From positions 36,815,241 to 36,879,240 of the forward strand of contig OY743186.1 in NCBI GenBank assembly GCA_963555705.1: a DNA stretch of 64,000 nucleotides. Direction: 5' to 3'. Position 1 is the stretch's first letter. Each line of letters begins with the position of its first letter. This DNA is from Ligustrum vulgare. Lineage: Eukaryota > Streptophyta > Magnoliopsida > Lamiales > Oleaceae. Shown one piece after another: positions 1 to 64,000 of the stretch. The notes under the pieces are model-generated. The model saw nothing but the letters and a program-made list of their open reading frames with translations, did no database searches and was not told the DNA's origin. A program made the translations under genes and the position numbers.

Positions 1-1904
1 GGACGGCGGACGGTGGAACGTGAAGGCAGTCTACAGTGTCTTGAAGCGTTCAGGTTCGGAGCATTTTGGTCCTTCTAAAGCGTTTAGGTTTATTTCAGTC
101 AGAGGGAATGGGGATTGATTGATCGAAGACGCACAAGACGGTGTATATCCATTGCTGTGCGAGTTTGGGTTGGAATTTTGGAAATTTAACATTTGATTTG
201 GGCTACATTTGAATAGAACTAGTATACCGCTTTCCCGCGGTGAGATCCGACCGTAGGTTCAATTTTAATAAATACAATATTGAAAGGAAATCAAAAACAA
301 AAATCGCAAAGCAAAAAGCAAAAAAGTACACAATCTGATCTTGAAAAACTGAAAGTGGAGATACCAAAGAATTGAAAATCTAACAGATGAGAATTTGAGG
401 AAACCCTAATGTAACGAAATTCTTACCATAGAGATGAAATTCTTACCATAGAGATGAACATCAAAGAACCCTTATAGACAACAGCAAGGAATTACAAAAA
501 TATAGCCCATACAAATAACCAACTAAACCTGGGGAAATCGAGATACAGAACCAAGAAGGCACGGAAACGAGAAAAGAAATTTGTTCTTGTGCTGATGGCC
601 TGACTGTTGATGGATTTTCAGATTGAATGATTTTGGAAAACGCCAATTTTCTTCTTCAGCCTCTTTCTCTCTTCCGCTTCTGTTTGGATGGTAAAGACTA
701 CGGCTTTCTCTACCTTCTTACGAACTCGAGCGATGCTTGATACCGAGGGGAGATTTCGGTAGGAAATTTGATATAACTGGTGATTTTTTGACAATTTTTG
801 GTGAGATTAGATGAAATTTCAGCGTTGAGAAATATTTTTGAAGACAGACATCATTACCTTTTTTGATCGCAGGGGAGAAATACCTCTCTAGTCGGTAATT
901 ATTCACAACAATCAGGTTGAGAACGAATTCAACATGAAAAGCCCGTTTTACAATAATAAAAATCCGACATTACCTTCCAACTTTGTTGATGAAATAGTTC
1001 AGTAGACATTACTGCTACACAAGATGATTTGGTGCCAAGGGATGATGAATATGTCCCCTTTCTGCCTCCCCCAATTTGTAGCGTGATTCCGAGGTTCTTA
1101 GCCGCTTGGTTCCTGAACATGACGCCTAGTTTATAGTTGGATATACGTGCCTTTTAATTGAGCTTTACGAGAATTTATTTATTTATTTATTTATTTTCAA
1201 TTCTAATTCTTTTTTTTCAGATTGATTTCGAGTTAATTGTTTCAACAAACGACCCAGGGCAACTTTGAGTGACAATTAACAAATGTTTTTAGATTCGATC
1301 TGATCAGATCGAGGAATTGGGTCAGGGATTAAAGATCATAAAATTCGAGATCGATCCAAATATTAAAATAATATAAAAAATATAAAAAAATTTAAAAAAT
1401 GAAAAATATAAAACTCGGGTCGGTGTCCACTAGGGTCCTTAACCGGATTTGATCAGACTTGGTTTTAGGGGTCACTGAACCAGTTTTTGGCCCAGACCGT
1501 GATTTTCACAGTTGGTCCGACCAACCTAGATCCGGATTTGAAAATAGTGTTAAGTTCTTGGATTTGTTGCCATCTTACTCTTTAAATGTCATATTCACAA
1601 TCACGCATTAGAGATTTATCACTGACACTTGGATAATTATCTATGTGTAGTCCTTAGATGGGTCATCCAATGCTAGTTTATTCGAATATAAAATTCAATC
1701 TTGAAAATGAAAATATAGCATCCCATTATTTTTTATTAGAGAATGAAGAAGGGCCAATGCTCATCCCTCAACCATGTTTTTCGAGGCTCCAATCTCCTCC
1801 TTGAATTTTATTCTTAACAACTCCTATGTTCGAAGTAAGATGTTGTCTAATTATACCTCTTTTGAGCTAAACCTATTGCTCGCCCTGCTTTGCCATGTGC
1901 TATC
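1..1904. other. Left flank, no confident gene
   Basis: AT-rich sequence outside the large gypsy element. Minus-strand reading gives a 63-residue ORF (929-1120) whose open frame runs into a GTAATG donor-like site near 975, and a further short open stretch rich in Lys, Arg and Glu around 640-770. These could be exons or remnants of a minus-strand gene, but I recognise no family and cannot join them into one frame. An ATTT run lies near 1173-1195. Nothing else is supported. Confidence 0.5.
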
Positions 1905-2576
1905 TGTTGAGACCGTACCCAAAATGTAGTAAACTGAACCACCAATGAAGGCCCAATGGACCTTAGCCCATGATTTAAGTCTAGGATATCACCTTGGGCC
2001 AACTGTCGAGGTAGAATCTCACGCGAACTTATTTGGCTGAACTGATTTATGTCTAGCCGATGTGCTTTATGCTTAGCCGAGGTGCATTACGGTGACGTCC
2101 CAGACGAGTGATGGGACAAGGGATGGAGTCAGAGATGTGACACCGCATTTACCAAGAAGTGACAGACGTCCATCCCCTACCAAATGTAGTAATGATTACT
2201 GTCAAAAAGCAAGATTTTTCTCTCCAACAGCTAGGGTAAATACACGTGTAAAGTCCACCACATGTCTCCATCCAAGACTATAAATTCCTCTATAAATAGG
2301 ACGCTCCTCCCACCTTAGAAAGGGTTAGCAATCTTATACTACGAACTAAATATTTTATTCTCACTCCCTTTTCTCTCTTTTACACACTTATATTTCCCGC
2401 ACCCAATTTATATCTGCTTGAAATGGGCACTGACTTTAGCATCGGAGTGCAAACGGGAGCCACCTCGGCCCCTTTGCAAACTGATCGTTTGTCGTAATCC
2501 GCAGGAGATCCACGTGTCAAAGAGGGAGGAGCTGAGACGTGTTGGTCCAAGATCCAGCCGGATTTTGTGGTCAACA
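1905..2576 (+). repeat. 5' LTR of the Tat element
   Basis: 672 bp, TGTTGA...TCAACA. It is collinear with 33942-34624. The right copy has an 11-bp internal duplication that accounts for the length difference (683 bp), plus scattered substitutions, so this insertion is older than element C. A TATA-like CTATAAATAGG lies at about 2291-2301, within the conserved part of both LTRs, and is the probable promoter. Confidence 0.93.
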
Positions 2577-2579
2577 TTT

Positions 2580-2597
2580 TGGCGCCGTCTGTGGGAA
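2580..2597 (+). other. Primer-binding site of the Tat element
   Basis: TGGCGCCGTCTGTGGGAA starts four bases after the 5' LTR. Its TGGCGCC start is the usual form of a tRNA-complementary primer site in plant gypsy elements. I did not determine which tRNA. Confidence 0.75.
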
Positions 2598-2700
2598 ACC
2601 ATACTGCTAACCACGAAAACGCATGATAAAAAGCCACTCACATAAAGGAAACCTTGAAAAAGGGCGAATAACCTTTTGCAAAAGGGCAGAAAACTACAAG

Positions 2701-2865
2701 AACTTTAAAATATAAGTTTATTAACCTTAAAAAAGGCATGAAACTTTGAAACATAAGTTTATTAACCTTGGAAAATGCGTGAAACTTTGAAACATAAGTT
2801 TATTAATCTTGAAAAATGCGTAAAACTTTGAAACATAAGTTTAACAACTTTGGAAAAAGCTTAGG
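2701..2865 (+). repeat. 41-bp tandem repeat in the Tat leader
   Basis: About 3.5 copies of a unit containing AACTTTGAAACATAAGTTTA, spaced 41 bp apart (starts near 2700, 2741, 2782 and 2823), lie in the untranslated leader between primer-binding site and gag. Confidence 0.8.
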
Positions 2866-2928
2866 ACTTTGAGATAAAAGCTCACCCATCTTTGAAAGAA
2901 AAGATAAAACCAAGAAATTGCTTTAAAC

Positions 2929-4593
2929 ATGAATGAAAGTGACGATGATATTAACCCTCAAAGGAGTATAAATGACCAACACAGGGAGGAAGAGGCTTCG
3001 CAGAGGCCTCATGAGAACGCAAACGAGGGAATGACCCAACCTAACCCTCCGCGCCGGCACCAGAATCGCCGCATGCTGCGAGACATGACTCGCATGGCAG
3101 CCCAAATGCTGGAAATGCAGAAACAGCAGATAGAACAAACTACTGCGATGAATGCCTACATGGCTAGAGGGTATGTTATGAACGAGCCCATGATGCCCCC
3201 GCAATATTCACAGCTACATTACTCACCATCTGATGCGGCTACTGCCTCCTATTATTATCAAGATCTGCAGGCATATGCCGAGGTGGAATCCGTGCCTCTC
3301 TACGAAGAAGGCTCAGAGCATGAAGCACCCGAAGAACAAGACCAACCCCCAGTTAAACACAAGGAGGCTTCGCCCTCAAAATCTGGCAGTGTCTTCAGCC
3401 GAATAGGAGGGTTATTCAGAGGCAAGCGAGGGGGTCAAGCTGATCAAGGTCGGCGCAATGTAGCTGAGCCTAGAAATAGGCAAGAGCGACGCGCTGAAGA
3501 AGCCCTGTCGCGGAGCCAAATGCATAGAGACCGGTATGATACAGGGGCAGAAAAAATAGGCCCCACACCTGAGCCTAGGAATAGGCGGGAAAGAAGGGTA
3601 GAAGCAGCTTGGACCAAATCTCGTAACAATTTTCCGACCTTTGAAAGACCAAACTACGGCCAAGTTTTGCCACCACGAAGGCAAGGTTACACTCAGCCAC
3701 CTTACGAACAGCACCATGACCCGGAGCACTCCGGACATGACGAGAACAGTGAATTACCGTCATACGAGCTGGATGACGAAGAGGAAATAAGCCCCTTTAC
3801 AGAGGGCATCCGAAGGTGCCCAGTGCCCCAAGACTTTGAAATGCCAGAAATAACAAAATATTCTGGCCGAGGTGACCCTGAAGATCACCTGTTAAACTAT
3901 CGTGCTAGCATGGAAATAGCCCGAACCACTCCGGCACTAAAGTGCAAAACCTTTGCTTTGACCCTTGAGGGAAGTGCAATACGATGGTACAAAAAACTTC
4001 CACCCGGTAGCATCCACAGTTGGAGAGATTTGAAAGCAGTCTTTAAAAATGGCTTTGTCTCCTCCAGGCCTGGCCAACTCCCACTCCAACGCCTTCAAGA
4101 CATAAGGCAAGGAAGGGAGAAATCTTTGAAAAGCTACTTAGCCCAGTTTACTGAAAAAATGCACATTTGTGAGAATATCACCGAGGCAGAGATGTTTTCT
4201 GCATTAAAAGGGGGGCTAGACATGACGAGCATGTTTTGGAGGGATGTCCGAAGCAGGAAGCCGAGGGATTACAATGCCCTAGCGGATCTGATGAAGGAAG
4301 AGATCGTCTCAGAAGAGATGGCTAGGGCCAAAGACAATCATTCTCAAGGGAGATACAATCTTAGGTACCCCAATGAAGCGAACCCTAGAAAAGGAGGTAA
4401 TAAGGATAGGTTCGGCAGTAACCGAAGTGGAGCGCCACGTCCATTTCCGGGAACCGGGTCTAGCTATGCAGCAGAGATTACGGAGGCTATCCCTAACTTG
4501 CACTCCAACGCTCCCTCTTTGAATCCCCCCACAGCTCGAGGAAGAATGGAAAGTAGCCGAAGTGGAAAACAGCCCATGATTGGAGCTTACTGA
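2929..4593 (+). CDS. Gag polyprotein of the Tat element
   Basis: An open frame of 554 residues starts 350 bp after the LTR. Residues about 1-290 are polar and low-complexity, with an N-terminal Gln/Met-rich helix and twice the motif EPRNR-x-ERR. Residues about 300-470 match the plant retrotransposon Gag (capsid) domain, with conserved Trp, the LEGSA-x-RWY motif and the pattern SL-x-SYL-x-QF. The frame stops at 4591-4593 just before the degraded zinc knuckle. Gag would form the virus-like particle in the cytoplasm. It is the best-preserved coding part of the outer element. Confidence 0.9.
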   Translation: MNESDDDINPQRSINDQHREEEASQRPHENANEGMTQPNPPRRHQNRRMLRDMTRMAAQMLEMQKQQIEQTTAMNAYMARGYVMNEPMMPPQYSQLHYSPSDAATASYYYQDLQAYAEVESVPLYEEGSEHEAPEEQDQPPVKHKEASPSKSGSVFSRIGGLFRGKRGGQADQGRRNVAEPRNRQERRAEEALSRSQMHRDRYDTGAEKIGPTPEPRNRRERRVEAAWTKSRNNFPTFERPNYGQVLPPRRQGYTQPPYEQHHDPEHSGHDENSELPSYELDDEEEISPFTEGIRRCPVPQDFEMPEITKYSGRGDPEDHLLNYRASMEIARTTPALKCKTFALTLEGSAIRWYKKLPPGSIHSWRDLKAVFKNGFVSSRPGQLPLQRLQDIRQGREKSLKSYLAQFTEKMHICENITEAEMFSALKGGLDMTSMFWRDVRSRKPRDYNALADLMKEEIVSEEMARAKDNHSQGRYNLRYPNEANPRKGGNKDRFGSNRSGAPRPFPGTGSSYAAEITEAIPNLHSNAPSLNPPTARGRMESSRSGKQPMIGAY

Positions 4594-4947
4594 GCCTACC
4601 ACAGGTATTATGGCCATGCAACGAAAGATTGTAGGGAAATCCACATGTTGGCAGATCAAAAGGAATACAGAAGAATCCCCATGGAGTTCTTGATTATAGA
4701 CAAAATCTCCTCTTATCATGGCTCAATTGGAAGGCCGGGTCTCATTGACTTGGGGGCTGCAACTCATACGAAATACATTTGTATGAAATTCCTCACGGAG
4801 CATGGTGTTGCAACTGTAAGGGGAAGCCAAACTGAATCACGGGCCAGTTACACAAACGCTATCCGAAAATTTCAAGACCGGAGCTTGAACATGATCGGCG
4901 ATGTGGCGATGGCAGAGGCTGCTCCAGACCCTGAAAGATTGGGTTGA
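4594..4947 (+). pseudogene. Zinc-knuckle and protease-region remnant (Tat element)
   Basis: After the gag stop the translation continues in frame with a damaged knuckle (YYGHATKDC; the first Cys pair is lost), followed directly by the segment around IGRPGL that normally lies after the protease. The protease core with its DSG-type active site is not visible, so an internal deletion is likely. The frame ends at 4945-4947. Confidence 0.7.
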
Positions 4948-4974
4948 GGGTCCTCGAAAAATGAAGATGCTACA

Positions 4975-6042
4975 ATGATGCCGGCAGAGGATCTAGCAGA
5001 TCTAGACCCAAGAATGGACGGAAACAATTGCTCTACCCCAGCTGAAAGGCTAGAATGCTTTGGTGTTGATCCACTTGATCCCATCAAGGAGTTGCAGATT
5101 GGACTAGATTCGCCAGTTGAATACAAAGGTCAACTAAAAGGCTTCTTTCTCAAAAACCTTGACGTATTTGCATGGAAGCATGATGACATGATTGGAATTG
5201 ATCCTAAAGTGGCCTGTCATAGGCTTCAGCTTGATCCAAGAACCCCTGGGCATAGGCAAAAGAGAAGGCCCATGAGTTCTGAAAAATATGAGGCTTTGAA
5301 AGAAGAGGTGACGAAGCTATTGAAAATTGGGTTCATTAGAGAATCCCGGTATCCGAAGTGGGTATCAAACCCTGTGTTGGTCCCAAAACAGAATGGGAAA
5401 CTGAGAGTGTGTATTGATTTCTCGAATTTAAATCAAGCATGTCCTAAAGACAGTTTTCCCCTGCCTCGGATTGATCAATTAGTCGACTCTACAGCGAGCC
5501 ATGAGATGCTAAGCTTTATGGATGCATACTCCGGATACAATCAAATCCCCATGCACGAATCAGATGAGGAGCACGCCTCGTTTATTACGGACAGGGGACT
5601 CTATTGTTACAAAGTCATGCCGTTTGACTTGAAAAATGCTGGGGCCACCTACCAAAGGTTGGTAAATCGTATGTTTTCAGAACAATTTGGGAACACCATG
5701 GAAGTGTATGTTGATGACATGCTGGTCAAAAGTATGGTCGCCACAGAGCATATCCACCATTTTTCAGAAGCCTTCGATGTTTTGAGGAAATATGGAATGA
5801 AGCTCAACCCGGCAAAGTGCACTTTTGGAGTAGCGTCTGGAAAATTTCTGGGATTCATGGTGAACAGAAGAGGGATTGAAGCAAATCCCGATAAAATCAA
5901 AGCTTTGCTGAACATGCGATCTCCTCGGAGTCCAAAAGAAGTGCAAAGCTTGACGGAAAGGATTGCGGCTTTAAATCGATTCGTTTCTAAATCCACTAAC
6001 AAATGCTTACCATTCTTTAAAATCTTGAAGGGAGGGGAGTGA
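4975..6042 (+). pseudogene. Reverse transcriptase of the Tat element
   Basis: A 355-residue open frame. The RT fold runs from about residue 90 to 290, with LRVCIDFSNLNQACPKDSFP, the SFMDAYSGYNQI finger/palm motif and the catalytic YVDDM box (about residue 246). The thumb continues to the end (ALNRFVSKSTNKCLPFFKIL), where a TGA at 6040-6042 breaks the polyprotein. Upstream continuity with protease is also lost, so this piece cannot be expressed as a normal gag-pol. Confidence 0.9.
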
Positions 6043-6956
6043 TTCTAATGGACGCTAGAATGTGAGCAAGCTTTTGACGACTTGAAAACATTCTTGGGAC
6101 AGGCCCCATTATTATCAAAACCAAAGGCTGGCGAACCACTGTACCTGTATTTAGCTGTATCCAAAGAGGTTGTTAGCTCAATACTTATCAGAGAGGAAGA
6201 TGGGAATTAGTTCCCAGTGTATTATGTAAGCAAAGTCATGCTGGATGCAGAAACACGCTACCCAGATATGGAAAAACTTGCCCTCTCGTTGATCACAGCA
6301 GCTCGCAAACTCCGCCCCTACTTTCAGTCGTACTCCATACATATTCTCACGAATTTTCCTATGAGGCAAGTATTGCAGAAACCAGACGTATCTGGGAGGT
6401 TGATGAAGTGGGCGATAGAAATCAGCCAGTACGACCTGCATTATGAGCCTCAAACAGCCATAAAGAGTCAAGCGCTAACGGATTTCATAGTTGAGTTCAC
6501 GTATCCGCCCGAAGTAGAGATGATTGATAACTCGGAGGATAGCCGTGAGTGGAAATTTTTCATTGACGGGTCCTCAGCTGAAGGAAGATCCGGGGCGGGG
6601 ATATTACTAATAAGTCCAGAAGGGTACAAACTGCACAGTGCGATCTGCTTTGGCTTTAAAGCCTCAAACAACGTTGCAGAATACAAGGCGCTATTAGCTG
6701 GACTAAGACTTGCGAAAGTTCTAAAGATTAAGTCTGTAGTGGCGAATAGTGACTCGCAGCTTGTTGTGAGCCAGTTCAACGGACAATTTTCTGCCAAAGA
6801 GCCGGCTATGGTTGCTTACTTGAAGAAAGTAAAAGATCTAACTGTGCACTTCGAAAAAATAGAGTTACATCATATTCCCAGAACTGAGAACTCCCATGCA
6901 GATACTTTATCTAAGCTAGCAAGCAGTAATGATTCTGAGCTCCACAATATGATTCC
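6043..6956 (+). pseudogene. Dual RNase H region of the Tat element
   Basis: Translation resumes after the stop with the retroviral-type RNase H remnant (around YYVSKVMLDAETRYPDMEKL), itself holding an in-frame stop near 6208-6210. From about 6217 the frame is open for 255 residues and contains a second, complete RNase H: FFIDGSSAEGRSGAG, EYKALLAGLRLA, SDSQLVVSQ and NSHADTLSKLAS give the D-E-D-D catalytic pattern of the archaeal-type RNase H. A second RNase H after the first is a known Tat-lineage hallmark. The frame is cut by insertion A at 6957 and continues at 9825. Confidence 0.88.
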
Positions 6957-7795
6957 TGTAACACCCCAAGTTCAAAAATTTTAAAACCTAGGCGTGTTAA
7001 CTTCCATTCACATTATATGCGGAAATAAATTGTTTAAACATTAAAATGCGGAAACAAATCATTTAAAAACTATAACGTTTTCATTTTCTGTTCTAAAATT
7101 TTATAGAAATTTCGGCAAAGTCTCCTCTATGACTTGGACATAACCAACCTGTAGAGGGACATCATACCTACAATACATATGCAAATTCTCAACCCATTCA
7201 AATCCAACATTTAACATCCAACCACAATTCCAAAATTCAACTTCAACATCAATTTCCCAAACTCCTCAACAAAATAACTTGAAGTATAAATTTATAAACT
7301 CATGAAACATGATAAAAACTAATCACAGGGAAATACCATAAATTATTTTAACTAAAACAGACAAACTAATCAAAAGAATTTATCAGTTAAAAGAATAACC
7401 AATGAATTAGTTTGAGAAAGCCCTTCATTTATTCTTAAAAGAAATAGAATTTGTTAGTACTGTCTGAGTCAGCCGCCAAATGCTCTCCTCGGATCACCTA
7501 ACTTTCATCACCTGAAATGTTGGGGAGGGATTGGGGTGAGCTAAAGCTCAGTAAGTAAACTTTATGCATGAATGCATGCTTATGACATGAAATGCTTTAA
7601 ACTTTGAAATATGTATCCCCATTCACTTTAACCTTTCAAAACTTTCAACATTTCGAACTTTCACTTAACATTTCAAAACTTCACTTTACATTTCAAACTT
7701 TCACTTCATTCCATCGTGAGCTCACTTGATGTAACTTCTAGTCAATCAAATAACAGTGAGCAATTCTTATTTGGAACCAGATTAACTTTCACATT

Positions 7796-7911
7796 TCCAC
7801 CGCAAAGCGGCTCATTCACTTCATTCCACCGCAAAGCGGCTCATTACATTCATTCCACCGCAAAGCGGCTCATTCACTTCATTCCACCGCAAAGCGGCTC
7901 ATTACATTCGG
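7796..7911 (+). repeat. 29-bp tandem repeat with CCGC-AAA-GCGG hairpins
   Basis: Four copies of a 29-30 bp unit built on CCACCGCAAAGCGGCTCATT lie inside insertion A. Each unit can form a CCGC/GCGG stem with an AAA loop. Confidence 0.85.
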
Positions 7912-9145
7912 GTACGCCGGTCCCCCGCGTCCCATTTCCCACTCGTATCTTTCATGACATAGAAGTACACCCATTCTTTCAAAAACTTGGGATACATAAT
8001 TTTTGACAAAAATTGCACTTTGACACGTTCCTTTCATTAAAACATTTGACTTTCCCATTTCGATGCCAATGCATGCTTGATGATGCAATGACATGTAACG
8101 TGCATGCTTGAACATTTCCTTAACTACATATAATTGCATATGGTAGACCAAAAGCATTAAAATTCCGTAATTAACACGAATGTCAATTAAGCACATTAAT
8201 TCCACATTAACATTCAACTTTGATGAAAGTAGGGGGGAGTTTACTTACTTGCAGCCCTTAGTAATTTACCGTTTCTGAATTTACAAGTGGAGGAGCTTCG
8301 ACCGCCCGTGTCGTCAATGTACCAAAATCTTAGTTGCATCTATTCATTTAGTAAAATATACTTTCAGGTCACAAACACATTCGTTATTCATTATAATAAT
8401 AATCAAACATTAACCGAGATTAAAACTTCAATTTAACCCATGCGTGACTTTACATAATAACCAAAACACATAAAACCATATTCGAAATTAAGAGATAAAA
8501 TTTCAATCCACGTTAGAAACTCTTATTTTTAAATTCAAACTCAAACTCAAATTTACATAATTTAACCTAACGTTATAAAATCCACTCCCATAAAGTCCCA
8601 ACAATTTCACAAATCTTAAAAACCAACATATATCCAAACTTCACCCAAACAGTTAGCTAAACTACACTTTCATAAATCTCAAAAACCAGAAATATATATA
8701 TATACACTTTAAAGCAAATTAGAAATTTTATTCAAGTTTATACCACTTTCCCAAATTCTAAAATTCTCAATTTAATCCTTCCTTAAACTAGAAGAAAATC
8801 AATTAAAAAAATCAAATTTAAAAATTTTCGAAATCTATCATTAACGCATACATATAAACACTAAATACCTAAATTTAAAAATTGAATTTAATCAATTAAA
8901 TTTCGAAATTATACTAAGTCAGAATCTGAAAATCTACTGTAGAAAATACGCATCTATATATACATATATACATCAATACACACATATATAAGCATTACTA
9001 AATCCCCAATTAACGGTATAATTCGAAATCAAGTAAACCAAAATCTGAAAATATGAGAATGTGAGAAAATGCATATATACTTACATTTAAACCATATATA
9101 CCTCAATATATACATACAATTCCATGTATACATACGAAAATTCCA

Positions 9146-9170
9146 TGTGTGTGTTGTGTGTGTGTGTGTG
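9146..9170 (+). repeat. GT microsatellite
   Basis: A short run of TG/GT dinucleotides inside insertion A, followed by a G-rich purine stretch to about 9435. Confidence 0.7.
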
Positions 9171-9824
9171 TTCGTGAGTGGGTGCTTGCAGGCGTGAAAC
9201 TGTGTGCGTGTGTGTTCGGGTTTTGTGCGTTGCAGATGAAGGGGACGAGGGAAGGGGGAGGGTTACCAGGGTGGTGGCGCGGCGGTCGAAGGCGAGAGGA
9301 AGAGGTCGCGACAGAGGAGGCGACTGAGAGTGAGAGCGGGTGTGAGAGACCGAGAGAGCGGAGATGGCTTCGGGCGAGGGGAAAAGCAGGGTCGAGAGGC
9401 GCGAGAGATGGATACAAGCTGAGAGACGGAGGGTAGACTTTTAGGTTTAATGTGAGGTTAACTTTTGTATATTTCAAATTAGTCCCCCAACTCCCATCAA
9501 TTGATACTCTAAGTCCACAACCTCAAATAAAATTCAAAGTGCCACTAAACTTTTCCAAACTTTCCATTTAACACAATAAAATAGAAAATGGCATGTTTAG
9601 GAAATAAAACAATTAATCACATAAATTACACGTAAACTATTAAAATAAACAATTTAGAAACTTTTAATTGGTACATTGATCGAGACGGCATTCAAGTCCT
9701 TCCACTGCAAAATAATTCATATTATCGACATTAACATATCATTACATTTAAAATTTATAATAACATTAAAATAATTATTACGTGAAATTTAAGAATGCAC
9801 GTAAAAATGAAAAGCGGTATTACA

Positions 9825-10455
9825 GTTCCAGTTGAGCATTTGCCCGTTTCTTCCATTGAGCCGGGAACGAAAATTTTGGAAATAGAAGAAGGGTCCTGGA
9901 TGAGTCCCATAATGGCATACTTGAAGCATCAAACAATACCAAACGAGCCGAAAGCAGCTCGGAGGTTACAAAGATATGCCGCAAATTTTGTACTCTTGGA
10001 TGATCTGCTTTATAAGTGGAGCTACACATCTCCCTTGTTGAGATGTGTTGGGCCGGAGGAAGGACGGTATGTAATGAAAGAAATCCATGAGGGCATATGC
10101 GACAACCACGCCGGGGGGTTATCGCTGGCTCGGAAGTCCCTCAGACAGGGATATTTTTGGCCGACTATGCGAAAGGATTCCCATGACTTCGTCCGCAAGT
10201 GCGATAAATGTCAAAGGCATGTAACCATACCGCATCAGCCGCATCACAAGTTGACTGTGGTAACTAGCCATTGGCCTTTTGCGAAGTGGGGAGTTGATAT
10301 TATTGGTCCTATGCCTATGGGAGCTGGTAACAATTGTTCTCCAATAGTGGAATTGACTACTTCACCAAGTGGGTCGAGGCGGAACCCCTTATGAGGATTA
10401 CCGAGGCCAACACCACCAAGTTCATCTGGAGGAATATTATATGCAGATTTGGAAT
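9825..10455 (+). pseudogene. Integrase, N-terminal part (Tat element)
   Basis: Continuation of pol after insertion A. It carries the zinc-binding HHCC module (H-x-H around EIHEGICDNHAGG, C-x2-C at CDKCQRH) and the start of the catalytic core (WGVDIIGPMP, first catalytic Asp). A frameshift near 10340-10390 moves the following DYFTKWVEAEP-like segment to another frame. The gene is then split by insertion B at 10461 and resumes at about 18998-19003. Confidence 0.85.
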
Positions 10456-11702
10456 ACCGCTGTAGAGACCGGGAATTTTCAATTCTTTCTAAATAAAATA
10501 CTTTTAGAACTTTAAATGCGCGTCGCTACGACTTTTTCCAATTTAATTTAAAAGAGTATTCGTCTAGCCAAATTATAAATGAAATTAAATTAATTTTCAT
10601 CATATTTAAATTTCAGAATTTTATTCAAAATATTCCAATGTCACAATTTTAAATCTTAATTCAATTTTAATGATTTTAAAGTCCAAATTCATTTATTTCA
10701 ACATTTTGATCCTTGTCCAGTTTAAATTTCTTTAATCCCCAAATTTAGATTTTAGCACAATCTCAATTGGTATGAAAAATTCTTTTCTCCACGTTTCCAT
10801 AACCCACCCTCTAAATCAGACATTTTTCTCTTAAAAGAATTCACACACGTTTTATTTTATTTTTTTTGATACCCAATCTGCATAATTCCATCCTCACACC
10901 CCCCCTGATTCTCTCCCTCAACTCCCTAAAATAACATATCAAATTCTGCAATGCCTGCAATTCATCCCAATCAGAAATCTATCCTAGTCTTCCTCTTTCA
11001 GCCCCTCAGTTTTGCATTCCAACTGATAATCATTCCTACAATTCTCCCCAAATCAACAAGTCTCCCTCAACCTACCAAATTCAGCAAACGAACATAAGCA
11101 AGTTACCAAAATTCAGCAAGCAAAAAACAGTAACATATACTCCAATCATTTCTCCCACACGAACTCACTCGAGCCAAACCATCGTTCTGGTAATTTTCCC
11201 TCTCCTACCTTACTGCAAATGTTCCACAACACCACCACAACCAGCCTCCTCCAATTCTCCCAGCCAAACCTGTGGCCCTCACCCACGACAACCACCACCA
11301 CAGTAACCCAATTCACAGCCAACACCTACTGCCCAATTGACCATGAACCAACCACAGCCACATTCGCCTCTGTTCACCGCCATAAATTGAAACTCAATCA
11401 CCAGAGCTGCCAGCCACTCTCTCTCTCAAACCGCGATCGAACACCCATCCTCGACTCCACTCCCCCATTCGAAAATCAAAGCCAAATCCCCAAATAAAAC
11501 CCAAAGCCAAGAATTTAACAAAACCCAAATATCGTACCCGGACCGCCACCTTGTATTGGCCGGAGTTCTTTCGTCGGACAGCCACGAAACCGACCCCATA
11601 GCCTCGGTTAACTCCATTTTTCGCAGCCAAAAACCCTTCCCTTCACATGCCCACACCACCGCCACTGCACTGCTGCCCCAGCGCCGAAACGGAGAGGAGC
11701 AG

Positions 11703-12389
11703 TGATGAGAATCGGGAAAGTCAAACCTCGATGCACGTGCCCGTGGGACCCATGACGAGATCCGAAGTTGAAGAGGTTCAAGATTCGAGGCTAAACAATG
11801 TGAATAAATCAAGAAAAGAAGTCAAGAATTAAGTTGGAGCCAAAATTGGAGTTTCAGCCACTTTCGATCGACCGAACTTTCTTCCGGTCGACCGATCTTC
11901 TGCAGATGAATTTTGATCCAGCCTCAGTCGCTTTCGGCTGAGTGGAGGTCGACCGAAATAGTTTCGGTCGACCGAAACACTCCTTTTTACAAAAAACGGG
12001 GTTTTTCTTGTAAATATCGAAATTGCACATTTGGCCCAATTTTGTACTTATATACACATTTCTTGTTCATTTTTAATAACTTGGTTGTTCATTTGAGCTT
12101 GGTCTTAAGAGAAACTCCTTGAGGTAAGGTTAACCTCCTTTGTCTTGTATTATCTTTGGAATTTCTTCAACTAAATCTAGGGTATTATTATTCTTGTGTT
12201 TGTTGTTGATTTCCGCCACCTTGGAATCTGTTTATTTCTTTCCATTGGACTAGGGTTTGTTAATCCTTGAATTTTGGGTTAGATTTAAACTTAAGGTTTT
12301 ATCCTTTATTTTACCACTTTAGCTTTCTTGGGTTGATATTAAAATTGTTGTGGAAATTTTCGGTCAACACACCGAAGGGGCTCGCATCA
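11703..12389 (+). repeat. LTR copy 1 of the decayed gypsy element
   Basis: 687 bp, TGATGAG...CGCATCA. It contains several GGTCGACC palindromes (about 11885-11980). It is followed at 12390 by TTTGGTATCAGAGC, the initiator-Met-tRNA-type primer site. Confidence 0.9.
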
Positions 12390-12404
12390 TTTGGTATCAG
12401 AGCT
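12390..12404 (+). other. Primer-binding site (tRNA-iMet type)
   Basis: TTTGGTATCAGAGCT directly follows LTR copy 1. TGGTATCAGAGC is the standard initiator-methionine tRNA primer site of many plant LTR elements. Confidence 0.85.
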
Positions 12405-13269
12405 TGGCTCTAATTTGGTAAACCTATCCTTTACATTATTGTTGTTGTTATTCAAAAAAAAAAAAAAAAAACAAATCCGAAAATTGAGAAAAAATTGGGA
12501 AAATTTAGATGCCCATGTGTATTGTTGATTTCATGTATTGGGTATATTGATTGTTGAATTTGTTGGGAGTTTCTATTAACCCAAACACTTAATTTCCTAC
12601 ATTATCCAAAGTGTTTGATAAATTGTCCCAAAGAAAAATACCCCATTCGTGCTTTGTTATTCAATGCCCATATATTGCTAATCACTTGGGGCTATCCAAT
12701 TCTCATTATTGAGAGTGTCATCAACATTTTATTCTATATATATATCACTTGCTCCATACATTGGGTAATTGTTGATCATTCATTCCTTGCACAATTGTGT
12801 TGTTGGGGGTTTTTCATATATCCACATTATCCACATTCAAGGTCATTCAAAGATTGAGTACAAAGTGTTTGATAAATTGCCTCATTCAAAATTTACACTC
12901 TTTGTGCTTATTGTTCTACATCTATGCCTTGTCTATTATTTGTGGTTTGTCAATCCCATTGCTAAATTGTGTTCCTAACATCCTATCCCACATAAATATT
13001 GTTCCTTTTGAGTTTAGCAAGCACATAAATTCTACTTGCTATTTGTATCTACTTGTTATAAATTTCTTCTTCCTTATTGGTGATTTCTTTAACTCCACAA
13101 GAATTATACTTTGTGGTTTAGTTGATTACATTCCTTGGAGAACTTGAGAAAGGAGATTTTGAGTGGAAAAAGGCAAGAGTGGTGAGCTCATTAGAGGGTA
13201 AAAGCCTAAATTGAGTGAAACACGAGTGAAAAAAATATTCTTGTGAGAACACTTTCACACTTGCACACC

Positions 13270-13953
13270 ATGTCAAATTCCAATGCTCAAATTCAAGATT
13301 TGAAGTACTTGTTACAAAATCTTTCAACCACCATGGCTAGACAAATGGAGAAAAGTGGGGGTGAGTTGGAAAATTTAGGAACAAGAGGGGAGAGTACATC
13401 AACTAGTAGTGGTGAAGAAAAATGGGATGGTAGGAGAAGGTTAAAGGATAAATGTGGGAACATTGCGTATAGGGATGGAAGTAGAAAACAAAGTGGGAGT
13501 TTGAATAGAAAAGAAGTTAGGGGTGAATGTGGGGATGTTTTGAGAAATAATGGGGATGGTGAACAAAATGGGAGTTTGAATAGAAAAAGAAGAGAGTGGT
13601 TAGAAGGTAGGAGAAATGGAGTTGATGAAAATATTGATAGTGCGAGAATGTAAAATTCATCACTCCATGGAATGGGTAGAAGTGGAGAAGTGGAAGAAGA
13701 TTGGAGAATGGGTAGGAGACAAAGAGAATGGATAGATAGGAGTGGAGATGGGATGAATGAGAAGGTTAATATTGAGCAAATGAAGACTTCATCATTCCAT
13801 AGGAGGGACGGTAGTGGAAGTAGAGAAGTAGTGAAGGAGATGAATGCTAGGCTACCAAAATTTTTAGCCCATGATAATGAGAGGGAGAAGCATGGAGGAA
13901 ATAATTTCTACACTAGATGCCTTGTGGGGATAGGGAATGTAGTCTCATTATAG
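13270..13953 (+). pseudogene. Gag-region remnant of the decayed gypsy element
   Basis: Two open pieces (13270-13653 and 13672-13953) encode a short N-terminal helix and then repetitive Gly/Arg/Glu-rich sequence with recurring NGSLNRK and REW motifs. No capsid domain is recognisable. The position between primer site and protease is the only argument for gag. Confidence 0.5.
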
Positions 13954-14690
13954 ATGGGGAGAGTGACATGAATTTGGTGAGTGCTAGTAGAGTTGAGAAA
14001 TTGGGGCTACCGGTTATGAAGCATCCTAGTCCTTACATATTGCAACTGTTGAATGACTATGGGGAGGTGAGGGTAAGTGAACAAGTTCTTCTTACTTTTC
14101 ACATTGGTACTTATAGTGATCAAATATTATGTGATGTGGTTCCCTTACACACTACTCACATAATTTTGGGGAGACCTTGGCAAAGTGATAGGGGTGTGAC
14201 ACATGACAAGAGGAAGAACCGGTGCAGCTTCCAAATGAATGTAAAAAGGGTTGTGATCCTATCTTTGAGTTTGGAGGAAGTTCATAGAGATCAAATGAAA
14301 CTCAAGAAGGAGTGGGAGGAAGAAGAGGAGAAAAAGAAAGACAAGGAAAGTGAAAATGAAGAAGAAAAGAAAAAGGAGAAAGAAATTGAAAATGAAAATT
14401 CAATTGAGAGAATTGGAGAAAATAAAAATGAGAGTAAGAGAGTTGGGGCCACGTCCCTAGAAAAAGGAGAGGCAATGAGAGTTGGAGTCACGACTCCAGA
14501 AAAAGGAGAGGCGAGAGAAGCACCGAGAGTTGAGGATACTACCTCAGAAAAAGGTGAGGGAGTGATGAGTGCCACAAAGAAAATTGAGAGGAGAGATCAC
14601 ACAAAAATGTGCTTTACTCTTGAATTTTCCAACAATGCCCTCCCTAGCTTGGTTACTTCTTTTTTGCAGGAGATCGTGAGACCGACTTAT
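13917..14690 (+). pseudogene. Protease and linker remnant of the decayed gypsy element
   Basis: The translation shows a retropepsin-like segment (LIIDGESDMNLVSASRVEKLGLP, and ILGRPWQSD as the flap/end motif) typical of plant gypsy proteases, with the usual DG-S core altered. A Lys/Glu-rich stretch (about 14300-14420) and a threefold imperfect unit (T-S/P-EKGE, about 14445-14560) follow. The linker ends ALPSLVTSFLQE, which normally leads into RT. Confidence 0.8.
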
Positions 14691-16074
14691 CAAAGCAACC
14701 AAGAACTCAAAAGTCATGCCGAGTGGAAGAACTTTATGGAGATATTTTCCTACCACAGCAAATACAATCAAGGTAAAGAAAATGTGGTAACCGATGCAAC
14801 ATCTAGGAGGTACGCTCCTAAAACTTCTTCGAGAGCAAGGTTATTATATTTGGAATACATCAAAGGATTGTATGACATTGATGTGGACTTGACAAATGAA
14901 ATTTTGTCGTGTGGAAATGTTGCATGTAAGGAAGGTCCTTGGCATAATAAACTCCTCATTTGTAAATTCAAATTTTTATGTGTGCCTAATTGTCTAAGTG
15001 TCAACTCATTTTGTATTGAGCATGTTAAGGGCATCCATGTTAATAATCCGAATTTTTTTAAATATTTGTGAATCGTGCTGTGAGCAATATTTTGATGGAT
15101 TTTATGGGCATGATAATTATTTATTTTGGAAAGTTGGATTGTTTGTTTCTAAATGTGCCATGCGCGAATTTCTAATGAGTGAGACACATGTTGGTTGTTT
15201 GATTGACTACTTTGAAACCAAGGGGGCCGTGGAAATATTTTGTGATCACTTTTATTGGCCTCATTGGAAAATTTGTGATAAACATGTTTGCACTTGTGGT
15301 AAAGGCCGAACGTTCAAAATGACTAAATCTAAGTTTTTACCTCAAGTTCTATACACACATTTGCATGTTCCCAGTAAACCTTGGATTAATCATTCTATGG
15401 TTTTTGTGTTGGGTTTACTCAGACTAAAGAAAAGAAATGATGCTGATTTTGTGGATGTTGGTAGGGGTATTAAACTTTCACATTTTACTACATGTCATGA
15501 AACCCGCATTGCTATCAACATGATGAATCTTTTCTTTGGGGGAGTGGTGCATTTGCATAAAAATGATGCTCAATTTGTGGTTGTTAAATTTGCTTGCAAT
15601 AAAAGTGTTTATCCTAGTAGCAAGTTTTCTCCACTTAATGTTGTTTTTGGCCCTAGCTTACTAACTCTTTTGAGATTGATGCACTTGTTTATGTTTGGAG
15701 ATGCTAGTTTAGGTGGGCATAAAAAGACAAATTTGGTTGAGCCCCTGATGGAGCAGAGCGAGCGTCAATTTAGGGCGCTTATTGAAAAATGTACTTTCAA
15801 TCCGAACCAAGATCGAATGCGATTCGTATTTGATCCGGGTGGTTGGAAATGGTTCTTTTCAAGGGGAGAACAGGTTCCCGATCGATTAAAATCCAAAATG
15901 CTACCCTGCGATGTTGGCACCTCTCAAGTTCTTCGCAACGCCTACAAATTGATTTTGCACGGTGAGTATGAAATTTCAGTTACATTTATTGTGTCTGAAT
16001 TTTCTATTTTTATTGTAGGTGTCGATTCGTTGTCGAATCTCTTTCAAGATGGAGGAGATGATGAGAATCACTAG
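14691..16074 (+). pseudogene. RNase H end and integrase remnant, RT deleted
   Basis: The linker jumps straight to the end of RNase H (KYNQGKENVVTDATSRRYA), so the RT core is deleted. A second frame (about 14998-16074) carries integrase-zinc-module and core remnants and ends with the C-terminal gypsy pattern (KSKMLPCD, NAYKLILHGEYEISVTFIVSE, FQDGGDD). The last codons overlap the polypurine tract of the next LTR (about 16179-16192). Confidence 0.8.
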
Positions 16075-16192
16075 GGTCCAACTTCATTGCACGAACCTGT
16101 GATCCAAAATGTTGCAGATCAAAGTTCAAGGAGTTTCACGACAGTGCCTTCAAGCAAGATTCGAGATCGAATCCTTTTCAAGAGGGAGGGGA

Positions 16193-16858
16193 TGATGAGA
16201 ATCGGGAAAGTCAAACCTCGATGCACGTGCCCGTAGGACCCATGACGAGATCCGAAGTTGAAGAGGTTCAAGATTCGAGGCTAAACAATGTGAATAAATC
16301 AAGAAAAGAAGCCAAGAATCAAGTTGGAGCCAAAATTAGAGTTTCTGCTACTTTCAGTCGACCGAACTTTCTTCCGGTCGACCGATCTTCAGCAGAGGAA
16401 TTTTGATCCAGCCTCAGTCGCTTTCGGCTGAGCGGAGGTCGACCGAAAGTCCCATTTCGGTCGACCCAGTGGTCGACCGAAACACTCTGTTTTACAAAAA
16501 ACAGGGTTTTTCTTGTAAATACCGAAATTGTACATTTGGCCCAATTTTGTACTTATATACACATTTCTTGTTCATTTGTAATAACTTGGTTGTTCATTTG
16601 AGCTTGGTCTTAAGAGAGACTCCTTGAGGTAAGGTTAACCTCTTTTGTCTTGTATTATCTTTGGAATTTCTTCAACTAAATCTAGGGTATTATTATTCTT
16701 GTGTTTGTTGTTGATTTCCGCCACCTTGGAATTTGTTTATTTCTTTCCATTGGGCTAGAGTTTGTTAATCCTTGAAGTTTGGGTTAGATTTAAAATTGTG
16801 TTAAGGTGTTTATCCTTTATTTTACCACTTTAGCTTTCTTGGGTTGATATTAAAATTA
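16193..16858 (+). repeat. LTR copy 2, truncated at its U5 end
   Basis: 666 bp, preceded by the purine tract CAAGAGGGAGGGGA. It is collinear with LTR copy 1 but stops about 47 bp before the expected CGCATCA end, where LTR copy 3 starts in the opposite direction. Confidence 0.9.
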
Positions 16859-17564
16859 TGATGCGAACCCCTTCGATGTGTTGACCGAAAATTCCCACAA
16901 CAATTTTAATATCAACCCAAGAAAGCTAAAGTGGTAAAATAAAGGATAAACACATTAACCCAAGTTTAAATCTAACCCAAAATTCAAAGATTAACAAACC
17001 CTAGCCCAATGGAAAGAAATAAACAAATTCCAAGGTGGCGGAAATCAACAACAAACACAAGAATAATAATACCCTAGATTTAGTTGAAGAAATTCCAAAG
17101 ATAATACAAGACAAAGGAGGTTAACCTTACCTCAAGGAGTCTCTCTTAAGACCAAGCTCAAATGAACAACCAAGTTATTACAAATGAACAAGAAATGTAT
17201 ATATAAGTACAAAATTGGGCCAAATGTGCAATTTCGGTATTTACAAGAAAAATCCCGTTTTTTGTAAAACGGAGTGTTTCGGTCGACCGAACTGGTCGAG
17301 CGAAACTATTTCGGTCGACCTCCACTCAGCCGAAAGCGACTGAGGCTGGATCAAAATTCCTCTGCAGAAGATCGGTCGACCGGAAGAAAGTTCGGTCGAC
17401 CGAAAGTGGCTGAAACTCCAATTTTGGCTCCAACTTGATTCTTAGCTTCTTTTCTTGATTTATTCACATTGTTTAGCCTCGAATCTTGAACCTCTTCAAC
17501 TTCGGATCTCGTCATGGGTCCCACGGGCACGTGCATCGAGGTTTGACTTTCCCGATTCTCATCA
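16859..17564 (-). repeat. LTR copy 3, complete and inverted
   Basis: 706 bp. It starts TGATGCGAACCCC, the complement of an intact LTR 3' end, and ends CCCGATTCTCATCA, the complement of the LTR 5' end. With copy 2 it forms a near-continuous inverted repeat of about 0.66 kb per arm with only a ~47-bp loop. Confidence 0.92.
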
Positions 17565-18275
17565 AGCAGCCCCTCCCTTCCTTGCCGCCATCTCCCTCTC
17601 GCGGCTCCTTACTCTATCTCTCAAATTTCTGATTTTGAGAAAGAGAAAAAATGAGGATTTTTGTTATATTAAGTTTTCAAATTTACCTTTCAGTCCCAAA
17701 TTTCGAAATATATTCATTTCAGTCCCTTCTTTTAAAATAATTTCAATTTAGCTACAAATGTTCCTATAATTAACGAATCCGCCTTTATTTTCGTAAAATA
17801 CTATTTCAGTCCCAAAATTCTTAAAATTCAGTTTTCTCAAAATTTCAATCTAGCCCTCAAATTTTATTTTGTCACGTTTAAATCATTAAATTTCTAAAAT
17901 ACTAATTTAATTAATTTACTTTTTGGCTAGACGGAGTAGTTGGTGATTTGAGAAGCTGACGTACTATTCCCGCTCCGATTTTTGAGAACTCGTAAAGTTA
18001 AAGGTAGACTCGCCCCCACTAATTGATTTAGACTATAATTACACGTGATTATGTGGATTTGTGTGATTTTATATACTTAATTGCATGAGAAAAGAAAAGA
18101 ATATTTCGTATGAGATAAATTTGAGAATTTATGTTATGCACGTCATAACTTATCTGCTAGTATGAGACAAGAAAAGAATGTGTTCATTTGCACTCGTTTT
18201 ATGATGCTTATGAATAAGAAAAGAATATATCACTACATTATTTGCATAGTTACTTGTCCAATTATCTTGTAGATT

Positions 18276-19025
18276 AATTATTGGAGTTGAGTCTACTGAG
18301 TATTTCATTTTGAAATGATCACCCCGTTGTTTTAACATTTTTTGCAGATTTCGGAGACGGTGGCGAGTGATGGCCAATGGCGACAAGTATAAATTTGATA
18401 TTATTTTTGAAAGTCGTGAATTTCGAAAACAACCATTTCATTTTATCAAGAATTTTCATTTTAATAAGTTTGTACCAATTATTTTATTTAATCTGAATTA
18501 TTCTTAACTCTTATCCAATAAATGTGATAGTTAATATTTAGTCATTTTTTTTTCCGCAATAAATTTTATTCAAAAATTTAGAAAAGTAGCATTCCCGCGT
18601 TTCTCGGAACTCGGGACGTCACAACCGCACTCGTTGGTTATCGATAATGCAAATTATTGGAGTTGAGTTTACTGAGTATTTCATTTTGAAATGATCACCC
18701 CGTTGTTTTAACAATTTTTGCAGATTTCGGAGACGGTGGCGAGTGATGAGCAATGGCGACAAGTATAAATTTGATATTATTTTTGAAAGTCGTGAATTTC
18801 GAAAACAATCATTTCATTTTATCAAGAATCTTCATTTTAATAAGTTTGTACGAATTATTTTATTTAATCTGAATTATACTTAACTCTTATCCAATAAATG
18901 TGATATTTAATATTTAGTCATTTTTTTCCGCAATAAATTTTATTCAAAAATTTAGAAAAGTAGCATTCCCGCGTTTCTCGGAACTCAGGACGTCACAACC
19001 GCACTCGTTGGTTAACGATAATGCA
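18276..19025 (+). repeat. Tandem duplication across the insertion-B junction
   Basis: A segment of about 376 bp (18276-18651) is repeated at 18652-19025. Each copy contains the last ~345 bp of solo LTR B, the accgc target copy and about 25 bp of the host integrase gene. The duplication therefore took place after B inserted. The copies differ by a few bases and a 2-bp T-run deletion. Confidence 0.9.
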
Positions 19026-19673
19026 AAACAGTTCAAAAACAGAAGCATTGATGAATTATGTGACGATTTGGGAATTAAGAAATTATTTTCGTCTCCGCAT
19101 CATTCACAAGCTAATGGGCAGGTTGAAGCCGTGAACAAGACTATAAAAAACACCCTAAAGAGGAAGCTAGAATCCAAAAAAGGAGCATGGGTAGATGAAC
19201 TCTCACAAGTGTTGTGGGCACTTCGGACCACCTCGCACACTGCCACTGGTGAAACACCTTTCTCCTTGGCGTATGGATCCGAAGCGGTATGTCCGGTTGA
19301 AATTGTGGTGCCTTCTCTTCGTCGAATCCATTACGACGAAGCAAGAAATGGAGAAGCACAGAGGGTTAGCTTGGATTTCCTCCTGAAAAAACGAAGTGAC
19401 TCTCAAACATTAATGACCCAGTACCATGAAAAAATGGCCGGCTACTACAATAAAAGGGTAAAGGGTCCGCACTTTAACATTCTGGATTTAGTCCTCAAAA
19501 AGGTTCTTCCCTCTACTCAAGAACTAGGAGTATGGACTTTAGGTCCTAACTGGGAAGGCCCTTACAAAGTCACCGTCGAGGTGCTACCCGGTACTTACAT
19601 GATCGAAGACCTATCTGGGGTACCTTTGCGTAATCCTTGGAACACAGATCACCTTCGTCGTTACTTTCAATAA
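19003..19673 (+). pseudogene. Integrase, C-terminal part (Tat element)
   Basis: Open for 221 residues. It holds the rest of the catalytic core: NDNAKQF (the second catalytic Asp), then the SSPHHSQANGQVEAVNKTIK motif with the third catalytic residue Glu. It continues through WALRTTSHTATGETPFSLAYG to the C-terminal GPYKV DNA-binding segment and ends LRRYFQ-stop, a normal Tat-type pol terminus. The first catalytic Asp is on the other side of insertion B, so no functional integrase can be made. Confidence 0.9.
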
Positions 19674-20272
19674 AAATCAAATTCATCTTCAGTGGTCACA
19701 ACGTCTCCATATAATTTAATGAAAATTCTAAGTGAGTTACGTTATGGATTACATCAAGTGCTATCGGTAAACATAACGGATAGTAAAAATGCCTAAACTA
19801 TTTTGTTTACAGGAGAGTACAACTCCATTATGCTTGAACTTTGTTAACACAAGGGACTCTTGAAAGACTGTTCTGCAATCACTGCGTATGGGTGAACGTA
19901 TGAACACCATCAATAGGAGTTTATCCGGACTAATAATTGCAGGTGTTACAAAGTATAAATCACGTATGTTCAAATGTTTGTCAAAATCAGATCTAACCAG
20001 CAAATATGAATGCCTTAAGCTACTTAGATCTGAGGAACTATCTTCATACAATGCGTCTAGAAGGCGTTTTGTGTTTGGACGTTTGCGTTTGGAAGCATTC
20101 ACACCTTAAACAAATAATGTTATACAAACCAAATGTCAAACTTCGCAAAATAACCAAAACATTGGGTTAAAAAAATCATTACATTTACAAATTCAAAGTA
20201 TTTACAATTCAAAGTGCCATTACATTTACGATTTAAAATTCAAAAAAATAATAATATAAACTAAACTAAAAA
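19674..20272. other. Spacer between pol and the antisense ORF
   Basis: Untranslated spacer of the Tat element. It is AT-rich near 20110-20270. No domain-bearing ORF is seen. Confidence 0.5.
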
Positions 20273-21732
20273 CTAACTAGCTGCAATCACACTATTGCCA
20301 TATTCACTGGGGGGATCTTTGGCAGAATCTCCGCCTGGTACGATCTGGCAGGGGTCAGAGGGAACGTCAGTAGGAGGATCTTCCCCGAAATCTTGTGGCT
20401 CTGAATATAAGGCCTCGATATGGGAAATGTACAAATCTGGGAAAGTCTCTTTCACATCTCCCAAGGCCATCCTAGCCCCAATGTTCCCAAAAACCCTCTG
20501 CATAGCTTCATACTCAGGGGTCTCTTCGAAAGTATCCTCGAAGTTTTGAACTGCCTTCGACACTTCGGCCCCCAAAACCTCCTTCACCCTGACTGCAATG
20601 GTACGCTCCAAGGCCTCTGCAATTCTGGAGTCAATACGTTTCTCTAGGGAGGCATAATCCCCCTCAGCCTTCTTCCTAGCCTCTACCTCCCCTTGTAGTT
20701 TAGAGGTGATTTCTGCCACCTCAGATGCTAGCTTGGCCTTTGTGGAGTTTGCTTCTGCTAAGGCTTCAGATGTGATGGACTGCGCACGGTTGGAGTCGTC
20801 AAGCTTCTTGCACAGAGCCGCCACATCTAACTCAGAGGCCTGGAGGTCGTGCTTCAGTTTCTCATTATCTTCCTGGAGGCGCTTTGCATGAGCCCTCTCC
20901 TCTGAGGAAGATTTGCGGGCTATGGACAGCTGAGTTTTGAGATCATTAATCTCCTTCAGCATGTTGTCCCGCTGACGGAGTGCAATCTCAGCATCTTTCT
21001 TGTCCCGCTGCGCCTCCTCCACTGAAGACTCCACCTCATCAATAAGGGCCAGTACCCTAGCATTCATAGCTTTGGCAGCAAGTAGCTTCCGGGATGGAGT
21101 GGCACTGGAAGAGAAGGCAGACCAGCCCTCTGTCCAAAATTGCTCAGTGACCAAGGCAGCCCTGGCAGGAGGAGAATTGGGGGAGTCAAATAAAGTAGGA
21201 CTGAAGGTGACGTCCTTGGGAAGGACACTGGCATTAATTTGTTTGAGCTCCTCTGCCCCCGCAGGTGTCATTTCGTAAGCCAAGTCTGGGATAGACACGG
21301 AAGGCTCATCCTCCAAGTCCTGGGTCTCCTGGGGTGGAGGAATAGAGGTGGTATCCTTTTCCCTCCCGAACCTCTTTAAAGGGGCGGGCTCCTCCTCAGA
21401 TAGAGGCTCAGAAATATCCTCGGACACGGGAGATGGCACCAAGGCACTCTTAGACTCCCTTTTCCCTCTTTGAGCCACCCCTATCTGATCTTTTTCCTTT
21501 CCCCGTTGCCCTGACCCTCTTGGGTTCAATCCCTTCTTCCAAGCTGGGCTGTTGGGGGCCCACTGGCAATAGACTGGGCGACGAAAGCAGTGCAGGAAGA
21601 ATACCTTTAATTTAGGCGGTGGACGATTCGGATGCCTCCTTCCCCACCCCTACTTGCAGATTAGCCAACACGGCTTTCTGCCTCCTTTCAATCTCGATGC
21701 CATGGCGGAGAGCAGGAGGGACCTTCTTGGTC
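20273..21732 (-). pseudogene. Antisense extra ORF of the Tat element, C-terminal half
   Basis: Minus-strand open frame of 418 residues (21529-20273), with in-frame-like continuation up to the insertion-C boundary (MTKKVPPALRHGIEIERRQKAV-like segment, near 21655-21735). Residues about 140-320 are a long coiled coil (Glu/Lys/Ala-rich heptads, e.g. KKDAEIALRQRDNMLKEIND). The tail is acidic. Antisense ORFs ending in a coiled coil occur in Tat elements such as Grande and Retand; their role is unknown. The ORF is cut at 21733-21737 by insertion C and continues at 31692. Confidence 0.8.
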
Positions 21733-22032
21733 ATAAGTGTAGCAACCAAGAATTTTTACGTGATTAATAATTATTTTAATAGAAAATCGTGTCGCTACTA
21801 TTTCACCCATTTTTATTAAGTTAACGCAGCGACGTATTCGTATAGCCAAGTCAAGAAATAATCGAGATCGTTCGATTTTAAATTAAATTCCGAATTTCTA
21901 AAAATATCTCCATTTTCTTGATTTAAAGTATATTAAGTCCAAATACTTAATTCAATGTTATCCCAATATTTATTTATACAAAAATTACTTTTATTATTTA
22001 AATTAAGAAAATATATGCAAGCATGAGAGGTT

Positions 22033-22450
22033 CCATTATATGTAATCATGAAGAGCATAATATTTGTATAAAAAATGGAAAAGTATATGAATGATTTATA
22101 TACTCCATTATATATAATCATGAAGAGCATAATATTTGTATAAATATGGAAAAGTATATGAATGATTTATATACTCCATTATATATAATCATGAAGAGCA
22201 TAATATTTGTATAAATATGGAAAAGTATATGAATGATTGATAAGACTCCATTATATGTAATCATGAAGAGCATAATATTTGTATAAAAAAATGGAAAAGT
22301 ATATGAATGATTTATATACTCCATTATATATAATCATGAAGAGCATAATATTTGTATAAATATGGAAAAATATATGAATGATTGATAGACTCCATTATAT
22401 ATAATCATGAAGAGCATATTATTTGTATAAATATGGAAAAGTATATGAAT
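22033..22450 (+). repeat. 71-72 bp tandem repeat in the 5' LTR
   Basis: About six copies of a unit containing CCATTATATATAATCATGAA, spaced 71-72 bp. The same array is at about 29153-29570 in the 3' LTR. Confidence 0.9.
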
Positions 22451-22679
22451 GGTGCTTTACTTTAAGAAAAGGATGTGTTAAAATTAATAGAATTGAATGA
22501 TTATGTTTACAATATGCCAACTTTATACATCTATTTAAACTCATCTCTTTTACACACAACTCTACACATATACACTTATTTCCAACCTCTTGACAAAATC
22601 CACAAGTAAGAGAAATTCAAGGTGGTCAAGAAAGTTTTGGTCCATTTACTACTACACTTCATTTTAATCTTTTAAAAGG

Positions 22680-23955
22680 TAAGTATATCTTATGTTTTTA
22701 TGAAAATTAAGTATGTTGTTATGAAATGTAAATATACTTTAAGTTTTTATGAAAAGTAAGTATGTTTTTATGAAAGGTATTACCTTATGTTTTTATGATA
22801 AGTAAGTATATCTTATGTTTTTATGAAAAGTAAGTATGTTTTTATGAAAGGTAAATACACCTTATGTTTTTATGAAAAGTAAGTATGTTTTTATGACAAG
22901 TAAGTATATCTTATGTTTTTATGAAAAGTAAGTATGTTTTTATGAAAGGTAAATACACCTTATGTTTTTATGAAAAGTAAGTATGTTTTTATGACAAGTA
23001 AGTATATCTTATGTTTTTATGAAAAGTAAGTATGTTTTTATGAAAGGTAAATACACCTTATGTTTTTATGAAAAGTAAGTATGTTTTTATGACAAGTAAG
23101 TATACCTTATGTTTTTATGAAAAGTAAGTATGTTTTTATGAAAGGTAAATACACCTTATGTTTTTATGAAAAGTAAGTATGTTTTTATGACAAGTAAGTA
23201 TATCTTATGTTTTTATAAAAAGTAAGTATGTTTTTATGAAAGGTAAATACACCTTATGTTTTTATGAAAAGTAAGTATGTTTTTATGACAAGTAAGTATA
23301 TCTTATGTTTTTATGAAAAGTAAGTATGTTTTTATGAAAGGTAAATACACCTTATGTTTTTATGAAAAGTAAGTACGTTTTTATGACAAGTAAGTATATC
23401 TTATGTTTTTATGAAAAGTAAGTATGTTTTTATGAAAGGTAAATACACCTTATGTTTTTATGAAAAGTAAGTACGTTTTTATGACAAGTAAGTATATCTT
23501 ATGTTTTTATGAAAATTAAGTATGTTGTTATGAAATGTAAGTATATCTTATGTTTTTATGAAAATTAAGTATGTTGTTATGAAATGTAAGTATATCTTAT
23601 GTTTTTATGAAAATTAAGTATGTTGTTATGAAATGTAAGTATATCTTATGTTTTTATGAAAATTAAGTATGTTGTTATGAAATGTAAGTATATCTTATGT
23701 TTTTATGAAAATTAAGTATGTTGTTATGAAATGTAAGTATATCTTATGTTTTTATGAAAAGTAAGTATGTTTTTATGAAAGGTAAATACACCTTATGTTT
23801 TTATGAAAAGTAAGTATGTTTTTATGACAAGTAAGTATATCTTATGTTTTTATGAAAAGTAAGTATGTTTTTATGAAAGGTAAATATACCTTATGTTTTT
23901 ATGAAAAGTAAGTATGTTTTTATGACAAGTAAGTATATCTTATGTTTTTATGAAA
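22680..23955 (+). repeat. 98-bp (2 x 49 bp) tandem repeat in the 5' LTR
   Basis: Higher-order array of a 98-bp unit made of two 49-bp halves, each with TTATGTTTTTATGAAAAGTA. One half ends ATGAAAG and the other ATGACAA. A variant stretch (about 23500-23750) has AATTAAGTATGTTGTTATGA instead. Nine ATGACAAG halves are present, against ten in the 3' LTR. Confidence 0.9.
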
Positions 23956-24468
23956 ATGTTTGGATCATTGCTATGAAATCAATCTCACAAGATTGTTATG
24001 GGTTCCATATGATATGTTTATGATTATGCTAAGGGGACCGGAGTTTAGTAGCGCTACACATAAGAATTCTTGCCATTTAAGTTCGGTAAAATTCTTGTGT
24101 CTCCCTATGTTTATGAGTATTTCGATCCTATCCTATGTTATGATGAAAATGATCCATATGCTTTCAAAAGAAAATTTATGCTTGGTATACTTACTGGGAT
24201 TTTATAAATCTCACTCCACGATATTTACCATTTTCAGATAATTGAAGGTTCGAGGCGGTCAACATGGAAGTGGCAAAAGTGGTTAAGATTGATGAGATAA
24301 TTATGTTGAACTTTATGTAAGAAAATTATGTTCTATTTTTATTCACAAATAAAATTATGGGATTCTAATTATTCTTTTGAATAATTTTACATTACTATTT
24401 AAGTCTCGATAATATGATATGAGTCACTTTTAGTGGCACTCGAATGGTCGAGAATTCGGGTCGTCACA

Positions 24469-24484
24469 GTTGGTATCAGAGACA
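24469..24484 (+). other. Primer-binding site of element C
   Basis: GTTGGTATCAGAGACA immediately follows the 5' LTR. TGGTATCAGAG matches the initiator-Met-tRNA primer site. Confidence 0.85.
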
Positions 24485-26190
24485 AGAGTTTTAAAAACGA
24501 TTCTGTAGATTTTTGAAATTTTATTTCTTTAAAAAAAAAAAAACACTATTCACGTGAACAGTAAAACGACGTGCTATTCATGATGAACAGTGAACGAAAT
24601 CACTATTCATTTAAAAAAAAAAAAATTTGAATTTTCACATGTCAAGTATGGTTATGATTTTGAAAAGTATGATGAAATTTGATGTGCGAATTTCAAGGAC
24701 AAAATTCATTTTTAGCAAGGGAGTTTGTAATGTCCTGAAAATTTTATGGAATATAATTAGTTAGTGATATGATGTTTATATTGATGTCTTTGATAAATTT
24801 CTAGAAGTTCGGGGACTAAAGGAAAATAAGATTTGACGATAAATTTTTATTTGGGTTAATTAGGCCCAATCTTATGTAAAGATGCGAAATGATTAATAAT
24901 AATTTTTTTTAAAAATATTTTAACTCATCACTCTACTATGTCACTCTCCACGTATTGACTCCTCGAACCAGGTATGTTATATGCTTTGCAAGTCATTTAC
25001 GATTTTATTAAGACATGTTAAGTATGAAATATTCATATGTTATGAATCTTTAAGTGAAATATACATGTTGAGTATGATATGAATTGATAGAAGCCTAAAT
25101 TTTAATTTATTCATTTTAATGTAGAATCATGAGACATAGAGGATATTGATATGAATTTTGGTTCATATTAAGCTTAGTAAGATTGACTCAATTAGAAATT
25201 AAGTTGGGTTGTAACTTTGGCCCAAAATATATGGAATAATATATTAAACAAACAAAATTGATAATGAATTGTACAATAATTTATCCCTTTATCACTACCT
25301 TTGTGTAAAAACAAGGGAAAAACTGTGGATGGTTATTAGTACTTCCTCTTCAAGTTTCAATTTTCGGTTCAATAATTTATCCCTTTATCACTACCTTTGC
25401 TTAAAAGCAAGGAAAAACTGTGGATGATTATTGGTACCACTCTTCAAGTTTCAATTTTGAAAAAAAAATAAAAAAAAAATATGATTTACGAATGATTTTC
25501 AAAATAATCTTTGTCGTCAAGTTTAGAAATGATGAGCCCTAAATGGACTTTGCATAATTGATTTTAGACATGGCACTAAGTATGAGAAGTCAACAGAAAG
25601 GACTAGATAATATTTTCGAATTATTCATCGTTTAGATTAAACGAGAAATAGAAAGTCAGTTTTATGAAGTTATGATGAGATGTTGAGATTATAAGTGATA
25701 TGATTTTATTGAGATTTTTATGAGAAGAATTATGAAGTTGGAGATTTAAAGTTTAGGCTCTTAATTATTGAGAAATAAGGACTTGATATGGTGATATTAG
25801 AAATTATGATTTGAAATTTCTATGTTGAGGAATTATGAATTGATTTTCTGGAATATTTATGATGATATTGAAGTTTGATGAAATTGTGATCAAATGTACA
25901 ATTAGTTATTATTGTGAGTTATGAAGTATGCTTACGATTTGGATAAGTCCAAATTTCAAAGGAAAACTCTGCCTAGAATTTTATCGTTTGGAGTTAAGAG
26001 CATAGTATGGTATGCAATCACTAAGAGAATTGAAGTTAGACATACAAGTTCATTTACATCACAAACGAGATTTAGTAGATGATAACAGAGATATTATTAT
26101 TTTCTCATAAGGAGAACACACAAGAGTCACCCTAGAAAGGAAATACATGAAAACACGCAAAAGCAAAAGAAAGCAACATGGGAAATTCCT
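24485..26190. other. Non-coding interior of element C, with an internal LTR-like start
   Basis: No usable ORF. At about 24685-24724 there is a purine-rich segment resembling a chromovirus pol end and polypurine tract, followed at 24725 by TGTAATGTCCTGAAAATTTT, which looks like the first bases of another LTR. No matching end was found. An imperfect repeat of about 90 bp (TTTATCCCTTTATCACTACC) occurs near 25285 and 25380. Confidence 0.5.
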
Positions 26191-26197
26191 CAAATTG

Positions 26198-26420
26198 AGA
26201 GATGTGTTTCCGGAGTAGCCGTATCCTACCACCTCTGACCTTTTGAGGAAATAAAGAAACCTTCAAAAAGGTGTGTTTCGAGAGTAAGAATACTCCGTAA
26301 TCTACCACCTGGAACCTTTGAGGTACACACAAGATTTAAACATTAAGGAAAATCTTAGGAAATTAGAGGGGTGTCTCGAGAGTAAGAATACTCCGTACTC
26401 TACCCCCACCTATTCTAAGA
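26198..26420 (+). repeat. Three imperfect repeats downstream of the LOG ORF
   Basis: Copies near 26198-26249, 26267-26322 and 26367-26420 share GTGTTTCGAGAGTAAGAATA followed by CTACCACCT-type sequence. They lie just 3' of the LOG stop codon on the minus strand, so would be in its 3' untranslated region. Confidence 0.75.
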
Positions 26421-26421
26421 T

Positions 26422-27075
26422 TCATAAAGTTAAGTTTACATTAACCGGACTCCATTTTCGCTTGATTCCCCTTCCTTGCGACCAATCTATCTTAACCCCT
26501 GCTGGATCTTGTATTGAGATATATGACTGCAGCTTATCCAGTAGTTCATCAATAGTAGGAGCAGAAATAAGAAGCCTTCTGGAAAATGGAGAGATGAATC
26601 CCTGTTCCACAGCATAATCAAGAAAGGTTAACAAGCCATCAAAGAAATTGTTAACATTCAAAAGCCCAATAGGCTTAGTATGGAGATCTAGTTGAGCCCA
26701 TGAGGTAATGTTAAAGATTTCTTCTAAGGTACCAAAACCTCCGGGCAGGGCTATAAGGGCATCAGAACCATATAGCATACAAGTTATGCGTTCATGGATG
26801 GATAAGGTTTGAACTTCATGCCCTCGTGTTTTTCCTGCAACATCTACCAAAGGGACAGGTATGACACCGATTACTTTTGATTTCTCTGCAAGAGCAGATT
26901 GGGAAACACAACCCATTAGACCACTGCTACCACCCCCATACACAAGAGTGATACCTTTTTCCCCCAGTTTCTTTCCAAGATCTACGGCCGCTTCTAGATA
27001 ACTGAAGCCTTTCCCCACTTTTGATCCACAAAATACACAAATAGTTTTGATCTGTCGAAGTTTTGGTGCTTCCAT
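26422..27075 (-). CDS. LOG-type cytokinin riboside 5'-monophosphate phosphoribohydrolase
   Basis: Complete 217-residue ORF, the usual length of plant LOG proteins. The N-terminal Rossmann-like strand is TICVFCGSKVGKG (11-23). GGGSSGLMG (47-55) and PGGFGTLEE (111-119) are the two LOG signature motifs, with the catalytic Glu in the second and the partner Arg in HER (94-96). SWAQLDLHTKPIGLLNV (125-141) and GFISPFSRRLLISAPT (159-174) follow the family pattern. LOG enzymes release active cytokinin base and ribose 5-phosphate from cytokinin nucleotides, in cytosol and nucleus. The ORF has no intron, although plant LOG genes usually have several, which suggests cDNA capture. It is antisense to the retrotransposon and shares upstream motifs with the ORF at 27386-27931. 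Activity and expression are inferred, not shown. Confidence 0.93.
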   Translation of the reverse strand: MEAPKLRQIKTICVFCGSKVGKGFSYLEAAVDLGKKLGEKGITLVYGGGSSGLMGCVSQSALAEKSKVIGVIPVPLVDVAGKTRGHEVQTLSIHERITCMLYGSDALIALPGGFGTLEEIFNITSWAQLDLHTKPIGLLNVNNFFDGLLTFLDYAVEQGFISPFSRRLLISAPTIDELLDKLQSYISIQDPAGVKIDWSQGRGIKRKWSPVNVNLTL

Positions 27076-27149
27076 CTTTGATAGTATAGAAGAGAAAACT
27101 TACCAAGAAGATGTGATTTTGGGATGCTTGAACTATGAAATATGTTTGG

Positions 27150-27159
27150 CTATTTAAAG
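27150..27159 (-). promoter_or_regulatory. Putative TATA-like box for the LOG ORF
   Basis: CTTTAAATAG on the minus strand, 75-84 bp upstream of the LOG start. The same ten bases precede the second ORF. Confidence 0.4.
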
Positions 27160-27273
27160 CCGGAAAAATTTACTGTTTTTGATTGATTCTGAAAAAGTAA
27201 AGATTTACTTTTGACAAAATCAGCCTACTTTTGACTATTTTATCAAAGCTTTCATCTTTCGGTGATTTATTTT

Positions 27274-27340
27274 CCAGCTTTATCAAACCTCGAGAAAGGA
27301 AAATATATTTTTACCAACCTTTATCAAAACGCGTGAAAGG
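27274..27340 (-). repeat. Two ~27-bp direct repeats in the spacer between the captured ORFs
   Basis: 27274-27299 and 27314-27340 share CCA-x-CTTTATCAAA and GAAAGG on the plus strand, with a variable CG-rich middle. They lie downstream of the 181-residue ORF and upstream of LOG. Function unknown. Confidence 0.6.
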
Positions 27341-27385
27341 AAACAGAAGAATATTTTAAATATGTATCAAGAGATTTACCTTATA

Positions 27386-27931
27386 TCAATGCTGATTTGC
27401 CACAACCTCATTGTGTAAAACAGACTGGCAGATAGGATCTTTTGCAGTTATATTTTTGAGACTATAACGATTTTTGTCTTCGTTAAACTGAGCGTATAAG
27501 GAGAGAAGTTCACGTTGCACATAACCACTTGGGTGCGTCTCAAGAGTCAGTCGAATATCATCCAAAGACTCCTTACTCAGTCCACCCTTTATGAATTTGA
27601 CTTTATCATCCCGATTAGTAGAAGAATATCCTACTGTTTTGCAACGAGTATCACAGTTCCAACGAGCATATTTGTAGCAACCATTCAGCCTTTTTGCTCT
27701 TCGTTTCTTTGCGAAGGTGCTTTTGCCTAAACCAGGCATGTGCTTTGGAAATGTCATAGGTAATTCACCAGATAATCGAACTTTTGCTTCGATCAACCAG
27801 CGAACATCTTCTGGAATACCATGAGCCATCAGCAACCTCAACCTTTCGAGCCTAATTCGATAAATTTTTCTCAGATCATTCATAGGAAGATTGGAATAAT
27901 ACTTGCGAATGTTTGAAAGGATGATATCCAT
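27386..27931 (-). CDS. 181-residue basic Cys-containing protein, function unknown
   Basis: Complete ORF starting 33 bp after the CTTTAAATAG box. Residues 1-60 are predicted mostly helical (MDIILSNIRKYYSNLP, RIRLERLRLLM). Residues 68-82 are strongly basic (GLGKSTFAKKRRAKR), possibly a nuclear or nucleic-acid-binding signal. Cys85, Cys93 and Cys97 (GCYKYARWNCDTRC) could be a zinc-binding module that has lost one Cys (Tyr88). A polar C-terminal region follows. The layout of basic run, Cys cluster, then G-Y-S and FI-x-x-G recalls the small Cys-rich nucleic-acid-binding proteins of some plant RNA viruses (carlavirus type). That is pattern recognition only and unproven. It is intronless, on the same strand as LOG and 310 bp upstream of it. 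Confidence 0.65.
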   Translation of the reverse strand: MDIILSNIRKYYSNLPMNDLRKIYRIRLERLRLLMAHGIPEDVRWLIEAKVRLSGELPMTFPKHMPGLGKSTFAKKRRAKRLNGCYKYARWNCDTRCKTVGYSSTNRDDKVKFIKGGLSKESLDDIRLTLETHPSGYVQRELLSLYAQFNEDKNRYSLKNITAKDPICQSVLHNEVVANQH

Positions 27932-27963
27932 TTTTGATGGATCTAACCTCTTCCCAACATGAT

Positions 27964-27973
27964 CTATTTAAAG
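27964..27973 (-). promoter_or_regulatory. Putative TATA-like box for the 181-residue ORF
   Basis: CTTTAAATAG on the minus strand, 33-42 bp upstream of the start codon and identical to the box before LOG. Confidence 0.4.
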
Positions 27974-28857
27974 GTATAAAGGAACTAAGTGGATCCATCT
28001 GATATTGATTCCAGCAAGAAAGCGCGGAATAGAATAATGAAAAGAAGAGACAAGAATTAATGCGCTGTTTAATTTTATCGATAAAGGAAGATTTGATGAT
28101 AAGATTTTGAGATACAGAATATTTTCTTGGATTTGGTACTGATATTTTAGGTATAATAATAAGTAATTAAGGTATGGTGTGATGATACGGGAATACGTGA
28201 AAGTGAAATAAGGACCGTATCGAATCAGAATTCATAAGTATGTACAAGTGAAAGAAATACCTTGCGGAAAATGTTGTGACAATTAAGTGAAGAATTTTAG
28301 TTATTTGGGAGCTAATTATTTATTTGAATTTTGCAGAACGTTTTGGTTACAAATATGGGAAAAGATAAGCTGATGATATTATGTTGATTTATGAATAATA
28401 TGTTTGGATATATTACATAGGGGATATTCAGGTAACCATTTTATTTACTTTGGGATATTTGGTGATAAGAAGAAATGACTAATTATTATGGTATGATATG
28501 TTAGTAAAGATTTATTGAAATTTTAGAGATATTAATACGAATATTTGAGGTCACATGATACGATGATAAGTGACAGGTTACATGAGTACTACAAGACATG
28601 ATGAAATATCACATACGATTGGGAATTTTCCTTTTGAGTCAGAATTTATGAGTAGACACATATGTCTATTATTGATAGAAAAGTCCATGTTTTTAAGAAA
28701 AACAAAGATATGCATTTAGTCAAAGTCCAGTGGGTTAAATATAGTAGCAATGATACTATCTAAGAGAAGAAGAGAAGAGATTCTGATTAAGTGTTCAGAA
28801 ATCATAAGATCAAGTAAGTTTAATTTCGAGGACGAAATTATTTTAAGGGGGCAAGTT
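27974..28857. other. Non-coding interior of element C before the 3' LTR
   Basis: AT-rich, no supported ORF. It ends with a chromovirus-like pol-end remnant (AATTTCGAGGACGAAATTAT, about 28822-28841) and the purine tract AAGGGGGCAAG used for plus-strand priming. Confidence 0.6.
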
Positions 28858-31686
28858 TGTAGCAACCAAGAATTTTTACGCGATTAATAATTATTTTAAT
28901 AGAAAATCGTGTCGCTACTATTTCACCCATTTTTATTAAGTTAACGCAGCGACGTATTCGTATAGCCAAGTCAAGAAATAATCGAGATCGTTCGATTTTA
29001 AATTAAATTCCGAATTTCTAAAAATATCTCCATTTTCTTGATTTAAAGTATATTAAGTCCAAATACTTAATTCAATGTTATCCCAATATTTATTTATACA
29101 AAAATTACTTTTATTATTTAAATTAAGAAAATATATGCAAGCATGAGAGGTTCCATTATATGTAATCATGAAGAGCATAATATTTGTATAAAAAATGGAA
29201 AAGTATATGAATGATTTATATACTCCATTATATATAATCATGAAGAGCATAATATTTGTATAAATATGGAAAAGTATATGAATGATTTATATACTCCATT
29301 ATATATAATCATGAAGAGCATAATATTTGTATAAATATGGAAAAGTATATGAATGATTGATAAGACTCCATTATATGTAATCATGAAGAGCATAATATTT
29401 GTATAAAAAAATGGAAAAGTATATGAATGATTTATATACTCCATTATATATAATAATGAAGAGCATAATATTTGTATAAATATGGAAAAATATATGAATG
29501 ATTGATAGACTCCATTATATATAATCATGAAGAGCATATTATTTGTATAAATATGGAAAAGTATATGAATGGTGCTTTACTTTAAGAAAAGGATGTGTTA
29601 AAATTAATAGAATTGAATGATTATGTTTACAATATGCCAACTTTATACATCTATTTAAACCCATCTCTTTTACACACAACTCTACACATATACACTTATT
29701 TCCAACCTCTTGACAAAATCCACAAGTAAGAGAAATTCAAGGTGGTCAAGAAAGTTTTGGTCCATTTACTACTACACTTCATTTTAATCTTTTAAAAGGT
29801 AAGTATATCTTATGTTTTTATGAAAATTAAGTATGTTGTTATGAAATGTAAATATACTTTAAGTTTTTATGAAAAGTAAATATGTTTTTATGAAAGGTAT
29901 TACCTTATGTTTTTATGATAAGTAAGTATATCTTATGTTTTTATGAAAAGTAAGTATGTTTTTATGAAAGGTAAATACACCTTATGTTTTTATGAAAAGT
30001 AAGTATGTTTTTATGACAAGTAAGTATATCTTATGTTTTTATGAAAAGTAAGTATGTTTTTATGAAAGGTAAATACACCTTATGTTTTTATGAAAAGTAA
30101 GTATGTTTTTATGACAAGTAAGTATACCTTATGTTTTTATGAAAAGTAAGTATGTTTTTATGAAAGGTAAATACACCTTATGTTTTTATGAAAAGTAAGT
30201 ATGTTTTTATGACAAGTAAGTATATCTTATGTTTTTATAAAAAGTAAGTATGTTTTTATGAAAGGTAAATACACCTTATGTTTTTATGAAAAGTAAGTAT
30301 GTTTTTATGACAAGTAAGTATATCTTATGTTTTTATGAAAAGTAAGTATGTTTTTATGAAAGGTAAATACACCTTATGTTTTTATGAAAAGTAAGTACGT
30401 TTTTATGACAAGTAAGTATATCTTATGTTTTTATGAAAAGTAAGTATGTTTTTATGAAAGGTAAATACACCTTATGTTTTTATGAAAAGTAAGTATGTTT
30501 TTATGACAAGTAAGTATACCTTATGTTTTTATGAAAAGTAAGTATGTTTTTATGAAAGGTAAATACACCTTATGTTTTTATGAAAAGTAAGTACGTTTTT
30601 ATGACAAGTAAGTATATCTTATGTTTTTATGAAAAGTAAGTATGTTTTTATGAAAGGTAAATACACCTTATGTTTTTATGAAAAGTAAGTACGTTTTTAT
30701 GACAAGTAAGTATATCTTATGTTTTTATGAAAATTAAGTATGTTGTTATGAAATGTAAGTATATCTTATGTTTTTATGAAAATTAAGTATGTTGTTATGA
30801 AATGTAAGTATATCTTATGTTTTTATGAAAATTAAGTATGTTGTTATGAAATGTAAGTATATCTTATGTTTTTATGAAAATTAAGTATGTTGTTATGAAA
30901 TGTAAGTATATCTTATGTTTTTATGAAAATTAAGTATGTTGTTATGAAATGTAAGTATATCTTATGTTTTTATGAAAAGTAAGTATGTTTTTATGAAAGG
31001 TAAATACACCTTATGTTTTTATGAAAAGTAAGTATGTTTTTATGACAAGTAAGTATATCTTATGTTTTTATGAAAAGTAAGTATGTTTTTATGAAAGGTA
31101 AATATACCTTATGTTTTTATGAAAAGTAAGTATGTTTTTATGACAAGTAAGTATATCTTATGTTTTTATGAAAATGTTTGGATCATTGCTATGAAATCAA
31201 TCTCACAAGATTGTTATGGGTTCCATATGATATGTTTATGATTATGCTAAGGGGACCGGAGTTTAGTAGCGCTACACATAAGAATTCTTGCCATTTAAGT
31301 TCGGTAAAATTCTTGTGTCTCCCTATGTTTATGAGTATTTCGATCCTATCCTATGTTATGATGAAAATGATCCATATGCTTTCAAAAGAAAATTTATGCT
31401 TGGTATACTTACTGGGATTTTATAAATCTCACTCCACGATATTTACCATTTTCAGATAATTGAAGGTTCGAGGCGGTCAACATGGAAGTGGCAAAAGTGG
31501 TTAAGATTGATGAGATAATTATGTTGAACTTTATGTAAGAAAATTATGTTCTATTTTTATTCACAAATAAAATTATGGGATTCTAATTATTCTTTTGAAT
31601 AATTTTACATTACTATTTAAGTCTCGATAATATGATATGAGTCACTTTTAGTGGCACTCGAATGGTCGAGAATTCGGGTCGTCACA
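28858..31686 (+). repeat. 3' LTR of element C
   Basis: 2829 bp, exactly 98 bp longer than the 5' LTR, matching one extra tandem-repeat unit (array about 29810-31165). Outside the arrays only a few substitutions were seen, for example T21761 versus C28881. Confidence 0.95.
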
Positions 31687-31691
31687 ATAAG

Positions 31692-33038
31692 GTCCTTCAA
31701 GGAGATCTTCGGGAAGTCCTTGGAACCTGTCAAGAAAGAAAGAAGAATAAAGGTACGAGTGATTGAGACATAAGCAATGGAGGCAGTAAGATAACGAACT
31801 CACCCATAGCTCGCATAAGGCCGTGCTTAACAAAAAGCTTGTTCTGTTGAATGACCTCCTGGAAAGTACCCCGGTAAGCAAACACTAGCTGCACTGCCCC
31901 TAAATTTGCGTCGGAGAGGAGGCAAGAAAAAGTGTCCCCTGCCACAAACCAATAACATATGAAAACAGATAAAGGAAGATGAACAGAAAATAATAAATGA
32001 ATGACACATAACACCTAAGGACGCGAAAGTAAATACAAGACTCACTAGGCGAGGAAAGAATTCGGGGAATGGTGATTTCTAGACTAGGATCCACAGGCGA
32101 GCTCTGCCAATCCCCTGCAACCCAGAACCACTGGTTTTTATTGAAGTGGGATGACCAGTGATAACAGGAGGATATGGGCCTCTGGGGGACAAGTAGTACT
32201 AGTCCTTGACATTCGACCTCACATCCTTATCTCTTCTAACGGACTTCTTCAGGGTATATAAGGTGTGAATAATGTGCAATGAGATGGGGTAGCCAGGATT
32301 AACCTCTTGCCACACCAGCCAAGTACCCATGGCCTTCGTCCAGAAATTAGGGGCCAACTGGTAGGGGCATAAGTTGTAGCTCCTAAGCAGTGCCCTGAAA
32401 AAGGGGTGCAGGGGTAGCCTCATCCAGCAGGATAAAGCGTCCTAACACACGACCACATGTTATGCGGGAGGGCTACAGGGTCGGAAAGAAGGCATAGGGT
32501 GCACTAGACGAACTCCTTCTGGTATTCTGAATTTCGCCGATGCTCCCGCTAAATCCAGTCCTCGAATTTTCGTGGCAATCTCACTGCTTTCCCAAGACTC
32601 TGAGTTCGGATCAGGGTCCACATGATACCCTAACACCTTATTCACCAGGTCCACCCAACCTTCAACTTGTGCTATTTCCTCTTCAGATAGCCCTAACTCT
32701 TCCCTATGTGCCCTAAATGGGGCCCTGATGCTTAAGCTGAGGTCCTGATGACCAGAAGAAGTGCCCACCGCCTCTCCTTTTTTCAAGTCCCTATCCCTCT
32801 TGCTTCTAAGTTCCTGCAAGGAGGCTTCTTCATCGGATGAGAGATGAGCCATGTAGGTTTGGTTCTTTTCTTCTTCGCTGTCAGAATCATCCAAACAAAT
32901 TACACCACTGCATTTCCTATTCCTCCTCCTGATCTGCTCCCTAAAGAAGCGGGAACTAAAAATCGATAAAGACAATTGGCAGAAACCTCTGACAGGAATC
33001 GCCATTGCCAACAATTCCCTTGAACCCGTTCCCCCCAA
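31692..33038 (-). pseudogene. Antisense extra ORF of the Tat element, N-terminal half with introns
   Basis: Minus strand. 33038-32460 encodes an acidic Ser-rich start (DDSDSEEE) and a helical segment. A frame change follows. 32423-32199 encodes RLPLHPFFRALLRSYNLCP, the pattern of the so-called gypsy-type transposase domain (Pfam Transposase_28) found in antisense ORFs of Tat elements. Further exons are separated by introns with good sites: donor GTGAGT near 32045 to acceptor GTGGCAG near 31942, and donor GTGAGT near 31797 to acceptor TTGACAG near 31730. The last exon runs to the insertion-C target site and continues at 21732. Product location and role are unknown. Confidence 0.75.
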
Positions 33039-33941
33039 CTCTTTCCATTTTTTGTTCTTAAAAATGGGCCAGACTCACCAAAAAAAAAAAAACAAAAAAC
33101 AAAATGCAAAACAAAATTTTCAAACCCACACTCGAAGATTAGAAATAAAAAGGTTTTGCACATACAAAGGAAAAGAAATTTACCTTCAAAAAGTGAACGT
33201 CCTAGACTGTACACTCGAAAGGAGAACCCCGCCAAGGAAAGCTGTTGAATAGCAAAGACGGTTTGCTGGGTAGAAAACCCTTGAAGAGACGATGCAAGAC
33301 TTACAAGAAAGGAGAAAGCGCTACAACTTCTTGTGAGAGTGTTACTACGAAAATTCTGAGAAAACAGTAAAGGGAAAAATAGTGGCAAGAAGGAGGCTTT
33401 ATAGGGAACCTAAGGATCTAGAATCCTTGATCTTTGAGCCGCATGATTGATGCGGGTAACCCACACCTCTTGGGGAAAGGGCTAATCAAGGCGTCAGCCG
33501 TCGAAGGAAGGGAAGAGACCATTCAGCTACCACAGTGTGGGCCACGGGCGGCTAAATGTCACTCCCATCCCCTCTATATTTCTTGGGAAACGATATCAGT
33601 AGCCCTTTTTTATTAAATAGCCGCCTAAGAAACATGCTAGTACGATCCCAACCGTGGCTTAGGAAGGAAAGCCGAAGTAGGAGGTCGGCTGTACTCTGAA
33701 TCTGAACTTTCCATAAGGAATGCCATTCCTAACCTTAAAATTGCCACGCTACATAATAACTCCCAGGGGACGGATGGCGGAATAATTATAAAATATTGGA
33801 TATAACAAATGATGAAACTTGAACAACATTGCAATCCCATGGTCTTCTAATTGAAGGACACTATCAGAACAAAATTATTGCTGCGAAACTATGACAAATT
33901 AGATCCGCCCATGAATGACCACATCGGATTTGAGGGACTAG
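33039..33941. other. Spacer between the antisense ORF and the 3' LTR
   Basis: Contains the presumed promoter side of the antisense ORF and, at the end, the purine-rich TTTGAGGGACTAG next to the LTR. No further gene is supported; overlapping minus-strand ORFs up to 33388 could be a 5' exon. Confidence 0.5.
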
Positions 33942-34624
33942 TGTTGAGACCGTGCCCAAAATGTAGTACATTGAACCACCAACGAAGGCCCAATAGGGAC
34001 CCAATGGACCTTAGCTCATGATTAAAGTCTAGGATATCACATTGGGCCAACTGCCGAGGTAGAATCTCACGTGAACTTATTTGGTCGAACTGATTTATGT
34101 CTAGCCGATGTGCTTTATGCTTAGCCGAGGTGCATTACGGTGACGTCTCAGACGAGTGATGGGACAAGAGATGGAGTCAGAGATGTGACACCGCTTTTAC
34201 CAAGAAGTGACAGACGTCCATCCCCTACCAAACGTAGTAATGATTACTGTAAAAAAGCAAGATTTTCCTCTTCAACAGTTAGGGTAAATACATGTGTAAA
34301 GTCCACAACGTGTCGCCATCCAAGACTATAAATTCCTCTATAAATAGGACGCTCCTCCCACGTTAGAAAGGGTTAGCAATCTTATACTACAAACTAAATA
34401 TTTTATTCTCACTCCATTTTCTCTCTTTTACACACTTATATTTCCCGTACCCAATTTATATCTGCTTGAAATGGGCACTGACTTTAGCATCGGAGTGCAA
34501 ACTGGAGCCACCTTGGCCCCCTTTGCAAACGATCATTTGTCGTAGTGCACAGGAGATCCACATGTCAAAGAGGGAGGAGCTGAGACGTGTTGGTTCAAGG
34601 TCCAGCCGAATTTTGTGGTCAATA
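33942..34624 (+). repeat. 3' LTR of the Tat element
   Basis: 683 bp. It starts TGTTGAGACC and ends TCAATA (the terminal CA is mutated to TA), followed by the target copy ctatc at 34625-34629. An 11-bp duplication (TAGGGACCCAA) near 33995 distinguishes it from the left LTR. Confidence 0.93.
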
Positions 34625-34629
34625 CTATC

Positions 34630-37047
34630 TATGGTGTTACCATAGAAAATACATATAACAATACATTCACGTGTTCATTCGAATGTTCTTCTACATTCTA
34701 ACTTGTGAGATAAGCTACTTTCTTCATAAGAAATAAATAAAACACATGTTAGTCTAACTGTAACAACAATATTCGTATCTTGTTATTACTTCAACTATGA
34801 ACAATTTTAGAATAAGTTATTAATGACTTGTATCTCACAATCACAACACCTTGTGACTTACAAGTTATTTAAACTTACTCTACGGATCCTATTATTTAGG
34901 TGATGAGTTAAACTCAATGTAATAATAGATCTGCCTTTATTGAAATAATGATAATATATGTGTTATGTTATCTCAATGATTGAATTTAGAACATAAAATT
35001 TACATACTCCTACTAGATCTAATAACTCATGTATTATATACATAATGAGTCTATGTGACAATCACATTCCTGTTGGAATGGTGGTTTTACAGACGGGTCT
35101 TCGATATGTGACGCTTCACATATTCAACATTCTCATGTTTAGTGGGCATGGATTCTATTTTTTTTTTCTTTTTACAATCTTCGAATGAGATAGTTAAACC
35201 GATTCAAATCACTTTTTAATCTCACACATTTTTTCAAAATAATTTTTCAACCATGCATTTCATATCAAAAACATCAAATTCTTTGTTTATAAATAAGATG
35301 CGGGATTATACATCGAAAACTGCCTAATAGAGTTGATTGAAAACTAGCTAGGTGCGAGAAAGTCCGAACCGTCTTGCTATCGACAGTGTAACCTTAGCAA
35401 TTGTCTACCGATTGTTTAATTTTGGAGGTCGGTTGCTAACGCCCTTTTGCATCTGATTACGTGATACTAAAGGGGACGAAATGGGACTTGGATGAAAATT
35501 TGGCAAAGTATATACAAAAGCTTGAGCCTATGTTCAGTAAAAGTTTGTTTATAAATCGTCACTTTGTGACATCCCATTGAACTTTTTTTTTTTTTTTTTG
35601 GGAAAAGTCTATTGAAATATAAAATTTGTGAGAGAATTAATTTTTAAAATTGTTAGTTGGTTAAATGTTAGTTTTGAGTTTGGTACTTTGATCCTATAAA
35701 TACATGATACGCTTTGTAATTTGTAAGCAAGTATTTTTCCGGTCTGAGTAATTTGTGAGTTTTTCGGTCTCCAGCGAGCGACGGCACAGCCGCTAGTCCG
35801 ACCGACTAAGTTGTTTCTGCTTTATTTTTTGGCTTTGTTTACAACGGTTAGGAAGGGGATTTTCTACTTCTCTTTCACTGCTTCTCTGTCTTTTGTTATA
35901 TTTCTTCTATTTCAGCTGTAATTCCTGCAATTGTAATAAAAACTTATTAGTATATCAAATGAAGATAGTTAACAATCTCAGTTTGTAGTTTGCAATTCCT
36001 CAATTTTAGTTCAAAGTGTTTTGTATGCTTGTCATTGGTTGAAATCTACATCAAATTGATCTTCGACCATAACATTAGGGTTCAGAGATTTGGGAGATGC
36101 AATTTCATGTGGAGAGTTCATGAATGGATTTCACGCTTTTAGTTGGGAAGGAAGTCACGATTTCATTTTAACATTTGGTTATGTCGAGATATGTAGACTT
36201 GGTCTTTCATTTTTGAGTTCAATGAAGTGCAAATTTATATAGCACTTATTTATAAATATTGTTTACAAACATAATAACATTTCATTGATTCATTTTTATG
36301 AAAAATAAAATGATAAGTATGAATATTTGACTAATCAAAATTGTTGAATTTTCAAACAATGGTCTAATAAAATATTATCACATAACAATTTAGATGGACT
36401 TTCGACTAATCTAAAATGGTCAAAAAGTTTTCGCAAAGGAGTTAAAGGTCATAGGATTTTATGCTATTAAGGCTACGTTTGGCGACTGTCAAATCAAGGA
36501 ACTTGATTTATAATGTGATTTATTTGAATTTTCTAAGTAAGATGTATGGTTAAAGATTTGAAAAAGACGTTAAAAAGTGATATGAGAAATGGGCATAATT
36601 TTTGTTTTAATCACTTACCGAATGGACTCTAAGACTCTTTTTTATATTCTCATTTGCCACGGAAAATAAAAGCTAGTACCGTTCACAAGATCTACAATAT
36701 GCTTTTACAACTTTATCAAACAAGACAAAAATACAAAAACATATAGTAGATCTACAATATGCTTTTACAACTTACCAATAATAACTTTTATTACATTGTT
36801 CTCAACGGACGCAACATTAGGGTCCGTTAGGCGGCCAGCATCTCATTATAATGTGTATTATTTGAATTTCTTAGATAAAGTTAAAAAGTTATTTGAGAAA
36901 TTGTGCCAATTATAAATTAAATTATAATGGGCAATCATGCACTAGGCAAATAGACCCTTACAAATAAATACAAAAAACATTTTGTGACAGTTAGAGTCAC
37001 GAAATTTAACTTCTCTGTGTAGAGGTGGAGGATGTTCTTCATCATCA
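34630..37047. other. Intergenic, downstream of ADNT1
   Basis: No supported gene. 35670-35960 has LTR-like composition (a CTATAAATAC box near 35693, a pyrimidine-rich stretch, AATAAAA near 35936) and could be an eroded solo LTR; I found no partner or termini. 36470-36960 holds MITE-like AT-rich repeats. The 3' untranslated region of ADNT1 must lie just below 37048. Confidence 0.45.
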
Positions 37048-40000
37048 TCAGTCTGCTATTCTAAACTCAACTCCCATGATGTCCTTCACTTGCTCATATG
37101 TCACAAAAGCAATAGCTATTGATGGGACAACCTGGAAAGAAAATGTAACTTTACCCTTTGGCCTCAAAATAAGTAACTTCTTCCTTCTAAAACTTACTTA
37201 TTTTACTTATAAGTAGAGTCGTAAGGAAACTTTTTAAGCTTGGCTGAACGTGCACAAACTATAACATGTAGTAGCAAAACTAGAAAATAAGGTTGTAGAA
37301 TATTACAAACCTTCACAGAATTGGGGACCAAGCCTTTATACAGTGCTCTGAAGCCCTCATGCCTAACAGTTTTCCTGAAAGCATCAATCATGCCAGCGTA
37401 TTCAAGGGCGGCCTTGTTTCTTCCGTCGCCAGCAACAACTGAAGAAGCGTTAGTCCATCCCACCATCTGCATTCTTCTGCGAATGACATCGAGGGGATAA
37501 GCAACCGTTTGCCCTACAGTACCTGCTGCTGCCCCACATGCTAGTCTTGTAACAATGCCCAACTCATTCTCGTCAACGAGCCCAAAGGATTTAGATTTAA
37601 TCAACCAATCTTTTAGAGACTCGTACACAGCAAAATTGAGGCCCACATATGGAATCTAAAAACAAGATATAAGAGTGTGAGTTTCACAAACAAAACTCAG
37701 GAGCAAGAGTTGTTAAATTAAAAACAAATAAAAAGAATGACTCAAGCAAGATAAAAAATTTGGTTGAACTTCAGCCAAAAGAAACTAAACGTTCAGCAGC
37801 AATAATTTTCCCTCTTTGATCTAAGTTCACTACATGCTCACGATTATTTTCCCCGTCAAACGAGGTACAAGATCTAGACAGAAAAATTAATTAGTCGACA
37901 GAGTCTGTTAGTGTGATCACAAATCTGTTTGTTACGACAGTATGGCAAGTAACGGATGAGTGTGATCGTAATTCTTCACAAGCAACTTTAATCAAGTAGA
38001 CATAATTGGACAACAACTACTAGTATAACTTTCACATAGTTAGAAGGTAAAGATTATAGGCAGGGGCAGATCCAGGGACATGCGAGTCTATTCGTCCGTT
38101 CATACTGGATCTGTTAAGAAAGGAAAATTCCCTTGTAATGAAGCGATCAATTTTTTCTCGTCTTTAGGCAACCGCTAGTGCTCACTCAAATTCTTGGATT
38201 CGCCCATGATCATAGGTAATATGGAAAATATATTGAGCAACAAAAAAGTTTCAGCACAATATTTACCAGATTAAAACAGGATTGGTTCTTTGTATCTATC
38301 AATTTTTTCATTTAGTATTCTCTCAGGTTATACAACCAAGTGAAATGATAAAATAGGATTCGCGTTCGTTTAAGAATTGTGTTTTTATTCTTTTTCAGGA
38401 ATTATACCTCATTAAATGGAGCATAAAGGTTTGGTTAACAAATTAACAGTCTTGTGCATTCATCAGTTCATCATAAAGTCACTAGATCTAACTCATTATA
38501 ATTTTCAAGGATATACTATTACTAGATGTTTTAAGATTTCTCTTTTTATTCTTTTCAGGAATATACACCTCATTAAATGGAGCATAGAGGTTTGGTTAAC
38601 AAATTAACAGTCATGTGCATTCATCTTGTTCATCATAAATTCACTAGACCTAACACATTATAGTTTTCAAGGATATACTATTACTAGATGTTATAATTCG
38701 AGAACTTACGACTCCAATGACAGAAGGAAGCCAGCCCTTATACAGACCACGGAAACCTTCCTCGCGGAGAACAGTTGATAAAGCATGAGAAATTCCTCTG
38801 TATTGACAAGGGGAGTTCTCCGTCTGCGGGGGTGGGGGTGGGGAATCTGCCGTTAAAAGCCTACAATGCCATAGTAAGACTTCAGGAAAAAGTTTATTTC
38901 CATGAAAACCCCAGATACCTGCACAGTTAATCTACCCCGAACCATATCCATCGGGTAGGTTGCAGACATGGCAATTATTCCAGCACAAGCTCCAGCACCC
39001 AAGCGTAATAAAGGAGTCAGCAGAGCATCATCTGCAACAACGAACAAAGTGTAATGACATATACGGTCCTTATACCCTCAAGAGTTGTTTCTCATGAATT
39101 AAGAAAAATAGTTTGGAATGCTAGCCATTGACATGAGCAAGGAATAAAATACGAAGAAACTTAATCATTCGTAAGATTATGCTGATTAAATATTGACTTA
39201 TACACACATCTGGCCAGGTAGCTCATAATCTGGGGTGATTCGCCAGCCATCAGAGAAAGTAAAAGTGAAAATGCAATTTGTCTCGCAGATGTCCGAAATA
39301 TACAAAAAGGAATCTTTGCTAAGACAATAACCGAAATGGAACTTTTATTGTGTACATACACTAATAAGACGTACCATTTCCAGTTTGCTGTTGGTACAGA
39401 TATAATATACCCCTGATACAACAAAAAATGACAGTCAGATGATGAAATGCATCAAAAGTAAAATAATTTACTTGTTTTGTGATAAATAGATACCAAATTC
39501 TACACAACGCTAGCTACCATTTATCTATGCAAATCCCTTAATGGCATGCTCAATATATATATTGAACCAGCTAGGCTAAACAAACAAAAAATACATATTT
39601 AAATTGTCCCATTTGGAGATCATTCGCCAGCGAATCAACATTACTAATAAAAAAGCTAGTGCCATAATCTCACAAGTCGCAAGTAAAATATGATTTACTC
39701 GACAATGAAAATGATATTTATAAGATTTATAATGTCTTACTATAAATTTGAAAGTCATCAAATGTAGGCTCTTATATTAAGCTTCTGTTTGGTAAAAAAT
39801 AAAAATAAAATAATGTTTATAAACAAATAATGTTATGTTTTCGAGATAAAATGTGTAGTTGGTTGAAAAGTGGTTTGGGGAATATATTGTTTATAAACTT
39901 GTTATGGGGCTAAATGAGATGTAGAACGGGAAAGAGAGAAAAAGAGAGGAGAACTGGGAGAAACATTTAGAGAGGATCTTTAATATCACTGAATACATCA

Positions 40001-43000
40001 AATCAATAATGTACGATCCTGTTTATATTCAAAATTCCTAACAAAATTGAAAAGTAACCAAAATAATGAAATGGAAAGTTTCCAAACCTAAAAATAATAA
40101 TTATTGTAAGAAAACAATCATAATTTAATTCCAATTTTTCCACCTAAAGGCTAAAACAATTGCGTATTTTTAGCATATCTCCAGTTTAATCTCCATCAAA
40201 TGCATTGGGAGCTCTATAAAATTATAAACCATTCTAAGCAATTGCCTTTCCCACAAACTCATGTCATTCACATGGATAACATTCAATTATCAAAGCAACC
40301 ATGTGATCCATGCCTTACCAAACAGTTCAATTCTAGCAGTTTTTATTAAGATGAGTTAGATGTCAACAATAAACTGCAATTTTCTGATAAACCCCCTATA
40401 CGGTTCACTTACTCCAGACGTCGCAAGAAGGGAGTTTAGTTAGAATATTCTAGAATGAGAGATTGGTTAGAATCTATGGAGGAGGGGATTAGTTAAAATG
40501 ATGACAGGGTTGTTACGAGGGAATAAAGGAGGAAGGGCAGGAGGTAGAAGGTATTCAGAAAATTAGAAAAGTCTCGGTCATTTTAGGAGAGGGGCAGCTC
40601 TCGAAACCTGTCTTCTTACTTGTCATTTTCATTTCTTCATCTTGTAATTTCCACAGTTTACTAAATACAAACTAAATTCCCATAATATAGAACTTCATTT
40701 TTTCCGTATTCTTCTATATATTTGTTGTTGGTTGAACAGGGTTTCACCATTTGGTATCAGAGCAGTTGAAATACTGGAGAACGGATGCCCATAACAAGGA
40801 TGGATTCTCGAATCGATGCACTGGAAGTCTCGGTAACCCAGATCCCGGAATTGAACTCGACAGTGACTGAATTAAAAGGAAACATGGAGCAATTGAACTC
40901 GAGATTGGGGATTGAGTTGGGAAAATTGAATGAGAAAATTGAAGTGAGCCTAGCGATGGGTCGTAGAGAGCTAAACAATGGTCTCCAGACACTTTCCAAG
41001 ATGATTAAAAGTTAGCAGTTAAATCCCCAAAACATATGCACAGGGGAGTGGGATGAAATCCACGACATCCTTTGAGGAACCAACTGAGTTTGGCACTGTA
41101 ATTACGGGAAAACCAACTCCGGAGGATGCAGAAAACCAACATCGCAAATTGGAGTTACCGCTGTTTAATGAAGAGGACCCCGACGCATGGATATTTAGAG
41201 TTGAAAGGTATTTTAATATGAATAAATTGAACGATGCGGAGCAAGCAGTGGCTGTAGGAGTGTGCATGGAGGGCAGCGCTCTTTCATGGTTTCAGTGGGA
41301 AGATGGAAGGCATCCGATACACAGCTAGGGTGATTTGAAACAAAGGTTATTGGAACGATTCAGAGATACTCAGTATGGAACGTTGCACCAAAGATTTCTA
41401 GCGATCAGGCAAACGAGTACTATGGCACAATACAGAGAAAAATTTGAATTCTAAGTTGTACCCCTAACACAAGTGAGTGAGGAAACATTAGAGGTATAAA
41501 TGGACTGGAAGAAGAAGTGCAAGCTGAAGTGTTAATGGCACATCTTGAAGGCCTATCCCAAATCATGTACATGGCTCAAAGAGTGGAGGACCGGAATAAT
41601 CGGGTGAATAAACTAAGAGAGAAGGACCGACCACGTTATAAGAACAATGTTTTCCCTACTCCTGCTAGAATGGAGTAGATGACGATTCCCTGAAATCCAC
41701 CACGTGGTAATACCTATATGGAGAAAACAAGTTTGAACTCTTCAACTGGGGCTACTGGATTTAAAAGACTGTCTCAGTCCGAAATTCAAGCAAAAAAGGA
41801 AAAGGGATTATGTTTTAGATGCAATGAAAAGTACACGGTTGAGCATAAATGTCGCAATAAGGAATTACATGTGCTGTCAGTAGATGATGAGATTGAATTG
41901 GAGGAACGAGAGGGGCAACCTGAGGAAGAACCAACCGAGAGAATTGAGTTGGAAGGAGTAGAATTGTCTATGAATTCAGTAGTTGGATTGACTTCGCCTA
42001 AGACAACGAAGGTGAAAGGTTCAGTGAAGGGGCAGGATGTGGTAGTGCTAATTGATTCCGGGGCTGCTCATAACTTGTCCTTGGAATTAATTTGGAAGTT
42101 AGACATATCAATAACAGAGACAAAAGGGTACGGAGTACAAGTAGGTGCAGGGATGTCAGTCGGGAGAAGGGGTATTTGTAAAGGGGTGGTGTTACAAATG
42201 CAATCAGTGGTAGTCATAGATGAGTTTTTACCCCTAGAGCTAGGAAGTTCTGACATGATACTGGGCATGCAGTGGCTAAGTACTTTAGGAACGGTTCAAG
42301 TCAATTGGAAGTTGTTGGAAATGAAAATAACTATGGGGGATAAAATACTCACTCTGCGAGGGGATGTAGGGTTGAGCAGATCTTTGGTTTCACTAAAATC
42401 CATGGTGAAAACTATACAGAAGGAGGGAGAAGGAGTGATGGTGGAGTTGTGTTCGGTGCAAGTAGAAATGGAAGAGCAGCCAGCAAAAAAGGAAATTCCC
42501 CCCCAATTCAAGACATTTTAGCCAAGTATCAATCAGTCTTTGAGTTACCTACTGGATTACCTCCTTCACGAGGGCGTGAACATGCGATCACACTAAAGAC
42601 AGGGACAGAGCCTATTGATGTACGACCATACAGATATCCGAATGCACAGAAGGCAGAGATTGAGCAGTTGGTGGCAGAAATGTTGAGGGCTAGTATCATT
42701 CAAACTAGTGTGAGTTCATTTTCTAGTCCGGTGTTACTAGTAAAGAAAAAGACGGGGGATGGAGGTTTTGCGTTGACTACCGAGTTGTAAACAGAGCTAC
42801 TGTACCAGATCGTTTTCAAATACCTGCTATTGACGAGCTCCTAGATGAGTTGAATGTGCCACAATTTTCTCTAAGCTTGATTTGAAGTCGGGCTATCATC
42901 AAGTACGGTTGAAAGATGGTGATCAGTATAAAACTGCTTTCCGGACTCATGAGGGACATTACGAATTATTGGTGATGCCTTTCGGGCTTACCAATGCCTC

Positions 43001-46000
43001 AGCTACTTTTCAGTCCCTAATGAATCAGATTTTCAAAGGTTTATTGACAAGGTGTGTATTGGTTTTCTTTGACGACATACTAGTTTACCGTCATAATATG
43101 GAAGAGCACTGCGTTCACTTGGTTGAAGTGTTAAAGATCCTACAAGAGCAGCAGCTATATGCCAATAAGAAGAAATGTGAGTTCGGGTGTGCGACCTTGG
43201 AATATCTGGGGCATTTGATCAGTTCAAAGGGGGTAGCAGCGGATCCCAAGAAAATCGATGCAATGCAATCTTGGTCATTACCAAAAAATATCAAAGAACT
43301 AAGGGGCTTCTTGGGACTAACAGGATATTATAGGAAATTTGTGGAAGGATATGGGAAAATAGTCGAACCACTGACCAGACAATTGAAGTAAGATAGTTTC
43401 CATTGGGATCAAGATGCAAATTTTGCCTTTTACAAGTTGAAGGCAGCCATGACAAATGTCCCTGTTTTAGCTCTGCCAAATTTTTCATTACCGTTTGTAG
43501 TGGAAGCCAATGCTTCAGGAGTGGGTTTAGGAGCTGTCCTCTCTCAAGAACAAAAACCTATAGCTTATTTTAGTCAAGCTTTATGTCCCAGGGCTAGACT
43601 AAAGTCCATTTACGAAAGGGAACTCATGGCCATTTTGTTGGCAATACAGAAGTGGAGACACTATTTGCTAGGGCAACATTTTTTAGTACGGATGGATCAA
43701 AAGAGTTTGAAGTTCCTATTGGAGCAACGGTTGGTATGTGCGGAACATCAAAAGTGGGTTACCAAATTACTGGGGTATGACTTTGAGATTCAATATAGAC
43801 CCGAGCTGGAGAATAAGGCTGCAGATGCTCTTTCTAGACTTCCACTAGCAGCTGAACTATCAGTGATAACGGTGTCAAAAGTGCTGGACTTGGGGGAATT
43901 GCAAGCACAGATAGCGATGGATGAGAGGTTGTCAAGCATTAGAGAGGCACTAATCAAAGACCCCCTAGCTATTGAAGATTGGACAGTTACGGATGGGTGC
44001 CTTTTGTACAAACAGCACTTGGTCTTACCTAAGGACTCCAATATGATCCCTTGATTACTTCAAGAATTTCATGGCAGTGCGTTACGAGGACATTTTGGAG
44101 TTTTGAAGACATATAAGAGGATTGCCCAGGAGTTTTTTTGGGTCGGTATGAGAAAGGATGTTCAGAAATTCGTGGAAGCTTGCTCGATTTACCAACAAAA
44201 CAAATACCTAAGCTCTTTCCCCAGCAGGATTACTACAACCCTTACCCACACCGGATGCTATTTGGGAGGATCTTACCATGGATTTTATTGAGGGTTTACC
44301 AAAGTCTAAAGGCATGGATACCATTTTGGTGGTAGTGGATCGGCTGAGCAAGTATGCCCACTTTATGACACTGAAACATCCATTTACAGCCTAAACAGTA
44401 GCAACTTTGTTCGTTCAAGAAGTGGTGAGACTTCATGGTTTTCCTTACTCCATTGTGTCAGACAAGGACAAGGTTTTTCTTAGCCTTTTCTGGATAGAAC
44501 TCTTCCGCCTCCAGGATACAACCCTACGCCCGAAGCACGGCCTATCACCCGCAGTCCAATGGGCAGTCTGAAGTAGTGAACCGTTGTTTGGAGACTTATT
44601 TGCGTTGTTTTGCTAACAGTCACCCTCATACCTTGGCAGAATGGGTTCCTTGGGCAGAATTTTGGTATAATTCTTCCTTTCATACTTCAGCCAAGACTAC
44701 TCCTTTCAAAATAGTTTATGGGCGGGATCCTCCTCCTGTTATTCGTTATGGAACTCAAAAAACTACTCTGGAAAATCTTGATCAGCAGTTGCAAAACCGC
44801 AATAAAATGATTGATGAGTTGAAGTTGCAGTTGCAGTTAGAAAAAGCTCAATCAAAAATGAAGAAGTTTGCAGACACTAAGAGGAGGGAAGTTCATTTTC
44901 AGGAAGGGGAGTACGTGTATCTCAAACTACAACCGTATAGACAGAAATCTCTGGCCAGACGTGTTAATGAGAAGCTCGCACCCAAATTTTTTGGCCCTTA
45001 TAAAATTAGCCAGAAAGTTGGTAGTGTGGCTTACAAAGTACAACTTCCGGAGAATGCCAACATTCACCAAGTTTTCCATGTATCCTAGTTGCGTAAGGCT
45101 ATCGGATCTGCTCATCCAACCCAACCCCTCCCAACCCTGATCAGTTCAGATATGGAATGGAATGTGCAACCATATGCTGTGTTGGGAATCCGTCCAAGTA
45201 GTGATCCATCTGATAAAGGACCAGATGTTTTGATTCAATGGCAGGACCTTCCACCATTTGAGGCTTCTTGGGAACCTTTTGAATTGATAAATGCGCAATT
45301 TCCTGAATTTCACCTTGAGGACAAGGTGCTTTTATTCGCGGGGGGGTATTGATAAACCCCCTATACAGTTCACTTACTCCAGACGTCGAATGAAGGGCGT
45401 TTGGTTAGAATATTCTAGAAGGAGAGGTTGGTTTAGAATCTATGGAGGGGATTAGTTAAAATGATGTCAGGTTGTTATGGAGGAATAAAGGAGGAAGGGC
45501 AGGAGGTAGAAGGCATTTAGGAAATTAGAAAGTCTTGGGTCATTTTAGGAGAGGGGCAGCTCTCGAAACTTACCTTCTTACTTGTCATTTTCATTTCTTC
45601 ATCTTGTAATTTCCACAGTTTACTAAATACAAACTAAATTCCCATAATATAGAACTTCATTTTTCCGTATTGTGCTATATATTTGTTGTGGGTGGAACAG
45701 GGTTTCACCATTTTCATATACATGCTTTTATATTTAGTGGAATATTTGGATCTCTGTTATTTTTTTGGTATTTGATTTATATTTCAGAGTTCTTCCTTCT
45801 GAAGCAGTATTTTATAGCCTGTTCGGTAATGGTTTTTAAACCATTTTTTTACACAATTTCCCAAACTACTTTTTAACCACACACATTTTCTCTCTTCAGT
45901 TTTTAACCATGTGCCTTACTTAGAAAACACAAAAAAACACCCAAAAAAAACCGTGAGGACCGCCACCGAACAGTCCGTTATTCCTATTCTATGTGGTAAT

Positions 46001-49000
46001 AATAAGCCTAAGCCAGTTTTCTCCTTCCTTTGAAATGGTTGCCAAAAGAAAACTGAAAAAATATTTTCCATTCATATGCAAGGATATGTAAACGAAAGAT
46101 ATACTGCCAAAATCATAGAAATAGTAATGTAAAAGTATTTGTTTGGTGGAGGCACGTAAATATGAAAAACTCAAACAGTAACTTAAAATAACAACACTCA
46201 CAAACTTAAGCAAATTCTGTAAATTTTATATAGACATACTTGGAGGCTTGCTCATAGCTGAAGAACTTGACTGCTGAATTTGGAACAATTCGAGCACAAT
46301 TGGTGCCATTGCCTTTGAATAAGCCTCTAAAGCCTTCAGTTCTCCAAATATACTTTAAGCCTTGAACAGTACCATTATATTTTATGTTATGTGGATTTTG
46401 GACCTGCACATTGGAAAAGCATCATGACGCAAGAAGAACACGTAAAAAGCAGTTCCAAAAATATTGCCTTCAGCAAAATTACTGAAAAAACCAAGGTACA
46501 AAAGGGAATCTTTATCTTTATCTTTATATATATAAAAGTAGAAGTGAGGAGAGAGAGTCATTTTGGAGGGAAATTTGCATTTAATGATTCTCTCTCCTCA
46601 ATTCTACTTATATATATATATATAAATAAATAAATAAAAGATAAAGACTTTTGTAGGAAAATTTATTATTTATTACATATTTAATAAGAGTTATAATAAA
46701 TATATTATGTATAAATGTATTACATTGGAAATGAAAAAATTAGATTAATATATTTGAACATAAATAAATGTGATATTTATTTAATTGTGTTATGTAGGAA
46801 ATGAAAAAATTGTATTAATATATTTGAACATAAATAAATGTCATATCTATATAAATGTGTTATATTGAAAATGAAAATTTTGGATTAATATATTTGAAAA
46901 TAAATAAATACATGCTATATAAATTTGCTAACATAGAAATTAAAAATTTGAATTAATATATTTTGAAAATAAATGAATAAAATAAATATAGAAAAGATAA
47001 AGATTTTGTAGGAAAATTTATTATTTATTACATATTTAGTAAGAGTTGTAGTAAATGTAATATTTGTAAATGTGTTACATTGGAAATGAAAAAAATTAGA
47101 TTAATATATTTAAATATAAATAATGTGATATGTATGTAAATGTGTTATGTAGGAAATGAACATAAATAAATGTGATATCTATTTAAATGTGTTATATAGA
47201 AAATGAAAAAATTGTATTAATATATTTGAATATAAATAAATGTCATATCTATGTAAATGTGTTATATTGAAAATGAAAATTTTGGATTAATATATTTGAA
47301 AATAAATAAATAAATACGTGCTATATAAATTTGTTAAGTTAAAAATGAAAATTTGAATTAATATATTTTGAAAATAAATAAATAAAATCATTGAAATTTT
47401 ACTTCCTAATATGTCAATAAATGAGTAGGTTCTTCAATAAGTATATTACAAAAATAATTGATTATTTGCTATCAACCTTTTACAGCTAATGATAAGTTGG
47501 TAGAAAATTTAATCATTTCATCATTTTGAATAAAAATTGGTATGTTTAAAAAATAAGGAAAAATAAAATATATGTAAGCAACATATTAAAAAATAAAGTT
47601 AATTAAAAATTATAACATATTAAAAGAAAAATAGGTGATAAGGTGGGCAAATTTTCAGAGAAAAACGTAAATAAAAGTCAAAAGAAATTTAATATAAAAA
47701 ATTTAAATAAATGTCAAACTTTGAATGGTGCAGTACACTGTGTGTGCACCATTTTTTATTTTGATTAGTTTTGCTTTTTTTTTTTTTAAATTTTAAACTC
47801 AATGACATGTGTTATGGAGGAAATGAAAAAATTGGATTAATGTATTTTAAAATAAATAAATATATGCTATATAAATTTGTTAAGTTAGAAATTTAAAAAT
47901 TGAATTAATATATTTTGAAAATAAATAAATAAAATCATTGAAATTTTACTTCCTAATATGTCAATAAATGAGTAGGATCTTCAATACGCATGTTACAAAA
48001 ATAATTAATTATTTTCTATCAACTTTTTAACCACACATATTTTTCTCTCCAATTTTCGGCCATTATTTTTTACCTCAAAATCATTTATACAGGTTTATAA
48101 ATCAAACAATATTACCAAACGGAGGCTTAATCTTTACATCATTTTGACAAAAATTGACATGTTTAAAAAATAAGGAAAAATAAAATATATTAATTAATAT
48201 ATTGGATTTCAAATAAAATATATGTGAGTAACACATTAAAAAATATAGTTAATAAAAAATTATAACATATTAAAAAGGAAATAGGTGATGAGGTGGAAAA
48301 ATTTTAAGAGAAAAATGTAATTAAAAATCAAAAGAATTTTATATAAAAAATTGATAAGTGTCGAATTTTGAGTGGTGCGATATACTTAGTATACATGTAA
48401 CATTTTTTTTAATTTTGATTAGTTTTGTCTTTTTTAAAGTTTCAAATTCAACAATATTTTGTATTGAAATTTTATTTGATTTTTTTTTTTTTTTATTTGA
48501 TATGATTATATAATCAAGATATTTTCAAAATTATGATATAAAAATTATATATTCCGTGCATCGCACGGGTAGACAACTAGATTAATATATTTGAACATAA
48601 TTAATGTGATATTTATGTAAATGTGTTATGTAGGAAATGAAAAAATTGAGTTAATATATTTTAACATAAATAAATATAATATCTATGTAAATATGTTATT
48701 TTATTTATGAAATCAAAAAATTGTATTAATATATTTGAACATAAATAAATTTCATATCTATGTAAATATGTTAAATTGAAATTGAAAATTTAGGATTAAT
48801 ATATTTGGAAATAAAAAATCCATGTAATATAAATTTGTTAAGTTAAAAATGAAGATTTTGAATCAATATATTTTGAAAATAAATAAATAAAATCATTGAA
48901 ATTTTACTTCCTAATATGCCAATAAATGAGTAGGTTCTTCAATAAGCATATCACAAAAATTATTACCAAATGGAGGCTTAATTATTTTATTATTTTGATA

Positions 49001-50641
49001 AAAATTGACATGTTTAAAAAATAAGGAAAAATAAAATATATTAATTAATATATTGAATTTCAAATAAAATATATCTAAGTAACACATTAAAAAATATAGT
49101 TAATAATAAATTATAACTTATTAAAAGGGAAATAGATGATGAAGTGGGCAAATTTTCAGAGAAAAATGTAAATAAAAGTTTAAAAAAAAAGTTATATAAA
49201 AAATTTAAATGAATGTCAAATTTTGAGTGGCGCGGTATACTAAATGTACATGTAACATTTTTTTATTTTGAATAGTTTTATCTTTTTTAAAGTTTCAAAT
49301 TCAATAACATTTTGTATTGAAATTTCATTTAAATTATGTTTTTTATTTGATATGATTGAATCAAAATGTTTTTAAAATTATGATTTAAAAATTATATATT
49401 CCGTGCATCGCACGGGTAGACAACTAGTATGGTTTAAAAGAAAAAGACCCTAAGAGAAATGATTTTGAAATGCTTTACATCATTCAGATTCTACTGAATA
49501 CCAATGCAACAAAGGGAAATTTGTTTTGAGTACTATCTGAAGTACCCATCAAGAAAAATATATAGCCCATGTTTTGCCCTCTTTAAATTTTTAACACATT
49601 TTTCGCTCCCTTCTTTTCAACCACACATTTATCAATAAAATAATATTACATATAAACCCCCAAAAAAAATCCCTACTTTTTAACAGCACATTCTCCTAAA
49701 AATCACTATTTATTTCAAATAAATTATTTTTAAACAAAAAAATCAAACAGGGGCATAACCTGTAGCAATATTTTTAATCGTTCCAATGGAGCCACAGCAG
49801 TTCGTGACCTGCAATAGACGGCAGAAGTTACTACAGAGTAGATAAAAGTTCTCCAGACAAAAAGAGTCTACCAAAAAGGAATAAAAAAATAATTCAGTAC
49901 ATATATGCCTACTAAAATAATTGATGAAGTCAAGTTCATTTACACTTAAAATGTCCTTCTTGATATACTTGATAAATGAAAGGTCTTCGATTTACTTTCT
50001 TCAAAAAAAAAAAAAGTAAAAAATCAAAGAGGGTTAAGTTCTTGATGCAGCTGCTGTCTTCTCCAAACCGTGGTCGTCTTCATGAAATTTCTGTTATTGT
50101 CACTGTCTATAAATTTCTAAGTTTTCTTTATTATTCAAGTTGGTTGGCAGGCAATCCAATTTCCTTTGTGTCTATTTGAAATCAGAAAAATAAAATAAGA
50201 ATCATATCGTAACACTTGAATAAAAATCATTTTTAGTGTATAATGTATTCATCCAAAATATATTCAAGATTTCAACCTTTTTCTTTTAATTTTTCCACAG
50301 CAAGAAAGTGAGTATAGTCTTTCAGTTAGAACCAATTATTTCAATTCAAAGGAAAAAAAAAATGGAATAACAAATCCTTCCCATCATCACTTTCTCATTC
50401 TCCCTAAAATTCCCTGACTGACCAAATAATTTTTTTTTTATTCAACCAATATTTATAAAGAATAATAATTAAATAAAACTTACACGCCTCCAGCTACACC
50501 ACCGGCGATGAGAGACTTGCAGACATTGTAGACCTGATATTTAGTAGGTTTGATCTCTTCTTTCGCAAGCTTCGCCTCCTCGGCGAGGTTCACAAACTTC
50601 GACACCGCCGATTCACTGGTCTTCACATCCTCCGACGCCAT
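37048..50641 (-). CDS. ADNT1: Mitochondrial adenine nucleotide carrier ADNT1
   Basis: Eight exons on the minus strand: 50641-50484, 49808-49760, 46403-46240, 39412-39375, 39031-38919, 38823-38710, 37655-37311 and 37131-37048. They total 1065 bp, in frame, all GT-AG, giving 354 residues. The product has the three mitochondrial-carrier repeats with signatures PLERLK, PMDMVR and PLDVIR, and ADNT1-typical segments such as [20 protein letters not shown] and [20 protein letters not shown]. Arabidopsis ADNT1 (about 352 residues) exchanges ATP and AMP across the inner mitochondrial membrane. The start is the first ATG, giving MASEDVK as in the family. The 38-bp fourth exon follows a 6.8-kb intron containing a gypsy element; the intron between exons 2 and 3 contains a Helitron. 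All key residues look intact, so it is probably functional. Confidence 0.95.
39413..40384. other. ADNT1 intron between exons 3 and 4, part next to exon 4
   Basis: Intronic, no gene. 39780-39905 carries the TTTATAAAC/TTTTCGAGATAAAATGTGT type of sequence seen in several MITE-like repeats of this window. Confidence 0.5.
40385..40749 (+). repeat. 5' LTR of element D
   Basis: 365 bp, TGATAAACCCC to GGTTTCACCA, closely matching 45350-45710. Confidence 0.92.
40785..41687 (+). pseudogene. Gag remnant of element D
   Basis: The first ORF (40785-41015) is a coiled-coil leader. The next (41053-41328) carries the capsid start with [20 protein letters not shown] and [10 protein letters not shown]. An in-frame stop at 41326-41328 and later stops break the rest ([20 protein letters not shown] remnant, then frameshifted sequence). 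Confidence 0.85.
41718..42521 (+). pseudogene. Zinc knuckle and protease of element D
   Basis: Open for 267 residues. Near residue 33 is the knuckle [14 protein letters not shown]. From about residue 100 the retropepsin domain has the active site [11 protein letters not shown] and the later MILGMQWL motif. The preserved DSGA shows the protease core is intact, but it has no intact polyprotein context. A stop at 42519-42521 separates it from RT, which continues in an overlapping frame from 42449. Confidence 0.88.
42449..44054 (+). pseudogene. RT and RNase H of element D
   Basis: 42449-42790 carries the RT fingers start ([35 protein letters not shown]). A frameshift follows, then 42882-43391 has the palm with [14 protein letters not shown] and the catalytic FFDDILVY, and the thumb. 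A stop at 43389-43391 is followed by RNase H (43437-44054: [44 protein letters not shown]). Confidence 0.88.
44055..45352 (+). pseudogene. Integrase and chromodomain of element D
   Basis: The zinc module and core are frame-broken (44103-44400: [20 protein letters not shown], then [17 protein letters not shown], with a stop in TA-TVATLF). 44576-45088 is open with [19 protein letters not shown] just upstream and [10 protein letters not shown]. After one stop codon at 45086-45088 the last 87 residues hold the chromodomain ([20 protein letters not shown]), which in chromoviruses guides integration to chromatin. Confidence 0.88.
45350..45710 (+). repeat. 3' LTR of element D
   Basis: 361 bp with small indels and substitutions relative to the 5' LTR. 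The purine tract TTCGCGGGGGGGTAT precedes it. Confidence 0.92.
45811..45985. mobile_element. MITE-like element in the ADNT1 intron (tentative)
   Basis: GCCTGTTCGGTAATGG at the left and the near-complementary ACCGCCACCGAACAGTCCG at the right suggest imperfect terminal inverted repeats. I could not define a target duplication. Confidence 0.4.
46509..49427 (+). mobile_element. Helitron 1, in the ADNT1 intron between exons 2 and 3
   Basis: Starts TCTTTATC after an A (46508) and ends with the hairpin CCGTGC-ATC-GCACGG, then GTAGACAA and CTAG (49424-49427), before a T. This fits Helitron rules: insertion in AT, 5' TC, 3' hairpin plus CTRR. Inside the first 110 bp is a large hairpin (AGAAGTGAGGAGAGA pairing with TCTCTCCTCAATTCTACT). 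It has no Rep/helicase ORF, so is non-autonomous. A second complete 3' terminus lies inside at 48552-48580. Most of its body is AT-rich repeats. Confidence 0.85.
48552..48580 (+). other. Internal Helitron 3' terminus
   Basis: CCGTGCATCGCACGGGTAGA continuing to CTAG at 48577-48580, followed by A. It is the same hairpin-plus-CTAG end as the outer terminus, 847 bp earlier. Confidence 0.8.
49428..49759. other. ADNT1 intron remainder before exon 2
   Basis: No gene. Contains MITE-like AACCACACATTTATCAATAA sequence near 49620. Confidence 0.5.
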
Positions 50642-52169
50642 CACGCTATCCCCAGAAACTATTAGGAAAAAAAATCTATAAACTTGGAAAAATCAACAAA
50701 AACAAAATATGTTTCCAAAAGATCGACCGCGATTTGGTCCTTGATGTCAATACTCCTGGTCCCTGGAGTATATGCACTCTCTGTTCGCCGCGGCTGCGAT
50801 TGGTGGCGGGAGAGTGAGAGAGATTGAGAAATGCTGGATAAAGTGTTCGGTGTGGTTACGAGTGGCGGCGTTTAAAAAAACAGTGTATCGCCGGCTTATT
50901 ATTCTATTTCTGTTTTCTTCAGTTAGGCCCCTCCAATTTATAATGGTTACTTACAAATTTCCCAACGGTTAGTTAGTTGCAGTAAAACTTACGTTCATGT
51001 TGATTTAGCCCCTGTTTTATTCTTGTTTTTTTTTTTTTTTTTAAATAATAATAATAATAATAATTCATTCTCATTTTTAACCACACATTAATAAAATAAA
51101 ATATTTTGTACGTAAATTCAAATTTTTCTCTACTTTTTAACTACACATTCACCAAAATATCACCATTCCCAAAACTATTTTCCCTTCAAAATGGGGTCAA
51201 GCAAGGATTTAACATGGTGATGGCAATTTGAACCATCTAATCCGAAAATCATGGTGAACCGAATCGAATGGTGCGAAACAAATCGGATCGATGGGACAGT
51301 GGGGTGGGTGTGATATGTAAATTTAAAGACCCGATTCTTGGTCGGGGGAGTATGGCAATTGCGTCAATGCCTCGAACCTAACCAAATACCGGATTAAAAA
51401 AACTGATTTTGGACTATATATAAAATTTAAAAAGCCCAAAATTAGAATCTCTATTTAAAAGTTAATTAACCCACCCACATGACCAAAGTCTAATCCAAAT
51501 TCATTAACCCTAAGTCCATAGTCATCTGAACATCTGATTCATTCATCTCCACTCCCTTAATCACTCTCCATTTTGGCATATGACATTTCTCCACAGGTGT
51601 CACACAATCACATCAGCCCCAGTTAAGTTTTTTCTTTTATTAAATATGAATCAATAATGACATATGTTGCTAACAATATTTGTGACGAGGAAGAATGAAG
51701 TATAAAGGTCAAGAAACAAAATATTTTTTGTTCTCAAGTGTTAAGATCAAGAAAAATAATTAATTTTGTCTTTGTATAATCGTACTGTAATATACTAATA
51801 TTGTTATGCTCGTAATATTATTTGCAAAATTAAGATTTTGAATTTGAGAATTTGGATATTGTTTGCAAAATTTGCTTAATATTGTTATGTTGTTCTTTTT
51901 AAAAAAATAATAATAAATTGTTTTTTTTCATTGGAATTACAAAAATTAATTTACATTTAAGTGGTTATTAACTGCATCAAATCGAGACACGCACCGAAAC
52001 TGCACGACCCAACTTAGGCGGTTATGGGGTGGTTATGGTATGAGTAAAAAATTGCTGGTTCGATTATGATTTTAGACGAAACGACCCCGAACCGAATTGA
52101 ACAGTTACCATCCCTAGCTTAACACGTAAATTGTTTCAAATAAATAATGTCTAAGCTCTTAAAACGTTA
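50642..52169. other. Upstream region of ADNT1
   Basis: The 5' untranslated region and promoter of ADNT1 (minus strand) lie here; I cannot pick a TATA box with confidence. A poly-T and AAT microsatellite is at about 51030-51065. 51190-52120 is an AT-rich block whose two ends both read like ACCGAATTGAAC / GATGGCAATTTGAACC, possibly an old MITE-like element. Confidence 0.45.
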
Positions 52170-52443
52170 CTCCCTCCGTCTCATAAAGATAGGCTTGTTT
52201 TCTTTTTTTGTTCGTCCCACAAAGATATGCCACTTTTCTTTTTGAGAGTATATTAATGTCTTCATTTTCTAATACATCCCTATTTAATATGCATTGTTAT
52301 CAACAAATATGAACAACTCATTGTTTAATGTAGGGGTATATTAGGTAAAATGTAGGTAAATTTATAGTTCAAACATATATTAAGTATGTTTTATTAATCC
52401 GTGTGAAAATATAAGTAAGTCTATCTTTGTGAGACGGAGTGAG
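52170..52443. mobile_element. Stowaway-type MITE
   Basis: 274 bp. Terminal inverted repeats CTCCCTCCGTCTCATAAAGA and, inverted at the right end, CTCACTCCGTCTCACAAAGA. The target duplication is TA (52168-52169, 52444-52445). Start motif and TA duplication are typical of Stowaway (Tc1/mariner) MITEs. Confidence 0.93.
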
Positions 52444-52445
52444 TA

Positions 52446-53400
52446 TTATATTTGTTGTTTGCATTAAAAGATGCCTATTGATAGAAATTATAATCATATT
52501 TTTAGTAGATTTTAATAAAAAATTAATGAAAGTGATTAAAAAGTTGTGGAGCCCAATAAATACGTGATTGAAATTAATTATTGATTTTGTTTGATAACGC
52601 TGTTTGATTTATAAATTGATTTATTTATGATTTTGAGGTAAAAAGTAGTCACCAAGGCCCAGGGCAAGTGGGAACCCCAAAGGTATGGGCTACACCTTTT
52701 TGAGGTAAAAAATAGTGATTGAAAATTTGAGAGAAAAAATATGTGGGATTAAAAAGTGATTTGGGAAATTATGTGATTTATAAAATGGGTTATAAATCAT
52801 TACTGTAAGCCCTTGTTTGGTTTGCGTTAAAAAAAAAAAAAATCTACAATACTCAATCTCAATCATCCATTAAAAGTCAAATCCACAAAATTTGACTTTT
52901 CAACCAAATCTCAATCATTAATTATCTTAAAAATTACTTTTCATTTCAAAAAAAAAAAAAAAAACTATTTTTAAATAATATTAAACACACAAGTTTACCA
53001 AACACATGCTTAAATTAAACTTTGAATTAAAAATGCTACCAAAGTAACCAAACTGGGGTGAATCTACATTTGTCAAGTCATGCTCGATATTATTTAGCCT
53101 CCGTTTCATAAGATGTTTATAAACTTGTTTATTAAAAATATATTTTCCCAAATTACTTCTTAACCACACGTACTTTTTTAAATTAATTTTTAATTACGTA
53201 TTTTACCTCAAAAAATCGCATTTTTTATTTATAAACATTTTTTTTTTTTTTACAAAAGAGACTTAGAAAAGGGGGAGTTGGGCATGTTGCATGGTAGGCA
53301 ATGGGGCTCAGTTAATCTGACTGGTTCAATCCAACTTTACATTTGTAGGTTGTATTATTCTTGTTTTTCAACTCTTAGATGATTCTCCTACATATAATAA
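52446..53400. other. Intergenic with MITE-like repeats
   Basis: 52580-52815 is a MITE-like block (TTTATAAATTGATTTATTTA ... TATAAATCATTACTG) interrupted by a GC-richer 49-bp segment (about 52649-52697) between direct repeats. 53095-53250 resembles the same repeat family. No gene is supported. Confidence 0.45.
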
Positions 53401-53427
53401 CTAGATCCACGCCCGTGCATTCCACGA
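53401..53427 (-). mobile_element. Decayed Helitron 3' end, minus strand (fragment)
   Basis: On the minus strand the segment reads CGTGGAATGCACGGGCGTGG then ATCTAG, followed by T. Hairpin plus CTAG fits a Helitron terminus. The 5' end was not found. Confidence 0.45.
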
Positions 53428-55228
53428 AATTATTCCATTCACAAAATGTAATGTATTAAAATGTATAAATAGGGAAAAAATTAGAAAAAAAAAATTTAGA
53501 AATCATTGCCAATAAACATAATATTAAGTAATCATTTTGAAAAACCTCCTTATATATAATATATGTCGTCACATTTGTTGGGTTTCTAATTGTTATCGAT
53601 CGACGATCATATATTTACTACTGGAAATAAATTAATAAAATTGACCAATTAGAATCTAATTTGGTATTGACAATTGACCAACTGCGAAAGCATGTAAAAA
53701 CATGAAAAAACAAAATAGAGTTTTTTATTCACTGTATTTAACGGTATATCATCATTTTTCTAGCCAAAACCCAGGGTGCTTCGTGACTTTGAACCAGGAG
53801 CGGTACTGCCATTCTGCATCGGAAACCAACAAATAGCATGATATAAGAACTATAATATATAGAGAAACATTATAAATTGGATATATATTCCTATCATTAA
53901 AATACCGCATTGGTTTTTGTGCCTTAGTGTTCATGGTGGCATAAATCAAGAGTCAACCGTCTGAGACATGGGAAATGGGCAAAAAGAAAACCGTTGTCCA
54001 GATTAATGCTTTGGCAAAATGTATAATTAAATTAAGAGCTAATTAATTCCAGTTTTGAAACACAAAAATAAAGCAGAATAAAACATCATGCATTTGCAAC
54101 ATTTTTAAGAACGGTATCTATATTGACATATCATTTTGTAAAAGAAATAAAATAACTAATGAACTAAATGGAAAGTAAATCTGCAGCAACCATAGAATAG
54201 CATTGATAGGAACAGAGCAAAAAGATTAATTACTCAAGTCGAGTCGAGAGAACATACAGACTCCTCTGTGTCTCAAATTGAATAGATAACCTGCAAATAA
54301 GCAGGTTTGTTGAAGATATCAAGTACAATAAGTCAAATACAAATAAGCAAAGAACAGAGATGTGAAGAGCAAACCTATTTCACCAGTTCATCTCGATCGA
54401 AAATGTTTCGCAACAAAACCTGTTGATATAGTCAAAGCAAAAAAATCCAGACAGAAAAAAATTGAAAGGATCATTTGGCAAATCGAATAAATCAAACAAA
54501 TAGAAACTAATAAACCCCTATCCCTATGCATGAAATTCATGAATCCTTCATGGTGGTGGTTGTGAAGAGTGCACTTCGAAGCATCAACTGGAAGCTGGAA
54601 AAATTTTGGTCCCAGAAAATGCCTCTGAGTATCCGCACAGAAGAATATACGAGTTTGGAGCAGGTCAATGGTTCTACCATCATCATTAATTTATATATGG
54701 AATCATCAACGTAGCAGATACAAAATTCAATCATAAGAAAGGAAAGAAATAACTAAGAAGATGAAAAAAGATCATAATACTCGTTATCAGTAACTGCAAA
54801 ACCACAACATCAAACCTACAGACTCCTCTGTCTGCCACTACCATCTTCTTCAATCCTACTGATGATGCCGCTCAGACGATCACAAACCATCACCGACTCA
54901 GCACCAAAGATGGACCATTTTACACCTTTTCAACCTCTACCCCCAAAAAAGAGTATCACTTCCGTCCGCTCTTTCTACGAAAAACAACCCACCAGATCTT
55001 CATCTCTCTGTGGAAAATACGCAACATCGCCAACCACATCTTCAATCCCATCACCTCAGCAACGCCTCAACCTCCCCACAACCAGCCAGAGATGGAGCTT
55101 AAAAATGAAGAAAAAGGGTTTGCACGAGATCTGCTTTTGAACATTTCAATGGCGTAATGGTTGATTTTGGAAATTGCCTGGATTTGAACAGTGACACGAA
55201 ATTGATACTAAAATATCCCAAAAGTAAC
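53428..55228. other. Intergenic, possible exon-like fragments
   Basis: On the minus strand 53760-53845 is preceded by a TCCGATGCAG acceptor-like site and reads EWQYRSWFKVTKHPGFWLEK-stop, which looks exon-like but I do not recognise it. CAGACTCCTCTGT occurs at about 54258 and 54819. A Ser/Pro-rich plus ORF at 54862-55140 is probably spurious. Confidence 0.35.
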
Positions 55229-55478
55229 CGTCAATTACAAAAATTAACCACCCATTATAATCCGGCTTTTCAAAGGATTTGGTGAAGATGGGTGTTCAAA
55301 GTAACTTCACATGAAACCCACTAAAAACTCCCAACTTATATGGTTTGTCAAAACGTCAATTACAAAAATTAACCACCCATTATCATCCGGCTTTTTCAAA
55401 GGATTTGGTGAAGATGGGTGTTCAAAGTAACTGCACAAGAAACCCACTAAAAACTCCCAACAGATATGATTTGCTAAA
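55229..55478 (+). repeat. 125-bp tandem duplication
   Basis: Copy 1 at 55229-55353 and copy 2 at 55354 to about 55478 share CGTCAATTACAAAAATTAAC and GGTGAAGATGGGTGTTCAAA, with a few substitutions. A TA repeat lies at about 55549-55572. Confidence 0.88.
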
Positions 55479-55699
55479 TATTCTGTTAACACTGTAGATT
55501 ATTTTTCAAAATTAGGAATCTGATCAAAATTGTTCAAATCACCGTTGTTTATATATATATATATATATATATAGATTCAAATATAGATTTTTATTAGCGT
55601 GTTGGATTGTGGATGGTAAAAAGGAAAAATGAATTCTGCATAAGATGGAAAATCAATTATCCTCTGAGAGAATAGCCAAAACATGTATAAAAATTAAGG

Positions 55700-56540
55700 T
55701 GGCGTTCTGTTTGTATTTTATTTTGTATTTTCATTTTCGAAAATATTTTGTGTTTTGTGTTTTCATTTTTGTTTTCAAATTTGCTGAAAACGCGTTTGGT
55801 TTGTCATTTCTGAAAACTGTTTTTGAAAATGAAAAGCTGGAAAATACGTTCTATTTGAAATTTTGCAGAACACTATTTAAACTATTTTTAATTAATTTGC
55901 TTGCAGAATACTACTAACTCCAACTCAAATTTTCTTTCACAATACACTAAAAATATGGTTACATGCAACACACTAATGTGAGCATTAAGAGTCTATATTA
56001 ACACAGCTTGGTTAGGTTCGGGACTTGAGAAAACTCTACTTCTATTAAAATCCAGAAAATGCAAGTTCTTTCAAAACCACCAGAGTCCATTTATCAATAC
56101 ATTTTTTGAAATATAACAAGAATTCTCATTTAATTTTTTTTTAAAATGTTGATATTAAATTGAATAAAACTTTATTTAAACTAAATTCCAAATTAGGATA
56201 ATTCTCAAAAAAAAAAAAAAATCTTTATTTAGGCTTTGTTCCAAGATAGGATAATTCTAAAAAAAATAAAAATTTTATATTAAGCTTAGTTCTAAGTTAA
56301 GATAATTCTAAATAAAAAAAATAAAAAAAAAATTCCCAAAACGCGTTTTCCGCGTTTTGGACATTTTTTGTCAAAATACACACAAAACGCCAAAAACGAT
56401 GTTTCGGGCGTTTTCCGTTTTGTGTACAATTTTTTTTTTGTTTTCCAAAATGCGTTTTCGAAAATGGTAAAGAGAATGCGTTTTTAGCGTTTTTGAAAAT
56501 AAAAATAGAAAACGATCTCAAAACAGCAAAGAGAACAGGG
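55700..56540. mobile_element. MITE-like element (tentative)
   Basis: The left end GGCGTTCTGTTTG and the inverted right end CCCCTGTTCTCTTTG are similar. Flanks inside both ends are rich in TTTTCGAAAA and AACGCGTTTT sequence. No target duplication could be fixed. Confidence 0.35.
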
Positions 56541-56953
56541 GTTAAAAACTTGTATCTTGAAGGTTTTTCATTGAAATTAAGACCAATTAAACACCCAAAG
56601 TGGAAAATATTGTGAAAAAATATTTCCATTTTCCATGAAAAAAAAAATCAATTAAACACACCCAGATGTTCAGTTTGTCTAAAAACGGAAATTCAGTTTT
56701 TATTACTTATTTTCATCCGATTTTTCTCAAATTATATATATTACATAATAAGCCATTGTGTTAGTATAGATACAAATAAATTTTTTAGTAGTTTTTTTTA
56801 TAAAAAATGATGAAATGTTTAGTTAAAAAATTGTGAATCTCATAAAATATGGAATTAAAATTAAATGTTGATTTTAATTTAAATTAAAATCAAAATCTGC
56901 TTCTAAAAAAAAAAAATCAAAATCAAAATTTATAATTGCACCAAACAGTGTTA
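56541..56953. other. Intergenic
   Basis: AT-rich; nothing supported. Confidence 0.4.
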
Positions 56954-57417
56954 GAGCAACTCCAATCGTGGTGTAAATTTATTGTCAATTTACACATCCG
57001 AAAATCACTTTTACATCTCAATATACATCCCGGTGAATCTAAATCAAAATTTTGCTTCAATGGATAGATGTAAATTATAAGATTTAAATTTAGTTTTTGT
57101 ACACTTTTTTTAGTTGGTAAATTTTATGTTAATCTATTTTTTTAGCTTGTGCATATATATAAATATTACGAACAAATTGATTTAAATTATATATATCACA
57201 TTAATATTTTATGGATTGATATATAAATTTATGTGTAATTTGTCTTAAGTTAAGGTGTAAAATTAGATACAAATGTGAATTTTTTTTTAGATCTTTTGTC
57301 TGAATTCTAATTTACATCTGTTTTCGATTTTACACCCCGCCATTGAAGAATATTTCGTTGAACTTTGAGATGTAAATCACTAATTGAAGTTAATTTACAC
57401 TATCATTGGAGTTGCTC
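56954..57417. mobile_element. Harbinger/Tourist-type MITE
   Basis: 464 bp. Terminal inverted repeats GAGCAACTCCAAT...ATTGGAGTTGCTC; the target duplication TTA is at 56951-56953 and 57418-57420. A 3-bp TTA/TAA duplication and the GAGCAACTCC end are typical of PIF/Harbinger MITEs in plants. Confidence 0.9.
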
Positions 57418-57420
57418 TTA

Positions 57421-58189
57421 ATAAAGAAGAGAAAAGCATGTTCATTTTTCAATTGAGGTTTGGTAAAAAAAAAATTGTTTATAAACAAAGAATATGATGT
57501 TTTCGAGATAAAATATGTGCTTAAAAAGTAATTTAAAGAATGTGTGTAATTAAAAAAAATGTGTTATTTAAACAAATTTACCAAAAGAGACTTATATTGT
57601 TAAATGAAATATAACATGCACTTTTTTCTTTTTTTCCCCGTTGGATTCTTCCTATCCTGTTTGGATTCTTTTTTATTTTTTATATTTGGACATGAAAACC
57701 AAGCACCACCTAAAATTTCTAATTTGCCCTAAGAAGAGCACAAATGACACCCTAAAAATCATGGTGATTGGTGAAGGTAGGTAGATTTATCATCATCTAC
57801 TATTTTAAATTTTTAAACGGGAGTTTACAATATTTATCCTAACAAAAAAACATTTCAAGATCGATTTAATGTAATAATTTCATTAAACCATTCAAATTTT
57901 TGAGATGGCCAAAACACTAATAAAGTTACTTAATTCGATCGAGATAAATTTGAACCATAATACACGATAAATATTCTTTATCCACCAACGCACAAGCACC
58001 CATCACGAGCAGGTAAACAGCTGACATCATCATTTTTATTTTTATTTTTTCCGGGGTCAGAAGACTCAGAACATATTTATAGATGTTAGGTCATCCTATT
58101 TTATGTCCATTTGAGGAATACACAAATGTTTGTCCCACCAACTCTATATAAATGGCATGCTTTGTAACATACATCAAACATGATAATAA
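57421..58189. other. Intergenic
   Basis: AT-rich with fragments of the TTTATAAAC-type MITE-like repeat near 57455-57590. No gene. Confidence 0.4.
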
Positions 58190-59695
58190 TTAGTTATCAA
58201 TCCGTACGATGCAAGAAATATATAATTTTTAAATTATAATTTTGAAAATATCTTGATTATACAATCATATTAAATAAAAAACATAATTCAAATAAAATTT
58301 CAATGCAATATGTTATTAAATTTGAAACTTTAAAAAAGACAAAATCAATCAAAATAAAAAAATGCTACATGTACACTAAGTATATCGCGTCACTCAAAAT
58401 TTGGCACTTAATTAAATTTTTTATATAAAATTTCTTTTGACTTTTAATTACGATTTTCTCTGAAAATTTGCCCACCTCATCATCTATTTTCCTTTTAATA
58501 TGTTATAATTTTTTATGTGTTGCTTACCTATATTTTATTTGAAATCCAATATATTAATTAACATATTTTATTTTCCTTATTTTTTAAACATGCCAATTTT
58601 TGTCAAAAATAATGAAATGAATAAGCCTCTGTTTGGTAATATTGTTTGGTTTATAAACTTGTTTATTTATGATTTTGAGGTAAAAAATAGTGACTGAAAA
58701 TTTGAGAGAGAAAATATGTGTAATTAAAAAGTTGATAGAAAATAATTAATTAATTTTGTAATATGCGTATTGAAGAGCCTACTTATTTATTGACATATTA
58801 TGACGTAAAATTTCAATGATTTTATTTATTTATTTTCAAAATATATTAATCCAATTTTTTCGTTTCCTACATAACACATGTTATTGAGTTTGAAATTTTA
58901 AAAAAGACAAAACTAATCAAAATAAAAAATTCTACATGTACACTCAGTGTACCGCGTCACTCAAAGTTTGACACTTAATTAAATTTTTTATATCAAATTT
59001 CTTTTAACTTTCATTTACGTTTTTCTCTGAAAATTTGCTCACCATATCACCTATTTTCCTTTTAATATATTATAGTTTTTAATTAACTTTATTTTTTAAT
59101 ATGTTGTTTACAAATATTTTATTCGAAATCTAATATATTAATTAATATATTTTATTTTTATTGTTTTTTAAACATACCAATTTTTATCATAATGATTAAA
59201 TTTTCTACCAATTAATCATTGGTGGTAAAAATTGATAGCAAATAATTAATTTTTTTTTGTAATATGGTTATTAAAGGACCTACTCATTTATTGACATATT
59301 AGGAAATAAAACTTCGATGATTTTATTTAATTATTTTCAAAATATATTAATTCAAAATTTTCATTTCTAACTTAACAAATTTATATAGCATGTATTTATT
59401 TATTTTCAAATATATTAATCTAAAATTTTCATTTTCAATATAACACATTTACATATATATGACATTTATTTATGTTCAAATATATTAATACAATTTTTTC
59501 ATTTCATACATAACACATTTACATAGATATCACATTTGTTTATGTTCAAATATATTAATCCAATTTTTTCATTTCTTACATAACACATTTACATAGATAT
59601 TATCACATTATTTATGTTCAAATATACTAATCTAATTTTTTCATTTCCAATGTAATACATTTACACATAGTACATTTATTACAACTCTTTTCTTT

Positions 59696-59697
<2 letters not shown>
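58190..59697 (-). mobile_element. Helitron 3, inverted and decayed
   Basis: Minus-strand relative of Helitrons 1 and 2. Its 3' end (TTAGTTATCAATCCGTACGA at 58190 on the plus strand) is a mutated version of the ACTAGTTGTCTACCCGTGC terminus. The rest parallels the Helitron body in reverse, with internal deletions. Confidence 0.65.

Positions 59698-59752
<55 letters not shown>
59698..59752. repeat. TA microsatellite
   Basis: About 55 bp of TA repeats between the inverted Helitron 3 and Helitron 2. Confidence 0.9.
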
Positions 59753-59755
<3 letters not shown>

Positions 59756-62442
59756 TTATCTTTATATATATAAAAGTAGAAGTGAGGAGAGAGAGTCATT
59801 TTGGAGGGAAATTTGCATTTAATGATTCTCTCTCCTCAATTCTACTTATATATATATATAAATAAATAAATAAAAGATAAAGACTTTTGTAGGAAAATTT
59901 ATTATTTATTACATATTTAATAAGAGTTATAATAAATATATTATGTATAAATGTATTACATTGGAAATGAAAAAATTAGATTAATATATTTGAACATAAA
60001 TAAATGTGATATCTATTTAATTGTGTTATGTAGGAAATGAAAAAATTGTATTAATATATTTGAACATAAATAAATGTCATATCTATATAAATATGTTATA
60101 TTGAAAATGAAAATTTTGGATTAATATATTTTAAAATAAATAAATACATGCTATATAAATTTGCTAGCATAGAAATTAAAAATTTGAATTAATATATTTT
60201 GAAAATAAATGAATAAAATAAATATAGAAAAGATAAAGATTTTGTAGGAAAATTTATTATTTATTACATATTTAGTAAGAGTTGTAGTAAATGTAATATT
60301 TGTAAATGTGTTACATTGGAAATGAAAAAAATTAGATTAATATATTTAAATATAAATAATGTGATATCTATGTAAATGTGTTATGTAGGAAATGAAAATA
60401 AATAAATGTGATATCTATTTAAATGTGTTATATAGAAAATGAAAAAATTGTATTAATATATTTGAATATAAATAAATGTCATATCTATGTAAATGTGTTA
60501 TATTGAAAATGAAAATTTTGGATTAATATATTTGAAAATAAATAAATAAATACGTGTTGTATAAATTTGTTAAGTTAAAAATGAAAATTTGAATTAATAT
60601 ATTTTGAAAATAAATAAATAAAATCATTGAAATTTTACTTCATAATATGTCAATAAATGAGTAGGTTCTTCAATAAGCATATTACAAAAATAATTAATTG
60701 TTTGCTATCAACCTTTTACAGCCAATGATAAGTTGGTAGAAAATTTAATCCTTTCATCATTTTGACAAAAATTGGTATGTTTAAAAAATAAGGAAAAATA
60801 AAATATATGTAAGCAACATATTAAAAAATAAAGTTAATTAAAAATTATAACATATTAAAAGAAAAATAGGTGATAAGGTGGGCAAATTTTCAGATAAAAA
60901 CGTAAATAAAAGTCAAAAGAAATTTAATATAAAAAATTTAATTAAATGTCAAATTTTGAATGGTGCAGTACACTGTGTGTGCACCATTTTTTATTTTGAT
61001 TAGTTTTGTTTTTTTTTTTTTAAATTTTAAACTCAATGACATGTGTCATGGAGGAAATGAAAAAATTGGATGTATGTATTTTAAAATAAATAAATATATG
61101 CTATATAAATTTGTTAAGTTAGAAATTTAAAAATTGAATTAATATATTTTGAAAATAAATAAATAAAATCATTGAAATTTTACTTCCTAATATGTCAATA
61201 AATGAGTAGGATCTTCAATACGCATGTTACAAAAATAATTAATTATTTTCTATCAACTTTTTAACCACACATATTTTTCTCTCCAATTTTCAGCCATTAT
61301 TTTTTACCTCAAAATCATTTATACAGGTTTATAAATCAAACAATATTACCAAACGGAGGCTTAATCTTTACATCATTTTGACAAAAATTGACATGTTTAA
61401 AAAATAAGGAAAAATAAAATATATTAATTAATATATTGGATTTCAAATAAAATATATGCGAGTAACACATTAAAAAATATAGTTAATAAAAAATTATAAC
61501 ATATTAAAAAGGAAATAGGTGATAAGGTGGAAAAATTTTAAGAGAAAAATGTAATTAAAAATCAAAAGAATTTTATATAAAAAATTTATAAGTGCCGAAT
61601 TTTGAGTGGTGTGGTATACTTAGTATACATGTAACATTTTTTTATTTTGATTAGTTTTGTCTTTTTTAAAGTTTCAAATTCAACAATATTTTGTATTGAA
61701 ATTTTATTTGATTTATGTTTTTTTTTATTTGATATGATTATATAATCAAGATATTTTCAAAATTATGATATAAAAACTATATATTCCGTTCATCGCACGG
61801 GTAGACAACTAGATTAATATATTTGAACATAGTTAATGTGATATTTATGTAAATGTGTTATGTAGGAAATGAAAAAATTGAGTTAATATATTTTAACATA
61901 AATAAATATAATATCTATGTAAATATGTTATTTTATTTATGAAATCAAAAAATTGTATTAATATATTTGAACATAAATAAATGTCATATCTATGTAAATA
62001 TGTTAAATTGAAATTGAAAATTTCGGATTAATATATTTGAAAATAAAAAATCCATGCAATATAAATTTGTTAAGTTAAAAATGAAGATTTTGAATCAATA
62101 TATTTTGAAAATAAATAAATAAATTATAACTTATTAAAAGGGAAATAGATGATGAAGTGGGCAAATTTTCAGAGAAAAATGTAAATAAAAGTTTTAAAAA
62201 AAAATTATATAAAAAATTTAAATGAATGTCAAATTTTGAGTGGCGCGGTATACTAAATGTACATGTAACATTTTTTTATTTTGAATAGTTTTATATTTTT
62301 TTAAAAGTTTCAAATTCAATAACATTTTGTATTGAAATTTCATTTAAATTATGTTTTTTATTTGATATGATTGAATCAAAATGTTTTTAAAATTATGATT
62401 TAAAAATTATATATTCCGTGCATCGCACGGGTAGACAACTAG
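59753..62442 (+). mobile_element. Helitron 2
   Basis: Starts TCTTTATCTTTATATATATA and ends hairpin CCGTGC-ATC-GCACGG, GTAGACAA, CTAG (62439-62442) before T. It is collinear with Helitron 1 over nearly all its length, with about 230 bp missing near 62120, and has the same internal 3' terminus at 61784-61812 (hairpin mutated to CCGTTC). It has no transposase. Confidence 0.85.
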
Positions 62443-62626
62443 TATATATATATATAGAAGTGAGGAGAGATTGTCATTAAATGCAAATTTCTCTTTAAAA
62501 TGACTATCTCTCCTGACTTCTACTGTTATATAGATAATAAAGATAAATATGTTTTTATTAATTATTTTTGGGGAAAAAAATTGGTGAACAATTTAGCTTG
62601 ATTTAATATATTGGATAGATACTAAG
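62443..62626. other. Detached Helitron-type 5' hairpin
   Basis: 62455-62522 is a long hairpin (AGAAGTGAGGAGAGATTGTC against GACTATCTCTCCTGACTTCT) of the kind found at the start of Helitrons 1 and 2, directly after the Helitron 2 end. It is probably the remnant of another copy into which, or next to which, Helitron 2 inserted. Confidence 0.6.
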
Positions 62627-62908
62627 GCCCTGTTTGATTGTACAATATTTTCCATGAAAAATGCAAACATTTCCCACTTTCCTAATTTTCGACTATTTGA
62701 TGGCATATATTTGACATGGAAAAGTTTTTCTCACTTTGTCTCACGCACCCACATTTGCCGCCTTTCGAAAGAAAATCTTTTCTCTTGTTTTACATAGGGG
62801 AATATATTTGACCAAGAAAATGCTTGTATGTCAACTTGATTTATTTAAAAGTTTTCATCTCGTGAGTTAGTTTTGCTATTGTTAATTAACTTATTTTTAA
62901 AAAAACAA

Positions 62909-62944
<36 letters not shown>

Positions 62945-63180
62945 GTACAAATGTGTTGAAAAAGTTAAAAAAATTATTAAAATGGCAAAATTTTACTTTA
63001 TTTATCATAAAAATAATGTCAATCAAACAACAAAAATAGAAAAATTTCCCACATCTAGAAAATAAATCCAATCAAACACTTCCAAATTGATATTTTTCAC
63101 GAAAATAATTTCCATAATTTCCAAGCAAATCAATTTCTTGGAAAATATTTTCTTTCCATCATCGCAATCAAACACACCCT
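62627..63180. mobile_element. MITE-like element (tentative)
   Basis: The left end GCCCTGTTTGATTG and the right end CAATCAAACACACCCT are inverted; CTAAG occurs on both sides. An ATT microsatellite (about 62909-62943) lies inside. Confidence 0.5.
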
Positions 63181-64000
63181 AAGAATCCGTTTGATTGCGA
63201 GAGTGATATTTGGATGGAAAGAAAACAAATTTCAGGAAATTTATTTTCCTAAGAATTGGAAGTTTAATGTATTTAATTAGTTTAATTTTTTAGGTGGAAA
63301 AAGTGGATAATAGTATAATTTGCATACGTTTATACTTGATAGTAATAATGTTAATTTCTAGGAAAAAGTAATTAATTAACAACAACAAAAATGATCAAAT
63401 GAGAAGAAAATTAAAAATCAATTCTCACCAAAATGCCAAGAAAAAGAATTCAAGAAAAGCAAAGAAAAATTCAAAAGTTAAGAAAAGTCGGAAAATGATT
63501 TCCCTAGAAAAGAAGTGCAATCAAACACTAAAAAGGTAGAAAACTTGGCAAAATGTTTCATTTTCCATATAAAACAACTTGTATCAAAGAGAGCGTAAGG
63601 TTGTATTTGATTGGAATATGAAAATGGTAGAAGGAAAATATTTTCCTGAAATTGATTTGTCTGAAAATTATTTTCGTAAAAAATATAATTGGAAGTGTTT
63701 GAGAATTGGAGAATTTTTCAATTTTTGTTGTTTGATTAACATTATTTTTCATGAAAAATAAAGTAAAATTTAGCTATTTTAATCAAATTTATTTTCATAC
63801 ATTTATAATAATAATAATAATGTTAATTTTTGGTTTTTTTTTAACTAACAATAACTAGGGCCAAACAAGGCAAACAGTGTTTTGCATGCAAGGTGAAAAA
63901 TATTTTCTCAACTAAACCAATTTTTTTCCCCTTGTTTTCAAGGAAAAACACGAAAATCAATATAAAATAGGATCTATTTTTCATTGCAAATTAAAGCAAC
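63181..64000. other. Right end: more repeats of the TGTTTGATTG family
   Basis: 63187-63530 starts CCGTTTGATTG and ends CAATCAAACACT, possibly a second copy. A third begins near 63603 (TGTATTTGATTGG). No gene is supported. Confidence 0.4.

Follow-up and report, generated by a model that had tools for sequence, protein, structure and literature searches.

An antisense LOG-family gene and a virus-type NABP gene, a possible accessory pair in a young LTR retrotransposon of Ligustrum vulgare

Between the LTRs of a recently inserted, apparently non-autonomous element of Ligustrum vulgare, two uninterrupted genes lie side by side in antisense orientation, one belonging to the LONELY GUY (LOG) family and the other encoding a carlavirus-type nucleic-acid-binding protein (NABP). 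We consider this arrangement to represent an accessory pair acting on the host cell, and not a lone captured hormone gene, with about as much confidence as doubt. In this reading, the two genes form an accessory module of long standing in plant Ty3-type elements, which is likely a kit for manipulating the host in the nucleus and not simply a hormone gene that spreads. The analysis covered a window of 64,000 nucleotides (contig OY743186.1, positions 36,815,241 to 36,879,240 of the forward strand), to which all coordinates refer.

The element

The element has a size of 9.9 kb and the LTRs, target site duplication, primer binding site, and polypurine tract of an LTR retrotransposon. Its 5' LTR (21738..24468, plus strand, 2731 bp), which contains tandem arrays of 71-bp and 49-bp units, and its 3' LTR (28858..31686, plus strand, 2829 bp) both start with TG and end with CA, and the target site duplication ATAAG is found on the left (21733..21737) and on the right (31687..31691), in neither case assigned to a strand. 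The 5' LTR is followed by the primer binding site TGGTATCAGAGAC (24471..24483, plus strand), which we take to be of the tRNA-Met type, and the 3' LTR is preceded by the polypurine tract AAGGGGGCAAG (28845..28855, plus strand). Since these two sites set the element on the plus strand, the LOG ORF on the minus strand is antisense to it. A pairwise alignment of the LTRs comprised 2722 matches, 9 substitutions (8 of them transitions), and 98 gap columns. The arrays (22032-23956 and 29152-31174) hold 5.9 copies each of the 71-bp unit and 24.3 versus 26.3 copies of the 49-bp unit, and the 98-bp difference in LTR size is therefore explained by two more 49-bp units in one of them. Assuming 1.3e-8 or 7e-9 substitutions per site and year, the LTR divergence of 0.0033 corresponds to an insertion about 0.13-0.24 million years ago. 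The preliminary description of this DNA had deduced a recent insertion from nearly identical LTRs and an identical target site duplication, and its conclusion is borne out by the few substitutions and by ATAAG on both sides.

Its statement that the element is devoid of gag and pol also holds, as neither was recognisable and the LOG and NABP ORFs are the only ones of at least 100 amino acids between the LTRs. Hence the gag and pol of an autonomous Ty3/gypsy element were not found here; one frame on the gag side had no Pfam match, and in a suspected remnant of pol no Pfam family reached its cut-off. The latter is a stop-riddled plus-strand frame (28611-28856) ending with FRGRNYFKG beside the polypurine tract, which by eye resembles the end of a chromovirus pol. 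As a candidate pol remnant it was dismissed: the single Pfam match, to a poxvirus family that is unrelated, was far below the cut-off (15.1 versus 27 bits, E 0.027), and a convincing match was absent elsewhere in the window. The insertion is flanked by two minus-strand ORFs (20273-21271 and 32460-33005), one of which matches coiled-coil models below the cut-off, and they are possibly parts of one older element that was split by the insertion.

The LOG-family gene

The LOG-family ORF (26422..27075, minus strand) encodes 217 amino acids from an ATG start without interruption. It matches PF03641 (5.7e-33, 114.3 bits versus a cut-off of 27), PF18306 (1.4e-11), and TIGR00730 (160.2 bits, above the cut-off of 96.35), and its best solved relative is Arabidopsis At2g37210 (2a33; E 3.5e-57). 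The window protein, the only one scored against the NCBIfam equivalog CtkRMPhLog, stayed below the cut-off of this model (106.8 versus 300 bits). Both HER and PGGFGTLEE are present, so that the intact LOG ORF of the preliminary description is real. The two oddities that it had listed are less peculiar than they seemed. PGGFG indeed differs from the canonical LOGs compared, all of which have Y at this position (120 of 120), but F is common among the listed window-type relatives (44 of 120, next to L in 70, Y in 3, and I in 3). The short N terminus turned out to be only slightly short, as residue 8 of the window protein aligns with residue 12 of 2a33. A function as lysine decarboxylase, the old name of the family, was rejected, as no such activity was found in a bacterial LOG (PMC4979012).

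A TATA-like site, TTTAAATAG, begins 83 nt upstream of the LOG ATG (27150..27158, minus strand); eight such sites are located on the minus strand of the window and none on the plus strand. Downstream of the LOG stop, a hairpin-forming repeat of about 41 bp is present at 26367..26407 and, with 90% identity between the two copies, at 26269..26309 (both minus strand), and a third, which is shorter, is situated around 26203-26236. Folding z-scores for the repeats within 26185-26420 were modest (-1.22, -2.30, and -0.43) and no Rfam family was matched at the gathering threshold, so the claim of a structured region 3' of LOG was dropped.

Phylogenetically, the window protein stands apart from the canonical LOGs sampled. 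Canonical LOGs were sampled as the best 120 hits to one LOG3-like query, with LOG8 added in the tree, and the tree comprised 74 sequences, of which 51 were of the window type (the window protein and 50 thinned from 120 listed relatives), 21 were canonical plant LOGs, and 2 were bacterial. A 100/98 branch split the window-type sequences from the canonical and bacterial ones in this midpoint-rooted tree (n=74), whose bootstrap had not settled and whose bacterial sequences are long branches. Rather than being nested among the canonical plant LOGs, which were represented by LOG1/LOG3-type sequences and LOG8, the window protein lies on the other side of this branch. Its mean identity is 47% to canonical LOGs and 52% to its own relatives. 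The phylogenetic check thus agrees with the earlier statement that the protein has diverged from ordinary plant LOGs.

The window protein retains both catalytic residues (R96 and E119), and so do most of its relatives. The catalytic Arg is kept in 111 of the 120 listed relatives and replaced in 9, compared with 120 of 120 canonical LOGs; Glu119 is kept in 119 versus 120, and Thr116 in all 120 of both samples. The picture is reversed at two pocket positions (Lys100 and Glu125 in CgLOG numbering), which are invariant in the 120 canonical LOGs, whereas Lys was found in just 1 and Glu in none of the 120 listed relatives, the window protein having I97 and N122 instead. The His97 position is conserved in 41 and the Trp129 position in 112 of the listed relatives, and both residues are present in the window protein. 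In a bacterial LOG, Lys100 contributes to the adenine pocket and the proposed prenyl pocket, and Glu125 to the latter (PMC4979012). Replacement of AMP-site residues by alanine, among which we infer Lys100, nearly abolished the activity of the bacterial enzyme with the exception of S19A (PMC4979012).

These observations bear on the explanation that a working, cytokinin-activating LOG is being spread, which would convert nucleotides into free hormone and thereby promote the division of cells able to pass on the element. It would account for the largely conserved PGGxGTxEE and catalytic residues as well as for the strong match to Arabidopsis At2g37210, but the loss of Lys in the pocket and of Glu at the prenyl site, together with the alanine exchanges in a bacterial LOG, argues against it, and we hold this explanation, a plain cytokinin-activating role, to be rather improbable. 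The attribute "hormone-activating" given to the gene in the preliminary description is accordingly unproven, because the two pocket residues are replaced even though the catalytic pair is kept. Judged from its separate clade and its exchanged pocket Lys and Glu, the window LOG seems not to be a recent copy of a normal LOG gene of the host.

A further difference concerns the C terminus. The pattern LxLxL occurs within the final 12 residues of 92 of the 120 listed relatives but in none of the 120 canonical LOGs, and the contrast persisted after thinning of near-copies (36 of 46 versus 0 of 66; shuffled rate, 0.3%). LxLxL is the form of the EAR motif by which TOPLESS co-repressors are recruited. 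At least three basic residues are found within the final 18 positions of 109 of the 120 listed relatives, compared with 7 of the 120 canonical LOGs. The window tail VNVNLTL is a looser form that is shared with the closest listed relative (P0001) and fails the strict pattern. The same holds for 28 of the 120 listed relatives, some of which are truncated.

The LTR setting was read directly for the window LOG, and for the wider clade it is suggested by the dispersal of the gene in Reevesia pubescens and by a printed report (PMC9289625). Among the 120 listed LOG relatives, at least 10 clusters stem from R. pubescens, with tags naming nine chromosomes; the same sample includes proteins that are annotated as ordinary LOG genes. 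Names such as LOGL10 occur among the relatives from Diospyros and Populus, in line with the idea that window-type LOGs are an ordinary plant subfamily, of which the element took up a single member along with a virus gene that had become integrated. Such an origin is quite unlikely in view of the ten clusters on nine tagged chromosomes of a single species, the LOG domains in consensus sequences of LTR elements (PMC9289625), and a NABP gene located behind an integrase on a contig described below. The existence of a widespread separate clade and the LOG domains printed for Citrus and Populus LTR elements (PMC9289625) likewise make it unlikely that this element captured its gene from an ordinary host LOG, as had been proposed initially.

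The NABP gene

The preliminary description had treated LOG as a lone captured gene, an idea that has to be abandoned because a virus-type NABP gene adjoins it in the same antisense orientation. This ORF (27386..27931, minus strand) encodes 181 amino acids without interruption and matches Viral_NABP (PF05515; 8.2e-07, 29.7 bits, cut-off 23), while the window copy stays below the cut-off of Carla_C4 (PF01623; 18.6 versus 20.9 bits). Among 24 aligned NABPs, the window protein included, Viral_NABP was recovered for 22 and Carla_C4 for 20 at an E value of 0.01. The search yielded 323 homologues at E <=0.1, for the best 120 of which a Carla_C4 match was precomputed throughout, and the named homologues among the matches listed come from plants, e.g., Populus, Acer, Xanthoceras, and Striga. 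Hallmarks of the family are a basic stretch and four cysteines, the latter kept in 111, 118, 120, and 116 of the best 120 of 323 homologues. Three of the four are conserved in the window copy, which lacks the second one that is present in 118 of the 120 listed relatives (with the cysteines as defined on the plant family), and because of this missing cysteine the window copy may be losing zinc binding. A TATA-like TTTAAATAG is also found in front of this gene (27964..27972, minus strand), beginning 41 nt upstream of its ATG.

The identity as a gag zinc knuckle was considered and rejected; the finger consists of four cysteines with a spacing of 2-4-3. TRP28, known from Retand-type antisense ORFs, had no Pfam match in either the LOG or the NABP ORF, and scans of IMG/VR with both proteins and both alignments yielded no confirmed relatives.

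The intactness of the two ORFs could also be a mere consequence of the youth of the insertion, in which case they would be passive cargo, i.e., chance gene fragments in a non-autonomous element. The low LTR divergence (0.0033, about 0.13-0.24 million years), the lost cysteine of the window NABP, and the fact that the 240 listed relatives match one place only in the window are in line with this notion. It is nevertheless unlikely, given that two separate ORFs are uninterrupted and still adjacent, each with its own TATA-like site, and that full-length relatives with invariant columns exist in distant plant families, with about 45-60% identity for LOG and 50-66% for NABP.

Linkage of the two genes outside the window

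The sole locus obtained from the scan of genome contigs, L001 (DAIEQH010000041.1), resides on a contig of 3.3 kb, on which the end of an integrase of the Ty3/gypsy type (rve, Integrase_H2C2) is followed by a NABP gene on the same strand. Env-like genes occupy this place in other elements. A match to the 3.3 kb was obtained with none of the 120 listed LOG relatives, and this NABP without LOG speaks against the pair, albeit on a short contig. L001 is filed under a bacterial metagenome-assembled genome (Candidatus Nomurabacteria); because of its content a plant origin is inferred, and it is probably plant contamination in the bacterial bin. Three regions of the window (9834-10459, 18987-19610, and 44070-45073) resemble the L001 integrase with 23-46% identity and appear to be other Ty3/gypsy-type elements. 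Behind the NABP stop codon of L001 (2345-2413), the frame runs on with RAFKPLLDVKLEEDVSHNHNYL, and P0148 and P0205 consist of NABP fused with a near-identical peptide, the latter protein ending with NLSLSL. Stop-codon readthrough or an alternative end of the L001 protein is possible.

The window is the one sequence on which both genes were read together, and their pairing elsewhere was assessed by equal contig sizes. LOG and NABP entries of the same source had longest contigs of equal size in three cases (8723, 4511, and 2128 bp), and in 20000 trials with jitter, three or more equal sizes of at least 1500 bp were reached at a rate of 0.3-0.4%. This count was based on 86 of the 120 LOG and 97 of the 120 NABP entries (ena, jgi), with other sources left out; coincidences at 905 bp (in two sources) and at 1018 bp were disregarded, since contigs of this size have no room for both genes. 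The three matching contig sizes suggest that LOG and NABP are linked elsewhere.

Proposed function of the accessory pair

According to our preferred reading as an accessory pair, LOG and NABP would move jointly as one module of Ty3/gypsy elements in plants, as the three coincidences in contig size suggest. Since each of them has a TTTAAATAG site before its ATG, separate antisense transcription of the two genes from their own TATA-like sites is probable. Some of the cysteine-rich NABPs of viruses are suppressors of silencing, and one is a transcription factor that causes hyperplasia (PMC12172455). The NABP of the element is predicted to bind nucleic acid and to dampen RNA silencing like its viral relatives, and because of their two known activities it would protect element RNA or alter host transcription. 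The LOG protein would enter the nucleus, recruit a TOPLESS-type co-repressor via its tail, and bind or split a nucleotide in its changed pocket.

A more far-reaching version is put forward only tentatively and may well prove wrong. It envisages a two-gene host-manipulation module of Ty3/gypsy elements, in which NABP weakens RNA silencing, while a nuclear protein derived from LOG has exchanged hormone activation for the recruitment of TOPLESS. Such a module could sit at the position of env or be reused in antisense orientation by non-autonomous elements of other kinds, and it would perhaps even be the source of the NABPs of flexuous plant RNA viruses.

Known systems and implications

The window ORF shares with the LONELY GUY cytokinin riboside 5'-monophosphate phosphoribohydrolases (e.g., 2a33) the PF03641/TIGR00730 fold family, the size, PGGxGTxxE, and the catalytic Arg and Glu; it differs from them in its uninterrupted state within an LTR element, the exchange of Lys and Glu in the pocket, the LxLxL-type tail, and the separate clade. 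A LOG (YgdH) domain has been recorded in Ty3/gypsy consensus sequences of two Citrus species and, without the n5 filter, of Populus trichocarpa (PMC9289625, section 12, citing Steinbauerova 2011). These elements resemble ours in harboring a LOG-family domain within a plant LTR element, but the window element is non-autonomous, with LOG in antisense beside NABP, and section 12 of PMC9289625 mentions neither such a partner nor the tail. Carlavirus NABPs (PF05515 and PF01623) have in common with the window protein the profile match and a basic stretch ahead of the cysteine cluster, whereas the window NABP is located in a retrotransposon, has 181 amino acids and one cysteine less, and belongs to a family with conserved N- and C-terminal parts of its own.

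Antisense ORFs of plant LTR elements are as such well known (PMC11963269, PMC7264820). Those of Retand, Grande, and RIRE2 represent the same situation of antisense coding between the LTRs of plant Ty3 elements (PMC7264820, PMC11963269), but the Retand ORFs are mainly TRP28 (PMC11963269), whereas the window element has a recognisable LOG and a virus-type NABP. Antisense extra ORFs were cited as dissimilar to viruses in a 2020 review (PMC7264820), and an unknown virus was named as one possible source of them in a paper from 2025 (PMC11963269). In the titles and abstract openings of the best-ranked matches in the open-access literature, neither the LOG-NABP pair nor the LOG tail was described.

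Where the additional antisense ORFs in LTR elements of plants come from and what they do has been a puzzle. Here one of them has a recognisable relative in plant viruses, and the other can be assigned to an enzyme family, within which it shows a specific and conserved remodelling. Both ORFs lead to testable predictions, namely silencing suppression, nuclear localisation, TOPLESS binding, and an altered substrate. A vague question is thereby turned into bench experiments, and retrotransposons are linked to the accessory genes of RNA viruses.
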